A stretch of 64,000 nucleotides of DNA, taken from assembly GCF_001306145.1 (NCBI RefSeq), contig NZ_LGKO01000002.1, positions 930,001 to 994,000 of the forward strand. The letters are read 5' to 3'. The position numbers were made by a program, and so were the translations under genes. Shown one piece after another: positions 1 to 64,000 of this stretch. The notes beneath the pieces were generated by a model. The model worked only from the letters and a program-made list of their open reading frames with translations. It ran no database searches and had not been told where the DNA came from. Numbering within the stretch: the first letter of the stretch is position 1; each line of letters starts with the position of its first letter. The stretch is from Thermanaerothrix daxensis (GTDB lineage Bacteria > Chloroflexota > Anaerolineae > Anaerolineales > Anaerolineaceae).

Positions 1-882
1 GCTACTATACACGCCTATCCAAAAAGGGAGACCTTGTTGGGCATCAGGGCTACGAATCCAAAGCAGCGCACACAGTCCCCCCCACAGTGCAAGGAGAAAG
101 GAAGGGCCTGTAGTATTTATGGATGCGGCCAGGCCGCGATTGGTGATTTGGGTCAGAAGGCTCATACCCAGGATAGGTCCCTGAAAGCTCAATAACGTCC
201 AAACGCCACGTCGCTCACGAAAAGGACGTTGAGAGGAAGAACCCAGCGGGATCAACCCCATGCGTAGTCCTATTGCCAGGAGGAAAAGTAGAGCCGTGGA
301 TTGCGTCCAGGATTGGGGGGAGAGTTGGGGGGCGGGCGGAGCCTGATTCAGGGCTACCCAAAGAATGAGGAATGTGCTGGCCAGGCGGCTTAGCCATTGA
401 ACGGTGTTCTGCCGCGCACTCGTTTTCAGTATCAGATGGGAGATAAGTAAAGCCATACCGTCCAGAATTGTCCAGGTCAGGGCGATGGCAATGGCGTCAT
501 TGGCGGAGAGCGCCAGGATCAACAACCCAATTCCAAGTAAATTAATGGCCCAATTCGTAGGATAGCTTTGTAAGGTAAGACGGGATGGCGCCGTCAAAAA
601 AATCGCTAACCCCAAGGTCAGGGTGATGAGAACATAGGGCCAGCGATTGAGATCCAGGGTGAAGGAGAGTAGGGCCGGAAGGGGAATACCGTGAGGAAGC
701 CAGGGAAGTTGTACCTCAAGCAGTGTCCCTCTCCAGGTATTTACCAGGCTCAGCCCCCAGGCGATCAGCGAAGTGAAAAAGCCTAACAGCCATGCCAGGC
801 CAACGCCACGCTGCGACCGCTGAACCAGCCCTATCCCCGCTGCACCAAGAAGGGGGATACCTACGAGGAGTGCTAGACTCAT
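1..882 (-). CDS. Complex-I-type proton-translocating membrane subunit (NuoL/M/N-like), cut by the window edge
   Basis: An open frame runs from ATG at 882 to base 1 without a stop (294 codons), so the C-terminal part lies outside the window. The translation is almost entirely hydrophobic helices, beginning MSLALLVGIPLLGAAG. Its arrangement recalls the NuoL/NuoM/NuoN and Mrp antiporter family: a segment like the family's D-G-x-S region near residue 70 (FTLDLNRWPYV), a helix with ALSANDAIAIALTW near 135, and a GLRMGLIPLG stretch where family members carry the motif before the conserved helix VII. The conserved Lys and Glu of true pumping subunits are not obvious, so it may be a divergent or orphan member. 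It starts 12 bases after the dihydropyrimidinase stop and is probably co-transcribed with it. Family assignment is from pattern only. Confidence 0.5.
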   Translation of the reverse strand, partial: MSLALLVGIPLLGAAGIGLVQRSQRGVGLAWLLGFFTSLIAWGLSLVNTWRGTLLEVQLPWLPHGIPLPALLSFTLDLNRWPYVLITLTLGLAIFLTAPSRLTLQSYPTNWAINLLGIGLLILALSANDAIAIALTWTILDGMALLISHLILKTSARQNTVQWLSRLASTFLILWVALNQAPPAPQLSPQSWTQSTALLFLLAIGLRMGLIPLGSSSQRPFRERRGVWTLLSFQGPILGMSLLTQITNRGLAASINTTGPSFLLALWGGLCALLWIRSPDAQQGLPFWIGVYSS

Positions 883-894
883 GGGGGTTAGGGA

Positions 895-2316
895 TTAAAG
901 AATTTCTGCAAAAGGCTTTCGGTGCAGGAAACGCCCCATACCGGGCCGACCTCGCCATTCTCGTCCATCTACAATCAAATTACCGCGTAGAAACACCTTT
1001 TCAGGGAAACCAGTGAGTTCCCAACCCTCAAATAGGTTATAGTCGGTTCGATGGTGGGCATAGGCGACGCCGTATTTCACCTGTTTATTGGGATCCCAGA
1101 TAACAATATCTGCATCGGCGCCAGGCATTAGGCTGCCCTTTCTGGGATAAAGGCCGAAGATTTTGGCGGGGTTTGTGCTGGTGAGGGCCACAAACTGGTT
1201 GGGTGTCATCTTGCCCGAAGAGACCGCTGCTGTCCAAAACACGGGCAGGCGATCGCCGACCACGGGTAACCCATTGGGTATCTTGGTGAAGTCATCTTTA
1301 CCCAACTCTTTGCCTGGAATCTGCACGGGTTGCCCCTCGTAGAGGATAGGTTGGGTACCATCGTAGAAAAATGGACAGTGATCCGTTGCCAGAACCTGAA
1401 TGGTTCCATCCAAAAGTCCTTCCCAGAGGCGTTGATTGTCTGCTAACGTGCGCATGGGAGGGGAGCAAATCCATTTGGCCCCATCAGGGCGCCTCAGATG
1501 CTCGATAGTAAAGAAAAGGTATTGGGGGCATGTTTCTCCCATAATCGGCAGCCCTTTGTCCCGCGCGTAGGCCAGTTGATCCACTTCTCCTGCTGCGTTC
1601 ATGTGGACGACGTATAGGGGCGCTTCAGCCTGAGCGGCAAGCGCTGCGCCGCGTAGAAGTGCCTCAACCGCGCCCCAAGCCGGGCGAGTAAGCGCATGCC
1701 ATTCGGGAGTGGTGTGACCAGCGGCTAGAGCCTCTGCAACCAGTATATCAATGACATCTCCATTCTCTGCATGCAGCATGGTCAACATCCCGTGTTTGCC
1801 AGCAATGCGCATAACTTGGAATATTTCTCCATCTTGGAGTCGTAGGCGATTGTTATAGGCGGTAAACACTTTTAAGGTAGTGATTCCCTCGTCAATCAGA
1901 AGGGGAATTTCAGCGGCTACCTGGGCATCGAAACGGGTGATGTTCATGTGGAAACTAAAGTCAATGGCGGCTTTTGAGTCGGCTTTGGCATGCCACGCCT
2001 CCACATTAGCACGTAGCGAGGGCAGGTCTTGTGGGACAAAGTCAATCACAGTGGTCGTGCCCCCAAAAGCTGCGGCTTTATGACCAGTGTAGTGATCGTC
2101 CGAGGAAACAGTGCCGAACATGGGCAGGTCAAAGTGGGTATGAACGTCAATGCCGCCTGGTAAAACCAGTTTGCCCTGAGCATCAATAATCAGCGCGTTT
2201 TCGGATGCGGATAAGGCATGACCAATAAGAGCGATTTTCTCGCCCTCAATCAACAAATCGGCTTGAATAGTTTCGGAAGCCGTGACCAACGTGCCCGATT
2301 TGATCAATATTTGCAT
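895..2316 (-). CDS. hydA: Dihydropyrimidinase / D-hydantoinase
   Basis: 473 aa, the usual length for the cyclic amidohydrolases that open dihydropyrimidine or hydantoin rings to N-carbamoyl amino acids in reductive pyrimidine degradation. The binuclear metal site is complete: H59 and H61 in the GGIDVHTHFD motif, the lysine to be carboxylated at about K149 (TLKVFTAYNN), H182 (LHAEN), H238 (VVHMN) and D312 (ATDHCPF). The ATG at 2316 is preceded by GAGGAGG. It follows gnd and an unknown gene on the same strand after a 91-base gap. No beta-ureidopropionase or dihydropyrimidine dehydrogenase is nearby, so the natural substrate cannot be read from context. Allantoinase is less likely given the overall resemblance to hydantoinases. 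Confidence 0.9.
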   Translation of the reverse strand: MQILIKSGTLVTASETIQADLLIEGEKIALIGHALSASENALIIDAQGKLVLPGGIDVHTHFDLPMFGTVSSDDHYTGHKAAAFGGTTTVIDFVPQDLPSLRANVEAWHAKADSKAAIDFSFHMNITRFDAQVAAEIPLLIDEGITTLKVFTAYNNRLRLQDGEIFQVMRIAGKHGMLTMLHAENGDVIDILVAEALAAGHTTPEWHALTRPAWGAVEALLRGAALAAQAEAPLYVVHMNAAGEVDQLAYARDKGLPIMGETCPQYLFFTIEHLRRPDGAKWICSPPMRTLADNQRLWEGLLDGTIQVLATDHCPFFYDGTQPILYEGQPVQIPGKELGKDDFTKIPNGLPVVGDRLPVFWTAAVSSGKMTPNQFVALTSTNPAKIFGLYPRKGSLMPGADADIVIWDPNKQVKYGVAYAHHRTDYNLFEGWELTGFPEKVFLRGNLIVDGREWRGRPGMGRFLHRKPFAEIL

Positions 2317-2407
2317 ATTGCCTCCTCTGAGTTGCTACCATTGGGGAGAAGGGATGGGTGAACCCCTCATAATTTTACCAGAGCTCTTAGCAACCCATGG
2401 GCTTAGG

Positions 2408-2986
2408 CTAAAGCGTGTCTAAGAATCCCAGGAACGCGAGCATGTCGGAGTCTAGATCATCCAAAGCCATGGGCAGTGGCTTGGTCTCATAAGAGGTGGG
2501 GAGAGAGGTGCGCTCGCGCAATGATTTCCAAACCAGGGTGCGCTCCTCGCCACTAAGGGCAAGATCTTGGAGGCGCGTAGCACGAGACAAGAGTTCGCCA
2601 GTGGTATAAAGGAAGGTTAACCGTCGCCATGTATCTGCTACGATGGCGCAAGGTAAACGCTGGAGCGCTCCTATCTGGATTTTATAGTATTCCTCATCGG
2701 CACGGGGGTGATCGGGTTCATCACGCAATAACTCACGACGCAAGACCAGTTCATGCCCATACACTGGGGCAATGTAGTTGATGCGCCACCGCTCCGCGTG
2801 GCTGAAAGCGGCGGTTTGGTAAAAGGCAAGATAGTCTACCGCCACTACTTTAGGAGCAGATTTTAGCGGAATGCGGTACCAGCCCAAAACACGGGCAATT
2901 TCCAGATCGCGTCGGGAAGGCAGAATCGCTACCAGGATTAGCGCGGTTGGAGGTGGGTAGGCGGAAAAGGAATTATTCACGTCCAT
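2408..2986 (-). CDS. Unrecognised 192-aa protein coupled to gnd
   Basis: I do not recognise this family. The protein is soluble-looking, without signal peptide or membrane segment. It opens with a hydrophobic strand (TALILVAILP), then RRDLEIARVLGWYRIP, AERWRINYIAPV and EEYYKIQIGALQRLP, and ends in an acidic tail. The mix of conserved-looking Arg, Trp and Tyr residues recalls nucleic-acid or nucleotide-binding folds, but no catalytic signature is clear. Its ATG at 2986 overlaps the end of gnd (stop at 2977) by 10 bases, so it is translationally coupled to gnd. The dihydropyrimidinase follows downstream after 91 bases. Confidence 0.75.
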   Translation of the reverse strand: MDVNNSFSAYPPPTALILVAILPSRRDLEIARVLGWYRIPLKSAPKVVAVDYLAFYQTAAFSHAERWRINYIAPVYGHELVLRRELLRDEPDHPRADEEYYKIQIGALQRLPCAIVADTWRRLTFLYTTGELLSRATRLQDLALSGEERTLVWKSLRERTSLPTSYETKPLPMALDDLDSDMLAFLGFLDTL

Positions 2987-4386
2987 TGGGTATGGAAGAT
3001 GCCCTCCCGATCCAGCCGCCGGTAGGTATGAGCGCCAAAGTAGTCGCGCTGTGCCTGAATGAGGTTAGCCGGTAAACGAGCGCTTCGGTAGGCATCATAG
3101 TATGCCAGGGCTGTGCTCATTCCCATCATGGGGATGCCAAGGTCGAGGCCGATTTTGAGTACCTCGCGTAGGGCGTTGTGGTGTGAGGCGAGGGCTTCGC
3201 GGAAAACTGGAGCCAGCAGTAGATTTACCAGCCCCGGTTCACGCTGATAAGCCAACGTGATGTCGCTGAGCAGTCGAGCGCGAATAATGCAACCCGCTCG
3301 CCAAATTGCTGCTAAGCGGTCCAATTTCAGGTTGTATCCGTATTCTTGGGATGCCTGACGGAGCAATCCCATGCCCTGGGCGTAAGCGATGATTTTACTG
3401 GCATATAGCGCCTTACGGGTCAGGTGGAGCAGATGCTCAGGATCGCCCCGAAAAGTCTGGGTGGGTCCCCTGAGAACCTGACTGGCCTGGACGCGCTCTT
3501 GTTTCAGCGCGGAAAGGATACGCATATCTACGGCTGCGCTGATGGTGGGTACCGCCGCGCCAATATCGAGGGCATTCTGGCTAGTCCACTTTCCGGTGCC
3601 CTTCTGCTGAGCTTCATCCATAATGAGATCTACCAGAGGTTGGCCCGTTTCCTCGTCTATCTTGCGCAGTACCTCGGCAGTGATTTGTATTAGGTAAGAT
3701 TGCAATTCACCCTGGTTCCATTCAGCGAAGATCTCGGCCAGTTGGGGGGCAGAGAGCCCCAAAGCACGTTTGAGCAGGTCGTAAGTTTCGGCAATTAACT
3801 GCATGTCGGCATATTCAATGCCGTTGTGCACCATCTTTACATAGTGTCCTGCGCCGCGTGGGCCGATGTAATCAACGCAGGGTTCTCCATCTTCGGCCTT
3901 AGCGGCGATATCTCGAAGCATTGGTGCAAGACTCTCCCAGGCCTGGAGGGGACCGCCAGGCATCAGGCTGGGACCCCACAAGGCACCCTCCTCTCCGCCT
4001 GAGATGCCCATTCCTACGTATAGAATGCCAGCACCCTTGAGGGTTTCATGGCGGCGCTCGGTATCCTGGAAGTAGGAATTTCCTCCATCAATGAGTATAT
4101 CCCCTGATTGCAGGAAAGGTCGCAAGCTGGTTATCATTTCATCGACGGCCTGACCGGCCTGGACCATGAGGAGAATCCGTCGGGGGCGCTCCAGGTTAGC
4201 GCACAGTTCCTCGAGCGAAAAGGTACCGATAAGTCGTCGCTCTGGCCCGGCACTGGCAATCATGTTGCGGGTTTTTTCTGCTGTGCGGTTATATACGGCT
4301 ACCCAGTACCCATGCCGTTCAAAGTTAAGAGCCAGATTATGGCCCATTACGCCCAGACCAACTACGCCAATATTTGCTTTCCTCAT
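2977..4386 (-). CDS. gnd: 6-phosphogluconate dehydrogenase, decarboxylating
   Basis: 469 aa, the normal length of the long-form enzyme that oxidises 6-phosphogluconate to ribulose 5-phosphate and CO2 with NAD(P)+ in the oxidative pentose phosphate pathway. The N-terminal Rossmann motif is GVVGLGVMG (residues 7-15) followed by VYNRT, which suggests NADP+ preference. The substrate and catalytic residues are present: GGNSYFQDT at about 101-109, GISGGEEGA at 128-135, and GHYVKMVHNGIEY with K184, N188 and E191. GGAG stands about 8 bases before the ATG. It lies downstream of a single-domain response regulator from which it is separated by a likely terminator, and overlaps the next gene. Confidence 0.95.
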   Translation of the reverse strand: MRKANIGVVGLGVMGHNLALNFERHGYWVAVYNRTAEKTRNMIASAGPERRLIGTFSLEELCANLERPRRILLMVQAGQAVDEMITSLRPFLQSGDILIDGGNSYFQDTERRHETLKGAGILYVGMGISGGEEGALWGPSLMPGGPLQAWESLAPMLRDIAAKAEDGEPCVDYIGPRGAGHYVKMVHNGIEYADMQLIAETYDLLKRALGLSAPQLAEIFAEWNQGELQSYLIQITAEVLRKIDEETGQPLVDLIMDEAQQKGTGKWTSQNALDIGAAVPTISAAVDMRILSALKQERVQASQVLRGPTQTFRGDPEHLLHLTRKALYASKIIAYAQGMGLLRQASQEYGYNLKLDRLAAIWRAGCIIRARLLSDITLAYQREPGLVNLLLAPVFREALASHHNALREVLKIGLDLGIPMMGMSTALAYYDAYRSARLPANLIQAQRDYFGAHTYRRLDREGIFHTQWT

Positions 4387-4480
4387 AGGATCACTCCATT
4401 TGTGTGCTCAATTTTGAGAAGGCGGCTAAATATTGGCTAGATTATACTGCGAGTATTCTATAAACCAGGAGGGGGTAAAT

Positions 4481-4504
4481 AAAAAAAACGGCCTTGACGA
4501 GCCG
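4481..4504 (-). terminator. Likely intrinsic terminator of the response regulator gene
   Basis: On the minus strand a 5-bp stem (CGGCT/GGCCG, one G-T pair) with a 6-base loop is followed by eight T. It starts three bases after the response regulator stop. Confidence 0.55.
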
Positions 4505-4507
4505 GTT

Positions 4508-4921
4508 TCAGGGACGTAACGGGGGAGGAGTCATTGCAAGGGGCTGGGTATTTGCCTTGAGGGTTCGTCGTAAGAGGGTGTGCAAGTGGGCAACCAGAAT
4601 GCTCGCGGACACCGGTTTGATCAGGTAATCATCTGCGCCAGCATCCAGAGCAGCGGCTACGTGACCGGGTTGATCAAGTGCCGAGAGGATCAGGATCGGG
4701 ACGTTGCTAAAACTGCGGATCTCCTGGCACACTTTCCATCCATCCATCTCGGGCATGACTAAATCCAGGATAACCACATCGGGTTGCTGTTCTTGAACTT
4801 TCTGAATGCCCTCACTACCTGAAGTGACCTGATCAATATCAGCGACGACATTCATGGTTTGGAGAATAGCCTTGAGAAGATCTGCAGTTGTGGGATCATC
4901 ATCTATGACCAGCAGATGCAT
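4508..4921 (-). CDS. Single-domain response regulator (CheY-like)
   Basis: 137 aa made of one receiver domain with a short Pro-rich tail and no output domain. The phosphorylation machinery is complete: acidic residues D7-D9 (VIDDDP), phospho-acceptor D53 (VILDLVMPEMDGW), switch residue S80 (ILILSALD) and K102 (DYLIKP). It probably passes phosphate to, or is read by, a partner encoded elsewhere, since no histidine kinase lies beside it. GGAGG stands 5 bases before the ATG. It faces away from ppdK across a shared 260-base intergenic region. Confidence 0.9.
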   Translation of the reverse strand: MHLLVIDDDPTTADLLKAILQTMNVVADIDQVTSGSEGIQKVQEQQPDVVILDLVMPEMDGWKVCQEIRSFSNVPILILSALDQPGHVAAALDAGADDYLIKPVSASILVAHLHTLLRRTLKANTQPLAMTPPPLRP

Positions 4922-5087
4922 GGTTGCCTCCAGTCCGGGTTACAATCTCTATTATCTTCGTTTTGACGTAAAAAAGACCTTGCAAATGGTTTACAGTTGG
5001 TTAGAGGCTAGAAGTGGGTGAATATTGCCCGGCTGCAATGTTGTGTGAACAAAGGGGGTGATTCGTGCGAAAAATCACATGGCTTTG

Positions 5088-5096
5088 TGGTAAAAT
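5088..5096 (+). promoter_or_regulatory. Possible extended -10 promoter for ppdK
   Basis: TGGTAAAAT fits an extended -10 element (TGnTAnnnT). It would give a leader of roughly 80 nt before the ATG at 5182. No good -35 is visible. The remaining intergenic sequence (4922-5181) shows a small inverted repeat, CCCAC/GTGGG near 5125, and nothing else clear. Confidence 0.3.
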
Positions 5097-5181
5097 TGAA
5101 AACTTGATAGGCTGGATCAACCCCCACTCAAGTGTGGGTATAAAAACGGCATTTTGTTCACACAAGGAGGATCATCTAATC

Positions 5182-7953
5182 ATGAAGAAGTGGGTATATC
5201 TCTTCCACGAACTTGATGAAGTTGAAAAGTATGTTGGTGGAAAATGGGATGACGTCCGAGGATTGCTGGGTGGTAAGGGGGCTAACCTGGCCGAGATGAC
5301 GCGTTTAGGAGTGCCCGTACCGCCTGGGTTTACGGTTACAACCGAGGCCTGCAATGCTTACCTCAAGGCTGGCGGTAAGTTCCCCGAGGGTTTGTGGGAA
5401 CAGATGATGGAGGCCATGGCTGAGGTTGAGAAGTTAACAGGCAAGAAATTTGGCAGTCCCGAGAATCCCCTGCTGGTGTCCTGTCGCTCGGGGGCTAAGT
5501 TCTCGATGCCGGGCATGATGGATACCGTCCTCAACATTGGCCTGAATGATGAAACAGCGCAGGCTATGATCCGGCTAACCAATAATCCTCGCTTTGTTTA
5601 TGATGCCTATCGCCGTTTGGTACAGATGTTTGGCTCAGTTGTGTTGGGGATTCCGGATGAGGCTTTCGAGGAGGTGCTCGACGAGTTCAAGCGCGAGCGC
5701 GGAGCCAAGGCTGATACGGACCTTACTGCTGAGGATCTCAAGGAATTGACTGAAGCCTTTAAGAAGGTTGTCCGTAAGCACAAGGGCTTTGATTTTCCCT
5801 CCGATCCTTATGAGCAATTGCGGCTGGCGACCGAAGCGGTCTTCAAATCCTGGAACGGCAAACGGGCAGTGGACTATCGCCGCGCAACCGGCATCCCCGA
5901 TGATTTGGGTACGGCCGTCAACATTGTAACCATGGTTTTCGGTAATATGGGCTGGGATTCGGGTACCGGTGTGGCTTTCACCCGCGATCCCTCTACTGGC
6001 GAGAAGAAACTCTATGGGGAATACCTGCTCAACGCGCAGGGTGAGGACGTGGTGGCGGGCATCCGCAACACCGAGAAGATCGAGAATCTGGCCAATCAAC
6101 TCCCCGAGGCATATAAGCAATTTTTGGAGATTTGCGAGAAGCTGGAACGGCATTACCGCGATATGCAGGATGTGGAGTTCACCATCGAGCGGGGGCGCTT
6201 GTGGATGCTACAAACCCGCAATGGTAAGCGCACCGCTCGGGCAGCCGTTAAAATCGCGGTGGATATGGTGAATGAAGGGCTCATTACCAAAGAAGAGGCG
6301 GTTTTGCGCGTGTCCCCAGATCAGGTGGATACTCTCTTGCATCCGCAGTTTGATCCCAAGGTCATTCAGGAAGCCAAAAAGGAAGGACGGCTCTTTGCTA
6401 CGGGTGTTAATGCTTCACCAGGTGCCGCAGTAGGGCAGGTGTACTTCGATGCTGATACGGCAGAGCGAATGGCGAAAGAATTCAAACAAGATGTTATTAT
6501 GGTGCGTCCTTTCACTAAGCCCGATGATGTTCACGGTATGCTAGCCGCCAAGGGTATTCTGACCAGTGAAGGTGGCGCAACCTCGCATGCAGCCGTAGTA
6601 GCCCGTCAGTTTGGTGTGCCTTGTGTGGTAGGAGCCTCCTCCATCCAAATTGATCTTGACAAACGGGTCATGAATGCTAATGGCGTTATTGTCCGTGAGG
6701 GCGAGTGGATCTCGCTGGATGGTGGTACAGGTGAGGTGTTCCTGGGCAAACTGCCTATGACGGCGCCCTCGCTGGAAGAGCAGCGCGATCTGATGACCCT
6801 GTTAGAGTGGGCGGATGAAATTTGTGCCCGACCCGGTATCCGCCAGGGACCTGAGGGTTTCCCGACCACCGGGTTGCAGGTTTGGGCGAATGCCGATTAT
6901 CCAAAGGACGCACGCCGTGCACGCGCCTATGGCGCTAAAGGCATTGGCTTGTGCCGCACTGAGCATATGTTCTTTGAGCCAGAACGCTTGCCAATCGTGC
7001 AGCGTATGATCCTGGCCAAGACGAGCGAAGAACGCAAACAGGCCCTGGATGAGTTGTTACCTTTCCAGCGTGCGGACTTTGAAGGCCTGTTTGAAGCAAT
7101 GGATGGATATCCGGTCATCATTCGCCTGATTGACCCGCCGTTGCATGAGTTCTTGCCCTCGGAGAAAGAATTGCAGGAGCAGATCATTACCAAGCGTCTG
7201 CAGAATCTGGCCGATTATGTTCTGGGCAAGGGAGAAGGCAAGGACGTTGTTGAATTAGAGAAGATGCTCACAGCAGTTGAGGCCATGCATGAATCAAACC
7301 CGATGATGGGGCTGCGTGGCGTGCGCCTGAGCATTGTGATGCCCGAGATTGTCGAGATGCAGGTGCGGGCGATCTTTGAGGCGGCTGCCAATGTAACCCT
7401 GCGCGGTATTAAGGCCAAACCTGAGGTGATGATCCCGCTGACCGGCCACATCAACGAATTGAAATGGATTCAGCCGCGCCTTGAGGAGATTGCTAAGGAG
7501 GTGATGAAGGAGAAGGGGGTTGAATTCCCCTACAAGTTCGGTACCATGATCGAGGTACCGCGGGCTGCCGTGACTGCAGGCGAAATTGCCCAGATCGCTG
7601 AGTTCTTCTCCTTCGGCACCAATGACCTCACCCAAATGACTTTTGGTTACAGCCGAGATGATGCGGAGCGCTCTTTCCTGGTCAAATACGTTGAGTTAGG
7701 TGTGCTCCCCAAGAATCCCTTCCAAACTCTGGATCGAGAAGGTGTGGGCCGTCTGATGAAGATGGCGATTGAAGAAGGGCGCAAGACCCGTCCGGATCTT
7801 GAGGTAGGTATCTGTGGCGAACATGGTGGTGACCCTGCTTCCATCGAGTTCTGCCATCTGGTAGGAAACAACTACGTCTCGTGCTCGCCGTTCCGTGTAC
7901 CGGTGGCCCGCTTGGCGGCAGCACACGCGGCTCTCAAGCACGCAGCAAAATAG
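5182..7953 (+). CDS. ppdK: Pyruvate, phosphate dikinase
   Basis: Reversibly converts pyruvate, ATP and phosphate to phosphoenolpyruvate, AMP and diphosphate, in glycolysis or gluconeogenesis. I place the start at ATG 5182 (MKKWVYLFHE) because AAGGAGG lies 13 bases upstream; the frame is open for 39 further codons but those read unlike the family. The result is 923 aa, slightly longer than the usual 870-900. N-terminal nucleotide-binding domain: LLGGKGANLAEM (28-39) and PVPPGFTVTT. Phosphohistidine domain: GGATSHAAVVAR with H469. C-terminal PEP/pyruvate barrel: GLCRTEHMFF, GTNDLTQMTFGYSRDD and the catalytic C878 in GICGEHGGDP. A clear terminator follows, so it is probably monocistronic. No PPDK regulatory protein gene is in view. 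Confidence 0.95.
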   Translation: MKKWVYLFHELDEVEKYVGGKWDDVRGLLGGKGANLAEMTRLGVPVPPGFTVTTEACNAYLKAGGKFPEGLWEQMMEAMAEVEKLTGKKFGSPENPLLVSCRSGAKFSMPGMMDTVLNIGLNDETAQAMIRLTNNPRFVYDAYRRLVQMFGSVVLGIPDEAFEEVLDEFKRERGAKADTDLTAEDLKELTEAFKKVVRKHKGFDFPSDPYEQLRLATEAVFKSWNGKRAVDYRRATGIPDDLGTAVNIVTMVFGNMGWDSGTGVAFTRDPSTGEKKLYGEYLLNAQGEDVVAGIRNTEKIENLANQLPEAYKQFLEICEKLERHYRDMQDVEFTIERGRLWMLQTRNGKRTARAAVKIAVDMVNEGLITKEEAVLRVSPDQVDTLLHPQFDPKVIQEAKKEGRLFATGVNASPGAAVGQVYFDADTAERMAKEFKQDVIMVRPFTKPDDVHGMLAAKGILTSEGGATSHAAVVARQFGVPCVVGASSIQIDLDKRVMNANGVIVREGEWISLDGGTGEVFLGKLPMTAPSLEEQRDLMTLLEWADEICARPGIRQGPEGFPTTGLQVWANADYPKDARRARAYGAKGIGLCRTEHMFFEPERLPIVQRMILAKTSEERKQALDELLPFQRADFEGLFEAMDGYPVIIRLIDPPLHEFLPSEKELQEQIITKRLQNLADYVLGKGEGKDVVELEKMLTAVEAMHESNPMMGLRGVRLSIVMPEIVEMQVRAIFEAAANVTLRGIKAKPEVMIPLTGHINELKWIQPRLEEIAKEVMKEKGVEFPYKFGTMIEVPRAAVTAGEIAQIAEFFSFGTNDLTQMTFGYSRDDAERSFLVKYVELGVLPKNPFQTLDREGVGRLMKMAIEEGRKTRPDLEVGICGEHGGDPASIEFCHLVGNNYVSCSPFRVPVARLAAAHAALKHAAK

Positions 7954-7971
7954 GGGCTCGGCTCGGGAGCG

Positions 7972-8003
7972 AAACGGGCGAGGATTTTCCTCGCCCGTTT
8001 TTC
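7972..8003 (+). terminator. Rho-independent terminator of ppdK
   Basis: Perfect 12-bp stem AAACGGGCGAGG / CCTCGCCCGTTT with a 5-base loop, running into a T tract. It begins 18 bases after the ppdK stop. Confidence 0.9.
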
Positions 8004-8010
8004 GTTTTTC

Positions 8011-8038
8011 TTGACAGATTGCCGGGTTGAATTATAAT
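8011..8038 (+). promoter_or_regulatory. Promoter of the tRNA-Asn gene
   Basis: TTGACA (8011-8016) and TATAAT (8033-8038), both perfect sigma-70 consensus, separated by 16 bases. The predicted start site near 8045 is about 10 bases before the tRNA. It sits directly after the ppdK terminator. Confidence 0.85.
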
Positions 8039-8054
8039 ATGGCTCGAAAAGCGA

Positions 8055-8127
8055 TCCTCGCTAGCTCAATCGGCAGAGCGGGCGGCTGTTAACCGCTAGG
8101 TTCCAGGTTCGAGTCCTGGGCGAGGAG
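8055..8127 (+). tRNA. tRNA-Asn (anticodon GTT)
   Basis: 73 nt fold into a complete cloverleaf: acceptor TCCTCGC/GCGAGGA, D stem GCTC/GAGC, anticodon stem GGCGG/CCGCT with loop CTGTTAA (anticodon GTT), 5-base variable region, T stem CCAGG/CCTGG with loop TTCGAGT, discriminator G. The 3' CCA is not encoded (CCT follows), so it must be added after transcription. The 200 bases from here to sdhC hold no gene. Confidence 0.95.
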
Positions 8128-8328
8128 CCTTGAAAGGCAATCTGGCGTGCCCATCGGGTTTACCGAAAGGGCAGTGTTTTTTAATTTGGGGGGAAATGAA
8201 TCAAGTCCAACCCTTGAGAAGGGGCAAATTACCAAAATTCACCCAAATTTGCGAGTTTCTCTTTGCATCTCTCATGCTAAAATCTTAGTACGCGGCTATA
8301 CCTCAGACAATCCTCTCAGGAGGTCCAT

Positions 8329-8748
8329 ATGTCTAATCTTAAAACCACTCTGGCGGGTTACATTACTTATCGCGGTCGTGAGGGGCATTGGAGTTTTCTG
8401 CTTCACCGCATAACCGGCCTGGGCGTGGTGTTGTTTCTCACCATCCACATTATTGACATCGCGTTCGTTTATTTCAACCCTGACCTGTTCATGAAGGCCA
8501 TTGAGATTTATCGTTCTACCCTTTTCGGCATTGGAGAAATTTTTCTGGTCTTTTGTGTGTTCTACCACGGGGTCAACGGTTTGCGCATTGCTTATTTGGA
8601 TCTCTTTAAACCGCAAGGTTGGCATGTTGAAAGCCAGCGTCGTTCCGCCCGCTGGACACTGACGATCGCTTTGATTTTGTGGTTGCCTTCTGCATTTTGG
8701 ATGTTGCGTAACCTTCTCATGCACAATTACGGGCTTTTTGGAGGTTAG
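8329..8748 (+). CDS. sdhC: Succinate dehydrogenase cytochrome b subunit
   Basis: 139 aa membrane anchor of succinate:quinone oxidoreductase, with three hydrophobic helices at roughly 26-47, 62-85 and 103-125. The N-terminal SFLLHRITGLGVVLF matches the quinone-site region (Ser and Arg facing the bound quinone) and FYHGVNGLRI carries the probable heme b histidine. AGGAGG lies 5 bases before the ATG. It is the first gene of an sdhCDAB operon, and the anchor-flavoprotein-iron-sulfur order is the common bacterial arrangement. Confidence 0.9.
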   Translation: MSNLKTTLAGYITYRGREGHWSFLLHRITGLGVVLFLTIHIIDIAFVYFNPDLFMKAIEIYRSTLFGIGEIFLVFCVFYHGVNGLRIAYLDLFKPQGWHVESQRRSARWTLTIALILWLPSAFWMLRNLLMHNYGLFGG

Positions 8749-8757
8749 GAGGTGGTC

Positions 8758-9156
8758 ATGGCGAGTTTTACTCAAACTCTTCGACGCGTGCGGGTTAAGC
8801 CAAATTACGAGACAATTGCCTGGAAATGGATGCGCTATAGCGCCTTTGCCATGATCCCCCTGGTGTGGGGGCACATGATTTTACAGGATGTGATTGTGGG
8901 CGTGCATCGTATTGATCTGGACTATGTGGCGATGCGCTGGGCTAGCCTTTTCTGGCGTATTTATGACGCCTTATTGTTAGGTTTTGCCTTCGCCCATGGG
9001 GTAAATGGCCTGCGCCAGGTGTTGAATAATTTCATTCATGGCGATCGGGCGCGCAAAGTGATGAATTGGCTGCTTTTCCTCTTCTGGCTAGTCATTACCC
9101 TCATAGGGGGAGCGGCGCTGATTGCTGGTGTAAATCGGGCTTTTCCTTTACCTTAG
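8758..9156 (+). CDS. sdhD: Succinate dehydrogenase hydrophobic membrane anchor
   Basis: 132 aa with three predicted membrane helices, and [13 protein letters not shown] giving the second conserved histidine of the anchor pair, which recalls HGVNGLR in SdhC and supports binding of heme b between the two anchors. The frame also has a GTG at 8752, but that codon overlaps the AGGAGG ribosome site (8747-8752). ATG 8758, 5 bases after the site, is the better start. It lies 9 bases after sdhC and just before sdhA. Confidence 0.88.
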
Positions 9157-9173
9157 GTGTTGGAGGCGGTGGC

Positions 9174-10967
9174 ATGGTTCACACCCATACGTTTGATGTT
9201 GTCATTGTTGGTGGAGGCGGTGCGGGCTTGATGGCCGCTTTATATGCTTCTAAAAAAGCGCGCACCGCCGTGGTGAGCAAACTCTATCCCACCCGTTCAC
9301 ATACGGGAACGGCGCAAGGGGGCATTGGGGCAGCGCTTGGGAATTTGGAAGAAGATCATTGGGAATGGCATGCGTTTGATACTGTCAAAGGCAGTGATTA
9401 TTTGGGAGATCAAGATGCGATTGAGTTCATGTGCCGGGAGGCCATTCAGGCGGTTTATGACCTGGAGCACATGGGGTTACCGTTCTCGCGTACTCCGGAG
9501 GGCCGCATTGATCAGCGCTTTTTTGGGGGGCATACCAATAACGTAACCGGTAAGCCGGTCCGACGTTCGTGCTACGCTGCCGACCGCACCGGGCACATGA
9601 TTCTCCAGACTCTGTATCAGCAGTGCATCAAGAATGGGATTCGCTTCTTTGATGAGTTTCAGGTGATGGACCTATTGATCCAAAATGGGGCGGTTGCGGG
9701 CGTAGTGGCAGTGGAACTGGCGACGGGTGATCTGCATGTCTTTCACAGCAAGGCTGTGGTTTTCGCGACTGGCGGCCATGGGCGCATGTGGGAGGTTACT
9801 TCTAATGCATATGCCTATACTGGTGATGGCGTAGCCGTTACGCTGCGCCGTGGGATTCCGGCTGAAGACATGGAATTTTTCCAATTTCATCCCACTGGTA
9901 TTTACAAGTTGGGCATCCTGATTACTGAGGCCGTTCGTGGCGAAGGTGGGGTGCTCATCAACGGGAAGGGGGAGCGTTTTATGGAACGTTATGCGCCCCG
10001 CATTAAAGATCTGGCTTCGCGCGATGTGGTAAGTCGAGCGATTTACTTAGAAATCAAAGAGGGGAGAGGAGTCAATGGCAAGAACTACCTTTACCTGGAT
10101 GTTCGCCCTGAAACGGTAAACTACTACGCGGAAAAAGACGGCCGTACCCGTCCGGATGGATCGCCTTACCGTGTGACAGCAGAGGAGATTCTTGCAAAGA
10201 TCCCTGATATTACCGATTTTTGCCGTACTTATTTGGGGGTAGATCCGGTTAAGGACCTAATTCCGATCCAGCCGACAGCCCACTATGCCATGGGGGGAAT
10301 CCCCACCAATAAGTACGCCGAGGTTGTGATTGACTCCCAGAATACTGTATTGCCCGGTTTATATGCCGCTGGGGAGTGTGCTTGCGTGTCCGTGCATGGG
10401 GCCAATCGTCTAGGCACTAATTCGCTGGTAGACCTGGTGGTATTTGGAAAGTACGCGGGCATTAAGGCGGCTGAATATGCAAATGGGGTGGATTTTCAAC
10501 CCTTGCCAGAAGATCCGACCGACTTCACCCGCCAGCAAATTGATGCCCTGCGTCAGGGTGATGGGCGCGAGAAGGCGGCTCAGATTGGACGCGAATTGCG
10601 GCATCTGATGTTTGACAAGGTTGGGGTATTTCGCACCGAAGAGGGGCTGCGGGAGGCGGTTGAGGAAATCAAAGAGTTGCGCGAGCGCTTTCGTCATGTC
10701 CGTGTGAGTGATAATGGCCGGGCTTTTAATACAGAGTTGCTCAATACTTGGGAATTAGGAAATTTGCTCGATCTTGCTCTGGTGACAGCCGTTTCGGCGC
10801 TGGCGCGGAAGGAGAGCCGTGGGGCACACGCGCGCGAGGATTATCCCGAGCGAGATGACGTGAACTGGCTAAAACATACCCTGGCATGGTTGGATGGAGA
10901 GCACGTCCGCCTGGACTATAAACCGGTGGTGATCACTCAGTACGTTCCCAAAGAGCGAGTTTATTGA
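9174..10967 (+). CDS. sdhA: Succinate dehydrogenase flavoprotein subunit
   Basis: 597 aa, normal for SdhA, which oxidises succinate to fumarate on a covalently bound FAD. The start ATG 9174 follows a GGAGG element; the frame is open upstream but overlaps sdhD. FAD-binding: [15 protein letters not shown] (8-22) and [12 protein letters not shown], with H43 the expected site of covalent FAD attachment. Substrate site: [11 protein letters not shown] and the later [13 protein letters not shown]. The C-terminal [16 protein letters not shown] motif is typical. Second to last gene of sdhCDAB; sdhB starts 19 bases on. Confidence 0.96.
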
Positions 10968-10986
10968 TTTATTGAGGAGAGAGGCC

Positions 10987-11697
10987 ATGGAAGTCCGCGT
11001 TCGAGTTTTTCGCTTCAACCCTGAAGTTGACCGAAGACCGCGCTATGATGTTTTCACCGTGGAGGCAGAGCCGATGGATCGCGTGCTCGACCTGCTGGAG
11101 TACATTCGCGGGGACATAGACGGTACCCTTTCTTTTCGCCGCTCATGTGGACACGGCATATGTGGCTCAGACGCCATGCGGATTAATGGGCGGAACATGT
11201 TGGCTTGCAAAGCCCTGGTTAAGAACTTTGGGACCAACGAAATTACCATTGAGCCCCTCCTGGGACTGCGGGTTCTGAAGGATTTAATCGTTGATATGGA
11301 ACCATTCTTTGAGCACTATCGTTCGGTACTTCCCTACCTCATCAATGACGAGCCGTTGCCAGAGGATGGTCGAGAACGCTTGCAATCTCCAGCGGAACGA
11401 GAAAGGTTTGATGATACGACCAAGTGTATTCTGTGTGCTGCGTGCACAACCTCGTGTCCTTCTTTCTGGGCAGATGGGCGTTATGTGGGACCGGCGGCAA
11501 TTGTTAATGCCCATCGTTTCATTTTTGATAGTCGTGATCGTGGGGCTGCTCAGCGCCTTGAGATCCTCAACCAGCAAATGGGGGTTTGGCGCTGTCGGAC
11601 GGCATTTAACTGTACGGAGGCCTGCCCGCGGGAAATTAAGATCACCCAGGCTATTGCTGAGGTGAAACGAGCCATTCAGACGGGGCGCTTAGATTGA
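10987..11697 (+). CDS. sdhB: Succinate dehydrogenase iron-sulfur subunit
   Basis: 236 aa carrying all three clusters that pass electrons from FAD to quinone: a plant-ferredoxin-like [2Fe-2S] site (CGHGICGSDAMRI, with a further Cys in ACKAL), the [4Fe-4S] motif CILCAACTTSCP, and the C-terminal Cys set for the [3Fe-4S] cluster (CRTAFNCTEACPREI). I choose ATG 10987, which follows GAGGAGAGAGG; a TTG at 10972 in the same frame has no suitable ribosome site. It closes the sdh operon and is followed by a strong hairpin. Confidence 0.95.
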   Translation: MEVRVRVFRFNPEVDRRPRYDVFTVEAEPMDRVLDLLEYIRGDIDGTLSFRRSCGHGICGSDAMRINGRNMLACKALVKNFGTNEITIEPLLGLRVLKDLIVDMEPFFEHYRSVLPYLINDEPLPEDGRERLQSPAERERFDDTTKCILCAACTTSCPSFWADGRYVGPAAIVNAHRFIFDSRDRGAAQRLEILNQQMGVWRCRTAFNCTEACPREIKITQAIAEVKRAIQTGRLD

Positions 11698-11715
11698 GAT
11701 AAAGACCTTAAAAAG

Positions 11716-11754
11716 GCCAGATGCCAGGGTGAGGGGGGCACCCTGACATCTGGC
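11716..11754 (+). terminator. Probable terminator after sdhB
   Basis: Long stem GCCAGATG-CAGGGTG / CACCCTG-CATCTGGC with one internal mismatch and a 7-base loop, 18 bases after the sdhB stop. It is followed by AATTTAAATTT rather than a pure T tract, so termination may be bidirectional or partial. Confidence 0.65.
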
Positions 11755-11941
11755 AATTTAAATTTACCATAGTCAGCGCTGAAAATCAAGCCCCAATTTT
11801 GGCGTGCTTGTCTTAAGTAGGTGGAGGACTTAGTTGGGGCTGTATGAGAACAGCGCAATGGACCTCTGGCTGTATTGTTTTTTGGATGTGGGGGTGGATT
11901 TTTGTAAAGTGGTTGTTAAATTAAGATATGGGGGCGTTGGG

Positions 11942-11947
11942 TATAAT
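11942..11947 (+). promoter_or_regulatory. Possible -10 element upstream of the permease gene
   Basis: A perfect TATAAT, 64 bases before the chosen start. No -35 at proper spacing is recognisable. The stretch 11755-12010 otherwise shows no gene; an upstream extension of the permease frame to 11834 reads unlike a protein. Confidence 0.3.
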
Positions 11948-12010
11948 GAGCGCGAGAGCATCTCCGTAACGGTTAGCAGGAATCTACCATACTCCAATGG
12001 TGGAGGTAAC

Positions 12011-13609
12011 ATGGCAATCGAGCGCGGCATACAAAGACAATCGCACAGCCAACTGGAAACGTCGAGCGCCCTCTCGACTTGGATAACAAGCGGCTTGCTT
12101 GTGCTTGCAGCAATCGGGATCACGCGCGCGGACTGGTGGTTTACTACTTATGTGCCCGGCCAGTGGCCTGCGGGTAACTGGCTGGTACTGCTCTTAGGGG
12201 TGGTGGTAGGATCGTTGATCTGGGCTATGGCTTATGGTATCATGGCCCGTTTCGTTTCCTTGCCAGGTATTGATTACCACATGGCCACCCGATTTTTCAG
12301 TCCACCGTTGGGTTTTGCAGGTTCGTTTGTGGGGATGGTCGCCTCTGCATTGTTTGCGGGTGGAATGGTGATTGCCTTTTTCCGTTTCTGGTTACCCGGC
12401 TTATTCCAAGCAGGAGCATTGGTTTTGCCTCAATATGGGTTGGACTCTCTGGCAGATGCTCTTCAAACCCCTCAAATGACAGCCCTATTGGGAACCCTTA
12501 GCATTCTCCTGACGTTCTTGCTTGTTCTATTTGCTCCCCGCGGGGTCAAAATCCTTTTGGTCGTAGGAGCCTTCCTGGTTGTTGTTTGGGGGGGACTGTT
12601 GGCATTTTTCCTGCTGTTTCCCTCTGGCAATTTTGTGCGTGTCTACGAAAGTATATACGGGGGTGGGGTGGTAGAGCGTCAGGTTAATCTGGCCGTCTCT
12701 TTTGGTTTGATCTTGACGCGGCGACCTGCGTCGTCGTTCCTGATGGGAATGGGGTTGAGCCTGTGGTTCTTTCAGGGGGGTCTTGTGGCGTTATCTGCAT
12801 ACGCCCGGGGATGGGAAAAAGGCTCTTCGAGGGGCTGGCTATGGATGCCCCTGGTTGCGTTAACCATTTTGTTAGGACTTGTCGTTATCTTCTTGCAACG
12901 TAACCTTTCCGGTGAACTCCTGGCAGCCCACGGTTGGTTGTACTTGCGTCAAGCCACCCAGGCTGAGTTTTTCTTGCCCTGGTCAGTGTTTTATCTCCTT
13001 CTCATCCATCCCTCGCTTGCATTATTGATCTTTTTTATTTTGCTTTGGAGTGTGCTCTTACTCAACTTGCTGCAGGCGTATCTCTACTCAGTCGCGCAAG
13101 TTATCGCTGTCTGGGCCAGGGATGGGCTGGTACCATCGAGCTGGGGCTACCAGCGGCGAGGACAACATGTGCCGGTAGTGGCTTTGTTTGCAACCGCCAT
13201 TTTGGTCTTATTGGGGATGACAATTGGGTTGAATGGTGCCTGGACGGCTTTAGTGGTTTACTACCCTTACGCACTAGCGGTATCAAGTTTAGCGCCATTA
13301 ACCGCCCTGGTTTTGTATTCATGGCGGCAGGGTGGGCAGTCGAAAGAGTCAAACTCAGCATTCCGATACATGATTACCCCTGTAGGGAGGGTTCTGGTTG
13401 GGCTGGCGGGGTTGGTCATGGCGATTAGCGTTCTGTGGGGCGCATTTAGCTTTCCTTTGGAACTGCGCATTTCCCGCGAATTGGGTTTTGCGATCATTCT
13501 GCTATGGGTGAGTGGCCTGGGATGGTATTGGGGGCGATTAAATTTCTGGAAGCAGCGGGGATATGATTTGGGTGAAAATTTACACAAGATTCCTGCGCAT
13601 TTTGAATGA
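12011..13609 (+). CDS. Amino acid permease-like membrane protein (APC superfamily)
   Basis: 532 aa with about 12 hydrophobic helices beginning near residue 23. The first helix (STWITSGLLVLAAIG) resembles the unwound substrate-binding helix of APC-type amino acid/cation carriers, and SYLYSVAQVIAVWARDGLVP-like sequence after helix 8 (LLQAYLYSVAQVIAVWARDG) matches the R-D-G-x-x-P element of that superfamily. Substrate is unknown, and several loops are divergent. GGTGGAGGT lies 5 bases before ATG 12011, which fixes this start over the longer open frame. It stands alone between the sdh operon and pdhA; the inverted repeat at 13658-13697 probably marks its end. Confidence 0.75.
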   Translation: MAIERGIQRQSHSQLETSSALSTWITSGLLVLAAIGITRADWWFTTYVPGQWPAGNWLVLLLGVVVGSLIWAMAYGIMARFVSLPGIDYHMATRFFSPPLGFAGSFVGMVASALFAGGMVIAFFRFWLPGLFQAGALVLPQYGLDSLADALQTPQMTALLGTLSILLTFLLVLFAPRGVKILLVVGAFLVVVWGGLLAFFLLFPSGNFVRVYESIYGGGVVERQVNLAVSFGLILTRRPASSFLMGMGLSLWFFQGGLVALSAYARGWEKGSSRGWLWMPLVALTILLGLVVIFLQRNLSGELLAAHGWLYLRQATQAEFFLPWSVFYLLLIHPSLALLIFFILLWSVLLLNLLQAYLYSVAQVIAVWARDGLVPSSWGYQRRGQHVPVVALFATAILVLLGMTIGLNGAWTALVVYYPYALAVSSLAPLTALVLYSWRQGGQSKESNSAFRYMITPVGRVLVGLAGLVMAISVLWGAFSFPLELRISRELGFAIILLWVSGLGWYWGRLNFWKQRGYDLGENLHKIPAHFE

Positions 13610-13657
13610 TGCTTTGTCCTTGACTACGGGGTTAGAAGCAACTACTCCGAAAAGGTG

Positions 13658-13697
13658 ATTATATCAAAACCCGCCTTACCGCGGGTTTTGATATAAT
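13658..13697 (+). terminator. Perfect 17-bp inverted repeat: terminator overlapping the pdhA promoter region
   Basis: Arms 13658-13674 and 13681-13697 are exact reverse complements around a 6-base loop (CTTACC). The core AAAACCCGC/GCGGGTTTT has the form of a bidirectional intrinsic terminator. The right arm ends in TATAAT (13692-13697), suitably placed as a -10 for pdhA, whose ATG is at 13736. Terminator, operator or both. Confidence 0.6.
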
Positions 13698-13735
13698 TGC
13701 GGGGGTTTGAATATGCGACAAAGAGGATCTGTGTC

Positions 13736-14701
13736 ATGGTTAAAAAGGAGTATCTAGACCTTTATTACCAAATGGTGGTGATTCGCCGTTTGGAAGAACG
13801 TGCGGCAGAACTCTACCAACAGGGTAAAATTGGCGGGTTTTTGCACCTTTACATTGGTCAGGAAGCAGTGAGCACCGGCATTATCTCTGTGCGGCGGCCC
13901 GAAGATCGGGTGATTACGGCTTACCGTGACCATGGTGTGGCGATTAATTGCGGGGTCTCCGCTAAGGAGGTAATGGCCGAATTGCTCGGCAAGGCCACCG
14001 GATGTTCGAAGGGGAAAGGCGGGTCTATGCATCTGGCGGATGTTACGAAGAACTTTTGGGGAGGGCATGCTATTGTGGGTGCGCACCTGCCAATTGCCGC
14101 TGGGTTAGCCCTGGGGGATGTTTACCAGAATCAAAAAGCGGTCACCATCTGCATGTTTGGTGATGGCGCTACCAACATTGGCTTTTTCCACGAAGCGCTT
14201 AATCTCTCGAAGGTATGGAATCTTCCTGTTCTGTGGGTGTGTGAGAACAATAAATACGGGATGGGAACGGCTGTGGAGCGTGCCTCGGCTGTGCCCGAGA
14301 TAGCATTGAAAGCGGATGCTTATGGTATGAAGCGTGATCAAGTGGATGGCATGGATGTGATGAAAGTGCGGCAGGTGGCTGCCCGCATGATCGAAGAAAT
14401 TCGTGCCGGTGGTGGGCCACAATTTCTGGAGGTTTTCACCTATCGTTTCCGGGGCCACTCGATGGGTGATCCTGAACGCTATCGTACCCCCGATGAAGTG
14501 CGCAAGTGGCAGCAGGACGACCCAATCGGGATTTATCACAACTATCTGCTGGAGCACAATATTGCCACTGAGGATGAACTTCAAAAAACGATCCGGGAGG
14601 CGGAGGAAGAAGTTGAGGAAGCCGTTCGTTTTGCTGAGGCCAGTCCAGAACCGGCGCCTGAAGACCTTTTTAAGCACGTCTATGTCTCAGAAACTTGCTG
14701 A
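13736..14701 (+). CDS. pdhA: 2-oxo acid (pyruvate) dehydrogenase E1 alpha subunit
   Basis: 321 aa thiamine-diphosphate enzyme subunit that decarboxylates pyruvate (or a related 2-oxo acid such as acetoin) and reductively acylates the E2 lipoyl group. TPP-binding motif GDGATNIGFFHEALN through ENNKYGMG is complete, and the family element RGHSMGDPERYRTPDEV (phosphorylation-loop region) is present. ATG 13736 follows AAAGAGGA; an upstream TTG at 13697 would begin inside the inverted repeat. It starts a three-gene E1alpha-E1beta-E2 operon. The sequence does not decide between pyruvate and acetoin as substrate; the lone operon without E3 is compatible with both. Confidence 0.88.
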   Translation: MVKKEYLDLYYQMVVIRRLEERAAELYQQGKIGGFLHLYIGQEAVSTGIISVRRPEDRVITAYRDHGVAINCGVSAKEVMAELLGKATGCSKGKGGSMHLADVTKNFWGGHAIVGAHLPIAAGLALGDVYQNQKAVTICMFGDGATNIGFFHEALNLSKVWNLPVLWVCENNKYGMGTAVERASAVPEIALKADAYGMKRDQVDGMDVMKVRQVAARMIEEIRAGGGPQFLEVFTYRFRGHSMGDPERYRTPDEVRKWQQDDPIGIYHNYLLEHNIATEDELQKTIREAEEEVEEAVRFAEASPEPAPEDLFKHVYVSETC

Positions 14702-14719
14702 GTTGAAGGGGATAATACC

Positions 14720-15691
14720 ATGGCTAGACTGACAATGCGTGAAGCCATTTCACAGGCTCTGTGGGAAGAGATGGAACGTGACCCCAAGGTCTTCATCATG
14801 GGTGAAGAGGTAGGGGTTTGGGGGGGAACGTATGCGGTTACCCGCGGCTTTTATGACCACTTCGGTCCCGAGCGAGTGCGGGACACCCCCATCTCAGAGG
14901 CAGCGATTGTAGGAGCGGCTATTGGAGCGGCGTTGGTGGGGCTGCGTCCAGTGGCCGAGATTATGACTATCAACTTTGCGTTTGTGGCAATGGATCACAT
15001 TGTCAACCAGGCAGCAAAATTGCATTATATGTTTGGTGGTCAAATGGTCCTCCCATTGGTCATTCGCACCGTTGGTGGAGGTGGACGGCAATTAGGTGCT
15101 ACCCATTCTCAGACCCCGGATGCCGTTTTTGCACACTTTCCCGGACTGAAGGTGGTGGCCCCAGGTACACCTGCCGATGCAAAGGGATTGCTTAAAGCGG
15201 CGATACGATGCGATGATCCAGTACTTTTCATTGAACATGCCACACTTTATCAACTGCGTGGCGAGGTACCCGAGGGCGACTATACCGTTCCAATTGGTCG
15301 GTCAAAGGTGCAGCGCGAGGGCCGGGATGTCACCATTGTAACCTACAGCAAGATGTTGGATATTTCTCTCAAGGCTGCCGAGGAACTGGCCCGCGAGGAC
15401 ATTGAGGTTGAAGTGGTGGATTTGCGCACTCTGCGGCCATTAGATATGGAACCCGTGCTGGAATCGGTCAAAAAGACTAATCGTGCGGTTGTGGTGGAAG
15501 AAGGTTGGAAATCCTATGGAGTGGGTGCGGAAGTAGCGGCACGCATATATGAAGAGGCGTTTGACTACCTGGATGCCCCTGTTAAGCGTGTGGCTCAGGT
15601 TGAGGTGCCTCTACCATATAATCGCACTTTAGAGCAATTGGCCCTGCCGCAGGTTAAGGATGTGGTTCAGGCGGTCAAGGAGGTGCTCTGA
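14720..15691 (+). CDS. pdhB: 2-oxo acid (pyruvate) dehydrogenase E1 beta subunit
   Basis: 323 aa, normal length for the beta half of the heterotetrameric E1. It opens with LTMREAISQALWEEMERD, has the EEVGVWGGTY and DTPISEAAIVGAAIGAAL segments that line the TPP site, and the C-terminal transketolase domain with VVVEEGWKSYGVGAEVAARI. It starts 18 bases after pdhA and its stop TGA shares one base with the E2 start codon, which implies translational coupling and a balanced complex. Confidence 0.92.
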   Translation: MARLTMREAISQALWEEMERDPKVFIMGEEVGVWGGTYAVTRGFYDHFGPERVRDTPISEAAIVGAAIGAALVGLRPVAEIMTINFAFVAMDHIVNQAAKLHYMFGGQMVLPLVIRTVGGGGRQLGATHSQTPDAVFAHFPGLKVVAPGTPADAKGLLKAAIRCDDPVLFIEHATLYQLRGEVPEGDYTVPIGRSKVQREGRDVTIVTYSKMLDISLKAAEELAREDIEVEVVDLRTLRPLDMEPVLESVKKTNRAVVVEEGWKSYGVGAEVAARIYEEAFDYLDAPVKRVAQVEVPLPYNRTLEQLALPQVKDVVQAVKEVL

Positions 15692-16980
15692 TGGCGGAGA
15701 TAATCACTATGCCCAAATTGGGTTTTGATATGGCCGAAGGTACCCTGGTGCGTTGGTTGAAAGCAGAGGGTGAACCGGTGGCGAAAGGGGAGATTTTGGC
15801 AGAGATCGAGACCGATAAAGCCACTGTCGAGGTGGAATCCACGCATAGCGGCATTGTGCACCGTCTGCTGGTAGAAGCGGGTGCGGTGGTTCCGGTTGGC
15901 ACACCAATTGCCGTTATCGGTGCGCCGGGCGAAAGCATTGAGGAAATCCTACCGGGCGAACAGCCACATCAGGGGATGGAGAAGGAGATGCCCACCCAAG
16001 CACCTTCTCAAGCCGCTGAGGAAGCCCTCTCAGTTCCTGAGATTGAGACGACGGGTGGTCTTGCAGGTGAGCGGATCAAGGCTTCTCCGCTGGCACGGCG
16101 AATTGCGCGTGAATACCAGATAGACCTGCGTCAGGTTCACGGGACGGGGCCGGGAGGGCGCATTGTGCGTCGCGATGTAGAGGCAGCCCTGGCTATCCAG
16201 CCGAAAGTAGCGGAGCCGGCAGTTTCTGCCCAACCGGTAGGAGCAACACCGAGCGCGATACCTGTGCTTGCCTGGCAGCCTATAGGGCAGGTTCCGGAAG
16301 ATCAGCGCTTGCCGGTAGACCGCTTACGGAGCATCATCGCTCGCCGCATGGTTGAATCCAAACAGCAGGTGCCCCACTTTTACATTACTCGTGAGTATGA
16401 TATGCGGGCTTTAATGGATCTCCGCAAGGCTCTAAATGCGGAGTTGCCCGAAGATCAGAAGCTTTCCGTTAATGATTTCATTATCAAGGCAGTAGCCCTG
16501 ACATTACGCCAGTTTCCTGCTCTCAACGCTGCGCTGGTAGGCAATGAAATTGTGCGCTACGGACATATAAATATCGGGGTTGCGGTCGCCCTTGAGAGCG
16601 GATTGATGACCGTGGTCTGTCGCGATGCTGATTTGAAACCCCTGCGTCTCATTTCACAGGAGATGAAAGAAATGAGCGCGCGTGCCCGTCAGGGTAGGGT
16701 GCGTCCAGAGGATATTGAGGGGTCTACCTTCTCGATCAGTAACCTTGGTATGTTTGGTGTTGAGCATTTTGTGGCGATCATCAATCCCCCCGAGGCAGCC
16801 ATTTTGGCTGTCGGGGCTGTTCGAGAAGTACCAGTGGTTCAGGACGGGGTATTAGGTGTTGGAATTCGGATGAAGGCTACGCTCTCCGCTGACCACCGGG
16901 TCACGGATGGCGCGGAGGCGGCGCGCTTCATGCAATTGCTGGCCGAATTTCTGGAACATCCTTTCCGCTTGGTACTCTGA
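15691..16980 (+). CDS. pdhC: Dihydrolipoamide acyltransferase (E2) of the pyruvate dehydrogenase complex
   Basis: 429 aa core subunit that carries acyl groups to CoA. Domains in order: one lipoyl domain (1-80, with K43 in EIETDKATVEVES), an acidic/Pro linker, the peripheral-subunit-binding domain that docks E1 or E3 (about 128-167, ASPLARRIAREY...GGRIVRRDVEAAL), a second linker, and the catalytic CAT-type domain from about 205, with the active-site SADHRVTDGAEAARF near the C terminus (His and Asp present). No dihydrolipoamide dehydrogenase gene follows, so E3 must come from elsewhere in the genome. Confidence 0.93.
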   Translation: MAEIITMPKLGFDMAEGTLVRWLKAEGEPVAKGEILAEIETDKATVEVESTHSGIVHRLLVEAGAVVPVGTPIAVIGAPGESIEEILPGEQPHQGMEKEMPTQAPSQAAEEALSVPEIETTGGLAGERIKASPLARRIAREYQIDLRQVHGTGPGGRIVRRDVEAALAIQPKVAEPAVSAQPVGATPSAIPVLAWQPIGQVPEDQRLPVDRLRSIIARRMVESKQQVPHFYITREYDMRALMDLRKALNAELPEDQKLSVNDFIIKAVALTLRQFPALNAALVGNEIVRYGHINIGVAVALESGLMTVVCRDADLKPLRLISQEMKEMSARARQGRVRPEDIEGSTFSISNLGMFGVEHFVAIINPPEAAILAVGAVREVPVVQDGVLGVGIRMKATLSADHRVTDGAEAARFMQLLAEFLEHPFRLVL

Positions 16981-16999
16981 GATCGAGGGAGATGCAGAT

Positions 17000-17031
17000 C
17001 CGGGCGAGAGTAGCATACCGCTCTCGCCCGG
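17000..17031. terminator. Bidirectional terminator between pdhC and the lytic transglycosylase gene
   Basis: 11-bp perfect stem CCGGGCGAGAG/CTCTCGCCCGG with a 10-base loop, lying between two convergent genes and followed by TTT on the plus strand. Confidence 0.7.
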
Positions 17032-17038
17032 TTTGGAC

Positions 17039-19465
17039 TTAAGGGCGTCGCTCGTAAACACGGGTGTAAAGTTCCAGGAACTCAGCCACCTGCTGGATGT
17101 AATTCTGAGTTTCCGGGTAGCGAATGATCTCAAGGAAGAGGTCGGGATCTCCCCCTGCAAGGTCCAGCCAAATTTTGGCATTGCCTGGACCAGCATTATA
17201 AGCAGCCAGGGCGGCGTACCAATTGTCATTGAAGTAATCGCGTTGCAAAGCCAAGTAACGGGCGCCTAGACGGATGTTAACCATAGGGTTGAGTAAATCT
17301 TGCTCCTTGAAGTCGGGCGGCCAACCGTATCGGCTCACCAAATCGGCGGCGGTGGCAGGCATCAGTTGCAGTAGCCCATAGGCGCCTGCTGAGGACTGGA
17401 CGAAGCTCTCAAAGAAGGACTCTTGCCGCATGAGGCTGAATAACAACAGGGGGTGGAGATTTTCTCGCGTAGCCGCTTCCATTACGATGGGCTTGTAATA
17501 CAAGCCGAATCGGATGTGGTTGAAATATGCGGGTGCTTCCAGGGTCTGAGCGGGGGTCAAGCCAGCCATATCTAAAAGGCGTCTGGCAGCAAAAATGGCC
17601 GTACGGTAGGCACCCAATTCCAATGTGTGGTTCATAAGGCGATAAAGGTTGACGGGATCGTTTTCAAGTGACTGGCGCAGGGTTTCAAATAGATTGCGTG
17701 CTGCAATATAGTAGCCCAGGCGCCAGAGTAAATCGGCCCGTTGGAACGTAGGGTTTTCAGCCAGGACTCCCAAATCCCTTAAATCCTCTTCAGGCAGGAT
17801 GTTAAATTTTTCGCGCAGCCATCTTTCGGCCTGGGGCCGTTCCAAATCAAGATCATAACCGAGGTCATAGTTTAGAGGACCGCTAAAAGGCGGTGAGTTG
17901 TCCAGCAATTGTTTGGCACGGATGCCATAGTACTCGAGGGGATCCAGCGAAGCGGCTTCTTGCCAGGCTTGACGTGCCTCCTCCGAATTTCCATTTACCA
18001 GGTGACATTTTCCAATCCACAACCAGGCTGCGGCGCGGTCAGCGGGGGTATCGCCAAGCACAAGAAAACGCTGAAATACGGTAAGTGCTTGAGGGTATTT
18101 TTGAGCGCGGTAGTAAGCAATTCCGGCCAGAAAGAGCGCGCGATAACTGAGGTCAGCGGAGGGATAGTCGTTTATCAGGTTTTCCCATGTAGCAGCCGCT
18201 TCTGTAAGGTAACCACCACGCTCAAGGATGCGCCCGATCTCAAAACGGATTTCTACTGCGTCGGGGGCCGCTGGTACTTGCTGCAGATAGGCTTTGAGGG
18301 TGTTGGCAGCGGCATCATAGGTTTCAAGGTAGGCCCATTGAGTGTAGGCCAATTCGCGCCAGGCATTAGGCCAGAGCGGGTCATTGGGATGGGTTTGAAT
18401 GAGTTCTTGAAGTTCTCTAACGGCTTCAGGGTAGTTTCCAAGGGCGCGCCAGGAAAGAGCGCGGTAAAAATGAGCCTTACCTTCGTGCTCGGGATTGGCT
18501 TTAATGTAACGGGTGAATGCCTCAACGGCATAGCCGTACTGACCTGCGTAGTAATCCACCAAACCGCGCTGCAGTTCGTTTACGGGTTGGCCGGCGTTGA
18601 CCAGTGCTACCAAGCCGGAGTAGGAATCGTAGGCGCGCGGAAAATTGTTAACTGAATCGATGAAACGCGCGTAGGCTTGTTCCGGGTAGCCCAGTTGGAG
18701 GTAAATTTGCCCAATACGCAGATTCATTTGAGCTTTGATGTAGTCATTGGTTGAGGTTTCATAGATCTTTAAAAACTGGGTCAGGGCGTTGGTGAAGTCA
18801 CTGGCAGCCGCATAGGCCTCCCCAATCTTGATTTGCAATGAAAGCGTGTCCCCCTGGGTTGCCTGCATGGCGGCTTGATAGGCCTGGATGGCCCTTTCGT
18901 AATCACCAGCGCTCATCAGAGCATCGCCACGTAAGGTTTGAACAAGATCGTCCACCACCCCGGGCCTCAATTCCAGAAAACGTGCATAGGCATCAGCCGC
19001 CTTAAGGTAGTCTCCCTGGGCGCTGTAAGCCCGGCCCAGCCAAAAATAACCCTCAGGAGTGACTGTGGAAGGAGGGTGTTCTTCTACCAGGGTTCGGAAG
19101 GTATCTGCGGCCTCGGTAAAGTTGCCTTCCTGGAAATATGTCTCCCCAATTCCTAAAAGTGCTATGGCTTGCACCTCGGAATCCGGGCTACTCAATGCCG
19201 CCTGACGGTATTCCTCGCGCGCTGCTGCGAAGTCTCCAAGTTGCTTTAGGGTTTCTGCGTTATGGATTCGGGTGGTGGGACTAGGGGTGGGCGTGACCGT
19301 AGGCGAGGGAGAAGGGGTCGCAGAAAGGACACCGGACCGGGAAGAGGGTGCGTTTGAAGAGGTGGTCGGGTTGGATTGGAGGCCCTCTAAAGGCAGATTA
19401 CATGCCAGGGCTATCCAAACCAAAAGGGCGGGGATGAGTAGGATTCTTAACCGAAACTTGTGCAT
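17039..19465 (-). CDS. Lipoprotein lytic transglycosylase with TPR superhelix
   Basis: 808 aa. The chosen start (ATG 19465, MHKFRLRILLIP) gives a lipoprotein signal with lipobox LACN and Cys22; a longer frame to 19663 has no such feature. A Ser/Thr/Pro-rich linker (about 30-65) leads to a long alpha-helical region of TPR-like repeats (about 68-620, recurring LGDFAAAREEYRQA-type units). The C-terminal domain (about 660-800) is a Slt-type transglycosylase: catalytic Glu in LMRQESFF, then GAYGLLQLMPATA and ALAAYNAGPGN. The family cleaves peptidoglycan glycan strands to 1,6-anhydro ends. The layout resembles Slt70 with a lipid anchor and a spacer added. Transcribed alone, divergent from cydA. Confidence 0.9.
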   Translation of the reverse strand: MHKFRLRILLIPALLVWIALACNLPLEGLQSNPTTSSNAPSSRSGVLSATPSPSPTVTPTPSPTTRIHNAETLKQLGDFAAAREEYRQAALSSPDSEVQAIALLGIGETYFQEGNFTEAADTFRTLVEEHPPSTVTPEGYFWLGRAYSAQGDYLKAADAYARFLELRPGVVDDLVQTLRGDALMSAGDYERAIQAYQAAMQATQGDTLSLQIKIGEAYAAASDFTNALTQFLKIYETSTNDYIKAQMNLRIGQIYLQLGYPEQAYARFIDSVNNFPRAYDSYSGLVALVNAGQPVNELQRGLVDYYAGQYGYAVEAFTRYIKANPEHEGKAHFYRALSWRALGNYPEAVRELQELIQTHPNDPLWPNAWRELAYTQWAYLETYDAAANTLKAYLQQVPAAPDAVEIRFEIGRILERGGYLTEAAATWENLINDYPSADLSYRALFLAGIAYYRAQKYPQALTVFQRFLVLGDTPADRAAAWLWIGKCHLVNGNSEEARQAWQEAASLDPLEYYGIRAKQLLDNSPPFSGPLNYDLGYDLDLERPQAERWLREKFNILPEEDLRDLGVLAENPTFQRADLLWRLGYYIAARNLFETLRQSLENDPVNLYRLMNHTLELGAYRTAIFAARRLLDMAGLTPAQTLEAPAYFNHIRFGLYYKPIVMEAATRENLHPLLLFSLMRQESFFESFVQSSAGAYGLLQLMPATAADLVSRYGWPPDFKEQDLLNPMVNIRLGARYLALQRDYFNDNWYAALAAYNAGPGNAKIWLDLAGGDPDLFLEIIRYPETQNYIQQVAEFLELYTRVYERRP

Positions 19466-19593
19466 GATAGTAGCCTTATACTTGAGGTTAGATTTTAAGT
19501 CAACTGGAGTGGGAGGCCAGACACTTGTTCTGATCGTCAGGGGTAAAATTAACCCTGAAAGGGTGATCCAAAAGGTGATAATTTTCACGTGCT

Positions 19594-19641
19594 CTGAGTA
19601 AAGACTCAGTTGCCTTTCATAGAGTACTGAGGAATTATATA
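19594..19641 (+). promoter_or_regulatory. Weak promoter candidate and small inverted repeat before cydA
   Basis: CTGAGT (19594-19599) and ACTCAG (19604-19609) form a perfect 6-bp inverted repeat with a 4-base loop. Directly after it come TTGCCT (19610-19615) and a TATATA-like element at 19636, spaced about 20. The placement of the repeat against the -35 could suit an operator, but both elements are weak. Confidence 0.25.
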
Positions 19642-19674
19642 AGCAATTAAGTTTGCTCAACAAGGAGTAGTTTT

Positions 19675-21060
19675 ATGGATGCTCAGGCACTCTTGCTCTC
19701 ACAATGGCAATTCGCAGTTACCTCAGTTTATCACTTCTTTTTCGTCCCGCTGACTTTAGGCCTTTCGGTTATAGTGGCCCTCATGGAAACATTTTATGTG
19801 CGCACAGGCAATGACCTTTACCTGCGCATGACGAAGTTTTGGGGTAAATTGTTCGTGATCAATTTTGCCATGGGGGTTGTGACCGGGATTGTGCAGGAAT
19901 TTCAGTTTGGGATGAACTGGTCCGAGTATGCGCGGTATGTTGGAGATGTGTTTGGTGCTCCTTTGGCAATCGAGGCTTTATTGGCATTTTTCATAGAATC
20001 TACCTTTTTGGGAGTATGGATTTTTGGATGGGATCGCCTTTCGAAAGGAATGCATGCGCTGGCAATGTGGTTGGTGGCCCTAGCCTCGAATCTCTCGGCA
20101 TTTTGGATTCTGGTGGCTAACTCGTTTATGCAAGCCCCAGTTGGTTATGCGGAGCAAGGGGGACGGTTGGTGATGCAGGATTTTGGGGCTCTGTTGACCA
20201 ATCGCTATGTATGGGGCCAATTCCCTCACACAGTTTTCTCGGGTTTCTCCACAGCTGCATTTTTTGTTTTAGGAATCAGCGCCTATCACCTGCTGCGGAA
20301 ACGCCATGAGGAGATCTTCAAACGCTCGTTTCAAATTGCTTCCGTGTTTGGAGTTCTTTCAATCTTCATGGTAATTTTGATTGGCCATACCCAGGCCCAG
20401 AGGATGGTGGAATTCCAACCCATGAAGATTGCCTCGGCGGAGGCGTTGCTTCGCTCTGAAAATCCGGCCTCATTCTCGCTTTTGAGTATTGTGGACCAGG
20501 CAACAATGCGGGAGGTTATTTCAATTCGTATTCCTCGCGTACTCAGTCTTCTGGCGTATAACCGTTTGGAAGGGGAAGTTAAAGGGGTGCTAGATTTACA
20601 AAATGAATACCAAGCGCGCTTTGGTCCGGGGAACTATGTGCCGGATATTACGGTCACCTATTGGTCATTCCGTCTCATGGTTGGAAGTGGCTTCCTAATG
20701 TTTTTCCTGGCGGCCTATGCGCTCTTCCGTGTGATGCGCCGTGAGATCACACAACCCCTTTTCAAGTTTCTAAACGTCTACCCGCTGGCTATAGCCTTGC
20801 CTTATCTGGCTAACATCAGCGGCTGGTTGTTGACTGAGATGGGGCGTCAGCCTTGGGTGGTGTATGGAAAATTGCGCACCGCAGACGCGATCTCTCCCAA
20901 TCTAACCGGAGGGATGGTGCTGTCCACGCTAATTGGGTTCACCCTGGTGTATGGAGCACTGATGGCGGCAGATATCTATTTGTTGGCCAAGTACGCCAAA
21001 GCCGGTCCGGAGCCAGCGCAAGCGTCTCGTCCCTTAGAAGAGCAGGCCTACTGGGAGTAA
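19675..21060 (+). CDS. cydA: Cytochrome bd ubiquinol oxidase subunit I
   Basis: 461 aa, the short form with a reduced Q loop. It oxidises quinol and reduces oxygen at the heme b595/d pair without pumping protons. Visible key residues: H20 (VYHFFF), E100 and E108 (IEALLAFFIES) for the b595/d site, H185 (PHTVFSG) for heme b558, K251 and E256 in the quinol loop (MKIASAE), and the GWLLTEMGRQPW signature. AAGGAG precedes the ATG. It forms an operon with cydB. No cydDC exporter genes lie nearby, as is common outside proteobacteria. Confidence 0.95.
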   Translation: MDAQALLLSQWQFAVTSVYHFFFVPLTLGLSVIVALMETFYVRTGNDLYLRMTKFWGKLFVINFAMGVVTGIVQEFQFGMNWSEYARYVGDVFGAPLAIEALLAFFIESTFLGVWIFGWDRLSKGMHALAMWLVALASNLSAFWILVANSFMQAPVGYAEQGGRLVMQDFGALLTNRYVWGQFPHTVFSGFSTAAFFVLGISAYHLLRKRHEEIFKRSFQIASVFGVLSIFMVILIGHTQAQRMVEFQPMKIASAEALLRSENPASFSLLSIVDQATMREVISIRIPRVLSLLAYNRLEGEVKGVLDLQNEYQARFGPGNYVPDITVTYWSFRLMVGSGFLMFFLAAYALFRVMRREITQPLFKFLNVYPLAIALPYLANISGWLLTEMGRQPWVVYGKLRTADAISPNLTGGMVLSTLIGFTLVYGALMAADIYLLAKYAKAGPEPAQASRPLEEQAYWE

Positions 21061-21076
21061 AAACGGGGAGGGCGTC

Positions 21077-22093
21077 ATGGACTTGAATACCTTGTGGTTT
21101 GTGCTGATCGCAGTTCTGTTCATTGGCTACTTTGTCCTGGATGGCTTCGATTTAGGAGTGGGCATTTTGTTGCCTTTTCTAGGGAAGGATGATAAGGAAC
21201 GAAGGATGATTATCAATGCTATAGGGCCCCACTGGGATGGGAATGAAGTGTGGCTAATTACGGCGGGTGGGGCAATGTTTGCGGCTTTTCCACTCTGGTA
21301 TGCCACGCTTTTTAGCGGTTTTTACCTAGCTTTTTTCCTACTGTTGATTGGGCTTATCTTCCGCGGTATTGGCCTGGAGTTCCGCAGCAAAGATGAGAAT
21401 CCGGTTTGGCGGCGCTTCTGGGATTGGGCGATCTGCGTGGGTAGTTTTATCCCGGCATTGCTGTGGGGGGTTGCCCTGGCTAACTTTGTGCGGGGTGTCC
21501 CGATCAATGCTATGAAATACTATGTGGGGAACTTTGGGGATCTCCTGAATCCCTACGCACTGTTAGGCGGGTTGGTCTCCCTCTTGGGCTTTACGTTGCA
21601 TGGGGCGCTGTTTTTGGCACTTAAGACCGGGGAGCCCATTCTGAGCCGCGCCTGCCAAACGGCCCGGAGGCTCTGGTGGCCAACCGCTGTGGTGTTATTG
21701 GCATTCACGATTGCGACGTATGTTTTTACGGATATCTACCAGCGTCTTGGGGTTAACCCGGGGCCAGTACCCATCGGGGCTGTGCTTTCGCTGATGGCAG
21801 CAGGATGGTTTATCCATCAGAAGCATGAAGGGTGGGGGTTTACAATGACCACACTGACGATCATTCTTTCGGCAAGCACTATTTTCCTTACCCTTTACCC
21901 GCGAGTGTTGGTCTCCAGCCTGGATCCCAACTTTAGTCTTACAATATATAACAGTGCTTCGGGGATAAACACTTTACGCACAATGACCATTGTGGCGTTG
22001 ATCTTGGTGCCCTTTGTGCTGGTCTATCAGGGTTGGAGTTATTGGGTTTTTCGACGGCGTATAACCGGGCGACAAGAGGAATTACATTACTAA
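21077..22093 (+). CDS. cydB: Cytochrome bd ubiquinol oxidase subunit II
   Basis: 338 aa with about eight hydrophobic helices, the usual CydB size. The N terminus LWFVLIAVLFIGYFVLDGFDLGVG is the family hallmark (D at the F-D-G-F-D-L-G motif), followed by GPHWDGNEVWLITAGGAMFAAFP, also diagnostic. It starts 16 bases after cydA. CydB packs against CydA and supports the oxidase without carrying catalytic hemes in most species. After the stop a short TGGTAA/TTACCA hairpin lies at 22124-22141. Confidence 0.95.
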   Translation: MDLNTLWFVLIAVLFIGYFVLDGFDLGVGILLPFLGKDDKERRMIINAIGPHWDGNEVWLITAGGAMFAAFPLWYATLFSGFYLAFFLLLIGLIFRGIGLEFRSKDENPVWRRFWDWAICVGSFIPALLWGVALANFVRGVPINAMKYYVGNFGDLLNPYALLGGLVSLLGFTLHGALFLALKTGEPILSRACQTARRLWWPTAVVLLAFTIATYVFTDIYQRLGVNPGPVPIGAVLSLMAAGWFIHQKHEGWGFTMTTLTIILSASTIFLTLYPRVLVSSLDPNFSLTIYNSASGINTLRTMTIVALILVPFVLVYQGWSYWVFRRRITGRQEELHY

Positions 22094-22134
22094 ACCGGAG
22101 TGTTAATTGGGGTTTTGATTTTCTGGTAAGGGGC

Positions 22135-22163
22135 TTTACCAATTACCTGCGCTGGCTTAGAAT
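22135..22163 (+). promoter_or_regulatory. Candidate promoter of ridA
   Basis: TTTACC (22135-22140) and TAGAAT (22158-22163) with 17-base spacing, about 30 bases before the ridA start. The -35 lies in the right arm of the small hairpin after cydB. Confidence 0.4.
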
Positions 22164-22194
22164 TATGCAGGTATTTTGAAGCGAGAGGTGAAGC

Positions 22195-22599
22195 ATGAGT
22201 TCATGGCAAAAACAATCTATTGTAGCCAATAATGCGCCGAAGGCAATTGGTCCGTATTCAATGGCTATTAAAGCAGGGCCCTTCCTTTTTGTTTCGGGCC
22301 AATTAGGTCTAGATCCTGTCACGGGCGATCTTGTCAGCGGGGGGGTGGCGGCAGAGACGCGCCAGGCTCTTAACAATCTTAAGGCCATCCTGGAGGCAGC
22401 GGGTAGCAGCCTGGAGGCAGTTGTAAAGACCACAGTCTTCTTGCGCGATATAGGTGAATTTTCCACCGTGAATCAGGTTTACAATGAATTCTTTACCCAA
22501 AACCCTCCTGCGCGCTCGGCCATCCAAGCTGCGGCTTTGCCCCGTGGTGCAGCGGTTGAGATCGAGGCGATCGCCTTACTACCGGATGTGTCTTCGTGA
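22195..22599 (+). CDS. ridA: RidA-type enamine/imine deaminase
   Basis: 134 aa of the YjgF/YER057c/UK114 family, which hydrolyses reactive 2-aminoacrylate and related enamines released by PLP enzymes. The family elements are in order: NAPKAIGPYSMAIKAGPFLFVSGQLG at the start, NLKAILEAAGSSLEAVVKTTVFL in the middle, and the active-site Arg in PPARSAIQAAALPRGAAVEIEAIA. AGCGAGAGG precedes the ATG. It could be the first gene of the polysaccharide operon but a 61-base gap and different role make separate function likely. Confidence 0.93.
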   Translation: MSSWQKQSIVANNAPKAIGPYSMAIKAGPFLFVSGQLGLDPVTGDLVSGGVAAETRQALNNLKAILEAAGSSLEAVVKTTVFLRDIGEFSTVNQVYNEFFTQNPPARSAIQAAALPRGAAVEIEAIALLPDVSS

Positions 22600-22660
22600 T
22601 GGCGGAGAAGGGTAGAACCGTGCTTATTCTCGAGAAATAGGGGACAGAGGCGCGGGCTAT

Positions 22661-23662
22661 ATGCGATCCGTGTCGGTGATTGTCCCTTGTTACAATGAAG
22701 AAGCGCATATTGGGTTTCTTCTAGAGGCGCTGGTCAAGCAAACCTATCCCCTGGATCACCTGGAGGTGATCATTGCCGATGGCATGTCGACTGATCGCAC
22801 TCGGGAGGTCATTGCCGGGTTTGCCCATACCCATCCGGAATTACGGATAAGGCTGGTAGACAATCCCAAGCGCATCATTCCCGCGGCCCTTAACGCTGGC
22901 CTGGCAGCGGCTCAAGGGGATTATGTGGTTCGGCTGGATGCGCATTCAATTCCAGCACCCGACTACATTGCGCGATGTGTTACTGATTTAGAAGCAGGCC
23001 TGGGTGATAATGTGGGAGGGGTTTGGATTATTCGCCCGGCTTGCCCTGACTGGATTGCGCGCTCAATTGCCATTGCAGCGGCGCATCCGCTGGGGGTGGG
23101 AGACGCGCGTTATCGGCATGGGGGAAGCCCTGGATGGGTGGACACTGTGCCATTTGGAGCATTTCGACGCGATTTGTTTGAGCAAATTGGATGCTTCGAC
23201 GAGACCCTCCTGACAAACGAGGATTATGAGTTCAATGCCAGGCTGCGCGGACAAGGCAGAAGAGTTTATTTGGATCCGCAGATCCGTTCTGAGTATATTG
23301 CTCGTCCAACTTTGGGTGCCCTGGCACGGCAATATTGGCGATATGGGTATTGGAAGTTTCAGATGCTGCGCCGTTACCCCAAGACGTTGCGCTGGCGGCA
23401 AGCCCTCCCCCCTATATTTGTTTCAGGAATTCTGGGATTGTTGCTGCTGTCGCTCTTCTGGTCGTGGGCTGCTTACCTCTTGTTGATCGTTTTGGTAACG
23501 TACCTTGGAACATTGCTAATTGGAGCATTGCCCGCCGCTTGGCGGATGAGGGAAGTCCGCTATTTGGTGGGTGTGCCTTTGGCCATTGCGACCATGCATT
23601 TTGCCTGGGGAATGGGTTTCCTGTGGAGTCTGATAACCTGGCTTTTGGGAAGGAAAACCTGA
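22661..23662 (+). CDS. Glycosyltransferase family 2 (ExoA-like)
   Basis: 333 aa. The N-terminal GT-A domain begins SVSVIVPCYNEEAHIG and has the donor-binding ADGMSTDRTREV and VVRLDAHSIPAPDY (D-x-H variant of DXD), then FDETLLTNEDYEFNARLRGQG holding the ED base. The C-terminal third has three hydrophobic helices (about 248-325), as in membrane-bound ExoA-type succinoglycan glucosyltransferases. It likely adds a sugar to an undecaprenyl-linked intermediate on the cytoplasmic face. First of a polysaccharide gene set that continues with the phosphoglycosyltransferase 6 bases downstream. Confidence 0.88.
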   Translation: MRSVSVIVPCYNEEAHIGFLLEALVKQTYPLDHLEVIIADGMSTDRTREVIAGFAHTHPELRIRLVDNPKRIIPAALNAGLAAAQGDYVVRLDAHSIPAPDYIARCVTDLEAGLGDNVGGVWIIRPACPDWIARSIAIAAAHPLGVGDARYRHGGSPGWVDTVPFGAFRRDLFEQIGCFDETLLTNEDYEFNARLRGQGRRVYLDPQIRSEYIARPTLGALARQYWRYGYWKFQMLRRYPKTLRWRQALPPIFVSGILGLLLLSLFWSWAAYLLLIVLVTYLGTLLIGALPAAWRMREVRYLVGVPLAIATMHFAWGMGFLWSLITWLLGRKT

Positions 23663-23668
23663 GTTTAC

Positions 23669-25099
23669 ATGAGCGTGGAACCTGACCTGACCTCAATTCA
23701 ACCCAAGTGGCGTTTACGGCCTTCGGAGCGCCGTTCGACCCTATTTGTGGTGGATCTTATCATTGCAATTGGATCATTGGTTTTTGCATTGTACTTTTGG
23801 GCTTCGGGGGGTGAGTTTCTCTCCTTCTCGCTCGAATTCCTACGTTATCGAGTTCCATTTTGGTTTTATCTATTGCCGGTTATCTGGCTGTTGATGCTGG
23901 TTGAATCGTACAATCCAAGCCGGGTCAATATTCGTTCAGAAGCATATCGCGAAGTGACCATTGCGGCCATTGCTGGGTTTGCGTTCTACCTGATCATTTT
24001 CTTCCTCTCAGAACCGAATTCATTGCCCCGCCGGGGTGTGGCGGCTTTCTTCGCTTCTGCCTATGTGCTGACCATGCTTTGGCGCTTCATCTATATAAAA
24101 CTATTTACTTTGCCGCTATTCATGCGGCGGGTGCTGATTGTAGGGGCTGGCAAAGCGGGCTCTCATCTGGCCCAAATCATTCGAGAAATGTGGCCGCCAC
24201 CCTTCTATCTGGTAGGATTGGTGGATGATGATCCTGATAAAATTGGCATCGAAATTGCGGGCTATCCGGTCTTGGGGAGTGGTGAAGATATTTTTCGCCT
24301 AATACGCGATCACCAAGTCACCGATCTGGTGATTGCAATTTCGGGAGAGATGAATCCAAACCTGTTTGCTACGTTGTTGGAAGCGGAAGAGCAGGGCATT
24401 GAAGTGACCACCATGCCTACCCTGTATGAGGAACTGTTAGGGCGGGTCCCTATTTTCTTGCTTCAGTCGGATTGGATTTTACGATCATTTGTAGATCAGG
24501 CGCATATGGGTGGATTCTTTGAACTCGCCAAGCGCTTGCTGGATATCGTTGGTGGCCTTATCGGCACTGCACTCATGTTGGGGTTGTTTCCCTTTATTGC
24601 CCTGGCTATTTACCTGGAATCCGGACGCCCTATTTTCTATACCCAGACTCGCCTGGGAAAGAACGGACGGCCATATAAAATCATCAAGTTTCGCACCATG
24701 ATTCAAGATGCCGAGAAGGATGGCATTCCTCGCACTACCGCGGAAAATGATCAGCGCACAACGAAAGTGGGGCGCTTTCTTCGGCGCAGTCACCTGGATG
24801 AGTTACCCCAGTTTATCAATGTGTTACGCGGTGAAATGAGCCTGGTAGGCCCTCGATCGGAGCGCCCTGAAATTGTGCAGGAATACCAGAAGGCCTTGCC
24901 TTTCTATCGAGCGCGTCTGTTCGTGAAGCCGGGGATTACCGGGTGGGCGCAAGTCAACTTTGGTTATGCCGAGGACGTGCGCTCGAACGCCATTAAACTG
25001 GAGTATGATTTGTACTACATCAAACATCGCAGTTTGACCCTGGACTTGCTCATCCTGATCCGCACCATTGGTACTGTAATTGGTTTAAAAGGACGCTAA
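23669..25099 (+). CDS. Polyprenyl-phosphate sugar-1-phosphate transferase (exopolysaccharide initiation)
   Basis: 476 aa. Four to five N-terminal helices (about 25-140), a Rossmann-like middle domain (RRVLIVGAGKAGSHLAQII, about 152), then the C-terminal catalytic bacterial sugar transferase domain: KRLLDIVGGLIG re-entrant helix, TRLGKNGRPYKIIKFRTM, DELPQFINVLRGEMSLVGPRSERPE, and PGITGWAQVNF. The family (WbaP/WcaJ type) loads the first sugar phosphate on undecaprenyl phosphate. The whole layout is that of monofunctional long phosphoglycosyltransferases. It precedes a CapD-type nucleotide-sugar dehydratase by 3 bases. Confidence 0.92.
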   Translation: MSVEPDLTSIQPKWRLRPSERRSTLFVVDLIIAIGSLVFALYFWASGGEFLSFSLEFLRYRVPFWFYLLPVIWLLMLVESYNPSRVNIRSEAYREVTIAAIAGFAFYLIIFFLSEPNSLPRRGVAAFFASAYVLTMLWRFIYIKLFTLPLFMRRVLIVGAGKAGSHLAQIIREMWPPPFYLVGLVDDDPDKIGIEIAGYPVLGSGEDIFRLIRDHQVTDLVIAISGEMNPNLFATLLEAEEQGIEVTTMPTLYEELLGRVPIFLLQSDWILRSFVDQAHMGGFFELAKRLLDIVGGLIGTALMLGLFPFIALAIYLESGRPIFYTQTRLGKNGRPYKIIKFRTMIQDAEKDGIPRTTAENDQRTTKVGRFLRRSHLDELPQFINVLRGEMSLVGPRSERPEIVQEYQKALPFYRARLFVKPGITGWAQVNFGYAEDVRSNAIKLEYDLYYIKHRSLTLDLLILIRTIGTVIGLKGR

Positions 25100-25102
25100 G
25101 CC

Positions 25103-26989
25103 GTGAAAACTAAACCGTTTCTAAGAAATCGGTATGTGCTGTTGGGGGATCTTCTCCTCATTGTTATTTCGGTGCTGGGGAGTTATGCACTACGCTTTGA
25201 ACTGGGGGCTCAATTTTTTGATTATCTACCTTCCGCTTTATGGATGATCGGTTTTGGGGTGGTCATTAAGCCGTTGGTGTATCACTTGTTTGGCCTGTAC
25301 CAGCGGATTTGGGCTTATGCGAGTGTCGAAGAACTAGAGTTAATCGTTGTGGCGGTGACAGCGGCTTCGATCTTGCTCTCAGGGGGTATGGTCATTGCCC
25401 TTTCCTTGGGGGCATTTGTGGGAATGCCTCGATCAGTACTGGTAATTGATTGGCTGCTTTCCTTGATCCTTGCGGGTGGGTTGCGATTCTCTTTTCGCCT
25501 GATGGCTGAAGGCCGTGGGCAGGGCACGGCTTTGATGTCAAAACCGCGACGAGTATTAATTGTGGGGGCTGGGGATGCAGGTGCGCTGGTAGTGCGCGAA
25601 ATGCAAAAGAACCCCCAACTAAACCTGCAACCTATTGGCTTTTTAGATGATAATCCAGCCAAACAGAAGCAACAAATTCACGGCGTGCCAGTCATAGGCA
25701 CGCTGAACGAACTGGCCCAGGTGCTGGAACGCCAGCAGGTTGATGAGGTCATCATTGCCATTCCCAGCGCACCGGGCCGGGTGGTACGTGTAGTAGCCGA
25801 TATTGCGCGCTTAAGGGGCGTACCTTTCCGAACCATGCCCGGAATTTACGAGCTTCTGGGTGGTAAGGTGAGTGTGAGTCGCTTGCGAGAGGTGGATATT
25901 AGCGATCTTTTGCGACGCGAGCCCCTGCAGGTGAACGAAGATCTGGTGGGGGCAGCGCTGAGTAGCCGCGTGGTGTTGGTGACGGGCGCAGGGGGCTCTA
26001 TAGGACGTGAGTTATGTCGGCAGATTGCCCGTTGGGGACCCAAATTGCTAATCCTTCTCGGGCATGGGGAGAACAGCATCTTTGAGACCCTGCTAGAACT
26101 TCGGGAGAGTTACCCGGCGCTTAATATGCAGCCGGTGATTGCAGATATTCGTGATCGTCCCCGCTTGGAAGTGGTTTTTAACGAATTCCGCCCAGAAGTA
26201 GTGTTTCATGCCGCTGCTCATAAGCACGTGCCCCTCATGGAAATCAATGTTGAGGAAGCCGTCACAAATAATGTGTTAGGGACGCTTAATTTGGTCGAAG
26301 TGTCAATGGCTTACCTGGTTGAGCGCTTTGTGTTTATTTCGACCGATAAGGCCATTCGTCCAGTCAATGTAATGGGTGCTACGAAGCGTCTGGCTGAGAT
26401 GATCGTCCTCAATGCTGCTCAGCGTTCCGGTGGACGGTATTCAGTGGTGCGTTTTGGAAATGTCTTGGGTAGCCGTGGAAGCGTGGTGCCGATTTTCAAG
26501 CGCCAAATTGCGCAGGGCGGGCCGGTAACGGTTACCCATCCAGATATGAAACGGTATTTTATGACCATTCCCGAAGCCGCACATCTGGTTTTGCAGGTGG
26601 CTGGAATGGGACGTGGTGGCGATACGTTTCTGCTCAACATGGGTCAGCAGATTCGTGTTCTCGACCTGGCAGAGGACCTTATCCGTCTCTCCGGGTTAGA
26701 GCCGGGACGAGATATCGAAATTGTATTTACGGGAGTTCGTCCCGGTGAAAAACTCAGTGAGGATTTGTGGGACGAAGGAGTCTCCCTGCGGGTGACCGAG
26801 CACCCCGATATCTTCCGGGTAGAGAACCAGGAAGTTTTGGAAGGTGAAATGCTTTATCAGATTATCGCTGAGCTGGTGAAATTAGCCCGTGAGGGAGATC
26901 GTGAGAAAATTATGGCTTTGTTAGATGAGGTGATCCCCGGCTCGGCCATACGCAGCACACCTCCACCAGAATTGACCTCGGTGGTCTAA
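25103..26989 (+). CDS. Membrane-bound nucleotide-sugar 4,6-dehydratase / epimerase (CapD type)
   Basis: 628 aa, GTG start 3 bases after the preceding gene. Four hydrophobic helices (about 12-130), a first nucleotide-binding domain (VLIVGAGDAGALVVREM near 151), and the catalytic SDR domain from about 286 with VTGAGGSIGRELCRQI, HAAAHKHVPLMEINVEEAV and FISTDKAIRPVNVMGATKR, where the usual Tyr of YxxxK is replaced by Met as in the CapD/FlaA1/WbpM group. These enzymes make UDP-4-keto-6-deoxy sugars for glycans. The stop overlaps the next start by one base (TAATG). Confidence 0.93.
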   Translation: MKTKPFLRNRYVLLGDLLLIVISVLGSYALRFELGAQFFDYLPSALWMIGFGVVIKPLVYHLFGLYQRIWAYASVEELELIVVAVTAASILLSGGMVIALSLGAFVGMPRSVLVIDWLLSLILAGGLRFSFRLMAEGRGQGTALMSKPRRVLIVGAGDAGALVVREMQKNPQLNLQPIGFLDDNPAKQKQQIHGVPVIGTLNELAQVLERQQVDEVIIAIPSAPGRVVRVVADIARLRGVPFRTMPGIYELLGGKVSVSRLREVDISDLLRREPLQVNEDLVGAALSSRVVLVTGAGGSIGRELCRQIARWGPKLLILLGHGENSIFETLLELRESYPALNMQPVIADIRDRPRLEVVFNEFRPEVVFHAAAHKHVPLMEINVEEAVTNNVLGTLNLVEVSMAYLVERFVFISTDKAIRPVNVMGATKRLAEMIVLNAAQRSGGRYSVVRFGNVLGSRGSVVPIFKRQIAQGGPVTVTHPDMKRYFMTIPEAAHLVLQVAGMGRGGDTFLLNMGQQIRVLDLAEDLIRLSGLEPGRDIEIVFTGVRPGEKLSEDLWDEGVSLRVTEHPDIFRVENQEVLEGEMLYQIIAELVKLAREGDREKIMALLDEVIPGSAIRSTPPPELTSVV

Positions 26990-27984
26990 TGCCCCAATTG
27001 AATTACGCTGAGTGGGAAGCCTTTCTTCGTGACCATCCGGAAGCCCATCTTCTGCAAACTCCTATGTGGGGGATGTTCAAGGCGGAGTTCGGCTGGCGGG
27101 TTGCGTGGGTGGTAACAGAGGAGGCGGGGGTTCAGGTTTTGTTTCGCCGCTTACCGCTGGGATTAAGCATTGCTTATATTCCAAAGGGACCGGTTGGGCG
27201 GAACTGGGCGGCGCTGTGGTCAGAAGTGGAAGCCTTGTGTCGGCAGTTTCGGGCCATCTTCCTCAAGGTAGAACCCGATGCCTGGGAGCCTTTGGAGTTT
27301 GATCCTCAAGAGCAATTGCCTGGTTTTCGCCCTGCCGAACCGATCCAACCGCGTCGCACCATTGAGATCAGTTTAGAGGGGGCTGAAGAAGAATGGTTGG
27401 AGCGGATGAAGCAAAAAACCCGTTATAACATCCGCCTGGCTCAGAAAAAAGGGGTGGTCGTTCGTGAATCGCGGGATCTTTCCGCGTTTTATGCCTTGAT
27501 GGAAATGACAGGCCGGCGAGACGGTTTTGGCATACATACCTCGGATTACTACGAACGCGCTTATCAAAAGTTTGCTCCGGGCGGTCACTGCGTGTTGTTG
27601 ATGGCGGAGTATGAGGGCATGCCGCTGGCGGGCTTGATGGCCTTTGCCTGGGGACATCGAGCGTGGTATTTCTATGGTGCTTCGAGCGATCAGGAACGCC
27701 ATCGCATGCCGACCTATCTTTTACAATGGGAAGCCATGCGTTGGGCAGCCCAACGGGGATGCCGGGTGTATGATTTATGGGGCATTCCCGATGCGGATGA
27801 AACCACATTGGAAGCCGAATTTGCCCGACGTTCTGAAGGGTTGTGGGGAGTATACCGGTTCAAACGCGGTTTTGGAGGTCGTGTGCGGCGTTCAGTCGGT
27901 GCATGGGATAAGATTTATCAGCCCAGTTTATACCGTATTTACCGCTGGTTCATGCGATTCCGTCGGCGAGGAGAACCTGGATGA
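26989..27984 (+). CDS. FemAB-type aminoacyltransferase, first of two paralogues
   Basis: 331 aa with two GNAT-like halves. The signature WLERMKQKTRYNIRLAQKKGVVV bridges the halves and the C-terminal part carries WYFYGASSDQERHRMPTYLLQWEAMRWA and YDLWGIPD, both typical of the FemABX/peptidoglycan bridge family. Such enzymes add amino acids from aminoacyl-tRNA to lipid II or related acceptors. The long coiled-coil arm of staphylococcal FemA is absent. It sits in a polysaccharide operon, so the acceptor could be a cell-surface glycan instead. Translationally coupled on both sides (1-base overlap upstream, ATGA with the next). Confidence 0.85.
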   Translation: MPQLNYAEWEAFLRDHPEAHLLQTPMWGMFKAEFGWRVAWVVTEEAGVQVLFRRLPLGLSIAYIPKGPVGRNWAALWSEVEALCRQFRAIFLKVEPDAWEPLEFDPQEQLPGFRPAEPIQPRRTIEISLEGAEEEWLERMKQKTRYNIRLAQKKGVVVRESRDLSAFYALMEMTGRRDGFGIHTSDYYERAYQKFAPGGHCVLLMAEYEGMPLAGLMAFAWGHRAWYFYGASSDQERHRMPTYLLQWEAMRWAAQRGCRVYDLWGIPDADETTLEAEFARRSEGLWGVYRFKRGFGGRVRRSVGAWDKIYQPSLYRIYRWFMRFRRRGEPG

Positions 27985-29099
27985 TCTCCCTGGAACGATT
28001 TGAAGATCGGGTGGCTTGGGATCATCTATTGGCCAGCCTTCCTGGAGCTCACATTCTGCAAACCTGGGAATGGGGGCATATTAAATCCTCTTATGGGTGG
28101 CAACCTTTCCCTTGTGTGTGGAGGGACGAGTTAGGAAATGTACGTGCTATGGCTTTAGTCCTGCGTCGTCCATTAAGTTTCGCGGGGAAAATGTTGCCCC
28201 TGAGTGTGATGTACGTACCCCGCGGTCCAGTCCTGGAGTGGTCAGATGTTGCTTTGCGGCGGCAGGTCCTGAAAGATTTACATCAGTTGGCACGGGTTCA
28301 GGGGGCCATATTTATCAAAATAGATCCGGATTTGGAAGCGGGGCGAGGCATTCCGGGCACACCTGAAGCGTGGGAACATCCTGTTGCGGATGAAACCGTT
28401 AAGGACTTAAAGGCGAGGGGGTGGCATTTTTCCACGGAACAAGTGCAGTTCCGGAACACCTTTATCCTCTCGCTGGATGGTGAGGAAGAAGCATGGTTGA
28501 GGCGGATGAAGCAAAAAACTCGTTACAATATTCGTCTGGCTCAACGCAAGGGAGTGCTGGTGCGACGGGCTCTTCCCGAAGATTTGTCGGTATTGTATCG
28601 CATGTATGCAGAAACATCGGTGCGTGATGGTTTTGTGATTCGCCCTGAGGCTTACTACCGGCAGGTTTGGGAAACTTTTATGCAAACCGGAATGGCGGAA
28701 CCCCTCCTTGCAGAGGTGGAAGGGGTTCCAGTGGCCGGTTTGGTGATGTTTGTTTTTGCTCGTCGTGCTTGGTACTTTTATGGCATGTCTCGCGAACTGC
28801 ATCGGGATAAAATGCCCAATTACTTGCTTCAATGGGAAGCCATGCGTCTGGCGCGCGCCCGAGGGTGCCGGCTTTACGATTTATGGGGCGCACCCGATGA
28901 ATTCAACGAAGATGATCCTATGTGGGGAGTTTTTCGATTTAAGCAAGGGCTGGGCGGGGAGGTGGTACGCTGGATTGGGGCGTGGGACTTACCGGTACGA
29001 CGGCAATGGTATACTTTGTACACCCGTCTCATTCCACGCTTGCTTGCTTGGATGCGTCGCCGCACCCAGGATAGACTTCGCCGAGAGGTGAGTTTATGA
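27981..29099 (+). CDS. FemAB-type aminoacyltransferase, second paralogue
   Basis: 372 aa, overlapping the first copy by ATGA. It repeats the same architecture and signatures (WLRRMKQKTRYNIRLAQRKGV, WYFYGMSRELHRDKMPNYLL, YDLWGAPDEF) with many substitutions and a longer middle, so the pair arose by an old tandem duplication and the copies have diverged. By analogy with FemA/FemB or FemX/FemA pairs, they may add successive residues, though this is inference. The last four bases overlap the start of the D-cysteine-desulfhydrase-like gene. Confidence 0.85.
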   Translation: MISLERFEDRVAWDHLLASLPGAHILQTWEWGHIKSSYGWQPFPCVWRDELGNVRAMALVLRRPLSFAGKMLPLSVMYVPRGPVLEWSDVALRRQVLKDLHQLARVQGAIFIKIDPDLEAGRGIPGTPEAWEHPVADETVKDLKARGWHFSTEQVQFRNTFILSLDGEEEAWLRRMKQKTRYNIRLAQRKGVLVRRALPEDLSVLYRMYAETSVRDGFVIRPEAYYRQVWETFMQTGMAEPLLAEVEGVPVAGLVMFVFARRAWYFYGMSRELHRDKMPNYLLQWEAMRLARARGCRLYDLWGAPDEFNEDDPMWGVFRFKQGLGGEVVRWIGAWDLPVRRQWYTLYTRLIPRLLAWMRRRTQDRLRREVSL

Positions 29100-30055
29100 T
29101 TCCGCGAATTCGTATCGCCCATTTACCCACTCCTGTTGAGCCCTTACCGCGACTGAGCACGATTCTGGGCGGCCCCCGTCTCTGGGTCAAGCGAGACGAC
29201 CAGACCGGATTGGCTCTAGGTGGGAACAAAACGCGTAAATTGGAATTCGTGGTGGCAGAGGCACAGGCACATGGGGCCCAAACCTTGATTACGGTGGGGG
29301 CCGTTCAATCCAATCATTGCCGTCAAACTGCTGCCCTGGCGGCCCGTTTGGGGTTGGAATGTGCACTGGTGCTTTTCGGTGAGTCCCCTAAGAACCCCTC
29401 AGGCAATTATTTGCTGGATCGTCTGTTCGGAGCGGAGGTCACCTGGGCAACTCGAGAAACTTATGAGGCTGTTTTGCAAGAGACTTTCGAGAAGGCCTGG
29501 GCTGAAGGACGGCGGCCCTATCTTATTCCGCTGGGTGCCTCAACCCCGCTTGGAGCAATTGCCTATGCATATGCCTTCAAAGAGTTCGCGGAACAAGGGA
29601 TCGAGGCGGACTGGATTGTGTTGGCTTCATCTTCAGCGGGCACGCAGGCTGGCCTGGTATTGGGTGCGCGATTGAGCGGTTGGCGTGGTCGGATCTTGGG
29701 AATCAGCGTAGATCATCCTGCGGGTTGGGTCAAAGAGCGTGTGGCGGAATTGGCCTCGCAGGCTGCTGATCGGCTGGGTGAATCAGTACGAATTGCGCCT
29801 CATGAAGTGGAAGTGAATGATAGTTATATCGGGGCTGGCTATGGGGTGATGGGTCACCGGGAGGTTGAGGCTATTCAACTTTTTGCCCGCCATGAAGGGC
29901 TCTTGTTGGATCCTGTTTACACAGGGCGCGCCGCGGCGGGAATGATAGATCTGATTCGGAGTGGTTTTTTCAAGCCGGGCGAGCGCGTTCTTTTCTGGCA
30001 TACCGGCGGTATACCGGCGCTCTTTGCGGATCGCTATGCCCCTAACTTGTTATGA
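29096..30055 (+). CDS. PLP-dependent D-cysteine desulfhydrase / ACC deaminase family protein
   Basis: 319 aa, fold type II PLP enzyme. LALGGNKTRKLEFVVAEA contains the probable Schiff-base Lys45, and VGAVQSNHCRQTAALAARLGL is the family's substrate region (Ser-Asn-His). The phosphate-binding segment appears as SSSAGTQAGLVLGARL. Members degrade D-cysteine to pyruvate, H2S and ammonia, or open 1-aminocyclopropane-1-carboxylate; the sequence favours D-cysteine desulfhydrase, as in DcyD. The ATGA overlap with the second FemAB gene ties it to the surface-polymer operon, where a link to D-amino acids in the wall is possible but unproven. Confidence 0.85.
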   Translation: MIPRIRIAHLPTPVEPLPRLSTILGGPRLWVKRDDQTGLALGGNKTRKLEFVVAEAQAHGAQTLITVGAVQSNHCRQTAALAARLGLECALVLFGESPKNPSGNYLLDRLFGAEVTWATRETYEAVLQETFEKAWAEGRRPYLIPLGASTPLGAIAYAYAFKEFAEQGIEADWIVLASSSAGTQAGLVLGARLSGWRGRILGISVDHPAGWVKERVAELASQAADRLGESVRIAPHEVEVNDSYIGAGYGVMGHREVEAIQLFARHEGLLLDPVYTGRAAAGMIDLIRSGFFKPGERVLFWHTGGIPALFADRYAPNLL

Positions 30056-30064
30056 GCGCTTTGT

Positions 30065-32251
30065 CTAAGGACTGGGCAGACGAAGGGGAGGTCGCCAGGC
30101 GGCACCAAAGTCGAAGTCTTTATCAGTGGTCAAACGGATACGGTTACCGCCATTGATGGTCATGATGTAAATGTCGTGGTTGGTGCCGTCTGGCCAGGAT
30201 TCGAAAGCCAACCAATTGCCATCGGGTGAGAGACTAACTTTTGCCACCGGACCAACGTCGGGTTCGTTTTTAGGAGGAATGCGCACCTCCTTGTTAGGAG
30301 TGCCACGATCTTCGTAACGCATACTCATCAGCCAGGGGATGTTTGAGGAAGGTCTCATCTGGCTGTAAAAGATGACGCTTCCATCTAAACTCCAGGCTGG
30401 CCACAGGTTGTTTAACTCCCCACTTACGGTGAGACGGATGGGGTATTGTCCGGTGTCGGACATGATCCAAATTTGGCTGTATGGGGCTTCGCGTACGAAG
30501 GCGATTTGAGAGCCTGTTGGCGACCAGGCTGGTTGTTTTTCAACATACCGTGAATCGGTGAGGCGTAAAAGCGTGTTGTTGCTAAGATCATACACGTAGA
30601 TATCGGGTTGTCCCGCTCGTAAAGAGGTAAACGCAATTCGGTTGCCATCCGGTGACCAGGCTGGGTCGAAGTCGGCGGCTGGACTGGGAGGTAAGGGTAG
30701 CAATTCAGGCGCTCTACCATTGACGACATCCAGGACATAAATTTTGGTACCTTCGTAGAGATTGCGCTTCTCACGACAAGGGGAGATGAAAGCCAATCGC
30801 TGTCCATCAGGCGACCAGGTTGGTTGACAAGCACCATCCGGTAAACTGGTAATGGGGCGTTGATTGGTGCCATCAGCATTCATTAGCCAGATTTGCATGA
30901 TGCCGGTGCGATTAGACGCGAATGCAATCTCGCCACTTCCGCCAAATGGTGTGGGGGCTGGTGTAAAGGTTGGGGTGGGAATGAGGGATGGAGGGGGCTG
31001 GGTGTTGGGCAAAGTAGGCGTGAGAGTGGGAATCAATGTCGCAGGCGCAGAGGTGGGCTCTGAACTGATACTTATAACTGGCAAAGTCGCAGTCAATACT
31101 GGGGTATAGACTGGCTCAAGATTCTCAGTTGGGGTGGAGGTTGGAGTAACCGGCCGTGCCGCCAGGTTCAAAATCTGACCACGCACCCATTGGGGAGCAT
31201 CCGGGACCAGGATAAACAGAAGGGCTAACACTAATGCCGTGATCCCTGTTCCAACCAGTCGCCAGACCCGCTGGCGACCTTTGCGGTTGGTGATGGGGCG
31301 CGGGGTAGGGGGGTGAATGGGGCTGGAGGTGGGTAGGGGTTGGGTAAGGACTTTTTCGCCTTCCCCTATCGCGCTAGCAGTGGGCAGAGGGGGTTCTATT
31401 TGAGGAGGTGGAATGACAGTCAGTTCTTCTAAAAGGGGTGGTAAATTGCTGGCTTCCATCAGAGCCCGCTTGAAATCACTGGCCGTCTGATAACGCTTTT
31501 CAGGTTCTACGGCGAGCGCCTTTTCGATCACACTGGCCAGGCGGCGTGAAACTTTCGGTGCCAACTGGCGTACTGGGGTTAGTTCAGCCTGCCCGGTGAG
31601 GCGTGCGAGTCCATCTTCAGGGATAACCCCGGTTAGAGCGGCATAAAGGGTGGCGCCCAGGGAGTAGATGTCTGTGCGAGCGTCGGTAGGGGCCACTCCG
31701 TACTGTTCAGGGGGTGAGTAACCGGGTGTCATCGCGCGTGCGCCAGTTGTGGTGCGCTGGTCCTCGAGCATCAACTTGGCTAGCCCAAAATCCACCAGAA
31801 TGATTTTTCCCTCGGGGGTAACCTTGATATTGCCGGGCTTAATATCGCGGTGGATAATGGGAGGGCGGCGCGAATGGAGATATTCCAGTGCGTTGCAAAT
31901 GGCTATCCCAATTCGAATGACTTCATTTTCGCTCAGCGTGCCCAACCGTTCAATGCGCTGGCGTAAATCCTCCCCCTCAATGTAGTCCATTACCAGATAC
32001 TGTCCCTGGTTGGGAATGGCAAAGTAATCTATTACTCGCGGCAGGTTAGGGTGGCGCACACTGGCCAGAATATTGGCCTCGCGTTGAAATTGGCGGGCGT
32101 ATTCTTCGGCCAGGAAGAGATTTTCTTTGACCGCGACCTGGATGCCTAGGTTTTCATCCACAGCATGGTAAATGGCCCCCATACCCCCCTGAGCCAGGGT
32201 CGAGACTATCCGATAGCGCCGATTCAGTATCGTGCCTGGAGTGAGTGCCAT
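30065..32251 (-). CDS. Membrane Ser/Thr protein kinase with extracellular TolB-like beta-propeller
   Basis: 728 aa from ATG 32251. A TTG at 32344 would add 31 residues with three Cys but has no ribosome site. PknB-type kinase domain (11-268): glycine loop LAQGGMGAIY, K42, IHRDIKPGNIKV with D136, DFG 154-156, and GYSPPEQYG. A Pro-rich cytoplasmic linker leads to one membrane helix (about 330-349). Outside lies a Thr/Pro-rich stalk (368-437) and then six-bladed TolB/WD40-like repeats, recognised by recurring AWSPDGNRIAFTS-type units. The layout suggests a receptor kinase whose propeller senses or binds an extracellular ligand. It is convergent with the previous operon (9-base gap) and divergent from the next gene. 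Confidence 0.93.
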   Translation of the reverse strand: MALTPGTILNRRYRIVSTLAQGGMGAIYHAVDENLGIQVAVKENLFLAEEYARQFQREANILASVRHPNLPRVIDYFAIPNQGQYLVMDYIEGEDLRQRIERLGTLSENEVIRIGIAICNALEYLHSRRPPIIHRDIKPGNIKVTPEGKIILVDFGLAKLMLEDQRTTTGARAMTPGYSPPEQYGVAPTDARTDIYSLGATLYAALTGVIPEDGLARLTGQAELTPVRQLAPKVSRRLASVIEKALAVEPEKRYQTASDFKRALMEASNLPPLLEELTVIPPPQIEPPLPTASAIGEGEKVLTQPLPTSSPIHPPTPRPITNRKGRQRVWRLVGTGITALVLALLFILVPDAPQWVRGQILNLAARPVTPTSTPTENLEPVYTPVLTATLPVISISSEPTSAPATLIPTLTPTLPNTQPPPSLIPTPTFTPAPTPFGGSGEIAFASNRTGIMQIWLMNADGTNQRPITSLPDGACQPTWSPDGQRLAFISPCREKRNLYEGTKIYVLDVVNGRAPELLPLPPSPAADFDPAWSPDGNRIAFTSLRAGQPDIYVYDLSNNTLLRLTDSRYVEKQPAWSPTGSQIAFVREAPYSQIWIMSDTGQYPIRLTVSGELNNLWPAWSLDGSVIFYSQMRPSSNIPWLMSMRYEDRGTPNKEVRIPPKNEPDVGPVAKVSLSPDGNWLAFESWPDGTNHDIYIMTINGGNRIRLTTDKDFDFGAAWRPPLRLPSP

Positions 32252-32348
32252 TGCCTCAATTTTAACGGTATCCGGGCAAACTTCACAATAAACTTGGAGT
32301 TTAAGTTTTTGAGCCCTGGTATTACACCCGAAATCCTCTCTCAACCCA

Positions 32349-32357
32349 TGCTATAAT
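32349..32357 (+). promoter_or_regulatory. Extended -10 promoter for the Thr/Pro-repeat protein
   Basis: TGCTATAAT, an extended -10 (TGn plus perfect TATAAT), 31 bases before the start codon at 32389. No -35 is needed for this class. It lies in the divergent region shared with the kinase gene. Confidence 0.5.
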
Positions 32358-32388
32358 CGAGAAGCAATTTTGTGGAGAACGCGCGCCG

Positions 32389-33384
32389 ATGAACCTTGAT
32401 ATTCGCACGGCTGTTCAAACGACCTTTGTTCTTCTTTTATTGGGTTTGTTTTTGAGCCTCTGGTTGGGGGTGCGAACTATCCGAGGGGCTCGCCGCTTGA
32501 CATACTTTCGAATTCGCCGTGCTCGCGTAGCCAGGGGATGGCGGCTTATCTTCCTGGCACTGGCAATGGGCGGGCTGGCATTATTGACGAACCGATATGC
32601 AGAACCGACACTTTACCGGGTGTTTCCTCCTTCACCAACGGTAACCCTTACCCCGACCATAACACTGACTCCCACCATCACGCTCACCCCCACAATTACC
32701 TTAACGCCAACAATTACTGAAACTCCTTCTATTACTCCCACGCCTTTCCTGCCTGAGGACATTGCAGCGCAGATTCAGAATACCATTACTCCCAATCCGG
32801 GGGCCGTTTTCAGCCCATTACAATTTGCACGCGCTGTAAACGATGCGTTTCAACCTGTCAACCCACAGGTTGAATTCCAGCAACCCATTATGACGCTTTA
32901 TGGGACCTTTTCTTATGATCAGATGGTGCCGGGTTCTCAGTGGACGGCTATTTGGTACCGCCTTAGCGATGGCCAACGTATTTGCTATGAAACCAAACCC
33001 TGGGATGGTGGAACGGGGGGATTTGGCTATACCGATTGCACGCCGCGTTCTGAAGACTGGCAGGCCGGCGAGTACGAAGTGCAAATATTTGTGGGCTCCC
33101 AATGGAAAACATCGGGGCGCTTTACGGTTGTAGGAAACCCACCGACCTCAACTCCTACGCGCTCACCTACACCCACGGTAAGTGCAACCCCAACGGCTAC
33201 GCTTTCCCCGACCGCAACGCGCACTCCGCTTCCTTCGCCCACACCGACCATCACATCTACACCGCGCCCTTCTCTGACACCAACGCCCACGCGAACACCT
33301 CCTCCAACTGCCACCCCACGCCCAACTTTGACACCACGGCCGACCGATACGCGCTGGCCCACGGCTACGTACACGCTTCCATGA
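32389..33384 (+). CDS. Membrane-anchored protein with two Thr/Pro-rich stalks
   Basis: 331 aa, not a recognised family. Two hydrophobic helices lie at about 11-28 and 51-68 with a basic loop between, so the bulk is probably outside. Residues 82-119 are repeats of the hexapeptide ITLTPT. A compact domain follows (about 120-250: Q-rich, with WTAIWYRLSDGQRICYET and EYEVQIFVGSQWKTSGRF), probably a small beta sandwich. The tail (255-331) is again nearly all Thr, Pro, Ser and Ala and ends in TYTLP. Such stalks in Chloroflexota are likely O-glycosylated spacers. The divergent kinase has the same kind of stalk, which suggests related cell-surface roles. Confidence 0.8.
   Translation: MNLDIRTAVQTTFVLLLLGLFLSLWLGVRTIRGARRLTYFRIRRARVARGWRLIFLALAMGGLALLTNRYAEPTLYRVFPPSPTVTLTPTITLTPTITLTPTITLTPTITETPSITPTPFLPEDIAAQIQNTITPNPGAVFSPLQFARAVNDAFQPVNPQVEFQQPIMTLYGTFSYDQMVPGSQWTAIWYRLSDGQRICYETKPWDGGTGGFGYTDCTPRSEDWQAGEYEVQIFVGSQWKTSGRFTVVGNPPTSTPTRSPTPTVSATPTATLSPTATRTPLPSPTPTITSTPRPSLTPTPTRTPPPTATPRPTLTPRPTDTRWPTATYTLP
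32632..32745 (+). repeat. 18-base coding repeat for ITLTPT
   Basis: About five to six imperfect 18-base units encode ITLTPT repeats (for example actcccaccatcacgctc). The units differ mainly at third codon positions, so the peptide repeat is kept while the DNA drifts; it is not a recent expansion. Confidence 0.7.
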
Positions 33385-33416
33385 GCAAAGAATGGAAACC
33401 GGGATCTATTGCCGGA

Positions 33417-34340
33417 CTACACTCTGAACAGGTGACGCGGCGTATAAAGATGGTGAGCGATTTGAGCGGCTAAGCGGGCATTGCTTCTGAGCAGGGCCAG
33501 ATTGGCTTTTAGGCTTTCCCCGCCGCTAAGGGCACTGACACGAGCCAATAAGAAGGGCGTCACCTCTGCTCCGCGAATGCCCTCTTCGAAAGCTTCACGG
33601 ACGGCTTTTTGGATGAGGGCCTCAATGGCTTCTCGGGGCAGAGCAGTTTCGGCGGGTGGAGGATTGACGACTAAAACGGCGCTGTGTAACTGGCAGTCCC
33701 ATTGAGTCCGAGCTATTTCCGCCACTTCTTGAGGGCTTTCAACACGCACATTAACGGGTAATCCGCTCTCTCGAGAGTAGAAGGCCGGAAATTCATCAGT
33801 GCGATACCCGATCACCGGTACCCCCATGGTTTCAAGGACTTCCAGGGTGGCGGGGAGATCGAGGATAGCTTTGGCCCCCGCCGAAACCACCACTAACGGC
33901 GTTCTGGATAGAGTGGGCAGGTCGGTTGAAATATCAAATGGGGACTCGCGATGGACGCCCCCAATGCCACCCGTAGCAAAAACCTTGATACCCACTTGAT
34001 GAGCAATTTGTAGCGTGGCTGCAACTGTAGTCCCTCCTGCTTCTTTTCGCGAGAGAACAATGCCCATATCGCGCAGACTTACCTTACGCTTGGGGGTGGC
34101 TGTTGCCAGACGCTGTCGGTCTTCTGGGCTAAGCCCGATATGGATGTACCCATCGAGAAAGGCAATAGTTGCCGGGATAGCGCCTTCATTGCGAACGGTT
34201 TGCTCCAGTTCCTCGGCGAGTTGAACGTTTTCTGGGTATGGAAGCCCGTGAGTAATCACGGCAGATTCGAGGGCTACAATGGGCTGACCATTTTCCAAAG
34301 CATAGTGGACTTCGGGGTAAAGGCGGAGATATTGTTTCAT
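33417..34340 (-). CDS. psuG: Pseudouridine-5'-phosphate glycosidase
   Basis: 307 aa. PsuG reversibly splits pseudouridine 5'-phosphate into uracil and ribose 5-phosphate. The family motifs are plain: ALESAVITHGLPYPENVQLA (with the conserved Glu), AFLDGYIHIGLS, VSLRDMGIVLSRKEAGGTTVAAT, FATGGIGGVHRE and the C-terminal GAEVTPFLLARVSALSGGESLKAN. Its ATG shares one base with the end of the upstream PfkB kinase, so the two form a salvage pair. It is last in a four-gene minus-strand operon and converges on the Thr/Pro-repeat gene. Confidence 0.93.
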   Translation of the reverse strand: MKQYLRLYPEVHYALENGQPIVALESAVITHGLPYPENVQLAEELEQTVRNEGAIPATIAFLDGYIHIGLSPEDRQRLATATPKRKVSLRDMGIVLSRKEAGGTTVAATLQIAHQVGIKVFATGGIGGVHRESPFDISTDLPTLSRTPLVVVSAGAKAILDLPATLEVLETMGVPVIGYRTDEFPAFYSRESGLPVNVRVESPQEVAEIARTQWDCQLHSAVLVVNPPPAETALPREAIEALIQKAVREAFEEGIRGAEVTPFLLARVSALSGGESLKANLALLRSNARLAAQIAHHLYTPRHLFRV

Positions 34341-35287
34341 TATATGATTAACCTTTCATAAAGGCTTTCCAGGGATAAGAGGGGTGACACCGATCCAGGA
34401 TGGCTAAGAGTCAGGCTGGCCGCTGAAACACCCAGGCGCACTGCTTCGTCAATATCCATGTTGTTCATCAAGCCAAAGATGATTGCAGCGGTCATAGCAT
34501 CTCCGGCGCCGGTGGGGTCAATGACCCGGGTACGTATGGCAGGCACATGCCCGCTGGTCTCGGAGGTGGCATAACAAACCCCGAACTCGGCCAGGGCAAT
34601 CACGGCAATTTGTACCCCCAGGCGGATAAATGCGCGGGCGGCTTCCAGTGCCGTAAAGCGATCATTGACCTGTATGCTGCCTTGCAAAAGAGCCGTTGCT
34701 TCCAGGCGATTGGCCGTTAGAAAAGTAAGGCGAGGTAAAAAGGGAAGCAGACGTGGGGCTAAAGTCACCGACGTTGCATCCACAAAGACGGGGATTTTTG
34801 CACGCCGTGCTATCTGAAAGATGGCCCGAAGGGCTGGTTTGGATAAGTTAGCATCTACAAACACTAAACTGGCGGCGCGGAAAAGGGCTTCCTGCGATTT
34901 GAGGTGTTCAGCGGTCAGGCGAGAAAGAATGCGCATGTCATCAAGACCGTATTCTAAATCGCCTTCGCGAGTCAGAACTCCAACGTAGGAGGCTGTTCCG
35001 TAGTCGCTAACCCTCAGACAGGCTGAAGTGTCTACCCCCACACTGGCGGTATACTCCAGCAACTGTCGCCCGATTGGATCCTCGCCTACGGCACTAATCA
35101 GGGAAACCGGCAGACCAAGACGGGCCAGGTTTTCCGCCACGTTGCGGGCCACTCCGCCAAAAGAGGGGCGCACTTGACCCGGCACAGAGGTTCCACTCTG
35201 TAGGTTATCAAAGGGACGCCCCACGACATCCAGGCTGGCTGCCCCGATGACAAGCAAGCGTTTTTCAGGGGAGAGAGGAAGTGTCAT
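34340..35287 (-). CDS. psuK: PfkB-family carbohydrate kinase, probably pseudouridine kinase
   Basis: 315 aa ribokinase-like fold: an N-terminal LLVIGAASLDVVGRPF with the later GGVARNVAENLARLGLPVSLISAVGEDPIG (PfkB signature 1), and the catalytic DPTGAGDAMTAAIIFGLM (signature 2, Asp base in GAGD). Family members phosphorylate sugars or nucleosides; the partner psuG, joined by a 1-base overlap, makes pseudouridine the likely substrate. The start overlaps the upstream SPFH-like gene by ATGA. Function by context rather than by specific residues. Confidence 0.85.
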   Translation of the reverse strand: MTLPLSPEKRLLVIGAASLDVVGRPFDNLQSGTSVPGQVRPSFGGVARNVAENLARLGLPVSLISAVGEDPIGRQLLEYTASVGVDTSACLRVSDYGTASYVGVLTREGDLEYGLDDMRILSRLTAEHLKSQEALFRAASLVFVDANLSKPALRAIFQIARRAKIPVFVDATSVTLAPRLLPFLPRLTFLTANRLEATALLQGSIQVNDRFTALEAARAFIRLGVQIAVIALAEFGVCYATSETSGHVPAIRTRVIDPTGAGDAMTAAIIFGLMNNMDIDEAVRLGVSAASLTLSHPGSVSPLLSLESLYERLII

Positions 35288-36678
35288 GGTGAGTAAAACC
35301 TGGCTTTACCCTGTTGTTGCATATAGGTGTTCAAGCATTGCTCAATTTCCTCCAGGGCATTTCGTAATCTGGGTGGGATTTCCTGCGGATTATAGTCCAT
35401 AGCTGCTTCGCTGAGGATGCCCTGGTAGATCCTTAAGAGGTCAAATATAGATTTTTCGATATCATGGGAGCCTTGGTTGAGGGCGAAAAAGGCCAAAATA
35501 GGGACTTCGCGCAAACGCTGTGCCAGTGCCTGATCCAAATTTTGCTCTCGCCATTCCTGTAGAACGCGCTCGCTTCCCAAGCGCAGGTTTTCGCGAGCCA
35601 ATTTGAGCGTCTCGAGGTGCTGCTCCCATACGATGGGTTCAAGGATGTTCCAGGCACCTACGTTAATCCATTCCAGGCGTATTCCCTGGTTACGGGCCAA
35701 ACGTGGAAACTGGTCGGCAAAGTCATCGAAAAATTGGGTGAGTTGCGGGCGCAACCATCGGTTGGCAATAGAAAGCGGAGGAGGAAGATTGGGTGTGTAG
35801 ATAAAACGCAGCGGGCGCTCCAATGGATTAGCCCATTGGAGATTGGTGATCTGGCGTTGGCGCTCCGCCTGTTGGCGAATCTCGGCCTGTCCAACCCCAG
35901 CCACTAGTTCCCCGAACGGGCGGGAACGAATTTGATTTTGCAACTCCCGCGCGACCAGGCGGCGCATCCCCTCTACCCAAGGCCCCGGTAATTGGCGATA
36001 GGTTAGCCAGTAGAGGTTCTGGCGGTAGGTTGGGTATGGGTTTTGCAGGGTATGGGGTTGAGGAAATCGTCGCCAGATGCTAAAGAGGACACGTACGTCT
36101 TGGAGCAAAATGCGGATGCCATCTCGACTGCGCGTCTGAATCTCATCATATTGAAGTTCGTGATCTCTCAGATCGAAAATACGGCGCAGGCGTTCAAACC
36201 TTTCGATTGTGACGCTTGTGCCGGGTAAGATAAACCGGGGTCTGCCGTTAGGGCGCTCAAAAACAGCAGCGACTTCAGCCGAGCAATTGACCTGTCCGGG
36301 ACCGCCGATAAGCAGAATGGGATTTTGTTGCTGGGATGCGCTAAGTTGTTCACTATGGAGATCCAATTTGGGTTGCGGTAACAGCCCCAGGCTTACCTGA
36401 AGTAAGAACTGACGACTTATGCCCGGATGCGGGAGTGTGAATATTTCACTCTGATAATGGGCTGCCCATTCTAAGCCCAGCCAGAAGGGGAGGAAGAGGG
36501 TCACCAGCACAGGCAGGGAGAACATTGAACGCACCAGGAGATTAATAACTTGATGCAAGGGATCACGTCCTGCCCCCAGGGGGGCTGGGGGTAAATTAAT
36601 CCATGCTACACCCAACCACAAGCATAGTCCCAGGGGAAGCAGAAGGAGTAAACGGAGACGTGTATCGGAGAGTCTCAT
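35284..36678 (-). CDS. SPFH-like membrane protein, second of a tandem pair
   Basis: 464 aa, no firm family match. Two N-terminal hydrophobic segments (about 9-28 and 42-66, with RDPLHQVINLLVRSMFSLPV between), then a soluble part. VFERPNGRPRFILPGTSVTIERFERLRRIFDLRDHELQYDEIQTRSRDGIRILLQDVRVLFSIW has the strand pattern of Band-7/SPFH domains (R-x-x-D-L-R followed by the D-G-x-x-x-x-x-x-V repeat). A helical, Arg/Gln-rich second half ends in a QQGKARFY tail. It overlaps its paralogue-like neighbour by 4 bases upstream and psuK by 4 bases downstream. Confidence 0.7.
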   Translation of the reverse strand: MRLSDTRLRLLLLLPLGLCLWLGVAWINLPPAPLGAGRDPLHQVINLLVRSMFSLPVLVTLFLPFWLGLEWAAHYQSEIFTLPHPGISRQFLLQVSLGLLPQPKLDLHSEQLSASQQQNPILLIGGPGQVNCSAEVAAVFERPNGRPRFILPGTSVTIERFERLRRIFDLRDHELQYDEIQTRSRDGIRILLQDVRVLFSIWRRFPQPHTLQNPYPTYRQNLYWLTYRQLPGPWVEGMRRLVARELQNQIRSRPFGELVAGVGQAEIRQQAERQRQITNLQWANPLERPLRFIYTPNLPPPLSIANRWLRPQLTQFFDDFADQFPRLARNQGIRLEWINVGAWNILEPIVWEQHLETLKLARENLRLGSERVLQEWREQNLDQALAQRLREVPILAFFALNQGSHDIEKSIFDLLRIYQGILSEAAMDYNPQEIPPRLRNALEEIEQCLNTYMQQQGKARFYSP

Positions 36679-38066
36679 GGTGCGCGAGTCTCAAAGATTT
36701 CGATTAAATCTTGGATCTGTTTTTTCTCATCAGAAGCCATGGTCTTAAGGCCGGGGCGGTTTTGGATGAGCATCAGGTGTCCGCGCAAGAGGCGCAGCAA
36801 AATGGAGCGTGCTTGGTCCTTAGGATCCACCGCTTCTTCTGTATGAGGATTAGGGGAAGGCAAGGCCTCAAAGTAAAGTGTGCTTGTTTTTGCATAAACT
36901 CGAAGTGCCTCTTCCCTGGCCCCTTCTGCAAGATTGCGGCGCTCTCTTTCGATTTGTTCGCGTTCCTGACGTGCCCAGGCCAGCCAGCCAGCGCCCCACC
37001 GGTTTATCAGTTCTCGCTCCACCTCTGGAGAAAGCCTCAGGCTCAGAATATTAACCTCAAGGACTCTAATACCGCGGCTACTTAGCACATTGAATTCTCG
37101 GCTGACCGTTTTCTCACCCGTGTCGCGTCCGTCAAGATCCAGAAGTGGTACCTCGGGCTGCGTGAGGCGATTTTGTATCATTTGGACAATCCATTGAAGC
37201 CCGACTTGCTGATGACGGCTGGGTTGTGCTGGGAAAATTTGCTGTAAAGTGAAGCGGGAGACCAAATCACGCCAGACTTCAGCCGCCAGTTGGGCGGGTA
37301 ATTCGTTCCAGGGAATCAGGCGAGCGGGAGTATCCAGGGGTAGATCGGCATTGACAACCTGGCCCAAGATGGCCATTTGCACAGCGTCAGGGTTATAGCC
37401 AAACTCGGTGTTGCCCTGCCCGGGCCGAGCGTCCAGTTGAAAGATCACTTCAATTTGAGGGATGATTTCAAAGTTGTCGCGAGTGATTGCACGTGTTTCT
37501 CGTTTGCGCCGCATTCGGGCTTCGTATTGAGCGGGTCCTTCATTGGGCTGGGGGGGTGCGAAGGGATCTTCATTAGGGCGCGGCCCGATCACCTGGCGTT
37601 GCTGCCGTAGATCCACCACATCCGCGATCCGCTCACCGGGCTGGGTAAAAACGACACCCGGGCCCACGGGGCGAGTGAAGCGATGAGAAGTGCGCAACAT
37701 GGCTGCGCTGGCTGTATCGAGCACCATGATTCCTGCCCCAGAAGAAGATTGCGGCTGCTGGCGGATTTGCCCATTCTCGATAAAGAGAATGGGACCATGG
37801 TCACCTATCAGGTAACTGATCAGGTGGAAGAACATGTTGAGGCGGTCGCGTAGTTGGTTGACAGGCAAAATAAATTGTGAGAAAAACCCCAACCAGAACC
37901 CCGTTCCAATTCCGAGAATGATCAGGTTGAACACCAGTCTCAAAACACCCTTTTCACGGCCATCGGGGGCGAAAAGTGCGTCCAAGAATAGGATAAGGAG
38001 TCCCAATAGAATGGGCAGGAGCGTTGTTTTCCAGTGACGTTGAAATCTTGTACCCATGGAGGACAT
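36675..38066 (-). CDS. SPFH-like membrane protein, first of a tandem pair
   Basis: 463 aa. Two N-terminal hydrophobic segments (about 15-31 and 43-72), then GPGVVFTQPGERIADVVDLRQQ and TRDNFEIIPQIEVIFQLD, which match the beginning of SPFH/Band-7 domains (gly-rich turn, V-D-L-R, then D-x-x-E-I-x-x-x-x-x-V-x-x-x). The stretch around GIRVLEVNILSLRLSPEVERELINRW is the usual end of such a domain, followed by a charged helix (EREQIERERRNLAEGAREEALRV) like stomatin coiled coils. The predicted role, membrane scaffolding, is inferred. First gene of the operon with the second SPFH-like protein, psuK and psuG. Confidence 0.75.
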   Translation of the reverse strand: MSSMGTRFQRHWKTTLLPILLGLLILFLDALFAPDGREKGVLRLVFNLIILGIGTGFWLGFFSQFILPVNQLRDRLNMFFHLISYLIGDHGPILFIENGQIRQQPQSSSGAGIMVLDTASAAMLRTSHRFTRPVGPGVVFTQPGERIADVVDLRQQRQVIGPRPNEDPFAPPQPNEGPAQYEARMRRKRETRAITRDNFEIIPQIEVIFQLDARPGQGNTEFGYNPDAVQMAILGQVVNADLPLDTPARLIPWNELPAQLAAEVWRDLVSRFTLQQIFPAQPSRHQQVGLQWIVQMIQNRLTQPEVPLLDLDGRDTGEKTVSREFNVLSSRGIRVLEVNILSLRLSPEVERELINRWGAGWLAWARQEREQIERERRNLAEGAREEALRVYAKTSTLYFEALPSPNPHTEEAVDPKDQARSILLRLLRGHLMLIQNRPGLKTMASDEKKQIQDLIEIFETRAP

Positions 38067-38187
38067 TACTAAATCTTGTTAAATGATTTTATCCTAATGC
38101 CGATGGATCGAGAAATGCAATTCGAGGGTAATTTTGAGACCAGCAGATGAGGTTCTAATAGAGGATGAAATCATGGCAAGCAAGGTG

Positions 38188-38196
38188 TGCTAGAAT
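38188..38196 (+). promoter_or_regulatory. Extended -10 promoter candidate for proline dehydrogenase
   Basis: TGCTAGAAT (TGn plus TAGAAT) 45 bases before the start codon. CTTGCGTGCAAG, a 5-bp inverted repeat with 2-base spacer, lies a few bases downstream (38200-38211) and could bind a regulator. Confidence 0.4.
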
Positions 38197-38240
38197 TATC
38201 TTGCGTGCAAGTGAATTTCTGAACGAGATAAGGAGCCTCC

Positions 38241-39200
38241 ATGCTTCGAGCCCTCTTAATTTCTCTCTCTAAGGCAGAATGGGCAAAACATTTAGTTACC
38301 CGCTGGCAGGTTGCCTGGCGAGTAGCGTCGCGTTTCATTGCGGGGGAGACCTTAGAAGAAGCGACCCGGGTCATTCGTGTACTAAATGAGGCGGGGTTGA
38401 ACGCCACGGTGGATCATTTGGGAGAACACACCACTGACGTCGTTGAGGCTCAACGGGCAACTGAAGCCACTCTTGTGAGTCTTGAGGAAATTGAGCGTCA
38501 GCACCTGCGGGCCAATGTGTCTGTGAAGTTAAGTGCGATTGGTCTGACGGTTGATCCTGTGCTCTGTCGGCAAAACCTGGAGCGCATTGTCGTGCGCGCC
38601 AGAGAGCTGGGCAACTTTGTGCGTGTGGATATGGAGGATTCTTCCCTGGTTGATGCAACTTTGGAACTGGTTCATTGGTGTCATGATCAGGGTTACACCA
38701 ATGTGGGTGTGGCTATTCAATCTTATCTTTACCGGAGTGAACAAGATACGCGTCATTTGGTCAGCCGGCGCGTTCCAATTCGATTGGTAAAGGGGGCTTA
38801 CAAGGAACCTCCGGAGATTGCTTACCCGCACAAACGCGATGTGGATGCCAGTTTTGATCGTCTAACGGATATACTCCTGCAAGGGGTACAGGAGGCAGGA
38901 ATTCCTCAAATCAGTGAGGATGGTCGTTTTCCGCCAATCCCGGCTATCGCCACTCACGACGAGGCGCGAATTCGGTATGCGCAAGAACGCGCCAGGCACT
39001 TGGGGCTGCCCAACACTGCGCTGGAATTTCAAATGCTATACGGTATTCGGCGCGATTTGCAACAAGAATTGGTTCGGGCAGGGTATCCAGTACGAGTTTA
39101 CGTGCCTTATGGGACACATTGGTATCCCTACTTCATGCGTCGTTTGGCCGAGCGACCGGCTAATTTGTGGTTCTTCATTTCCAATTTCTTCCGTCGTTGA
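38241..39200 (+). CDS. Proline dehydrogenase (monofunctional)
   Basis: 319 aa, the size of bacterial monofunctional PRODH, an FAD (beta/alpha)8-barrel enzyme that oxidises L-proline to pyrroline-5-carboxylate and feeds electrons to quinone. Diagnostic elements: FIAGETLEEATRVIRVLNEAGLNATVDHLGE, NVSVKLSAIGLTVD, VRVDMEDSS, GVAIQSYLYRSEQD and RLVKGAYKEP, then ATHDEARI and FQMLYGIRRDLQQEL with YVPYGTHWYPYFMRRLAERPAN, the substrate Arg pair. ATAAGGAG precedes ATG 38241. The partner P5C dehydrogenase is not in the window. The next frame starts just after the stop. Confidence 0.95.
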   Translation: MLRALLISLSKAEWAKHLVTRWQVAWRVASRFIAGETLEEATRVIRVLNEAGLNATVDHLGEHTTDVVEAQRATEATLVSLEEIERQHLRANVSVKLSAIGLTVDPVLCRQNLERIVVRARELGNFVRVDMEDSSLVDATLELVHWCHDQGYTNVGVAIQSYLYRSEQDTRHLVSRRVPIRLVKGAYKEPPEIAYPHKRDVDASFDRLTDILLQGVQEAGIPQISEDGRFPPIPAIATHDEARIRYAQERARHLGLPNTALEFQMLYGIRRDLQQELVRAGYPVRVYVPYGTHWYPYFMRRLAERPANLWFFISNFFRR

Positions 39201-39211
39201 GGCAACGAGAA

Positions 39212-39946
39212 ATGGACATGAGCCACCCTTACCCTCTGGCACTGGTGGCGGGGGCTTCCGGGACCCTGGGCGGAGCCATTGCATTGGCGCTGGCTCAACG
39301 AGGGTATGCGGTTGGCCTTCATTACCATAGCGCTCGGGAAAGGGCCCTGGATTTAGCGAACCAGGTTGAACGCATGGGGCGGCCGGTTTTCATGGTTCCG
39401 GCTAACCTTATGAAAGAAGATGAGATTACAGGCTTGTTTGAGCAGGTGACGCGTTGGGGGTATCCCCTGAGTGTCTTCGTTTATGCGGTAGGGATGTTCA
39501 CCGGGGGTACCCTTTTGGACACCCCCAGCGAAACCTGGGATGCCCTTTTTGCGCTCAATTTACGGGCGGCCTGGTTATGTGCTCGCACGGCTGCGCCATT
39601 GATGCAGGCCAACGGTGGGGTTATTATTAACCTGACGGATTGCGGTTCACAAAAGTTGTGGACCTCTCATGCGGCCTATGTGCTTTCCAAAGGTGCCCAG
39701 GAACACCTGACGCAGTTGTTAGCCAAAACCCTGGCCCCCAGTATTCGAGTCAATGCTGTTGCGCCCGGTATGATCACCCCGGGTACCGAGATGTCAACCG
39801 GCGCGTGGGAGCAATTAGTAGCACGTTTGCCCCTAAAACGATCAGGAACACCCGAGGCAGTGGCTCAAGCTGTGCTCTCCCTGATCGAAAATGATCAGGT
39901 AACAGGCCAGATACTGAGGGTAGATGGCGGTTATCATTTGCTTTAG
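39212..39946 (+). CDS. Short-chain dehydrogenase/reductase (FabG-like)
   Basis: 244 aa classical SDR: ALVAGASGTLGGAIALALAQRG (NADPH-binding TGxxxGxG variant), the FVYAVGMF strand corresponding to the usual NNAG element, and the catalytic set with Asp rather than Ser in NLTDCGSQKLWTSHAAYVLSKGAQEH (Y-x-x-x-K as YVLSK; the usual Ser occurs as D-C-G-S, shifted). The C-terminal DGGYHLL is typical. Substrate unknown. ATG 39212 starts 12 bases after proline dehydrogenase; the frame is open further upstream into it, but no ribosome site supports that. Confidence 0.85.
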   Translation: MDMSHPYPLALVAGASGTLGGAIALALAQRGYAVGLHYHSARERALDLANQVERMGRPVFMVPANLMKEDEITGLFEQVTRWGYPLSVFVYAVGMFTGGTLLDTPSETWDALFALNLRAAWLCARTAAPLMQANGGVIINLTDCGSQKLWTSHAAYVLSKGAQEHLTQLLAKTLAPSIRVNAVAPGMITPGTEMSTGAWEQLVARLPLKRSGTPEAVAQAVLSLIENDQVTGQILRVDGGYHLL

Positions 39947-39955
39947 AGGTACCTC

Positions 39956-40903
39956 ATGCGCAAATTTGCTTCATCACCTCTCTCACAATTGGTGCGTGCC
40001 GCCAACCTCCCAGCGCTCTTGGCCGGTATGCTGTTCTTCGCCCTGGGCGCTGGTATTGTTAATTTTCGCAATCAGCCTTTTGCTTGGGTGGATTACTGGT
40101 TGGGCCAGGCATGTATCACTCTTATGCAGATGAGCAGTGCTTTTCTAAAAACATTCTACGATCGCATTGATCAAGATCAAAGCCCGATCTCTCGCCAGTC
40201 ACGCGAGGCAAAGGACTCGCTAAATAACCATGAGGAAGACGCTCCAAAACAAATTGTGCTGCCACGTTTGGTCTTCCTGCAAGCCGGAATGAGTACCCTC
40301 AGTGTTGGAGCGATTGTAACCGTGCTACTCTTAGCCCGAGGGGCGATGAGTGCCTCGGCGCTCTTTCTCTTGGGAGTGGCTTTTGGAGTGGCCTTCTTTT
40401 ATAGCGTTCCTCCCTTGCGCCTCGCCTACTCCGGGTATGGTGAACTTTGCATGGCCTTCTTTTTGGCCAACCTGACCCCCGCATTTGCGTTTGTGTTGCT
40501 TTCTCATGATCTGGATGCCCATCTATTGGGACTGCTTACTTTCCCTTTGACCTTGCTGTATCTGGCAATGATGCTGGCGCTTTCGTTGGAGCACTATTAT
40601 CATGATCTCAAACAGGGGCGTACCACGATGATGGTGCGTCTGGGGTGGCAGCGCGGGATGTTGTTGCACAATTTTCTTGTTCCTCTAGCCTATCTTTTAT
40701 TAGGGGTTACGGCTTTGATGGGACTTTCTTGGTCAGTGCTCTGGCCAGCTATGTTGACTTTACCGATAGGGGCATTTCAGGTCTGGCAGATGTGGCAAAT
40801 TGGGAATGGAGCACCCACTCGCTGGCCGCTTCTGCGTTTAACCGCGTACGCAACAGTTGGACTAACGGTGTACCTTTTAACCTTTTCTTTGTGGGTGGGT
40901 TGA
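39956..40903 (+). CDS. UbiA-family prenyltransferase-like membrane protein
   Basis: 315 aa with about eight hydrophobic helices. It keeps the two Asp-rich regions of UbiA/MenA enzymes in altered form: TFYDRIDQDQ near residue 67 (the first N-D-x-x-D-x-x-x-D) and EHYYHDLKQGRTTMMVRLG near 208 (the second), and the family's FFYSVPPLRLAYSGYGEL after helix 4. The first motif is followed by a charged insert (about 80-95). Menaquinone-type octaprenyl transfer is a possibility, since the organism needs quinone for cyd and sdh, but the acceptor is unknown. Starts 10 bases after the SDR. Confidence 0.75.
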   Translation: MRKFASSPLSQLVRAANLPALLAGMLFFALGAGIVNFRNQPFAWVDYWLGQACITLMQMSSAFLKTFYDRIDQDQSPISRQSREAKDSLNNHEEDAPKQIVLPRLVFLQAGMSTLSVGAIVTVLLLARGAMSASALFLLGVAFGVAFFYSVPPLRLAYSGYGELCMAFFLANLTPAFAFVLLSHDLDAHLLGLLTFPLTLLYLAMMLALSLEHYYHDLKQGRTTMMVRLGWQRGMLLHNFLVPLAYLLLGVTALMGLSWSVLWPAMLTLPIGAFQVWQMWQIGNGAPTRWPLLRLTAYATVGLTVYLLTFSLWVG

Positions 40904-40906
40904 ACA

Positions 40907-42142
40907 ATGAGCGAGTTTTTGACACTTTTATCCCCTCAGGAGGCGCTGAAGCGCTGGTTGAATGCTCTCCCTGAGGTTGAGCCAGAGGGAGAAGAAATCT
41001 CGACCTTGGAAGCCTTGGGACGGGTTACTGCAGAGCCGATCCGGGCGCCGGAGCCCATGCCATTGTTCCCTCGCAGTACGGTGGATGGGTATGCAGTGCG
41101 AGCCGCTGATACCTTCGGGGCAAGCGACAGCCTGCCGGCTTATCTGACCCTGGTGGGGGAAATTGGAATGGGAAGAGCCCCTGAATTTACGTTACAACCC
41201 GGGCAGGCGGCTTTGATTTATACTGGTGGGATGTTACCTGAGGGAGCAGATGCGGTTGTAATGTTGGAACATACTCAGACGACGATGCCGGGTGAGATTG
41301 AGGTCCTGCGTCCGGTGGGAGTGGGAGAAAACGTGCTCAAGGTTGGGGAAGACGTTCAGATAGAGGATGAGGTCATTCCGGCAGGAGTGCGCTTGCGCCC
41401 TCCTGAAATAGGAGGGCTAATGGGGCTGGGGATTACAAAATTGCGTGTAGTAAAAAAACCGCGCGTCGGGATTGTGTCCAGTGGAGATGAGGTCATCCCT
41501 CCTGAACAACCCCTTCGGCCTGGTCAAGTTCGCGATATCAACAGTTACTCCCTGAGTGCGTTGGTGGAGGTAGAAGGCGGCCTTCCGCAACGCTACGGCA
41601 TTGTGCCGGATCGCGAAGATGCGTTGCGAGAAGTAATCGGGCGAGCCTTAGAAGAGAATGATATGATCATTGTCTCGGCAGGGTCTTCCATCGGCACGCG
41701 AGATTTGACTGCGCGGGTCATTAATGAGATGGGGCTTCCTGGTGTGCTGGTCCATGGGATCAACATACGGCCAGGGAAACCCACCATTCTGGCGGTTTGT
41801 AACGGAAAGCCCATCCTGGGACTTTCGGGCAACCCGGTGAGTGCGCTGGTGGTGGCTCAAATCTTTTTGCCCCCCGTTTTAGAGCACTTACTTGGGCTCA
41901 CGCTCAAGCGTCCGCGCGCACGCTTACAAGCCTGTCTTACCCTCAATGTGCCATCGCAGGCTGGACGGGAAGACTATGTTCCTGTGCGGCTGATCGAGAG
42001 CGCAAAGGGGCTATTGGCAGAACCCATCTTTTATAAGAGCAACCTGATCTTCTCGCTGGTGCGCGCGGATGGGTTGTTACGTATTCCCGCAGATGCGACG
42101 GGTCTGGCGTCTGGTGCAGAGGTTGAGGTATGGCTTTTATGA
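40907..42142 (+). CDS. moeA: Molybdopterin molybdenumtransferase
   Basis: 411 aa, the usual MoeA length. It inserts molybdate into adenylylated molybdopterin. Visible signatures: RSTVDGYAVRAADTFG, YTGGMLPEGADAVVMLEHT, RPGQVRDINSYSLSALVE and SAGSSIGTRDLTARVINEMG, and the C-terminal GLSGNPVSALVVAQIFL. Begins 3 bases after the UbiA-like gene and forms a pair with a second MoeA-type gene 32 bases downstream. Confidence 0.95.
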   Translation: MSEFLTLLSPQEALKRWLNALPEVEPEGEEISTLEALGRVTAEPIRAPEPMPLFPRSTVDGYAVRAADTFGASDSLPAYLTLVGEIGMGRAPEFTLQPGQAALIYTGGMLPEGADAVVMLEHTQTTMPGEIEVLRPVGVGENVLKVGEDVQIEDEVIPAGVRLRPPEIGGLMGLGITKLRVVKKPRVGIVSSGDEVIPPEQPLRPGQVRDINSYSLSALVEVEGGLPQRYGIVPDREDALREVIGRALEENDMIIVSAGSSIGTRDLTARVINEMGLPGVLVHGINIRPGKPTILAVCNGKPILGLSGNPVSALVVAQIFLPPVLEHLLGLTLKRPRARLQACLTLNVPSQAGREDYVPVRLIESAKGLLAEPIFYKSNLIFSLVRADGLLRIPADATGLASGAEVEVWLL

Positions 42143-42174
42143 TGTAGATCAGATCGAGAGTGGAGGAAGGGGCG

Positions 42175-44145
42175 ATGTCGGTGTACCTGCATGATATCCC
42201 TATGACGGAGGCGCAACGCCGCATTCGCGAGGCACTCCAGGAAGCCGGCTTGTGGCAGGTGTTGGGAATAGAAACCTTACCCCTAAGCGAGGCTCTGGTG
42301 GGGCGAGTGACTGCCGAGCCGGTATGGGCCCGTCTCTCTTCACCCCACTACCACTCCGCAGCCATGGATGGGTTCGCTCTTCGAGCCGAAGATACAGATG
42401 GGGCCATGCCGACGGCTCCGGTGACTTTGTTGGTTGGCTCCCATGCTGCCTATGTGGATACGGGGGATGTATTGCCGGAATGGGCTAACGCGGTGGTGCC
42501 CATTGAGAATGTAGAGGCGCTGGATCAAAACGGGCGGCCTGCGGATGACCCGCGCCATCCTTATATGATTCGATTGAGAGCGGCCTTACCCCCATGGACC
42601 CATGTTCGCCCAATGGGGGAGGATATCGTGGCGACTCAACTCGTTCTCCCAGCAGGTCATGTCTTGCGCCCGGTGGATCTGGGAGCCATCGCAGCATGCG
42701 GATATACCGATATAGCCGTAACGCGCAAGCCTCGTGTTGCCATTCTCCCGACGGGGGATGAATTGGTGCCAATTGGAACGCCGGTTAAACCCGGGGATAT
42801 CATCGAATTCAACTCACTGGTATTGGCTGCACAAGTGGCATCATGGGGGGGTGAACCGATTCGTTATCCCATCACTCCTGATGACGAGAACTTAATCCTG
42901 GAACGTGTTCGCGAAGCGGCGCAGGAGAGTGATCTGATTCTCCTGAATGCGGGCTCCTCGGCTGGTTCAGAGGATTATTCTGCTCGTGTAATCGAGCGCT
43001 TGGGAGAATTAATCTTTCATGGTGTGGCTGTTCGGCCCGGGCATCCGGTTATCTTTGGTATGATCGGACGTCCTGGCGAATCAGCCGGGGCCAAAGTGCC
43101 CATTTTGGGAGTTCCGGGTTATCCGGTTTCCGCAGCGCTTACCGGGGAAATCTTTGTCGAACCCTTAATAGCCCTTTGGACCGGACGACCTGCTACTCAA
43201 CCTGAAGAAGTTGAGGCTGTCCTCACTCGTAAAATCACTTCCCCAGCCGGAGATGAAGATTATGTGCGCGTCGTCATTGGGGAAGTCGGAGGCCGGACGG
43301 TGGCAGCACCATTGGCTCGTGGTGCGGGAGTGATCACCTCGCTGGTACGTGCGGATGGTATCCTGGTGATACCCTCGGGAATTCAAGGAATCGAAGCAGG
43401 GGAAAAGGTGCGTGTACGACTGTACACCTCCAGCCGTGTGTTGAATCGCACCATCTTCGCAATCGGTTCACATGATATGTCATTGGATCTCCTGGCGCAG
43501 TTTTTAGCAGAGCGGGGGCTGCGCCTGGTGTCGGCAAATGTGGGAAGCCTGGGTGGGTTGATCGCTTTGCGAAGGGGCGAGGCTCATCTTGCTGGTTCAC
43601 ATTTGCTGGATCCGGAAACGGGGGTTTATAACCTGCGTTATGTGCGGCAATATTTGCCCAATGAAGCGGTCATGATCGTGCGGTGGGTGGGACGCGAGCA
43701 AGGGTTAATTGTGCGGCCTGGAAACCCCAAAGGCATTAAGGGCCTGGAGGACCTGGTGCGTTCAGATGTGATGTTCGTCAATCGCCAACGCGGGGCTGGT
43801 ACGCGTGTTCTACTGGATTACCATCTCGGCCGTTTAGGGATCAACTCCGAAGCCATTCGGGGCTACCAACAGGAGGAGTATACCCACCTGGCTGTGGCCG
43901 CGGCAGTGGCTTCGGGACGCGCGGATTGCGGTTTGGGGGTGACGGCCGCTGCTAAGGCACTGGGACTGGATTTTGTCCCGCTTTTCCAGGAGGCCTATGA
44001 CCTGATCATTCCCTGCAAATATCTTGAAGATGAGCGCATTAAACCCGTTTTTGATTTAATGCACGAGCCACGTTTTCGCCAGGCTGTGGCTCAGTTACCA
44101 GGTTATGACGTTGGACAAATGGGGATCGTTGTCCAGGGGTGCTGA
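42175..44145 (+). CDS. MoeA fused to a periplasmic-binding-protein-like domain
   Basis: 656 aa from ATG 42175, set by GGAGGAAGG just upstream (a GTG at 42160 overlaps that site). Residues 1-420 are MoeA-like (YHSAAMDGFALRAEDTDG, PTGDELVPIG, LLNAGSSAGSEDYSARVIERLGE, LGVPGYPVSAALTGEIFVEP). From about 430 the chain resembles a solute-binding-protein-like domain: IGSHDMSLDLLAQFLAERG, RRGEAHLAGSHLLDPETGVYN, FVNRQRGAGTRVLLDYHLGRLG and ASGRADCGLGVTAAAKALGLDFVPLFQEAYDL. Such fusions are known in bacteria and are thought to sense or bind molybdate or the cofactor, though this is not settled. It follows the single-domain MoeA, so the two may act as a heteromeric pair. Confidence 0.92.
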   Translation: MSVYLHDIPMTEAQRRIREALQEAGLWQVLGIETLPLSEALVGRVTAEPVWARLSSPHYHSAAMDGFALRAEDTDGAMPTAPVTLLVGSHAAYVDTGDVLPEWANAVVPIENVEALDQNGRPADDPRHPYMIRLRAALPPWTHVRPMGEDIVATQLVLPAGHVLRPVDLGAIAACGYTDIAVTRKPRVAILPTGDELVPIGTPVKPGDIIEFNSLVLAAQVASWGGEPIRYPITPDDENLILERVREAAQESDLILLNAGSSAGSEDYSARVIERLGELIFHGVAVRPGHPVIFGMIGRPGESAGAKVPILGVPGYPVSAALTGEIFVEPLIALWTGRPATQPEEVEAVLTRKITSPAGDEDYVRVVIGEVGGRTVAAPLARGAGVITSLVRADGILVIPSGIQGIEAGEKVRVRLYTSSRVLNRTIFAIGSHDMSLDLLAQFLAERGLRLVSANVGSLGGLIALRRGEAHLAGSHLLDPETGVYNLRYVRQYLPNEAVMIVRWVGREQGLIVRPGNPKGIKGLEDLVRSDVMFVNRQRGAGTRVLLDYHLGRLGINSEAIRGYQQEEYTHLAVAAAVASGRADCGLGVTAAAKALGLDFVPLFQEAYDLIIPCKYLEDERIKPVFDLMHEPRFRQAVAQLPGYDVGQMGIVVQGC

Positions 44146-44184
44146 TAAGATTTTTAAGTAAATTCTATATGTTGGAGGTATGAG

Positions 44185-44646
44185 ATGGCCCTTGAAGCAA
44201 ATATGCCCGCTCCCGATTTTACCTTACCGGATGAAACCGGGCTACCCCGCTCCCTCAGTGAATTTAGGGGCAAACCTGTGGTGTTATATTTTTACCCCAA
44301 GGATGACACCCCAGGATGCACGAAAGAAGCCTGTTCTTTTCGCGATGATTATCAGGTATATGCAGATTCCGGGGTGGTGATTTTGGGAGTGAGTCCCGAT
44401 TCACCTGCTTCCCATGCGCGATTTAAAGAGAAATATAACCTCCCTTTCACCTTGCTTTCCGATGAGGATCACCAGGTTTGCAAACTGTATGGCGTATGGG
44501 GCAAGAAAAAATTTATGGGGCGTGAGTATGAAGGCGTTCTACGCACTACCTTCTTGATTGATGAAAATGGGATCATCAAAAAGGTGTTCCCCAACGTCAA
44601 ACCAGAAGGTCACAGTGCTGAGGTTTTAGCCGCATTGCGCTCATAA
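44185..44646 (+). CDS. bcp: Peroxiredoxin, BCP/PrxQ type
   Basis: 153 aa thiol peroxidase. The N-terminal PVVLYFYPKDDTPGCTKEACSFRDDY carries peroxidatic C45 and resolving C50 (1-Cys or atypical 2-Cys arrangement of the BCP group), and GVSPDSPASHARFKEKYNLPFTLLSDEDHQVCKLYGVWGKKKF continues the family pattern. Uses thioredoxin or similar as reductant to remove hydroperoxides. GGAGG precedes the ATG. Convergent with the Rrf2 gene; a weak hairpin (CTCACAGA/TCTGTGAG, 44689-44716) lies between. Confidence 0.95.
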   Translation: MALEANMPAPDFTLPDETGLPRSLSEFRGKPVVLYFYPKDDTPGCTKEACSFRDDYQVYADSGVVILGVSPDSPASHARFKEKYNLPFTLLSDEDHQVCKLYGVWGKKKFMGREYEGVLRTTFLIDENGIIKKVFPNVKPEGHSAEVLAALRS

Positions 44647-44743
44647 ATTTTATGCAGGGAGGCTAACCTTCTTTTGAAAGTCGCCTCACTCACAGACTCT
44701 CCCGTGTCTCTGTGAGAGTATGGGAGTTCGTGACAATGCTGGC

Positions 44744-45220
44744 TTAACCGGCTGCCTCTGGCTGACAAATTTCCAGTTGTGAACGCCAGGCGTGCATCTC
44801 GCGCAGGATTTGCTGAGGTCCTTGGCTTGCCAGTTTTTCGAGGGTTAGACTCTGCAGAGCCCTGTTGATGGCATCTTGAAGACTAGCCCACACGGGCAGA
44901 TAGACACAGGTCTCGCGATGAGGGCAAGCGTTGGCGCTTTCCAGACATGGGGAGAGGTGGATTGGCCCTTCTAGGGCTTCCATAATTTCGCGCAAATTGA
45001 TGGAATCTGGAGAGCGATTCAGGCGAATGCCACCGCGTGGTCCGGGAATTGTTTTGATCAAACCCTTTTGCATCAGCGTGTGCGCAATTTGGTGCATGAA
45101 AGGTAGGGGAATATCCAGATTGCGAGAGAGGACTGCCGTTGCAATGGGATGATCACCCGTCTTTGCCAATGCCAGCATAATTTGTAACCCATAATCGAAG
45201 CGTCGGCTAATTTTTAGCAT
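44744..45220 (-). CDS. Rrf2-family transcriptional regulator with three cysteines
   Basis: 158 aa from ATG 45220 (MLKISRRFDYGLQ). Winged helix with IAHTLMQKGLIKTIPGPRGGIRLNRSPDSINLREIMEALEG is the Rrf2 hallmark. C92, C99 and C105 (SPCLESANACPHRETC) match the positions that bind [2Fe-2S] clusters in IscR, NsrR and related regulators, so it is probably an iron-sulfur, redox or NO sensor. It is divergent from a cytochrome c gene and next to a peroxiredoxin, which suggests control of respiratory or oxidative-stress genes. A longer frame upstream to 45268 has no support. Confidence 0.9.
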   Translation of the reverse strand: MLKISRRFDYGLQIMLALAKTGDHPIATAVLSRNLDIPLPFMHQIAHTLMQKGLIKTIPGPRGGIRLNRSPDSINLREIMEALEGPIHLSPCLESANACPHRETCVYLPVWASLQDAINRALQSLTLEKLASQGPQQILREMHAWRSQLEICQPEAAG

Positions 45221-45395
45221 GTCTAATCCTCTAATGTAAGGTTTTAATTTTGCAGGATTCTTTATCAAAATAGTATGTTTTATCCATTTTGTATAGTGAT
45301 GAATTCACATTTCTCTGATGAGGAAACTCTTAATCATGATGAAGGTTGATTCAAAATTCACCCGGTTCTCATCTCTCTCTCATTTAGAGACGGGA

Positions 45396-45401
45396 TATAA
45401 T
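45396..45401 (+). promoter_or_regulatory. -10 element for the cytochrome c gene
   Basis: TATAAT, 47 bases before the start. No consensus -35, as expected for an activated or Rrf2-regulated promoter. AATCA/TGATT arms, 10 bases apart, lie at 45332-45351 in the shared 227-base divergent region. Confidence 0.4.
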
Positions 45402-45447
45402 CAAGGTGAATGTACGTGAATTTGTTCATTTGTCCAAAGGAGGACGT

Positions 45448-45876
45448 ATGAAAAAACTGGGAATTCTGTGGATTGTGTTGGTGCTCGGTGTGTTTGCTCT
45501 ATCCGCGTGTGGTGGTGGCGGAGGGGAGGCTAAAGAAACGCGCCCTACACCCCCGCCCGAATATGCCGGGAAGACGAACCCCTATACTACGAGCGATGCC
45601 AATGTGGTAGCAGCCGGTAAAACCATTTATGACCAGCGCTGTGCTTCCTGCCACGGTGAGAGAGGTCTTGGAGATGGGCCGGCGGGGCAAGCGTTGGACC
45701 CACATCCCGGCAATCTGGTCGAACTGGTCAAGGTAGCGAAAGACGATTATATCTTCTGGCGCATTTCTGAAGGTGGTGCCATGGCACCTTTCAATTCTTC
45801 GATGCCGGCTCAGAAAGGGATATTGACCGAGGACGAAATTTGGCAAGTTGTCACTTACATTAAGACCTTCAAGTAG
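45448..45876 (+). CDS. Lipoprotein cytochrome c (class I, mono-heme)
   Basis: 142 aa. Signal peptide with lipobox LSAC gives a lipid anchor at C21, followed by a Gly-rich spacer. One heme c site, CASCHGERGLGDG (C65, C68, H69); probable axial Met is M119 in NSSMPAQKG (M112 less likely). ATG 45448 follows AAAGGAGGAC. The size and fold match a small membrane-anchored electron carrier. Its position directly ahead of the two-component and cox genes suggests that it feeds the caa3 oxidase, or carries electrons for a partner regulated with it. Confidence 0.93.
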   Translation: MKKLGILWIVLVLGVFALSACGGGGGEAKETRPTPPPEYAGKTNPYTTSDANVVAAGKTIYDQRCASCHGERGLGDGPAGQALDPHPGNLVELVKVAKDDYIFWRISEGGAMAPFNSSMPAQKGILTEDEIWQVVTYIKTFK

Positions 45877-45900
45877 GCCCCTCCCTTTGATCCAGGAATG

Positions 45901-45928
45901 TAGCCCGGCATGCGCGCATGCCGGGCTA
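45901..45928 (+). terminator. Perfect 28-base palindrome, likely terminator of the cytochrome c gene
   Basis: Arms of 13-14 bases, TAGCCCGGCATGC/GCATGCCGGGCTA, complementary over the whole length, so the stem closes on a minimal loop. It lies 24 bases after the stop and is followed by AGTTTGT. Confidence 0.65.
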
Positions 45929-45979
45929 AGTTTGTATAGAAAGTCAACTTAAAGCTAGCATTCGGGTTAAAATAAAGGC

Positions 45980-47800
45980 ATGGCAAATCAAGTAATAAGG
46001 ACATCAATTGTCCGATTTTGCAAAAGATTGCAAAATGCCCTTTTGTTAGTTGGAGTTTTCCTTTCCGGTTTAGGGGTGGCTGGTCTGGCTAACGGAAGCG
46101 GCATGGCTGTTGCCTGGTTGATTGGGGGGATAGGTCTATGTGTATTGGGAGTATGGGGAAGGTGGCCTCGAAAACGTGAAAAAGAGGTGTGGGAATCAGT
46201 GGAGGGGGCTAAAGACGTAGCTCTTGAAGGCATTGGTGATAATGTTCTTTGGCAAGATCTCTCGGATCTTCTTGATACGAACGATGAGGAAGGGCTGATT
46301 CGTAAGGCTCTTGAGAAGGCCGTCGCCTTTAGTGGGGCTAGCGGTGCCACTTTTATCCCTTTAGATGAATGGAACCAACCTTTACGAGTTTATGCGGCTG
46401 GCGAGGAAACGATGGTGGCCAGCGAGGGTTGGGAGAAGAGTTTGGCTCAGCCCAAGGTTCGTCTTTCCTGTAAACAATGTCAGGTTTATCGGGCGGTCGT
46501 AGGTCAGGGATGTTCTCTTTTCCAGGGTGGTATATCAGAGGCAAAAGTGGTAGAGTGTCTTCCCCTAAAGTACCGTGGCCGTACGGTTGTTGTTGTAAAC
46601 TTCTTTTCAACGCAGCCTGATTTTAGGCTTGGGGAAGAAATTCGGCATGCATTAGAGAACTTCTTCTCGGTTATACTGGTGGGATTGGAGCTGTACCGTC
46701 TGAAGGGACGGGAAACCGCTATCTACTCCCAAGTATTAGGGAGTCGTGTAAGACACCCTGACCTGGACAGCACACTTAGACCCCTCGTATGGCGGTTAAT
46801 GCGGGTTTCGGGGTGTGAAGGCGCAGCGCTATACCTCCCTAAAAACGAAATCAGGATGTTGCCCACTTTTCTCACCGTGGGACATTTCCCATTGACTGAG
46901 CCTGAAGGCGCTCGAGAGGTTTGGAGCCGGGTCCTCAGAGCCGCTCAAGCCTGGCCCGAGCGGCCTCAGTACATCCCTCTCGAACCCGATGGTACACAAG
47001 GCTGGGTGTTTCGCCTTGTATCCTCCCAAAGTGGGGATTTGGGAGTGCTGATGCTTTATGGACCGGACTCTTCTTTGCAGGGGGAGGCTGCACTTGAAAG
47101 GCTGGGTTTGTTACTGGATGCTCTGGTATATGTGATTGAAACTGAGCAGATGAATTTTGATCTGGCTTATCGAGCAGTCATGCAAGAGCGGCTGCGTCTG
47201 GCGCGTGAAATTCACGATGGCCTGGCCCAAACGCTGGCTTATCTGAAATTGAACGCGGCGCAGATGATCCAGCTGCTTAATCAGGAGAAGCACGCGCGCT
47301 TAGAAACTTTGCTTCATCAACACTATCAAGCGCTCTCCGAGATTTATTTGGAGACACGCCAGGTAATGGATAACTTACGTTTTAGCCCGCAGGAGGATAT
47401 GAATGCCTGGATTCGCCAGGTGGCAGCCAATGTGGCAGAAGGTGCAGACTTGCAGATCGAATGTATTCTCCCTGAGAAGGCTCCTGATCTTCCTCTGGAG
47501 GTACAGGCTCAGATTCTACGTATTATCCAAGAAGCCTTAAATAACATTCGTAAACACGCTCATGCTTCCAGGGCGTGGATTTCACTGAGTTCCTGGAATC
47601 GAGACTGGGTTTTGGAAATTGGCGATAATGGAGTTGGTTTTTCTCCTGAGGATGTGCCGCAATTCTCTCAACACGGATTGCGAGGAATGCGCGAACGCGC
47701 TGAGTTGATTGGGGCCGAATTCCAGGTCATCAGCCGGCCTTATCAAGGCACGATTATCCGTTTACAGGTACCATTTCGGATTGAGGAGTCGCTGGTATGA
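45980..47800 (+). CDS. Sensor histidine kinase, NarL-system (HisKA_3) type
   Basis: 606 aa. Two hydrophobic segments at about 17-37 and 41-59 anchor a protein that is otherwise cytoplasmic. Two GAF-like domains follow (about 90-235 and 250-385). The first contains four cysteines, C164, C167, C178 and C193, that could hold a metal or Fe-S cluster. The kinase core has the dimerisation box LAREIHDGLAQTLAYLKLNAA with phospho-acceptor H412 (as in NarX/NreB/DegS), then EALNNIRKHAHASR (N box) and DNGVGFSPEDV, GLRGMRERAELIGAEF. It is coupled by ATGA to its response regulator. No ribosome site precedes ATG 45980 and the -10-like TAAAAT at 45968 is close, so the transcript may be leaderless. Confidence 0.93.
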   Translation: MANQVIRTSIVRFCKRLQNALLLVGVFLSGLGVAGLANGSGMAVAWLIGGIGLCVLGVWGRWPRKREKEVWESVEGAKDVALEGIGDNVLWQDLSDLLDTNDEEGLIRKALEKAVAFSGASGATFIPLDEWNQPLRVYAAGEETMVASEGWEKSLAQPKVRLSCKQCQVYRAVVGQGCSLFQGGISEAKVVECLPLKYRGRTVVVVNFFSTQPDFRLGEEIRHALENFFSVILVGLELYRLKGRETAIYSQVLGSRVRHPDLDSTLRPLVWRLMRVSGCEGAALYLPKNEIRMLPTFLTVGHFPLTEPEGAREVWSRVLRAAQAWPERPQYIPLEPDGTQGWVFRLVSSQSGDLGVLMLYGPDSSLQGEAALERLGLLLDALVYVIETEQMNFDLAYRAVMQERLRLAREIHDGLAQTLAYLKLNAAQMIQLLNQEKHARLETLLHQHYQALSEIYLETRQVMDNLRFSPQEDMNAWIRQVAANVAEGADLQIECILPEKAPDLPLEVQAQILRIIQEALNNIRKHAHASRAWISLSSWNRDWVLEIGDNGVGFSPEDVPQFSQHGLRGMRERAELIGAEFQVISRPYQGTIIRLQVPFRIEESLV

Positions 47801-48453
47801 GTACACGTGTCGTACGAGTTGTGGTTGTGGATGATCATGCACTGTTTCGGCGCGGCTTAATCGAGTTGCTTCGAGATATGCCCGAAATACAGGTTGTTGG
47901 TGAGGCCTCCAACGGTCAGGAGGCCTTGGATGTAGTGCGTCGCACAGCCCCTGATGTGGTGTTGCTGGATATAAACATGCCTTCCATGGATGGACTGCAA
48001 ACGCTGGAAGCGCTACGTAAATGGATTTCTTCCCCCAGGGTGTTGATGCTGACGGTCTCACAGCAGGAGGCAGACCTCATGCAAGCCATTCGGAGTGGCG
48101 CGGATGGTTACCTCCTCAAAAACGTAGAGCCTGAGGAACTTCGCAAAGCCATTCTGCGAGTTTATCAGGGCGAAGGAGCTCTTTCCCCAGAAGTTACAGC
48201 GCCGGTGTTGCGTGCTTTGGCCTACCAGTCCGAAATGGCAAATCGGCAACTCCTCAGTGATCGGGAATTAGAGGTGCTCGAATGTTTGGCGGATGGAAAG
48301 ACTACCGGGCAGATTGCGGCAAAATTGTATATTTCTGATAACACGGTAAAAACCCACGTCCGCCATATTCTGGAAAAACTGGAAGCTTCTAACCGCACTG
48401 AAGCGGTGAGCAAGGCAATTGCTTTGGGGTTGATTCGCCGTCGAGACTCTTAA
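47797..48453 (+). CDS. Response regulator, NarL/FixJ family
   Basis: 218 aa. Receiver with D12-D13 (VVVDDHALF), phospho-acceptor D58 (VVLLDINMPSMDG), T86 and K108 (GYLLKNVEP), then a LuxR-type helix-turn-helix (LLSDRELEVLECLADGKTTGQIAAKLYISDNTVKTHVRHIL). It pairs with the histidine kinase (ATGA overlap) and is followed by a strong terminator and then the cox operon, so the cox promoter is the nearest likely target. Its receiver resembles the N-terminal domain of the downstream CoxB (compare VVVVDDHALFRRGLIELL with VLIASANPLFGRGLERLI). Confidence 0.94.
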   Translation: MSTRVVRVVVVDDHALFRRGLIELLRDMPEIQVVGEASNGQEALDVVRRTAPDVVLLDINMPSMDGLQTLEALRKWISSPRVLMLTVSQQEADLMQAIRSGADGYLLKNVEPEELRKAILRVYQGEGALSPEVTAPVLRALAYQSEMANRQLLSDRELEVLECLADGKTTGQIAAKLYISDNTVKTHVRHILEKLEASNRTEAVSKAIALGLIRRRDS

Positions 48454-48484
48454 ATCATCTCTAAAAGAAGTCCGGTGTGATACC

Positions 48485-48514
48485 AATATCCCCCTTCCAG
48501 GGGGATATTTTTAA
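48485..48514 (+). terminator. Intrinsic terminator after the two-component genes
   Basis: Perfect 10-bp stem AATATCCCCC/GGGGGATATT with a 5-base loop and a short T tract, 32 bases after the response regulator stop. It separates the two-component genes from the cox operon transcriptionally, although readthrough cannot be excluded. Confidence 0.85.
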
Positions 48515-48525
48515 CCCCTTTTTAA

Positions 48526-48555
48526 TACCCGTCTAATCTCGACAATATAGGGGTA
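48526..48555 (+). promoter_or_regulatory. Candidate NarL-type binding site (inverted heptamers)
   Basis: TACCCGT (48526-48532) and AGGGGTA (48549-48555, i.e. TACCCCT on the other strand) face each other 16 bases apart. The second matches the E. coli NarL heptamer TACYYMT, the first has one mismatch. The nearer heptamer lies 3 bases before the predicted -35 of the cox promoter, where an activator is commonly found. Recognition rules for this response regulator are unknown. Confidence 0.35.
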
Positions 48556-48557
48556 AA

Positions 48558-48587
48558 TTGTGTATTTTATATAGGGCAGTCTATAAA
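48558..48587 (+). promoter_or_regulatory. Promoter of the cox operon
   Basis: TTGTGT (48558-48563) and TATAAA (48582-48587) with 18-base spacing. Predicted start about 48594, some 26 bases before the first ATG of the coxB frame. Confidence 0.5.
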
Positions 48588-48619
48588 ATCGTGTAAAGGC
48601 ACCTGAAAGGTTTGGAATC

Positions 48620-50047
48620 ATGATGGGTTTCCAACAATTGGATGGGGTGCGTAGGGTGTTGATTGCTTCGGCCAACCCATTGTTCGGGCGCGGCTTGGAA
48701 CGGTTAATTCGCCAACAATGGCAGGGGCGGCGGTTCGAAATTCGAGTGGTCGGAACAATGGAAGAGACGCTGGCGCTTCTTGAATCCTGGTTACCCGATC
48801 TTGTCATTCTGGACTACGATGACCGCTCTCTGGATCGTAAGCGGTTCATGGACCTCTTTGTTAGTGGCAATCGTGCTATGCAGGTAATGTTGGTCTCTCT
48901 TCAGGAAAGCGGTTCAGTAGTCGTTTATGATCGCCGCGTCCTTACCCCCTCTCAGGCAGAAGATTGGCTTTCGCTATCAGAACCCTCGGGCTTCCAATCC
49001 CCATCCTCAGGAAAGGAGCAGTCATTCTCTATGAAGCACTTTGCTATTGCAGGCTCTATAGTGGTTGTATTGACCTTAGCCACCAATTATCTCTTGAACA
49101 CCATTCAAATTCTTCCTCTTCAGGCAAGTGTTCAAGCCCAGCCCATTGATCGGCTATTCAGCCTTCAGTTTATGCTGATTGCATTTTTCTTCTCCCTGAT
49201 CGTGGTTTTTATGGGATACAGCCTGATAGTCTTTCGTCAACGTGCCAAGGATGAAAGCGAAGAGGGAGCCTATATCAAGGGCTCCACCGGGCTCGAGGTG
49301 GTATGGACGATCATTCCCATTGGGATTGTCATCTATCTTTCCTATCTGGGGTCGCTTGCATTGGCTGAAACGCGGCGGGTGGACCCCCAGGCAGTTGAAG
49401 TCAAAGTGGTGGCAGGGCAATGGTTCTGGCGATTTGAGTACCCCCAGTATGGAATTACATCAGATACGTTGTATTTACCGGTAAATCGCCAGGCTCATTT
49501 ACGCTTAACCTCCCTGGATGTGATTCACTCATTTTGGGTGCCTGAGTTTCGTGTGAAGCAAGATGCTCTTCCGGGTGAGAACCTTGAGCGTGAATTACGG
49601 GTTACGCCAACCATGGTGGGTCAATTCAAGGTGCGCTGTGCGGAGTTGTGTGGTACTTCCCACGCCTATATGGAGAGCCCAGTTGTAGTGGTATCTCAGG
49701 CCGATTTTGAAACCTGGATTAGTGAGCAACTTCAGGCCATTGGGGCGGATCCTGCTACACGGGGTGCAAAGTGGGCTCAAACCAATGGCTGTCTTTCCTG
49801 CCACTCGGTGGATGGTTCCCCGGGCGTGGGGCCAACCTGGAAAGGCCTGTATGGCCTAACAGATCACGAACTGGCGGACGGCAGTCGGGTTGTCGTGGAT
49901 GAGGAGTACTTGAGAACGGCCATTGTTAACCCGAATGCTCAGGTGGTCAAAGGCTATCCGGCTAATGTGATGCCAGCAAATTACCAGGCGTTGCTCTCGG
50001 ACCAGCAGATCAACGACATTATTGAGTACATCAAGACGCTCCGCTGA
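48620..50047 (+). CDS. coxB: Cytochrome c oxidase subunit II (CuA and cytochrome c) with an N-terminal receiver-like domain
   Basis: 475 aa in one frame. Residues 11-118 read like a response-regulator receiver (RRVLIASANPLFGRGLERLI, LVILDYDDRSLD with D65 at the phospho-acceptor position), but the acidic pair is replaced by S-A and no conserved Lys is found, so it is a pseudo-receiver. A linker (119-137) follows. From M138 onward it is normal caa3-type CoxB: a signal-anchor helix (139-159), two membrane helices (about 178-206 and 223-249), a CuA cupredoxin domain with H303, C340, E342, C344, H348 and M351, and a C-terminal cytochrome c (C391, C394, H395, axial M451). AAAGGAG at 49012-49018 lies 12 bases before ATG 49031 (M138), so an internal start could make a conventional CoxB. 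First gene of the cox operon. Confidence 0.95.
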   Translation: MMGFQQLDGVRRVLIASANPLFGRGLERLIRQQWQGRRFEIRVVGTMEETLALLESWLPDLVILDYDDRSLDRKRFMDLFVSGNRAMQVMLVSLQESGSVVVYDRRVLTPSQAEDWLSLSEPSGFQSPSSGKEQSFSMKHFAIAGSIVVVLTLATNYLLNTIQILPLQASVQAQPIDRLFSLQFMLIAFFFSLIVVFMGYSLIVFRQRAKDESEEGAYIKGSTGLEVVWTIIPIGIVIYLSYLGSLALAETRRVDPQAVEVKVVAGQWFWRFEYPQYGITSDTLYLPVNRQAHLRLTSLDVIHSFWVPEFRVKQDALPGENLERELRVTPTMVGQFKVRCAELCGTSHAYMESPVVVVSQADFETWISEQLQAIGADPATRGAKWAQTNGCLSCHSVDGSPGVGPTWKGLYGLTDHELADGSRVVVDEEYLRTAIVNPNAQVVKGYPANVMPANYQALLSDQQINDIIEYIKTLR

Positions 50048-50073
50048 TTTCAACCCGTTGTGTGGAGGGTGCA

Positions 50074-51924
50074 ATGAAACGTTTATGGTCAATTGGTTTG
50101 GTGCGCGGCCTTGTCGGGCAGATTTTGGGTTTTCTGATCGGGATGGGTCTATTGAGTGCCGTGCGTGCTGTTATGGGTTTGCCCTGGAAGACCGAACCTG
50201 CCTGGGTAGCAGGGGCGTTTGGTGGGGTTTTGGGATTCATGGTGGCTTTGGGCGCCTTTAAAGATTGGTATGCGTGGGCGCTTGGGCGCGAGACTCCTGA
50301 TATCGAAGAGATTGAAGAAGAGCCGGGCTGGCGGCGCTATCTGAGCTACAGCCTGGATCATAAAGTGATTGGGGTTCAATACGGTGTGTTATCTCTGCTG
50401 TTGCTAGCCCTTGGTGGGAGCTTTGCGCTGATTTTTCGTGTTGAATTGGCCCGCTCGGGAATGCAGTTCCTCTCTTTGAACTTTTTCAATACCCTGATCG
50501 GGATGCACGGGATGGTGCTGATCATCTCAATCCTGTTGGGGTTTGCTGCTATGGCGAATTTCCTGGTACCGCTGTTGATCGGAGCCAGGGATATGGCCTT
50601 CCCACGCCTTAACGCTTTCTCGTTTTGGATTGCCGTTCCCGCTTCGATTACGCTATTAAGCGCTCTTTTTGTGGGTGGATTTGATACCGGGTGGACGGCT
50701 TACCCGCCGTTGAGCATTCGTGCTCCATTGGGCATGCAGATGTTTTTTGTGGGGGTGTTTTTTAACGGATGGTCGTCCATTCTGGGAGCCCTCAACCTGA
50801 TTACTACGATCATTCGATTGCGTGCTCCTGGAATGTCGTTGTTTCGCATGCCCATTTTTGCCTGGGCTACTCTGGCAACGTCCATTATTGCCCTTACGGC
50901 AACCCAATTGATCGGCCTTTCCTTCCAGATGGTAATGTTTGAGCGCCTGTTTGGCATGGGTTTCTTTGATCCGGCTAAGGGTGGAAATCCCATTCTTTTC
51001 CAACACCTCTTCTGGTTTTATTCACACCCTGCTGTATACATCTTTGTGCTGCCCGGTTTGGGTGTAATTAGTGAATTGTTGCCCGTTTTTGTGCGCAAGC
51101 CTTTGTTCGGCTATCGCTGGGTTGCTATGTCGTCGTTGGGAATTGCGCTGGTGGGCTTTCTGGTGTGGGGACATCATATGTTTACCTCGGGCATGGAAGA
51201 ATACCTGCGTGTGCCTTTCATGTATAGCACCTTGCTAGTGGCTGTTCCCACTGGGATCAAATTCTTCAGTTGGGTGGCAACCTTGTGGCAAGGACGCATT
51301 CGTACCCCTGTACCGATGCTTTTTGTCTTGGGTGCAATTGTGGTGTTTCTCATGGGCGGTCTCAGTGGTCCTCCCAATGGTGTGGTCGCTACCGATCTCC
51401 ATCTACACGATACGTATTTCGTGGTAGGTCACTTTCACGATACGATGTTCGGCGGCTATATCTTTCCCCTCTTCGCGGCCATCTATTACTGGTTTCCCAA
51501 GGTTAGCGGTCGGAGGTTAAATGAAACTTTGGGGCGGCTACATTTCTGGCTCATGACCCCTTCGTTCTTGGTAATGACCTTTGGGCAGATGTGGGTAGGG
51601 ATGATGGGGATGCGCCGCCGTATTGCCGATTATGATCCTGCCCAGGGATTTGATACGGCCCATCTAATCATCACCATCGCTGGCTTTCTCATTGGGTTAT
51701 CAGTGCTGATTTTCTTCATCAATCTGATAATGAGTTTGCGTCGTGGGGAGGTTGCGGTGGGTAATATCTGGCAATCGCGCTCGCCAGAATGGCAATTGCT
51801 GCCTTCCCCGGCCCCCATGCATAACTATCCTCAACCCTTCCGGGTGGTGGGGGAGCCCTATGATTACGGCTTGAAGGGATCGCGTTACGTGGAGCCGCTG
51901 ACCCAACCTGCGGGAGATGATTGA
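50074..51924 (+). CDS. coxA: Cytochrome c oxidase subunit I (A2-type heme-copper oxidase)
   Basis: 616 aa, ATG 50074 set by GTGGAGGG just upstream. About 90 N-terminal residues with two extra hydrophobic helices (about 9-34 and 44-62) precede the usual 12-helix core. Low-spin heme ligands H145 and H455, heme a3 ligand H453, CuB ligands H318, H367 and H368, and the crosslinked Y322 are present (WFYSHPAVY, GHHMF, GHFHDTMFGG). The helix VI Glu of A1 oxidases is replaced by YSHPAVY, the signature of A2-type (Thermus caa3-like) enzymes. K396 of the K channel is in place. The enzyme reduces O2 to water and pumps protons. Confidence 0.95.
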   Translation: MKRLWSIGLVRGLVGQILGFLIGMGLLSAVRAVMGLPWKTEPAWVAGAFGGVLGFMVALGAFKDWYAWALGRETPDIEEIEEEPGWRRYLSYSLDHKVIGVQYGVLSLLLLALGGSFALIFRVELARSGMQFLSLNFFNTLIGMHGMVLIISILLGFAAMANFLVPLLIGARDMAFPRLNAFSFWIAVPASITLLSALFVGGFDTGWTAYPPLSIRAPLGMQMFFVGVFFNGWSSILGALNLITTIIRLRAPGMSLFRMPIFAWATLATSIIALTATQLIGLSFQMVMFERLFGMGFFDPAKGGNPILFQHLFWFYSHPAVYIFVLPGLGVISELLPVFVRKPLFGYRWVAMSSLGIALVGFLVWGHHMFTSGMEEYLRVPFMYSTLLVAVPTGIKFFSWVATLWQGRIRTPVPMLFVLGAIVVFLMGGLSGPPNGVVATDLHLHDTYFVVGHFHDTMFGGYIFPLFAAIYYWFPKVSGRRLNETLGRLHFWLMTPSFLVMTFGQMWVGMMGMRRRIADYDPAQGFDTAHLIITIAGFLIGLSVLIFFINLIMSLRRGEVAVGNIWQSRSPEWQLLPSPAPMHNYPQPFRVVGEPYDYGLKGSRYVEPLTQPAGDD

Positions 51925-51947
51925 TGTCAAGAGCGGAGGAAAATGAG

Positions 51948-52157
51948 ATGCAATCTGTAAAAAAATCCACATCTGAAATACGGCGGGGCGTTTATGTGTT
52001 CATCTTTTTGGCGGTCTTGACGGTCCTGGAATATTACGTCGGCACTCATGAAGGACCTGCCGTTATCTTGTGGGCCATTGCATTGCTCAAAGCCGCGGTT
52101 GTAATTCAGTTTTACATGCACCTGATGCGTGTCTTTCGATCACGGGAGGAGCATTGA
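51948..52157 (+). CDS. coxD: Cytochrome c oxidase subunit IV
   Basis: 69 aa, too short to be obvious but well supported by position. I choose ATG 51948 because GGAGG lies 8 bases upstream; an earlier ATG at 51924 overlaps the coxA stop. Two hydrophobic helices (about 14-32 and 39-60) with the pattern of the prokaryotic subunit IV family (YVFIFLAVLTVLEYYVG and LLKAAVVIQFYMHL). It lies between coxA and coxC, as in caa3 operons, and its stop TGA shares one base with the coxC start. Confidence 0.88.
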   Translation: MQSVKKSTSEIRRGVYVFIFLAVLTVLEYYVGTHEGPAVILWAIALLKAAVVIQFYMHLMRVFRSREEH

Positions 52158-52726
52158 TGAGCGCTCATGAATTAAGTCTGGAAGCCTACCGGCAACGTGT
52201 TGCTACAAATCGCATTGGCTTGTGGTTGTTTATCGTCTCGGATGCCTTTATGTTTGGGGCTCTGCTGATTACGCGCTTCTACCTTCTAGGTGGGCGCCGG
52301 CCCGAACTGGACCAGGCATTGGGGCTAATCGTAACCTCGGTGCTGCTAACCAGCAGTTTCTTCATGAACCGGGCGGAGGCAATGATCGCCGCTGGAAATC
52401 GGCGCGGTTTTTTGACTAGTACGCTCATAACTATGCTTTTGGGGATTGCCTTCCTGGTGGGTGTGATTGGATTTGAGTGGCGTCTTGCACCTTTTGGTCC
52501 TGGAGATGGGGCCGAAGGCGCTGTCTTCTATATGATGACCGGTATGCATGCGTTCCATGTTTTGACAGGTGTGATTTTCCTCTTCATCGTTTTTCGCAAT
52601 GGCCTCAAGGGACATTATTCTCCTGAGCGCCATTGGGCAGTGGAAGCCTGTGCGAATTATTGGCACTTTGTAGATGTGGTTTGGATTTTCTTCTACCCTG
52701 CTCTCTACCTGATAGGAGTGCTTTAA
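52157..52726 (+). CDS. coxC: Cytochrome c oxidase subunit III
   Basis: 189 aa, the short prokaryotic form with five helices. Starts at ATG 52157, overlapping the previous stop (TGATG). Typical features: the N-terminal LWLFIVSDAFMFGALLITRFYLL (E of E-x-x-F-F replaced by D), the LTSSFFMNRAEAMIAAGNRRGF loop, MMTGMHAFHVLTGVIFL, and WHFVDVVWIFFYPALYL near the C terminus. Stabilises the proton entry side of subunit I. Belongs to the coxBADC cluster. Confidence 0.95.
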   Translation: MSAHELSLEAYRQRVATNRIGLWLFIVSDAFMFGALLITRFYLLGGRRPELDQALGLIVTSVLLTSSFFMNRAEAMIAAGNRRGFLTSTLITMLLGIAFLVGVIGFEWRLAPFGPGDGAEGAVFYMMTGMHAFHVLTGVIFLFIVFRNGLKGHYSPERHWAVEACANYWHFVDVVWIFFYPALYLIGVL

Positions 52727-52728
52727 CT

Positions 52729-53343
52729 GTGGGCATGCGGCAGTATGGGTTGTTGATCGGGACCGGAATTTTGGCGGGGGTGTTGCTCTTGAGCGGGTTG
52801 CTCTTCCCGTCGCGAACTCAATTCCGTGGTTCGTTGCTGGATCCGCCTCTTCCCGCACCCGATTTTTCCCTTGCTCAGGCCGATGGTACCCTCTTTACCC
52901 TGAGTGCCCAACGGGGCAAGATCGTCCTGCTTTTCTTTGGCTATACCTATTGTCCGGATGTGTGTCCTACAACGTTGGCTGATCTCAACGCCGCCCTGAA
53001 GCGGCTCGGCAGACAGAGCAAGAATATTCGGGTGGTTTTTATCTCCGTTGACCCCCGCCGTGATACCCCACAGCGCGCTCAATTTTATGCATCCGCCTTT
53101 AATCCCGGCTTTGTTGGTCTCTCAGGAGATGAAACAGAACTTCAACCTATCTGGCAGGCATATGGAGTTTATCGGCTTGTGCGTGATGAGGAGAGCCGTG
53201 GAAAGGATTACCTCGTGGATCATTCCGCACGAGTTTATCTGATAGACGCACAGGGGAATTTACGCCTGACCTATGCCTTTGGCACCCCGGTTGACGACCT
53301 GGTGAATGACTTGCGGTTGGTTTTACGGGACATTCGGCCATGA
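52729..53343 (+). CDS. SCO1/SenC-type copper chaperone
   Basis: 204 aa from GTG 52729, with AGGAG 10 bases upstream inside the coxC end; an ATG 6 bases later (52735) is the alternative. An N-terminal helix (about 8-25) anchors a thioredoxin-like domain outside. Copper ligands C75 and C79 (GYTYCPDVCPTTL) and H165 (LVDHSARVYLID) are all there. SCO proteins deliver copper to the CuA site of CoxB, and this gene lies downstream of coxC. Overlaps the next gene by 4 bases. Confidence 0.92.
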   Translation: MGMRQYGLLIGTGILAGVLLLSGLLFPSRTQFRGSLLDPPLPAPDFSLAQADGTLFTLSAQRGKIVLLFFGYTYCPDVCPTTLADLNAALKRLGRQSKNIRVVFISVDPRRDTPQRAQFYASAFNPGFVGLSGDETELQPIWQAYGVYRLVRDEESRGKDYLVDHSARVYLIDAQGNLRLTYAFGTPVDDLVNDLRLVLRDIRP

Positions 53344-53855
53344 GTGCGACAGCCAAAGCGGCGCTTATGCGCCTGGCGGTTACGTTTCTGATTGGGCTCT
53401 TGGTGGGCGTTCTGGTGGGGGAGGGAGCGTATTGGTTGCTGCGTGGCGAAAGCGAAAACGCCCCCCGCACCATAGAGATTGTCATTCCACCGGGTACGGC
53501 GGCCCAAATTGCGAAAGGTGGGGCGGGGCCGGTCCTTCCTCCCATGGTTTTTACCGAAGGGGATGTTTTGGTTGTGCGTAATGAGGATAATGTCAGTCAC
53601 CAACTTGGCCCCCTCTGGATTCCTCCGGGAAGCGCCGCCTCCCTTAACCTGGACCGTCCAAGCGCATATAGTATGGCTTGCTCGTTTCAATCTTCACAAA
53701 TTTTGGGGATAGATGTGCGTTCGCGCATCCGCCCGATAGATCGTTTTCAGGGTATTTTGGCAGTCTTGATCCCTACCTGGATGCTGTTGTGGGTTTATTC
53801 GCTGGTGGCGGTACCTCTGCCGGAAAACCCGGCTTCTCAATCACCTATGACATAG
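53340..53855 (+). CDS. Membrane-anchored cupredoxin-like protein lacking one copper ligand
   Basis: 171 aa. A first hydrophobic helix (about 9-27) and a second near the C terminus (about 136-158) flank an extracytoplasmic domain. In that domain NEDNVSHQLGPLWIPPGS and YSMACSFQSSQILGI line up with the ligand strands of single-copper cupredoxins: H87 and C114 are present, but the following His is a Gln (CSFQSSQ). The fold assignment is from pattern only. Overlaps sco by 4 bases and is 7 bases from surf1, so its role is probably in oxidase assembly or copper handling. Not a family I can name. Confidence 0.8.
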   Translation: MSATAKAALMRLAVTFLIGLLVGVLVGEGAYWLLRGESENAPRTIEIVIPPGTAAQIAKGGAGPVLPPMVFTEGDVLVVRNEDNVSHQLGPLWIPPGSAASLNLDRPSAYSMACSFQSSQILGIDVRSRIRPIDRFQGILAVLIPTWMLLWVYSLVAVPLPENPASQSPMT

Positions 53856-53862
53856 AGCACGT

Positions 53863-54654
53863 ATGAAAACGCGTGGATTTCTTCGCTGGGGTTTAACCAC
53901 CTTTCTGGTTGTGCTTGGTGTGGTTATCATGATCCGATTGGGATTCTGGCAGTTGGATCGGTTAGCGCAGCGGCGGGCTTTTAATGAGCGAGTGTTGACG
54001 GCTCAATCTCTGCCCCCTTTAAATCTCAACGAAGAACCATTGCCCATCGCCCAATTGCCAGACATGGAATATCGTGAAGTTCTCGTGATCGGAGAATATG
54101 ACCACGCAGATGAGGTTTTGTTGCGCAATCAGGTTTGGGAGGGGCGGCTCGGATTTCATTTATTGACGCCACTGCAAATACAGGGAACCTCCTGGGCAGT
54201 GCTTGTGGATCGCGGGTGGCTACCGTATGAGGAAGCCCAGCTTCCAGCGCGTTTGGCATATCAGGAGAGAGGGGTGGTATTGGTCAGAGGAGTCATTCGC
54301 CGCAGTCAAGAGCGTCCAGATTTTGGAGGTGTACCGGATCCAACTTTAGCACCTGGTCAATCGCATCTGGAGGCGTGGAATGTGGTCAACATTACACGCA
54401 TTCAGCAGCAAACCCGATTGCCCCTGCTGCCGGTTTATATTCAGCAAGCCCCTGACCCTGCCTGGCAGGGCTTACCCTACCGCACCTTACCAGAGGTGGA
54501 AATTAGTGAAGGGCCGCATTTGGGTTATGCCATTCAATGGTTTACCTTCGCCGCGATATTCGGATTGGGGTATCCGCTTTTTATCCGGCGACAGTTACAT
54601 AACAGCGCTAAGCAAGCCCGTGAGAGGAATCAGGAGGACGAGGAAGAAGGATGA
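53863..54654 (+). CDS. SURF1-family oxidase assembly protein
   Basis: 263 aa. Helices at the two ends (about 11-28 and 225-244) bracket a large periplasmic loop, the SURF1 topology. Conserved GFWQLDRLAQRRAFNERV after helix 1 and VDRGWLPYEEA and HLGYAIQWFTFAAIFGLGYP at the C terminus match the family, as does the EYREVLVIGEYDHADEVLLRNQV segment. SURF1 proteins help supply heme a to subunit I. Ends in a charged tail and overlaps ctaAB by ATGA. Confidence 0.93.
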   Translation: MKTRGFLRWGLTTFLVVLGVVIMIRLGFWQLDRLAQRRAFNERVLTAQSLPPLNLNEEPLPIAQLPDMEYREVLVIGEYDHADEVLLRNQVWEGRLGFHLLTPLQIQGTSWAVLVDRGWLPYEEAQLPARLAYQERGVVLVRGVIRRSQERPDFGGVPDPTLAPGQSHLEAWNVVNITRIQQQTRLPLLPVYIQQAPDPAWQGLPYRTLPEVEISEGPHLGYAIQWFTFAAIFGLGYPLFIRRQLHNSAKQARERNQEDEEEG

Positions 54655-56432
54655 AAAAACAGATTGGGCATTGGATTTATGGGATGGTCTTTGGTTTTCT
54701 GGTGCTGGCGGTTTACAGCGGGTATGTTGCCCGTTTTACTGAAGTCGGACAAGCGTGTGTTTCCCACTTGAGTTGCACGTTTATTCTTGGCCAACCTGCA
54801 ACTTGGCTGCCATGGGTGGCCCTAGCGCACCCCATTCTTTCATGGCTAGCGGCTGGTCTGGTAATCGGTTGGGGCGGTTGGCGACTCTCGGTTGGGCGGC
54901 AGGGTTTGTCCTCGTTTGAACGCTGGGGGTTAATTAGCGGCATCTTAATGCTGGCTCTTCAAGGTCTAGTAGGAGTCGTTCTTCACAAATCGGCCTGGAT
55001 GCCACCGAGGCTGTTGCACTTGGGGTTGGGATTAGCGGCTATGACCGCCCTGGGATTAAGCGCTCTCTCTACCCTGTCTGCCTTTCAGAACCCTATCGGT
55101 GGGAGCACCGGGTCGAATAAGCGCCTGGCTTTGCTGGGGTTAGGGGTTGTGGGGCTAACATTTGTGCTTATGGTAAGCGGTTTCGCTAATGGGTTGGATG
55201 AGGGAAGCCGGGCCTGTGGTGGATGGCCGTTGTGTGGTGGCTCCCTGGTGCTTGGCAACTGGGGGTGGAGCACGCTGATTCATCGGCTGATAAGCCTGCT
55301 GGTTCTGGTGGGGATGATGTATTTGATCATAAGAGTTTGGCGAGACTATGATGCCGATCCGCTGATTTTGCCTCTGGCCACGGCTGTTGGTGTGCTATTT
55401 ATAGGGCAAATTGGCGTCGGAGGATGGATGGTTGGACGGGGATATCCTGCCGACATGGTAGCATTGCACGCTCTTAACATTGTAGCCCTGTGGGGGGTGC
55501 TGATTGCCCTGGTCTATGGGTTGTGGACGCGTTCTCCGCGATCCGCTGAAAAGGGCTCTGATACAACGCCTTTGCGCGTGCGGCTTAGGGCCTACTTCCT
55601 TTTGAACAAACCGGTGATTGTGGCACTTCTTCTGGTCACAACTTACACTGGGATGGTGCTGGCGGCCAAAGGGATGCCCGACTTGCTCTTGACCTTCTGG
55701 ACGCTTCTGGGAGGTGCCCTGGCGGCTGGGGGAGCCAGTGCCATTAACCAATACATTGACCGTGACGTAGATCGTCGTATGCAGCGGACTGCCAGGCGCC
55801 CTATTCCTTCTGGCATTCTGACCCCGGCTCAAGGTCTGGCTTACGGGGTGGCGGCGTGTCTGGTTGCCTTCTTCCTTCTGGCTGGCAAGGTCAATTTGCT
55901 CAGCGCGTTGCTTGCACTGGCCGGAATGATCTACTACGTAGGAATTTATAGTCTATGGCTCAAACCCGCTACGACGCAGAATATTGTGATTGGGGGAGGT
56001 GCGGGGGCGATTCCGCCTTTGGTGGGTTGGGCGGCCGTCACGAATGACCTACAGGTGCCGGCTCTGTTTCTTTTCGCCATCATTTTCTTCTGGACACCCC
56101 CCCATTTCTGGGCTCTGGCGCTGGTGAGGCAGAAAGATTACGCTCGTGCTGGCATCCCGATGTTGCCAGTGGTACGAGGGGAAAAGGCGACCCGTTGGCA
56201 GATTTTTATATACACCCTGGAATTGGTTGCACTGACGTTACTGATGCCGCTTTTCAATCTGACCGGCCGTTTTTTCCTGGTCACGGCCATACTTCTAGGG
56301 GCATGGTTGATATATGCAGCCTGGCGGGTGCTGCACCTCCCTGGTCATCGCCCGGCCTATCAGATGTATCGCATCTCCAGCATGTACCTTGCGCTGGTCT
56401 TTCTAGCGCTGGTGGTAGATGTCCTAATCTGA
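54651..56432 (+). CDS. ctaAB: Fused heme A synthase and heme O synthase
   Basis: 593 aa. Residues 1-295 are CtaA/COX15: eight helices with the four His that hold heme b and heme o/a (H60, H123, H211, H273), and two cysteine pairs (C36/C42 and C189/C195) seen in the Cys-containing class. Residues 308-593 are CtaB/COX10, protoheme IX farnesyltransferase: LLNKPVIVALLLVTTYTGM, the Asp-rich NQYIDRDVDRRMQRT with N366, D370 and D374, then YSLWLKPATTQNIVIGG. The product converts heme B to O and O to A, with no hand-off between polypeptides. Last gene of the cox operon. Confidence 0.95.
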   Translation: MKKQIGHWIYGMVFGFLVLAVYSGYVARFTEVGQACVSHLSCTFILGQPATWLPWVALAHPILSWLAAGLVIGWGGWRLSVGRQGLSSFERWGLISGILMLALQGLVGVVLHKSAWMPPRLLHLGLGLAAMTALGLSALSTLSAFQNPIGGSTGSNKRLALLGLGVVGLTFVLMVSGFANGLDEGSRACGGWPLCGGSLVLGNWGWSTLIHRLISLLVLVGMMYLIIRVWRDYDADPLILPLATAVGVLFIGQIGVGGWMVGRGYPADMVALHALNIVALWGVLIALVYGLWTRSPRSAEKGSDTTPLRVRLRAYFLLNKPVIVALLLVTTYTGMVLAAKGMPDLLLTFWTLLGGALAAGGASAINQYIDRDVDRRMQRTARRPIPSGILTPAQGLAYGVAACLVAFFLLAGKVNLLSALLALAGMIYYVGIYSLWLKPATTQNIVIGGGAGAIPPLVGWAAVTNDLQVPALFLFAIIFFWTPPHFWALALVRQKDYARAGIPMLPVVRGEKATRWQIFIYTLELVALTLLMPLFNLTGRFFLVTAILLGAWLIYAAWRVLHLPGHRPAYQMYRISSMYLALVFLALVVDVLI

Positions 56433-56438
56433 TTGATG

Positions 56439-56485
56439 AGAGGGGGCCTTGACAGGGATATCCTGCGAGCGCCCCCTCTTTCGTT
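56439..56485 (+). terminator. Terminator of the cox operon
   Basis: Stem AGAGGGGGC/GCCCCCTCT (56439-56447, 56471-56479) with a 23-base loop and a short T-rich tail (TTTCGTT). It lies between two convergent genes and may serve both. Confidence 0.65.
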
Positions 56486-56486
56486 G

Positions 56487-57728
56487 CTATCTTTTCCGAA
56501 CGGGAATCACGAGGTCAAGCGGGTAATCGGCAAGGCGGGTAATCTGCCCATCATGGAGCACCGCGTAGGTATCCTCCAAGCGTACTCCCACCCCTTTTTC
56601 GGGGTAGTATAGCCCCGGCTCAATGGTGAAAACCGTGCCGGGTGCAAGGATATCTCGCGATTCATTGGAATAGGCTCCGCTAACCGGATATTCATGAACA
56701 TGCAGTCCCAATCCATGTCCCAGGCTGTGGACATATCCCTCTTGGGTAGCGGGATTCGTGCGTACAGTGGGGTGTCCCATGGCTTCGAATAACTCGCAGG
56801 TGCGGTCATGATAAACCTTGAAAAACCGGTTGGGAGTCAGTTCTCGCACAATTTGGTGATACACGGAGAGCACTTGTTCGTATAGGTGAAGGGCTTCGTC
56901 TGTGGCAAATCCCAAGCACCAGGTGCGTGTAAAATCGTAGAAATACCCTCCTCCGGATTCATGGGGAAAGATATCGAAAACGATGGTTTCCCCCAAGCGT
57001 AGGACGTCGTTGGGGTTCCCCGTACTATGGGGGACTGCGGCATCACGTCCAATGGCAAAGATGGTTCCCTCAGAGTTTTCCGCTCCCTGTTCGGCCAGCC
57101 ATAAGTTGATCTTTCGCTTGACCTCGCCAATGGTAAGTGGTTTGCCATCTGCTTTAACTAAAATCCCATCCTTGGCTCGATGCTGACTCAGGAAGTCGGC
57201 TGTTTGAGCAACAACCCAGGTGGTGATTCGTCCCATTTGTCGAATTCGTTCAATCTCGTCTTCATCCTTGGTCATCATCGCGGTTAGAAGTATGGGGTCA
57301 TCTGCGAAACCAATAAAATCCACTTCTGGCATTAATGTTTGCAGTTGCTTGACCAGGTCAAACTGCGGTCCGAATTCAATCTTGCCATAAAGGGCAATAC
57401 GGCTGTGTCCGAGATCCAAATCTTCCAGAATCTTCCGGAAGCGCAGGGCCGTGGCGTGCGAGATATCTCCATTAGCCTGTTCATAAAATATCTTGAAAGG
57501 ATACTCGTCATAACAGCGCGTCATTAGCCCGGTTTTGGCGGCCTCGTCGCGCTCCATAGCCCGGTAGAATAAAACGGGCGGTTGATCGCGGCGCTTGAAA
57601 AGATCGGCTCCGGTGAGAGATGCGCCACCACAGAAGTAGCGCATAGCAGGATTGTGGGTGGTAGGCCCCATAATCCACAGGGCATCTACATCGTGAGTGT
57701 GCATCAGATGGTCCAGGTCTTTTTTCAT
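56487..57728 (-). CDS. M24-family Xaa-Pro aminopeptidase-like metalloprotein
   Basis: 413 aa from ATG 57728, preceded by GGAGAG; the frame extends to a TTG at 57740. C-terminal pita-bread fold: two metal-binding Asp in FDIFPHESGGGYFYDFTRTW, the His in VHSLGHGLGLHVHE, and two Glu in FTIEPGLYYPEKGVGVRLEDTYAV. The N-terminal half is of the creatinase/prolidase type. Members remove N-terminal residues before proline or split dipeptides. It is downstream of selA by about 30 bases on the same strand, so co-transcription is likely although no functional link is evident. Confidence 0.9.
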   Translation of the reverse strand: MKKDLDHLMHTHDVDALWIMGPTTHNPAMRYFCGGASLTGADLFKRRDQPPVLFYRAMERDEAAKTGLMTRCYDEYPFKIFYEQANGDISHATALRFRKILEDLDLGHSRIALYGKIEFGPQFDLVKQLQTLMPEVDFIGFADDPILLTAMMTKDEDEIERIRQMGRITTWVVAQTADFLSQHRAKDGILVKADGKPLTIGEVKRKINLWLAEQGAENSEGTIFAIGRDAAVPHSTGNPNDVLRLGETIVFDIFPHESGGGYFYDFTRTWCLGFATDEALHLYEQVLSVYHQIVRELTPNRFFKVYHDRTCELFEAMGHPTVRTNPATQEGYVHSLGHGLGLHVHEYPVSGAYSNESRDILAPGTVFTIEPGLYYPEKGVGVRLEDTYAVLHDGQITRLADYPLDLVIPVRKR

Positions 57729-57758
57729 GGTGCTCTCCAAGGTATGTGGAATGTGGAT

Positions 57759-59135
57759 TTACTTCAGGATATTTTCCTGGCTAATGAGTTGGCGCAATTC
57801 ATCCAGGAGGGTTTTTTCTTGATCTAACAGCACGGTGCGGGGGTCAAACACAACCTGGTCGTTCTCGATTCGGGCTATGATGGGAAGTGGACGGTTACGT
57901 AGCCATTTCAGCACTCGGGTGGGGGATTTTACTGGGAGGCTGAGCAGGTGGGTGGGCAATGTTTCGCCTGGCAGACTGCCCCCGCCAACAGTTGAGTACC
58001 CAGGGGTCACGAAGCCTGCATCAAGCTCGGCTTGCCAGTGCTCTGCTCTTTCTTTCAGGACCTCGCTAGATTGGGAAATCATCTGCCAGATGGGGATTGC
58101 ATGCTCCCAATCGCCCCTCAAATAGTGTATCAACGTAGCAGAAAGGGCAGCCAGGGTGATCTTATCCGCACGTAGGGCACGGGCAAGCGGGTGTCGTTTG
58201 ATTTTTTCAAGTAGATCCTTTTTACCGACAATGATCCCAGCCTGAGGCCCTCCTAGAAGTTTGTCGCCGGAAAAGCATACCAGATCGGCGCCTGCCGATA
58301 GGGATTCCTGCACAATTGGTTCATGAGCCAAACAAAATTGAGCCGTATCAATGAGGGCACCCGAACCTATGTCATCCACCAGTGGAATCTGGTAGCGATG
58401 GGCCAGTTCTGCCAGTGCAGGGAGAGGAGGTTCTTCGGTGAAACCAATAATGCGGAAATTAGAATGGTGAGCGTGTAAGATCACGGCGGCTCCAGAATCA
58501 CGCAGCGCGTTCTCGTAATCCTCAATACGAGTGCGATTGGTGGTGCCCACCTCGAGCAAGCGTGCCCTGGATTGGAGCAGTACCTCGGGGATGCGAAAAC
58601 CGCCCCCAATTTCAATGAGTTGTGAGCGAGCAATGAGGACATTACGTCGTGCGGCTAAGGAACTGAGAACCAGTAATACCGCAGCAGCATTATTGTTGAC
58701 GACCAAAGCGTCTTCGGCATCGGTTAGTTGGGTTAGCAATTGGGCGGCATGGTGACTGCGAGTGCCTCGCCGTCCCTCGTCGAGATCGTATTCCAAGTTG
58801 CAATAACCTTGGGCGGTTTCGAAAATTGCCTGAAGTGCGCTTTGACTCAGTGGGGCACGTCCCAGATTGGTATGTAGAATAACTCCTGTCGCATTGATCA
58901 CTGGCTTGAGGGAAAGGGCAAACCAGGCGTTCAGCAGGCTCTGAGAGTGTGTAAAAATGAGCTCAGGGGTAACCTCAATCTCTTGTCCCTGCACGAGCCT
59001 GGCACGCAATGTGCTCAGGGTTTCTCGTAGAGCTTTCAGGGTCATAGGGCGGCCAAAGGATTCGATGAGCGCGGTGGCCGCTGGAAGGCGAAGAAGTTGA
59101 TCAACAGATGGAATCTGGCGCAAATCAGGATTCAT
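57759..59135 (-). CDS. selA: L-seryl-tRNA(Sec) selenium transferase
   Basis: 458 aa, the normal SelA length. It converts Ser-tRNA(Sec) to Sec-tRNA(Sec) using selenophosphate. N-terminal VDQLLRLPAATALIESFGRPMTLKALRE and INATGVILHTNLGRAPLS are family marks; the PLP lysine is in CFSGDKLLGGPQAGIIVGKK, and HAHHSNFRIIGFTEEP also matches. It shares an 11-base overlap with the upstream membrane protein. selB, selC and selD are not in this window. The presence of selA predicts that the organism makes selenoproteins. Confidence 0.95.
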   Translation of the reverse strand: MNPDLRQIPSVDQLLRLPAATALIESFGRPMTLKALRETLSTLRARLVQGQEIEVTPELIFTHSQSLLNAWFALSLKPVINATGVILHTNLGRAPLSQSALQAIFETAQGYCNLEYDLDEGRRGTRSHHAAQLLTQLTDAEDALVVNNNAAAVLLVLSSLAARRNVLIARSQLIEIGGGFRIPEVLLQSRARLLEVGTTNRTRIEDYENALRDSGAAVILHAHHSNFRIIGFTEEPPLPALAELAHRYQIPLVDDIGSGALIDTAQFCLAHEPIVQESLSAGADLVCFSGDKLLGGPQAGIIVGKKDLLEKIKRHPLARALRADKITLAALSATLIHYLRGDWEHAIPIWQMISQSSEVLKERAEHWQAELDAGFVTPGYSTVGGGSLPGETLPTHLLSLPVKSPTRVLKWLRNRPLPIIARIENDQVVFDPRTVLLDQEKTLLDELRQLISQENILK

Positions 59136-59541
59136 GAGGGGTGTTATGAGGGCGCCATTGAGCGCGTTCGATCAGACGTAACGAGAGTTCAAGGATTAGG
59201 ATTCCCAAACATAAAAGCATACCAAGCGTCAGGCTCAAAACTCGCTCCAACTGCAACCAGGCTAATAGATCAAAGAGGATGCCAGCCCATAAGGCTTCGC
59301 GCAGAATGGTCCCGGTTGAGGGTGGGATTTGGGAAGAAAAGCGCCAGTTTAAGAAATATACTGCAGGTAATGCCAACCCGGTAATGCCCAAAGTGCCCAG
59401 GAAGAAAAAGAGCCAGCGCGGGAACAGCGTGGGGAGGGTTTGGGTGATCAATAAAGCCAGACCACCCAGCCCCAGGCCGGTAAATAAAACAAATGGGATA
59501 AAGAACGAGGAGAAGGGAGGAAAATGTTCGTTGCGAGTCAC
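59125..59541 (-). CDS. Small membrane protein, four helices
   Basis: 138 aa from GTG 59541, with AAAGGAGG 7 bases before it; a TTG at 59559 overlaps that site. Four hydrophobic helices at about 15-35, 45-65, 82-100 and 104-122 with short polar loops; no known domain. It precedes and overlaps selA by 11 bases, so it is translated together with it. The function is unknown; a link to selenium metabolism would be pure guess. Confidence 0.75.
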   Translation of the reverse strand: MTRNEHFPPFSSFFIPFVLFTGLGLGGLALLITQTLPTLFPRWLFFFLGTLGITGLALPAVYFLNWRFSSQIPPSTGTILREALWAGILFDLLAWLQLERVLSLTLGMLLCLGILILELSLRLIERAQWRPHNTPHES

Positions 59542-59592
59542 CTCTTGACCTCCTTTCAAGATTATATCGCACTTATCCGTGCGAATTTAGCC

Positions 59593-59620
59593 TTGCAAAT
59601 GGAGAGTTTTGTAGTAGAAT
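59593..59620 (+). promoter_or_regulatory. Promoter of the methionine operon
   Basis: TTGCAA (59593-59598) and TAGAAT (59615-59620) with 16-base spacing, about 33 bases before the SAM riboswitch aptamer. Transcription starting near 59627 would include the riboswitch. Confidence 0.55.
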
Positions 59621-59659
59621 TTGCTCCAACAACTGAATAGCCAGAGCCGTTCTCTGGCG

Positions 59660-59821
<162 letters not shown>

Positions 59822-59838
59822 ATTAGCGCGAGGAGCCT

Positions 59839-62800
59839 ATGCAGAACTTAAAAAAACACCGTCAATATACCAATCGGCGCTATCTGGATGCCTTGAGTGA
59901 AAGGGTGCTCATTTACGATGGGGCAATGGGCACTAACTTGCAAAAGATGAACCTGACCCCTGCCCACTTTGGCGGAGAACGATACGTTGGTTGTAATGAT
60001 TACCTGGTGATTACCTACCCCCAAGCTATAGAGCAAGTCCACCGCTCGTTTCTGGAAGTGGGTGTGGATGTGATTGAAACCTGCACGTTTCGTTCTAACC
60101 GAATTACGCTCAGCGAATACGGACTTCAGGATAAAGTCATTGAGATCAATCGTCGGGCTGCGGCGTTGGCTCGACGGCTGGCGGATGAATACAGCACAAC
60201 GGCTCATCCGCGTTTTGTCGCGGGTTCGATGGGGCCAACCGGCAAATTGCCGTCTATGGATGACCCTGAACTCTCGAATGTTAGTTTTGATGAACTTGTG
60301 GATGTGTTTCGCGAACAGGCGGTGGGGTTGATTCAGGGGGGGGTGGATGTTCTACTAATTGAGACTTCACAAGATATTCTGGAAGTCAAGGCAGCCATTC
60401 TCGGGATTCAGAAAGCCTTTGAAGAAACAGGGATTTACCTCCCGATTCAGGCTCAGGTGACCCTGGATACCACTGGACGCATGTTGCTGGGTACGGATAT
60501 TTCGGCTGTTCTAGCGATCCTGGAAGGTCTGGCGATAGATGTGATTGGCCTGAATTGTTCTACCGGACCAGATTACATGCGGGAACCCATTCGTTACCTG
60601 GGAGAACACGCCAGCCTACCGGTCTCGTGCATTCCCAACGCGGGATTACCCCTCAATGTAGACGGGCAGGCGGTTTACCCCCTGGAGCCGGAGCACTTTG
60701 CGGATGAACTGGTGGAGTTTGTTGAAAAGTACCACATTAACGTGGTGGGGGGATGCTGTGGTACAACTCCCTCTCACCTCAAGCGCCTGGTTGAACGCCT
60801 GGGGAGGCGTCCTGCACCGCCACGCCCAATTCTCAACTTCCCTCAGTTGGCATCGGCGATCCAGGCAATGCCGATGCTTCAGGAACCCAAGCCTTTCCTC
60901 ATCGGCGAGCGTTTGAATACACAAGGGAGTCAGAAATTCAAGCAATTGATTCTTGAAGAGCGCTACGATGAAATTCTCACCCTGGCGCGTCAGCAGATTA
61001 ATAGCGGTGCTCATGCGCTTGATATCTGTGTAGCATTAACCGAACGGGGTGATGAAGTAGAGACGATGCGGAAGGTCATCAAACGCCTGGCTCCACTGGT
61101 GCGGGTGCCTCTGGTCATTGATACCACTGAGCCTGAGGTGATGGAAGTGGCGCTAAAAACGGCGCCGGGGCGGTGCATGCTCAATTCCACCCACCTGGAG
61201 GGCGGACAGGCAAAAGCAGACCGCGTCTTCGAACTGGCTAAACGTTACAACGCGGCCGTAATCGTCTTGACCATTGATGAGAATGGCATGGCCAAAACCG
61301 CAGAAGCCAAGCTGGCCGTGGCAAAGCGAATTTATCAAATTGCGGTTGAAGAGCACGGTCTTCGTCCTCAAGACCTGGTATTTGACGCATTGACGTTCAC
61401 TCTGGCTACCGGGGATCCGGAATTTGCTCGCTCAGCAATTGAAACACTTGAGGGCATTCGTCTGATAAAAGCCGAATTGCCGGGTGTGCTCACTTCGCTG
61501 GGGATTAGCAATGTCTCGTTTGGCTTGGCCCCACGAGCCCGTGCCGTTCTCAACAGCGTAATGCTTTATCACGCTGTACAAGCCGGCCTGGATATGGCAA
61601 TTGTCAATCCGGCTCACATCAAACCCTATGCTGAAATTCCTGAGGAGGAGCGCCGCCTGGCCGAGGATGTGGTTTTCAATCGCCACCCCGAAGCATTGCA
61701 GCGTTTTATTGCTTATATGGAGAGCGCCTCGGGGGAGGAATCGGGAAAGCGAGAGAGTGAGCAGAGCGCCTTGAGTGCAAAATCCGCGGAGGAGCGTTTG
61801 CACTGGCGCGTCCTGCATCGGCAAAAGGAAGGGGTTGAAGAGGATATTGATGAAATCATTCACCGTGATTCGCTGCGATCCCAACACGAAGCGGCAATTG
61901 AGATTCTCAATACGGTTCTTTTACCGGCTATGAAGGAGGTCGGCGATAAATTCGGTGCTGGTGAGTTGATTTTGCCTTTTGTATTGCAGTCGGCTGAGGT
62001 GATGAAAAAGGCAGTAAGCCATCTTGAAAACTATTTAGAACGCAAGGAGGGGGTAAGTAAAGGGCGTCTGGTGCTAGCAACGGTATATGGTGATGTGCAT
62101 GATATTGGGAAAAACCTGGTCAAAACCATTCTCTCCAACAATGGTTACGAGGTTATTGATCTGGGTAAGCAAGTGCCAGCCGAAACCATCATTTCTAAGG
62201 CTGTGGAGGTCCAGGCTGATGCGATTGGCCTGAGTGCTTTGCTGGTCTCAACCAGCCGACAGATGCCCCTTATTGTCAATGAACTGCACCGACGGGGGTT
62301 TAAATTCCCGGTGCTGATTGGTGGTGCGGCAATTAACCCCCGCTTTGGGCGGCGGATTTTGCTCACAGAAAGCGGTGAATTCTACGAGCCGGGGGTTTTC
62401 TACTGCAAAGACGCGTTTGAGGGGTTGGAGACCATGGATGCGCTCATGGACCCCGAAGCGCGACAACGCTTGCTAGCCCGTATTCGGGCCGAAGCGGAGA
62501 TGGAACTAGGGCGGCAGGCGTCGCAACTTCCCAGTTCCTCAGGTCGTCGTTCCAGCGTCCCGTTGGCCGAACGCATTCCTCGGCCACCTGTCTGGGGGAT
62601 TCATGTCGTCAGGCAAATGCCTTTGGAAAGCGTCTTTCAGTGCCTGGCCAAGAATGAACTGTTTCGTCTCTCTTGGGGGGCCAAAAACACCCATGGGGAA
62701 GCCTGGGAACGGCTTCAGGCGGACTATGAGGCCCGTCTGGATGCCATGCGGCGGGAAGCCCTCCGGGAAGGCTGGCTCAGGCCGCAAGGAATTTATGGGT

Positions 62801-63378
62801 ATTGGCCAGCCCAATCTGAGGGAGATGATCTCATCATTTACGATCCGGCCAGCGTGCAGGCAGGTTCGCCAGTGGAAATTATGCGTTTCACCTTCCCGCG
62901 CCAGAACGGGAGCGAATTTCTCTGCTTAGCCGACTACTTCGCCCCGGTGGATTCGGGGCTAATGGATGTGGTGGCTTTCCAGGTTGTGACGGTTGGACAA
63001 GCGGCCAGCGAACGGGTGGAACGCCTTCAGGCTCAGGGATTATACACCGAGGCCTATTTCACCCATGGGCTGGCAGTACAAATGGCGGAAGCAGCCGCTG
63101 AGTACCTTCATCGCCACATTCGTCGGGAACTGGGGCTGGCCCCCGATCAGGGCAAGCGGTATTCTTGGGGATACCCCGCCATTCCGGATTTGGCTGATCA
63201 TCGGAAAGTTTTCGATCTGCTTCCCGCTGAGACGGAATTGGGGATGAGCCTGACCTCTGCTTTTCAGCTAGTGCCCGAGCAATCTACCGCAGCGATTATT
63301 GTCCATCATCCCCTGGCCAAATATTTCAATATTGGTGAGAGCCGCATTGAGCAGTTAATGCGGGCAAAAGAAGGATAG
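59839..63378 (+). CDS. metH: Cobalamin-dependent methionine synthase
   Basis: 1179 aa, close to full-length MetH of about 1230. Domains in order: homocysteine-binding barrel (about 1-330) with zinc ligands C240, C306 and C307; pterin (methyltetrahydrofolate) barrel (about 345-615, ERLNTQGSQKFKQL and LDICVAL); a charged linker (about 630-655); cap helices and B12 domain with the heme-like lower ligand H754 in DVHDIGKNLVKTILSNNGYEV; and the C-terminal AdoMet-binding reactivation domain (about 915-1179), with its RYSWGYPAIPDL motif. Transfers methyl groups from methyl-THF to homocysteine. Controlled by the S-box riboswitch just upstream; a second homocysteine methyltransferase gene starts 6 bases after its stop. 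Confidence 0.96.
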   Translation: MQNLKKHRQYTNRRYLDALSERVLIYDGAMGTNLQKMNLTPAHFGGERYVGCNDYLVITYPQAIEQVHRSFLEVGVDVIETCTFRSNRITLSEYGLQDKVIEINRRAAALARRLADEYSTTAHPRFVAGSMGPTGKLPSMDDPELSNVSFDELVDVFREQAVGLIQGGVDVLLIETSQDILEVKAAILGIQKAFEETGIYLPIQAQVTLDTTGRMLLGTDISAVLAILEGLAIDVIGLNCSTGPDYMREPIRYLGEHASLPVSCIPNAGLPLNVDGQAVYPLEPEHFADELVEFVEKYHINVVGGCCGTTPSHLKRLVERLGRRPAPPRPILNFPQLASAIQAMPMLQEPKPFLIGERLNTQGSQKFKQLILEERYDEILTLARQQINSGAHALDICVALTERGDEVETMRKVIKRLAPLVRVPLVIDTTEPEVMEVALKTAPGRCMLNSTHLEGGQAKADRVFELAKRYNAAVIVLTIDENGMAKTAEAKLAVAKRIYQIAVEEHGLRPQDLVFDALTFTLATGDPEFARSAIETLEGIRLIKAELPGVLTSLGISNVSFGLAPRARAVLNSVMLYHAVQAGLDMAIVNPAHIKPYAEIPEEERRLAEDVVFNRHPEALQRFIAYMESASGEESGKRESEQSALSAKSAEERLHWRVLHRQKEGVEEDIDEIIHRDSLRSQHEAAIEILNTVLLPAMKEVGDKFGAGELILPFVLQSAEVMKKAVSHLENYLERKEGVSKGRLVLATVYGDVHDIGKNLVKTILSNNGYEVIDLGKQVPAETIISKAVEVQADAIGLSALLVSTSRQMPLIVNELHRRGFKFPVLIGGAAINPRFGRRILLTESGEFYEPGVFYCKDAFEGLETMDALMDPEARQRLLARIRAEAEMELGRQASQLPSSSGRRSSVPLAERIPRPPVWGIHVVRQMPLESVFQCLAKNELFRLSWGAKNTHGEAWERLQADYEARLDAMRREALREGWLRPQGIYGYWPAQSEGDDLIIYDPASVQAGSPVEIMRFTFPRQNGSEFLCLADYFAPVDSGLMDVVAFQVVTVGQAASERVERLQAQGLYTEAYFTHGLAVQMAEAAAEYLHRHIRRELGLAPDQGKRYSWGYPAIPDLADHRKVFDLLPAETELGMSLTSAFQLVPEQSTAAIIVHHPLAKYFNIGESRIEQLMRAKEG

Positions 63379-63384
63379 GGCAGG

Positions 63385-64000
63385 ATGAAACGAGAGGCCT
63401 TTTTAACCTGGCTTGCTTCTCAGGACCGCCCCGTGGTAGCCGATGGGGCGATGGGTACCTTGCTTAATCAACGAGGGGTGAAGTTTGAAGAATGTTTCGA
63501 TCTGCTGAATCTGCAAAAGCCAAATCTGGTAATGGATATTCACCGCGAGTATTTGGATGCAGGGGCACAGATTATCCTGACCAACACTTTTGGGGCGAAT
63601 CGGTTTAAACTGATGCAACATGGCCTCGAAGATCAAGTGAGAGTGCTCAACCAAATGGCCGTTGAGGTGGCTCGTCAAGCAGTGGCTGCATCTCCGAATG
63701 GGGCGCTGGTTGCGGGTGACGTAGGTCCATTGGGTGTGCGCCTGGCGCCTTTCGGTCGCGTGCAGCCGGAGCAGGCGCGAGCCGCATTTCGTGAACAAAT
63801 TGAAGCCCTGGTTGCGAAGGGAGTGGATTTACTGGTCATTGAAACAATGGCCGACCTTTATGAGGTCCGTGAGGCAGTACTGGCCGCCAGGGAGGTGGAC
63901 CCTGATTTACCCGTCGTGGCTTCCGTAACTTTTACCCGGGATGACCGAACGCTTCTGGGAGATGATCCTGTTAGAGTGGCGCGAAGCATTTTTGAGATGG
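63385..64000 (+). CDS. Homocysteine S-methyltransferase domain protein, cut by the window edge
   Basis: ATG 63385, 6 bases after metH, opens a frame that runs to the window end (205 codons). The translation starts MKREAFLTWLAS and has the betaine/homocysteine methyltransferase barrel hallmarks: VADGAMGTLL, YLDAGAQIILTNTFGANRF, GDVGPLG and LLVIETMADLYEVREAV. The zinc Cys motifs of the family lie further on, outside the window. In many bacteria this domain is fused to methylenetetrahydrofolate reductase; the start here fits that class, but the C terminus is not visible. It belongs to the SAM-riboswitch operon with metH. Confidence 0.88.
   Translation, partial: MKREAFLTWLASQDRPVVADGAMGTLLNQRGVKFEECFDLLNLQKPNLVMDIHREYLDAGAQIILTNTFGANRFKLMQHGLEDQVRVLNQMAVEVARQAVAASPNGALVAGDVGPLGVRLAPFGRVQPEQARAAFREQIEALVAKGVDLLVIETMADLYEVREAVLAAREVDPDLPVVASVTFTRDDRTLLGDDPVRVARSIFEM

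Follow-up and report, generated by a model that had tools for sequence, protein, structure and literature searches.

In Staphylococcus aureus, the histidine kinase AirS of the AirS-AirR (YhcSR) system carries an N-terminal [2Fe-2S] cluster on four cysteines. According to the excerpted text of PMC4601167, degradation or nitrosylation of this cluster abolishes the kinase activity of AirS. The same excerpt describes the staphylococcal NreB-NreC system, in which four cysteines of NreB carry an oxygen-labile [4Fe-4S] cluster and the respiration genes are controlled via NreC. The Chloroplast Sensor Kinase (CSK), which we consider together with Hik2, is counted among the known Fe-S PAS/GAF kinases in the available part of PMC6949291, and this class has a review of its own, cited in an excerpt of PMC8199190. 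In Caulobacter, FixL-FixJ activates the high-affinity terminal oxidases, and the single receiver FixT feeds back on the kinase (excerpt of PMC7078487). FixT of S. meliloti, as presented in that excerpt, is not phosphorylated and leaves phosphotransfer unblocked.

We compared these systems with a kinase-regulator locus in the window, which is the whole analysed stretch of 64,000 nucleotides of DNA. An earlier note on this DNA had placed here a sensor kinase with cysteines at positions 164, 167, 178 and 193 in its first GAF-like domain, a NarL-type regulator and a following cox operon. Our analysis bears out the positions of the kinase, regulator and coxB reading frames and of the four cysteines. 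The regulator does combine REC with GerE, and the operon behind it is of the caa3 type. The coordinates are given in Table 1.

Table 1. Features of the kinase, regulator and oxidase locus (positions in the window)
Feature	Position	Strand	Basis or remark
Monohaem cytochrome c, 5' of the kinase gene, syntenic in many relatives	45406..45876	+	Pfam
Sensor histidine kinase, 606 aa	45980..47800	+	ORF list, Pfam, AlphaFold2 model
GAF1, conserved sensor domain, kinase residues 92-250	46253..46729	+	Orthologue alignment, fold match
Four-cysteine motif C164-x2-C167-x10-C178-x14-C193	46469..46558	+	Alignment, codon positions
NarL-type response regulator, 218 aa, REC + GerE	47797..48453	+	Pfam, NCBIfam, alignment
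Terminator-like inverted repeat TCCCCC-N4-GGGGG with a T run behind it	48489..48504	+	Repeat scan
Weak sigma-70-like promoter match TCGACA-18-TATTTT	48539..48568	+	Pattern; such matches no more frequent in the region than in shuffles
pREC-CoxB ORF, 475 aa: receiver, hydrophobic segments, CuA (COX2), cytochrome c	48620..50047	+	
pREC, degenerate NarL-like receiver, residues 11-118 of the CoxB ORF, no acidic pair, no alpha4	48650..48973	+	
Internal AGGAG (49014-49018) and in-frame ATG (49031), predicted ordinary CoxB start	49014..49033	+	
CoxA (COX1)	50062..51924	+	Pfam; sole haem-copper subunit I found in the window genome
CoxC	52070-52726	+	Pfam COX3
SCO1	52633-53343	+	Pfam
Conserved small protein without Pfam match, after SCO1, syntenic in most relatives	53340-53855	+	
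SURF1	53863-54654	+	Pfam
CtaA-CtaB fusion	54651-56432	+	Pfam

The kinase consists of two hydrophobic segments (residues 17-40 and 39-61), GAF1 with the four cysteines (codons at nt 46469, 46478, 46511 and 46556), a second GAF domain (GAF2), HisKA_3 with His412 and HATPase_c. HisKA_3 (403-469) and HATPase_c (509-600) exceed the Pfam cut-offs; GAF_2 (101-228, E 0.0021) and GAF (261-327, E 0.019) fall below them. The AlphaFold2 model has high confidence across GAF1, and residues 84-243 align with the phytochrome chromophore-binding domain 2ool (Z 14.8, rmsd 3.5, 154 residues). Fold searches with the whole kinase and whole CoxB models were dominated by matches to the kinase part and to COX2, respectively. 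The histidine and HATPase_c of the kinase, together with the D, D, T and K residues and GerE of the regulator, place the pair in the HisKA_3/NarL-FixJ class, and HisKA_3 has seven matches in the window genome. The regulator gene begins within the end of the kinase gene. Its phospho-site residues D12, D58, T86 and K108 are intact in the window, and all four are present in 63/63 partner regulators. A plain nitrate sensor was rejected, as the NCBIfam NarQ and NarX models match the C-terminal part of the kinase only (NarQ: 101 bits against a cut-off of 553, residues 346-600). A haem-binding GAF like that of DosS was also rejected: there is no histidine among the invariant positions of GAF1, which leaves an unconserved ligand conceivable.

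The four cysteines turned out to be strictly conserved. Among 61 genomes searched we found 15 full-length kinase orthologues, whose GAF1 is 23-68% identical to that of the window, mostly only 23-31%. Seven positions of GAF1 (residues 92-250) are invariant among them, namely L111, D129, G141 and the four cysteines. No further conserved cysteine column was found in GAF1, where each other column holds cysteine in at most 3/15 orthologues. The spacing over the orthologues is C-x2-C-x(8-12)-C-x(13-18)-C. We then widened the sample to 396 genomes of the class and to loci fetched otherwise, searching them with a profile (E <= 1e-10). This gave 78 distinct GAF1 matches, and all four cysteines are present in 77/77 complete domains; the 78th (L116) was excluded from the count because masked N covers its first cysteine pair. 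Chance cysteines can therefore be rejected, and the conservation across homologues that the earlier note had asked for is confirmed. The family was found in the Anaerolineae (Chloroflexota); among 400 genomes over the phylum, matches at E <= 1e-12 came only from five genomes, all of the window's order. Short natural kinases of 390-437 aa retain the four-cysteine GAF, and a predicted transmembrane segment is absent in 4/6 of them. Pfam finds only GAF, HisKA_3 and HATPase in two of these. Since the short kinases, mostly without a transmembrane segment, keep this domain, the four-cysteine GAF appears to be the essential sensor. Four strictly conserved cysteines in a GAF/PAS sensor domain are also the mark of Fe-S kinases of the AirS/NreB kind. 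The best reading is a cysteine-ligated cluster in GAF1, probably Fe-S, used for oxygen or redox control of the oxidase.

The operon behind the regulator encodes a caa3-type oxidase, with CuA and cytochrome c (PF00034) in CoxB beside COX1 and COX3; CoxB scores 164 bits against TIGR02866 (cut-off 147.7). The other terminal oxidase of the genome is represented in the same window by its only cytochrome bd subunit I (19696-21009, + strand). An Rrf2-family regulator with a cysteine-rich stretch, CLESANACPHRETC, is encoded at 44744-45268 on the - strand, divergently from the cytochrome c gene, and is syntenic in many relatives. It is possible that this protein is a second Fe-S regulator of the oxidase cluster.

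To assess linkage we used 63 distinct four-cysteine kinases with flanking DNA, 51 of which had at least 6 kb downstream. Loci sharing an identical kinase C-terminus were merged, and ORFs of up to 380 aa were not taken as kinases. Among the distant kinase loci (L048-L074), 19/27 were extended, picked mainly by the size of the contig. An oxidase subunit I gene lies within 5 kb downstream on the same strand in 45/51 loci, being closest to the window CoxA in 39 and to the COX1 of L138 in 6. By Pfam L138 has COX1 and COX2, and this second COX1 kind goes with a short COX2. Because the search based on pREC (the receiver-like domain described below) selects loci that adjoin coxB and is thus biased, loci reached via the kinase only, and with sufficient flanking DNA, were counted separately, by locus number. 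The linkage was found in 21/27 of them (8/11 for L031-L044 and 13/16 for L126-L144), and the remaining 6/27 have no oxidase nearby.

Three layouts recur: HK-RR-pREC/coxB-coxA-coxC; HK-RR-pREC-coxA-coxC-coxB (L128, and similarly L144, whose regulator is unlabelled); and HK-RR-pREC with the second COX1 kind behind it (L135 among others). The conservation of linkage over differing operon layouts and two oxidase kinds supports a role in oxidase control. Among the exceptions, the pREC-coxB of L033 is on the same contig at a distance of about 90 kb (L087), and the fused pREC-coxB of the genome of L126 is on another contig (L145). The kinase of L126 itself adjoins pyruvate dehydrogenase E1-like genes, not an oxidase. 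In L141, the kinase and regulator genes stand beside a fragment of a nitrous-oxide-reductase-like propeller and a NosL/PCuAC/YtkA protein, so the role of the four-cysteine family may extend to other copper respiratory enzymes. L039, L044 and L140 are further loci without a nearby oxidase.

The reading of the locus as an oxygen or redox switch for caa3 synthesis is partly supported, by the conserved cysteines and oxidase linkage, and it was incomplete in that a third, receiver-like component had been missed. This component, pREC, is about 105 aa long and in the window makes up the N-terminal ~110 residues encoded by the coxB ORF, in frame. Its consensus is RVLIASANPLF...PDLVIVDYDD...MQVxLVSL...VVVYDRRTLTPAQAEDWL. 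PF00072 matches 10/10 members at E <= 0.1 (best 7.4e-5); the window pREC scores 13.7 bits, below the cut-off of 30.2. The match of pREC to the NarL receiver 3eul has E 6.7e-4. When pREC was aligned with the partner regulators, D12 was replaced by S or G in 50/50, D58 was kept in 47/50 and K108 in 4/50. The aligned pREC sequences lack the alpha4 segment, and the model runs straight from beta4 into beta5 and alpha5.

An iterated profile found pREC 3' of the regulator in 50/63 distinct loci, including 5/6 of those with the second oxidase kind. Beyond these 50, pREC is present in L078 and L144, and none was detected in 11/63 loci. A genome scan with two peptide patterns, from which L124 was removed as a false pREC (39% over 54 residues, Magnetovibrio), gave 49 pREC loci, with pREC fused to CoxB in 30 and a separate gene in 19. 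The kinase is missing from 10/49 of these loci and is encoded elsewhere in the genome for 8/10. Identity to the window pREC is 43-89%. We rejected the idea that pREC is an ordinary CoxB leader because it stands alone in 19/49 loci. In L128 and L144, pREC accompanies the kinase and regulator and the next gene is coxA, not coxB. Judged from sequence and gene order, pREC is a third component of the kinase-regulator system, fused to CoxB in the window genome.

The fused frame is real coding sequence. Its linker, which measures 29-45 aa from the YDR motif to the methionine, contains an in-frame stop in 0/31 fused ORFs (30 and the window), and the other two frames contain stops in 15/31 and 18/31. 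All 31 fused ORFs have an in-frame ATG where a separate CoxB would start (MKHF... and the like). A strict Shine-Dalgarno sequence (AGGAG, GGAGG or GAGGA, at -17 to -4) precedes 30/31 of these internal starts, as against 1/179 other downstream in-frame methionines. The fused sequences share descent, and the counts over 31 ORFs are thus not independent events. Retention of the internal ATG with its Shine-Dalgarno sequence predicts two products, pREC-CoxB and plain CoxB. In the window 12 nt separate the Shine-Dalgarno sequence from the ATG, an unusually long distance that may weaken the internal start there. CoxB has hydrophobic stretches at 136-165, 176-207 and 222-250. The topology of subunit II places the CuA domain outside. 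With three hydrophobic stretches and CuA outside, pREC would be cytoplasmic.

The gap between the regulator gene and the oxidase genes was also analysed in relatives. A 20-bp dyad, GGGTGA-N8-TCACCC, stands between the regulator and pREC in, for example, L097, L093 and L107. In the form GGGTGA-N(6-9)-TCACCC it occurs in 37/55 sampled regulator-to-oxidase intergenic regions, with a spacing of 8 in 30/37. A looser form is found in 38/55 of these regions, as compared with 17 occurrences in the remaining 798 kb of loci L075-L123. Genome-wide there are 35 exact sites in 25/61 genomes and 2 sites of the reversed pattern; among 25 inspected loci of this kind, 21 have the site inside an ORF. A general terminator stem is a partly rejected explanation of the dyad, which has a T run behind it in 18/37. 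The dyad is absent from the window and from the window's genus, and it is found in 0/6 loci with the second oxidase kind (L133, L135-L138, L143), whose regulators differ in the text of the recognition helix. It is therefore a lead only, and we claim no operator for the window, where a terminator-like repeat is present instead.

We consider it rather likely that the four-cysteine kinase, the NarL-type regulator and pREC form a three-part oxygen or redox control module for the terminal oxidase genes. The four cysteines would bind an Fe-S cluster that responds to oxygen or to the redox state of the respiratory chain, and the cluster would switch the kinase. The phosphorylated regulator would then act at a promoter in the interval that separates its gene from the oxidase operon. 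The sign may go either way: an intact cluster could silence the kinase, to be relieved once oxygen has destroyed the cluster, or the regulator could be a repressor in the absence of oxygen. It is also possible that the signal is instead quinone or general redox. Made together with the oxidase, pREC may bind the kinase (or the regulator) and damp the signal, as FixT does on FixL. The excerpted account of S. meliloti FixT suggests that competition as a decoy is not the sole option for pREC. In genomes with the fusion, pREC would sit on the cytoplasmic face of the oxidase, so that the membrane oxidase could report back to the membrane kinase. Somewhat more tentatively, the oxidase may carry in subunit II a decoy receiver through which the enzyme, once in the membrane, makes itself known to the Fe-S kinase commanding its synthesis, and the two proteins made from one ORF may let the cell adjust the amount of oxidase coupled to the kinase.

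Other readings of the sensor were considered. The four cysteines could form a structural zinc site, with the kinase sensing quinone, the state of the membrane or a ligand of GAF2 and still controlling the oxidase. Four cysteines with one CxxC are compatible with zinc. No significant match came from a profile search of the PDB with GAF1; RING zinc proteins were best, at E 0.077, which keeps zinc in play. The window kinase also has GAF2 and two hydrophobic segments. On the other hand, the short kinases without a predicted transmembrane segment keep only the four-cysteine GAF, and the signal most simply enters there; linkage with two oxidase kinds fits a redox signal. We regard the zinc reading as unlikely. 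A metal-free thiol/disulphide switch of the four cysteines seems to us quite improbable. It has precedents, as redox-active cysteine pairs control ArcB and SrrB (excerpts of PMC4601167 and PMC8199190). Against it, the four cysteines are retained together in every complete domain, and the cytosol of an anaerobe would be reducing for a disulphide switch. Moreover, thiol switches usually need one or two cysteines. A cluster on the four cysteines thus continues to be the reading that we prefer.

As for pREC, instead of acting as a brake it might assist the regulator or serve as its output, with mixed receiver dimers tuning DNA binding. Its resemblance to NarL-type receivers and its position 3' of the regulator gene in most loci would suit this role. 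However, the alpha4-beta5-alpha5 face is a common dimer face of receivers, and alpha4 is missing from both the alignment and the model of pREC; fusion to a membrane enzyme also fits a DNA-bound partner poorly. We therefore give this role a low probability. The extension of CoxB could also be a functionless leftover of fusion, so that only CoxB from the internal start matters. The conserved internal start speaks for this. A leftover would hardly be expected to be as well conserved as pREC, to occur as a separate gene, to accompany the kinase and regulator where coxA follows (L128, L144), or to leave the frame open through 31/31 linkers, and we give it very little credence.

A strictly conserved sensor in front of an oxidase suggests that the oxidase genes are regulated, and it offers a handle for finding the signal that activates the kinase. 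The host bacteria are usually described as strict or obligate anaerobes. If the proposal is true, a receiver domain is built into a terminal oxidase and closes a loop from enzyme to kinase in so-called obligate anaerobes. The pREC-CoxB fusion would be a further, novel mechanism for coupling the amount of an enzyme to signalling. In the open-licence literature we found no parallel for a receiver-oxidase fusion, including the combination of receiver, oxidase subunit and two-component system in Chloroflexi. No open-licence paper was found on terminal oxidases, oxygen and two-component systems of Anaerolineaceae, or on haem-copper oxygen reductases of anaerobic Anaerolineae. The combination of pseudo-receiver, oxidase and histidine kinase led, in the open-licence literature, to cyanobacterial work only. 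Among open-licence papers on Fe-S GAF domains, none concerned the four-cysteine family, judged by titles and the beginnings of abstracts.

Of the known systems, NarX/NarQ-NarL resembles the window pair in having a HisKA_3 kinase and a NarL-type regulator, and these are the best NCBIfam matches of the pair; the nitrate-sensor part is unmatched in the window kinase, however, and the NarQ match is far below the cut-off. AirS is likewise a histidine kinase with a four-cysteine cluster in its N-terminal region. Its spacing in the excerpt of PMC4601167, Cys-X7-Cys-X-Cys-X17-Cys, differs from the intervals of 2, 8-12 and 13-18 found here, and the spacing in GAF1 matches neither AirS nor other kinases in the available parts of the compared literature. 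AirS-AirR is moreover described there as a global regulator, and that excerpt names no receiver-like companion. NreB-NreC shares with our locus a four-cysteine kinase and, as excerpted, control of respiration genes, to be compared with the oxidase linkage here. It differs in that NreB is a cytoplasmic kinase with a PAS domain serving nitrate respiration, and it is accompanied by NreA, a GAF protein rather than a receiver. In terms of sequence, the four-cysteine sensor thus appears to belong to the known Fe-S PAS/GAF kind of kinase, as a variant. FixL-FixJ-FixT is also a three-part oxygen system with a small receiver beside an oxidase-linked two-component system, a likeness that here concerns gene order only. 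In FixL the sensor is a haem held by a PAS domain, whereas the kinase of the window has four cysteines. Caulobacter FixT itself carries Fe-S in the excerpted account, while pREC has instead lost the receiver active site, and fusion of FixT to an oxidase subunit is not described in the available text of PMC7078487. By analogy, FixT is the nearest functional parallel for pREC, and we propose that pREC provides oxidase-coupled feedback on the kinase.

Follow-up and report, generated by a model that had tools for sequence, protein, structure and literature searches.

A receiver-derived domain fused to cytochrome c oxidase subunit II in Thermanaerothrix daxensis: a possible third component of a respiratory two-component system

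Background

Cytochrome c oxidase subunit II (CoxB) has an N-terminal signal, two transmembrane (TM) helices, and periplasmic CuA and heme c domains. In the window, that is, the whole 64,000-nucleotide stretch of Thermanaerothrix daxensis DNA analysed here, a CoxB sequence shares one reading frame with an N-terminal domain resembling the receiver of a response regulator. An initial annotation suggested that this domain may be a built-in cytoplasmic docking or signalling module of the oxidase, which would interact with the histidine kinase (HK) or the response regulator (RR) encoded nearby. What a receiver-like domain might do at this place is the question raised by the locus. Pseudo-receivers inhibit kinases (ShkA and CikA), and one, CmrT, was proposed to act on a partner RR; their mode of action has been called a mystery (PMC12632262). 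Among open-licence papers, nothing relevant was found on a receiver-oxidase fusion or on an oxidase two-component system of Anaerolineae.

Results

A receiver-like domain precedes a complete CoxB

The features of the fused gene are as follows.

48620..50047, + strand: whole fused frame, pseudo-receiver plus linker plus CoxB (open reading frame)
48620..48973, + strand: pseudo-receiver domain, residues 1-118; receiver fold minus helix α4
48974..49030, + strand: Pro/Ser-rich linker, residues 119-137, open in frame; model confidence low
49013..49018, + strand: internal Shine-Dalgarno sequence AAGGAG, 12 nt before the internal coxB start
49031..49138, + strand: signal-anchor helix (residues 138-161 in the full-length model) and candidate signal-peptidase site, V171-Q172-A173 / Q174
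49031..50047, + strand: CoxB proper, caa3 type, residues 138-475; begins at the Met that is the start codon of split relatives

According to the open reading frame listing, the frame is open throughout and encodes 475 amino acids. The CoxB part matches COX2_TM (165-241), COX2 (282-357), and Cytochrom_C (380-474) in Pfam, and scores above the curated cut-off of the NCBIfam CoxB profile, TIGR02866. All ligands that the initial annotation had reported can be read in the sequence: those of CuA are the H of DVIHSFW together with CAELCGTSHAYM, and those of heme c lie in CLSCH, with the distal M in ANVMP. With a CuA domain, two TM helices, and a C-terminal cytochrome c complete with its ligands, the protein contains a complete caa3-type subunit II. 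An AlphaFold model of the full-length protein was of low confidence (pLDDT 68) and gave no information on where docking might take place.

The N-terminal domain is receiver-derived and lacks helix α4

The receiver homology read from the ~118 N-terminal residues is borne out by the family more than by the window sequence. On its own, the single window domain matched Pfam Response_reg weakly, at E 0.086 and below the Pfam cut-off, whereas 33 of the 37 members of the pseudo-receiver family matched this profile (PF00072), the best at 7e-9. Alignment of the domain profile with the RRs of the same cassettes (hhalign) gave a probability of 98.4% (E 9e-15), spanning β1 to β4. An AlphaFold2 model of the domain, with seven sequences as input, was arranged as β1-α1-β2-α2-β3-α3-β4-β5-α5 with a mean pLDDT of 80. 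The anticipated receiver fold was thus obtained, with one departure that the initial annotation had overlooked: β4 (88-93) passes straight into β5 (99-104), with no helix α4 between them. The Foldseek matches listed for this model are overwhelmingly receivers, as are those listed by VIA-align (Z up to 10.2, rmsd 2.3 over 84 residues), and the latter include complex I chain 8e9i_O at Z 9.2. The β4-β5 shortening is present throughout an alignment of 55 homologues, and the hhalign match likewise ends at β4. The domain is therefore a receiver-derived variant and not a canonical (βα)5 receiver, and it has lost the α4-β5-α5 face, which receivers commonly use for output and dimerization. The α1 motif of NarL-type regulators, PLFxxGLxxL, is retained, and α1 and the β5-α5 loop carry much of the conserved sequence of the domain.

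The pocket is altered in a constant manner. Among 38 close homologues, including those of species without the HK, S17, A/S18, D65, D67, D68, S93, Y103, D104, and R105 are nearly invariant. The acceptor Asp (D65) is kept in 38/38; the places of the acidic pair are taken by S17-A/S18, that of the Thr by S93, and that of the Lys by D104/R105. The initial annotation had named D65, S17-A18, and the missing Lys (D104-R105) correctly, and its view that the domain is not normally phosphorylated agrees with the absence of the acidic pair and the Lys from all 38 sequences, which rules out an ordinary phosphorylatable receiver. Between the window and a congener, the dN/dS of the domain was 0.037, near the values of CoxB (0.026) and the RR (0.029) and below those of the HK (0.14) and the linker (0.17). 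Judged by this value and the near-invariant altered pocket, the domain is functional and repurposed, not decaying. An unused upstream frame is ruled out by the same dN/dS, the conserved pocket, and the existence of free-standing homologues.

So constant a pocket raises the question of whether the domain is a ligand or redox sensor, whose altered pocket binds a small molecule (quinone or metal) and reports the respiratory state to the HK or RR. The pseudo-receivers of CikA and KaiA do bind quinones (PMC12632262), and the near invariance of the pocket, which extends to the HK-less species, is what such a sensor might display. However, distant members differ in the pocket, often with H where close members have Y, and the conservation could be structural; we consider this reading quite improbable.

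The domain lies between a two-component system and the oxidase operon

The surrounding features are as follows.

45448..45876, + strand: small c-type cytochrome lipoprotein, first gene of the cluster, here and in relatives (cytochrome c profile matches)
45980..47800, + strand: HK (Pfam: GAF, a second weak GAF, HisKA_3, HATPase)
47797..48453, + strand: NarL-type RR (Pfam Response_reg 3.9e-31, GerE 6.6e-21)
48475..48494, no strand: candidate operator GTGTGATACCAATATCCCCC, 2 mismatches from GGGTGAT-N6-ATCACCC
48489..48504, + strand: terminator-like hairpin behind the RR gene (pattern scan), overlapping the right half of the operator
50062..56432, + strand: rest of the oxidase operon (CoxA, CoxC, Sco, a small protein, SURF1, CtaA/B; open reading frames, in an order common to relatives)

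The lipoprotein frame opens at 45406, with 45448 as its likely start. In the large flanks of related loci, the gene order is a c-type cytochrome, the HK, the NarL-type RR, the pseudo-receiver, and the oxidase genes. The window RR has all five catalytic receiver residues (DDDTK). The HK contains two N-terminal TM helices followed by a GAF domain with C164-x2-C167-x10-C178-x14-C193; the four Cys are invariant in 15/15 close HKs, and a similar four-Cys pattern occurs in distant oxidase-linked HKs. Conserved Cys residues in the cytoplasmic PAS or GAF sensor of a kinase are a feature shared with NreB, AirS (PMC4601167), and CSK (PMC6949291), where such sensors are known to hold Fe-S clusters, and by this likeness the GAF domain probably binds an iron-sulphur cluster as well. 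The spacing differs: C-x2-C-x10-C-x14-C here versus C-x7-C-x-C-x17-C in AirS.

Divergent from the cytochrome-HK-RR cluster runs an Rrf2/IscR-type regulator gene (44744-45268, - strand), which scores above the TIGR00738 cut-off and encodes three Cys spaced C-x6-C-x5-C. Its product could act on the locus as a second sensor (Fe-S or NO). Farther upstream, 40907-44145 holds two adjoining MoeA-like genes, of which the second also encodes a periplasmic-binding-like domain at its C-terminus, as judged by eye.

A palindrome, GGGTGAT-N6-ATCACCC, lies between the RR and pseudo-receiver genes in nearly all close loci, ~100-150 bp upstream of the pseudo-receiver domain. In 844 kb of fetched loci searched with at most 1 mismatch, 31 palindromes were found, all just upstream of the pseudo-receiver gene; two of the 31 were scored inside the pseudo-receiver frame because that frame had been extended upstream. 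Close variants occur in some distant oxidase loci (L088, L092, L099, and L101), and no palindrome was found upstream of the nine coxB genes (9/9) without the cassette, two species of genus g8 among them. A search of ten genomes at 2 mismatches was too loose. The arms are kept in sequence, not just complementary, which favours a protein-binding site over a plain terminator. The palindrome often directly follows the RR stop codon, and T runs follow it in some species; it could possibly double as a terminator, and the number of terminator-like hairpins found by the pattern scan was not above chance. From its position and its loss together with the RR, described below, the palindrome appears to be a site bound by the RR. 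A second palindrome-like site with 2 mismatches, GGTTGATTCAAAATTCACCC, lies at 45344-45363, before the cytochrome gene; relatives have none at that place at 1 mismatch, and the site is therefore possibly due to chance.

The domain follows the regulator more closely than the oxidase

Within the taxonomic family, the domain occurs in 28/147 genomes. It is found in 24 of the 26 genomes with a close CoxA, while 116/147 have neither. Related species are among the genomes counted. At the level of the class, both fused (L054/L081, L058/L085, L059/L086, L067/L095) and free members (L055/L082, L060/L087) were found. A narrow profile run against 400 genomes of the phylum gave one weak match outside the class, a 258-aa frame of the length of an ordinary regulator; with no convincing member outside the class, a family spread throughout Chloroflexota is not supported. 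A broad profile (A4) caught ordinary NarL regulators and is uninformative on spread. In a tree of 130 columns, whose inner order is weak, a fully supported branch parts all pseudo-receivers from the RR receivers. The domain thus belongs to a monophyletic pseudo-receiver family, so far seen only in Anaerolineae.

Most members of the family are found with caa3 or other COX1-type oxidases and with Sco genes. A separate group, mostly with an HK and RR, precedes genes for a molybdopterin oxidoreductase, NrfD/Fe-S proteins, an FAD-dependent reductase, aldehyde ferredoxin oxidoreductase (AOR), or CO dehydrogenase (CODH). The steadiest partners of the domain are therefore the HK and RR, with the oxidase as one client among several. 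Because the domain is a separate gene in many relatives and the trio occurs at other respiratory operons, its ancestral partner is more likely to have been a two-component system than the oxidase. HK-RR-pseudo-receiver trios before non-oxidase operons were seen in L090, L096, L097, L102, L105, L108, L112, and L115; several of their HKs carry another Cys pattern, C-x2-C-x34-C-x2-C.

Genus g8 provides a natural experiment. The HK is absent from its cluster, and a search of the g8 genomes for a full-length HK orthologue found none, with only the kinase part matching other kinases. In 5/6 species, the RR is devoid of its second acidic residue (DN, DN, DN, DT, and DG). By comparison, DDDTK is kept in 51/58 of the cassette RRs examined, and the sole other deviation, outside g8, is a truncated read of the first residue. 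The pseudo-receiver pocket is retained in the HK-less g8 species. Two further g8 species, the two genomes with a close CoxA and no domain, have neither HK, RR, nor pseudo-receiver; their coxB comes immediately after the cytochrome gene, and they lack the palindrome as well. The pseudo-receiver thus goes with the RR and operator, and can persist where the HK has been lost. The tie to the adjoining HK and RR that the initial annotation had proposed is a strong one, with the same trio, an operator-like palindrome alongside, and joint loss with the RR. Its wider notion of a module built into the oxidase could apply to the fused genes of this clade, but not to the many relatives with a separate gene upstream of coxB or to the trios at other operons.

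That the domain persists where the HK has been lost and the RR has decayed also suits a different reading, namely that the pseudo-receiver is a structural or assembly subunit on the cytoplasmic side of CoxA/CoxB with no signalling role. The domain is fused to or closely coupled with CoxB, complex I chain 8e9i_O is among its structural matches (Z 9.2), and Rv3143/MSMEG_2064 on mycobacterial complex I sets a precedent (PMC9274095). On the other hand, relatives of the domain stand with an HK and RR before molybdopterin, FAD, AOR, and CODH operons with no oxidase nearby, oxidases without the domain are common, and where the RR is lost the domain goes with it and the oxidase is kept. This is the strongest rival to the reading preferred below, though in our estimate a doubtful one.

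The fusion is conserved and may yield more than one product

A search for the fusion in related Chloroflexota found it conserved: 21 of the 29 family copies are fused to coxB, and most of the remaining ones are encoded as a gene of their own immediately before it. When the two states, fused and split, are mapped on a CoxB tree, 7 changes are required, and supported branches force at least 4 of them. Some homologues do begin at the equivalent of M138, a finding the initial annotation would have held against a conserved fusion, but the domain is then usually a neighbouring gene.

Fused genes keep the Shine-Dalgarno sequence and start codon of coxB itself, on which grounds unfused CoxB is probably made besides the fused product. 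A Shine-Dalgarno sequence (at least 5 nt) precedes the CoxB Met in 12/14 tested fused genes, compared with 1.9 expected from synonymous resampling; among other internal Met codons, 2.5% have one. Because the species are related, the nominal P (6e-18) exaggerates the significance of this retention. The window's own sequence was not significant in the resampling test (0.23), because the window codons favour the motif. The fusion may account for a small share of the protein made, alongside CoxB translated from the internal start, or it may be cleaved. The first hydrophobic helix of both fused and split CoxB is followed by a small-x-small motif, mostly A/V/T/S/L-x-A/G/S, resembling the cleavage site of signal peptidase I. 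Cleavage there may part the pseudo-receiver from the oxidase and leave it as a membrane-tethered stub. Given the known topology of CoxB, the pseudo-receiver is cytoplasmic, cleaved or not; the cytoplasmic placement in the initial annotation, which had been tied to an uncleaved anchor helix, therefore stands.

An internal start of this kind would also be expected if the in-frame join were neutral, that is, if a stop codon had been lost without consequence, the two parts acted separately, and most CoxB came from the internal start. At least four switches between the fused and split states and a less-conserved linker (dN/dS 0.17) point the same way. On the contrary, the linkers of all 26 fused genes (26/26) are open and in frame at 12-39 residues despite their divergent sequences, many of them are rich in Pro/Ser/Gln and resemble real interdomain linkers, and fusion is found in nearly all domain-bearing members of the family, one genus excepted. 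We regard a neutral join as unlikely. The fusion suggests that the domain may be a physical part of a respiratory complex.

Discussion

The reading that we prefer, with a probability of about 0.45, is that the domain is the third component of an HK-NarL RR-pseudo-receiver system that controls respiratory operons in Anaerolineae, docking on the HK or RR, damping the signal, and being placed at the oxidase by its fusion to CoxB. In the NarL-family receiver of DesR, the elements that bind the HK are helix α1 and the β5-α5 loop (PMC5231405). A docking element is favoured because these two elements are kept, the phosphorylation chemistry and α4 are gone, and other pseudo-receivers set precedents. 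The HK would read the oxygen or redox state through its four-Cys GAF domain, probably by way of an iron-sulphur cluster, and the RR would bind the palindrome and govern how the pseudo-receiver/oxidase operon is transcribed. The first protein made from this operon, the pseudo-receiver, would dock through its NarL-like α1 face and β5-α5 loop on the RR or HK and damp the signal. Joined to CoxB, this feedback element would sit beside each oxidase on the cytoplasmic side of the membrane, or stay there as a cleaved, tethered stub, and the supply of oxidase would thereby limit its own expression. Docking on the HK cannot be the sole role, since the pseudo-receiver persists in six HK-less species. A bolder version, in which the CoxB pseudo-receiver directly binds the HK or RR of its own operon, the assembled oxidase acts as a signal transducer, and a general three-component system with an α4-less pseudo-receiver links the expression of several Anaerolineae respiratory enzymes to the enzymes themselves, is held only tentatively and seems doubtful to us.

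If the preferred reading is true, the locus contains a candidate feedback line from respiration to gene expression, and suggests that, across a bacterial class, the regulation of a respiratory enzyme may be tied to how much of it is present. The family also offers a natural series, with the domain free, fused to an oxidase, kept without the kinase, or lost with the regulator, plus a candidate operator, which makes the action of a pseudo-receiver testable.

Several known systems resemble this one in part. Pseudo-receivers and other atypical receivers (PF00072 relatives; PMC12632262, PMC4395418) share the receiver homology and fold and the loss of the acidic pair and Lys. In contrast, the present family has α4 deleted throughout, no output domain, and an invariant pocket of its own; it always lies near an HK/RR pair in its basal layout and is joined to an integral subunit of a respiratory enzyme. 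CmrRST of Clostridioides difficile likewise combines an HK, an intact RR, and a phosphorylation-incompetent receiver protein in one operon or cluster (PMC12632262). CmrT, however, is an OmpR-family regulator, whereas the third protein here lacks a DNA-binding domain and stands at the head of a respiratory operon. Free pseudo-receivers are mostly 110-170 aa with no HTH match, and the present system thus works like CmrRST without being a member of it. Rv3143/MSMEG_2064 is an effector-less receiver-type protein attached to a respiratory complex (PMC9274095; PDB 8e9i chain O), as the domain described here may also be. It is an orphan with a putative conserved phosphorylation Asp and sits on complex I, whereas the present pseudo-receiver comes with an HK-RR pair and would sit on a heme-copper oxidase.

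Two-component systems have other links with oxidases. PrrBA/RegBA is encoded beside a Sco protein (SenC/PrrC) and is tied to oxidase activity; neither a pseudo-receiver nor a fusion with an oxidase subunit is known from it.

Related architectures

Three further observations concern proteins of related loci. The RR of g8 (L045, L186-L190), with a metal-binding acid gone in 5/6 and the kinase gone, is apparently turning into a pseudo-receiver itself. A pseudo-receiver of the same family forms the N-terminal part of ~385-400-aa proteins at L098:1213-2361, L112:7837-9042, and L111:1450-2607. Finally, an 813-aa protein encoded at L109:7680-10118 joins cytochrome b, 4Fe-4S, FlpD-like, and cytochrome c domains, and its gene adjoins a COX1 oxidase and a pseudo-receiver trio.
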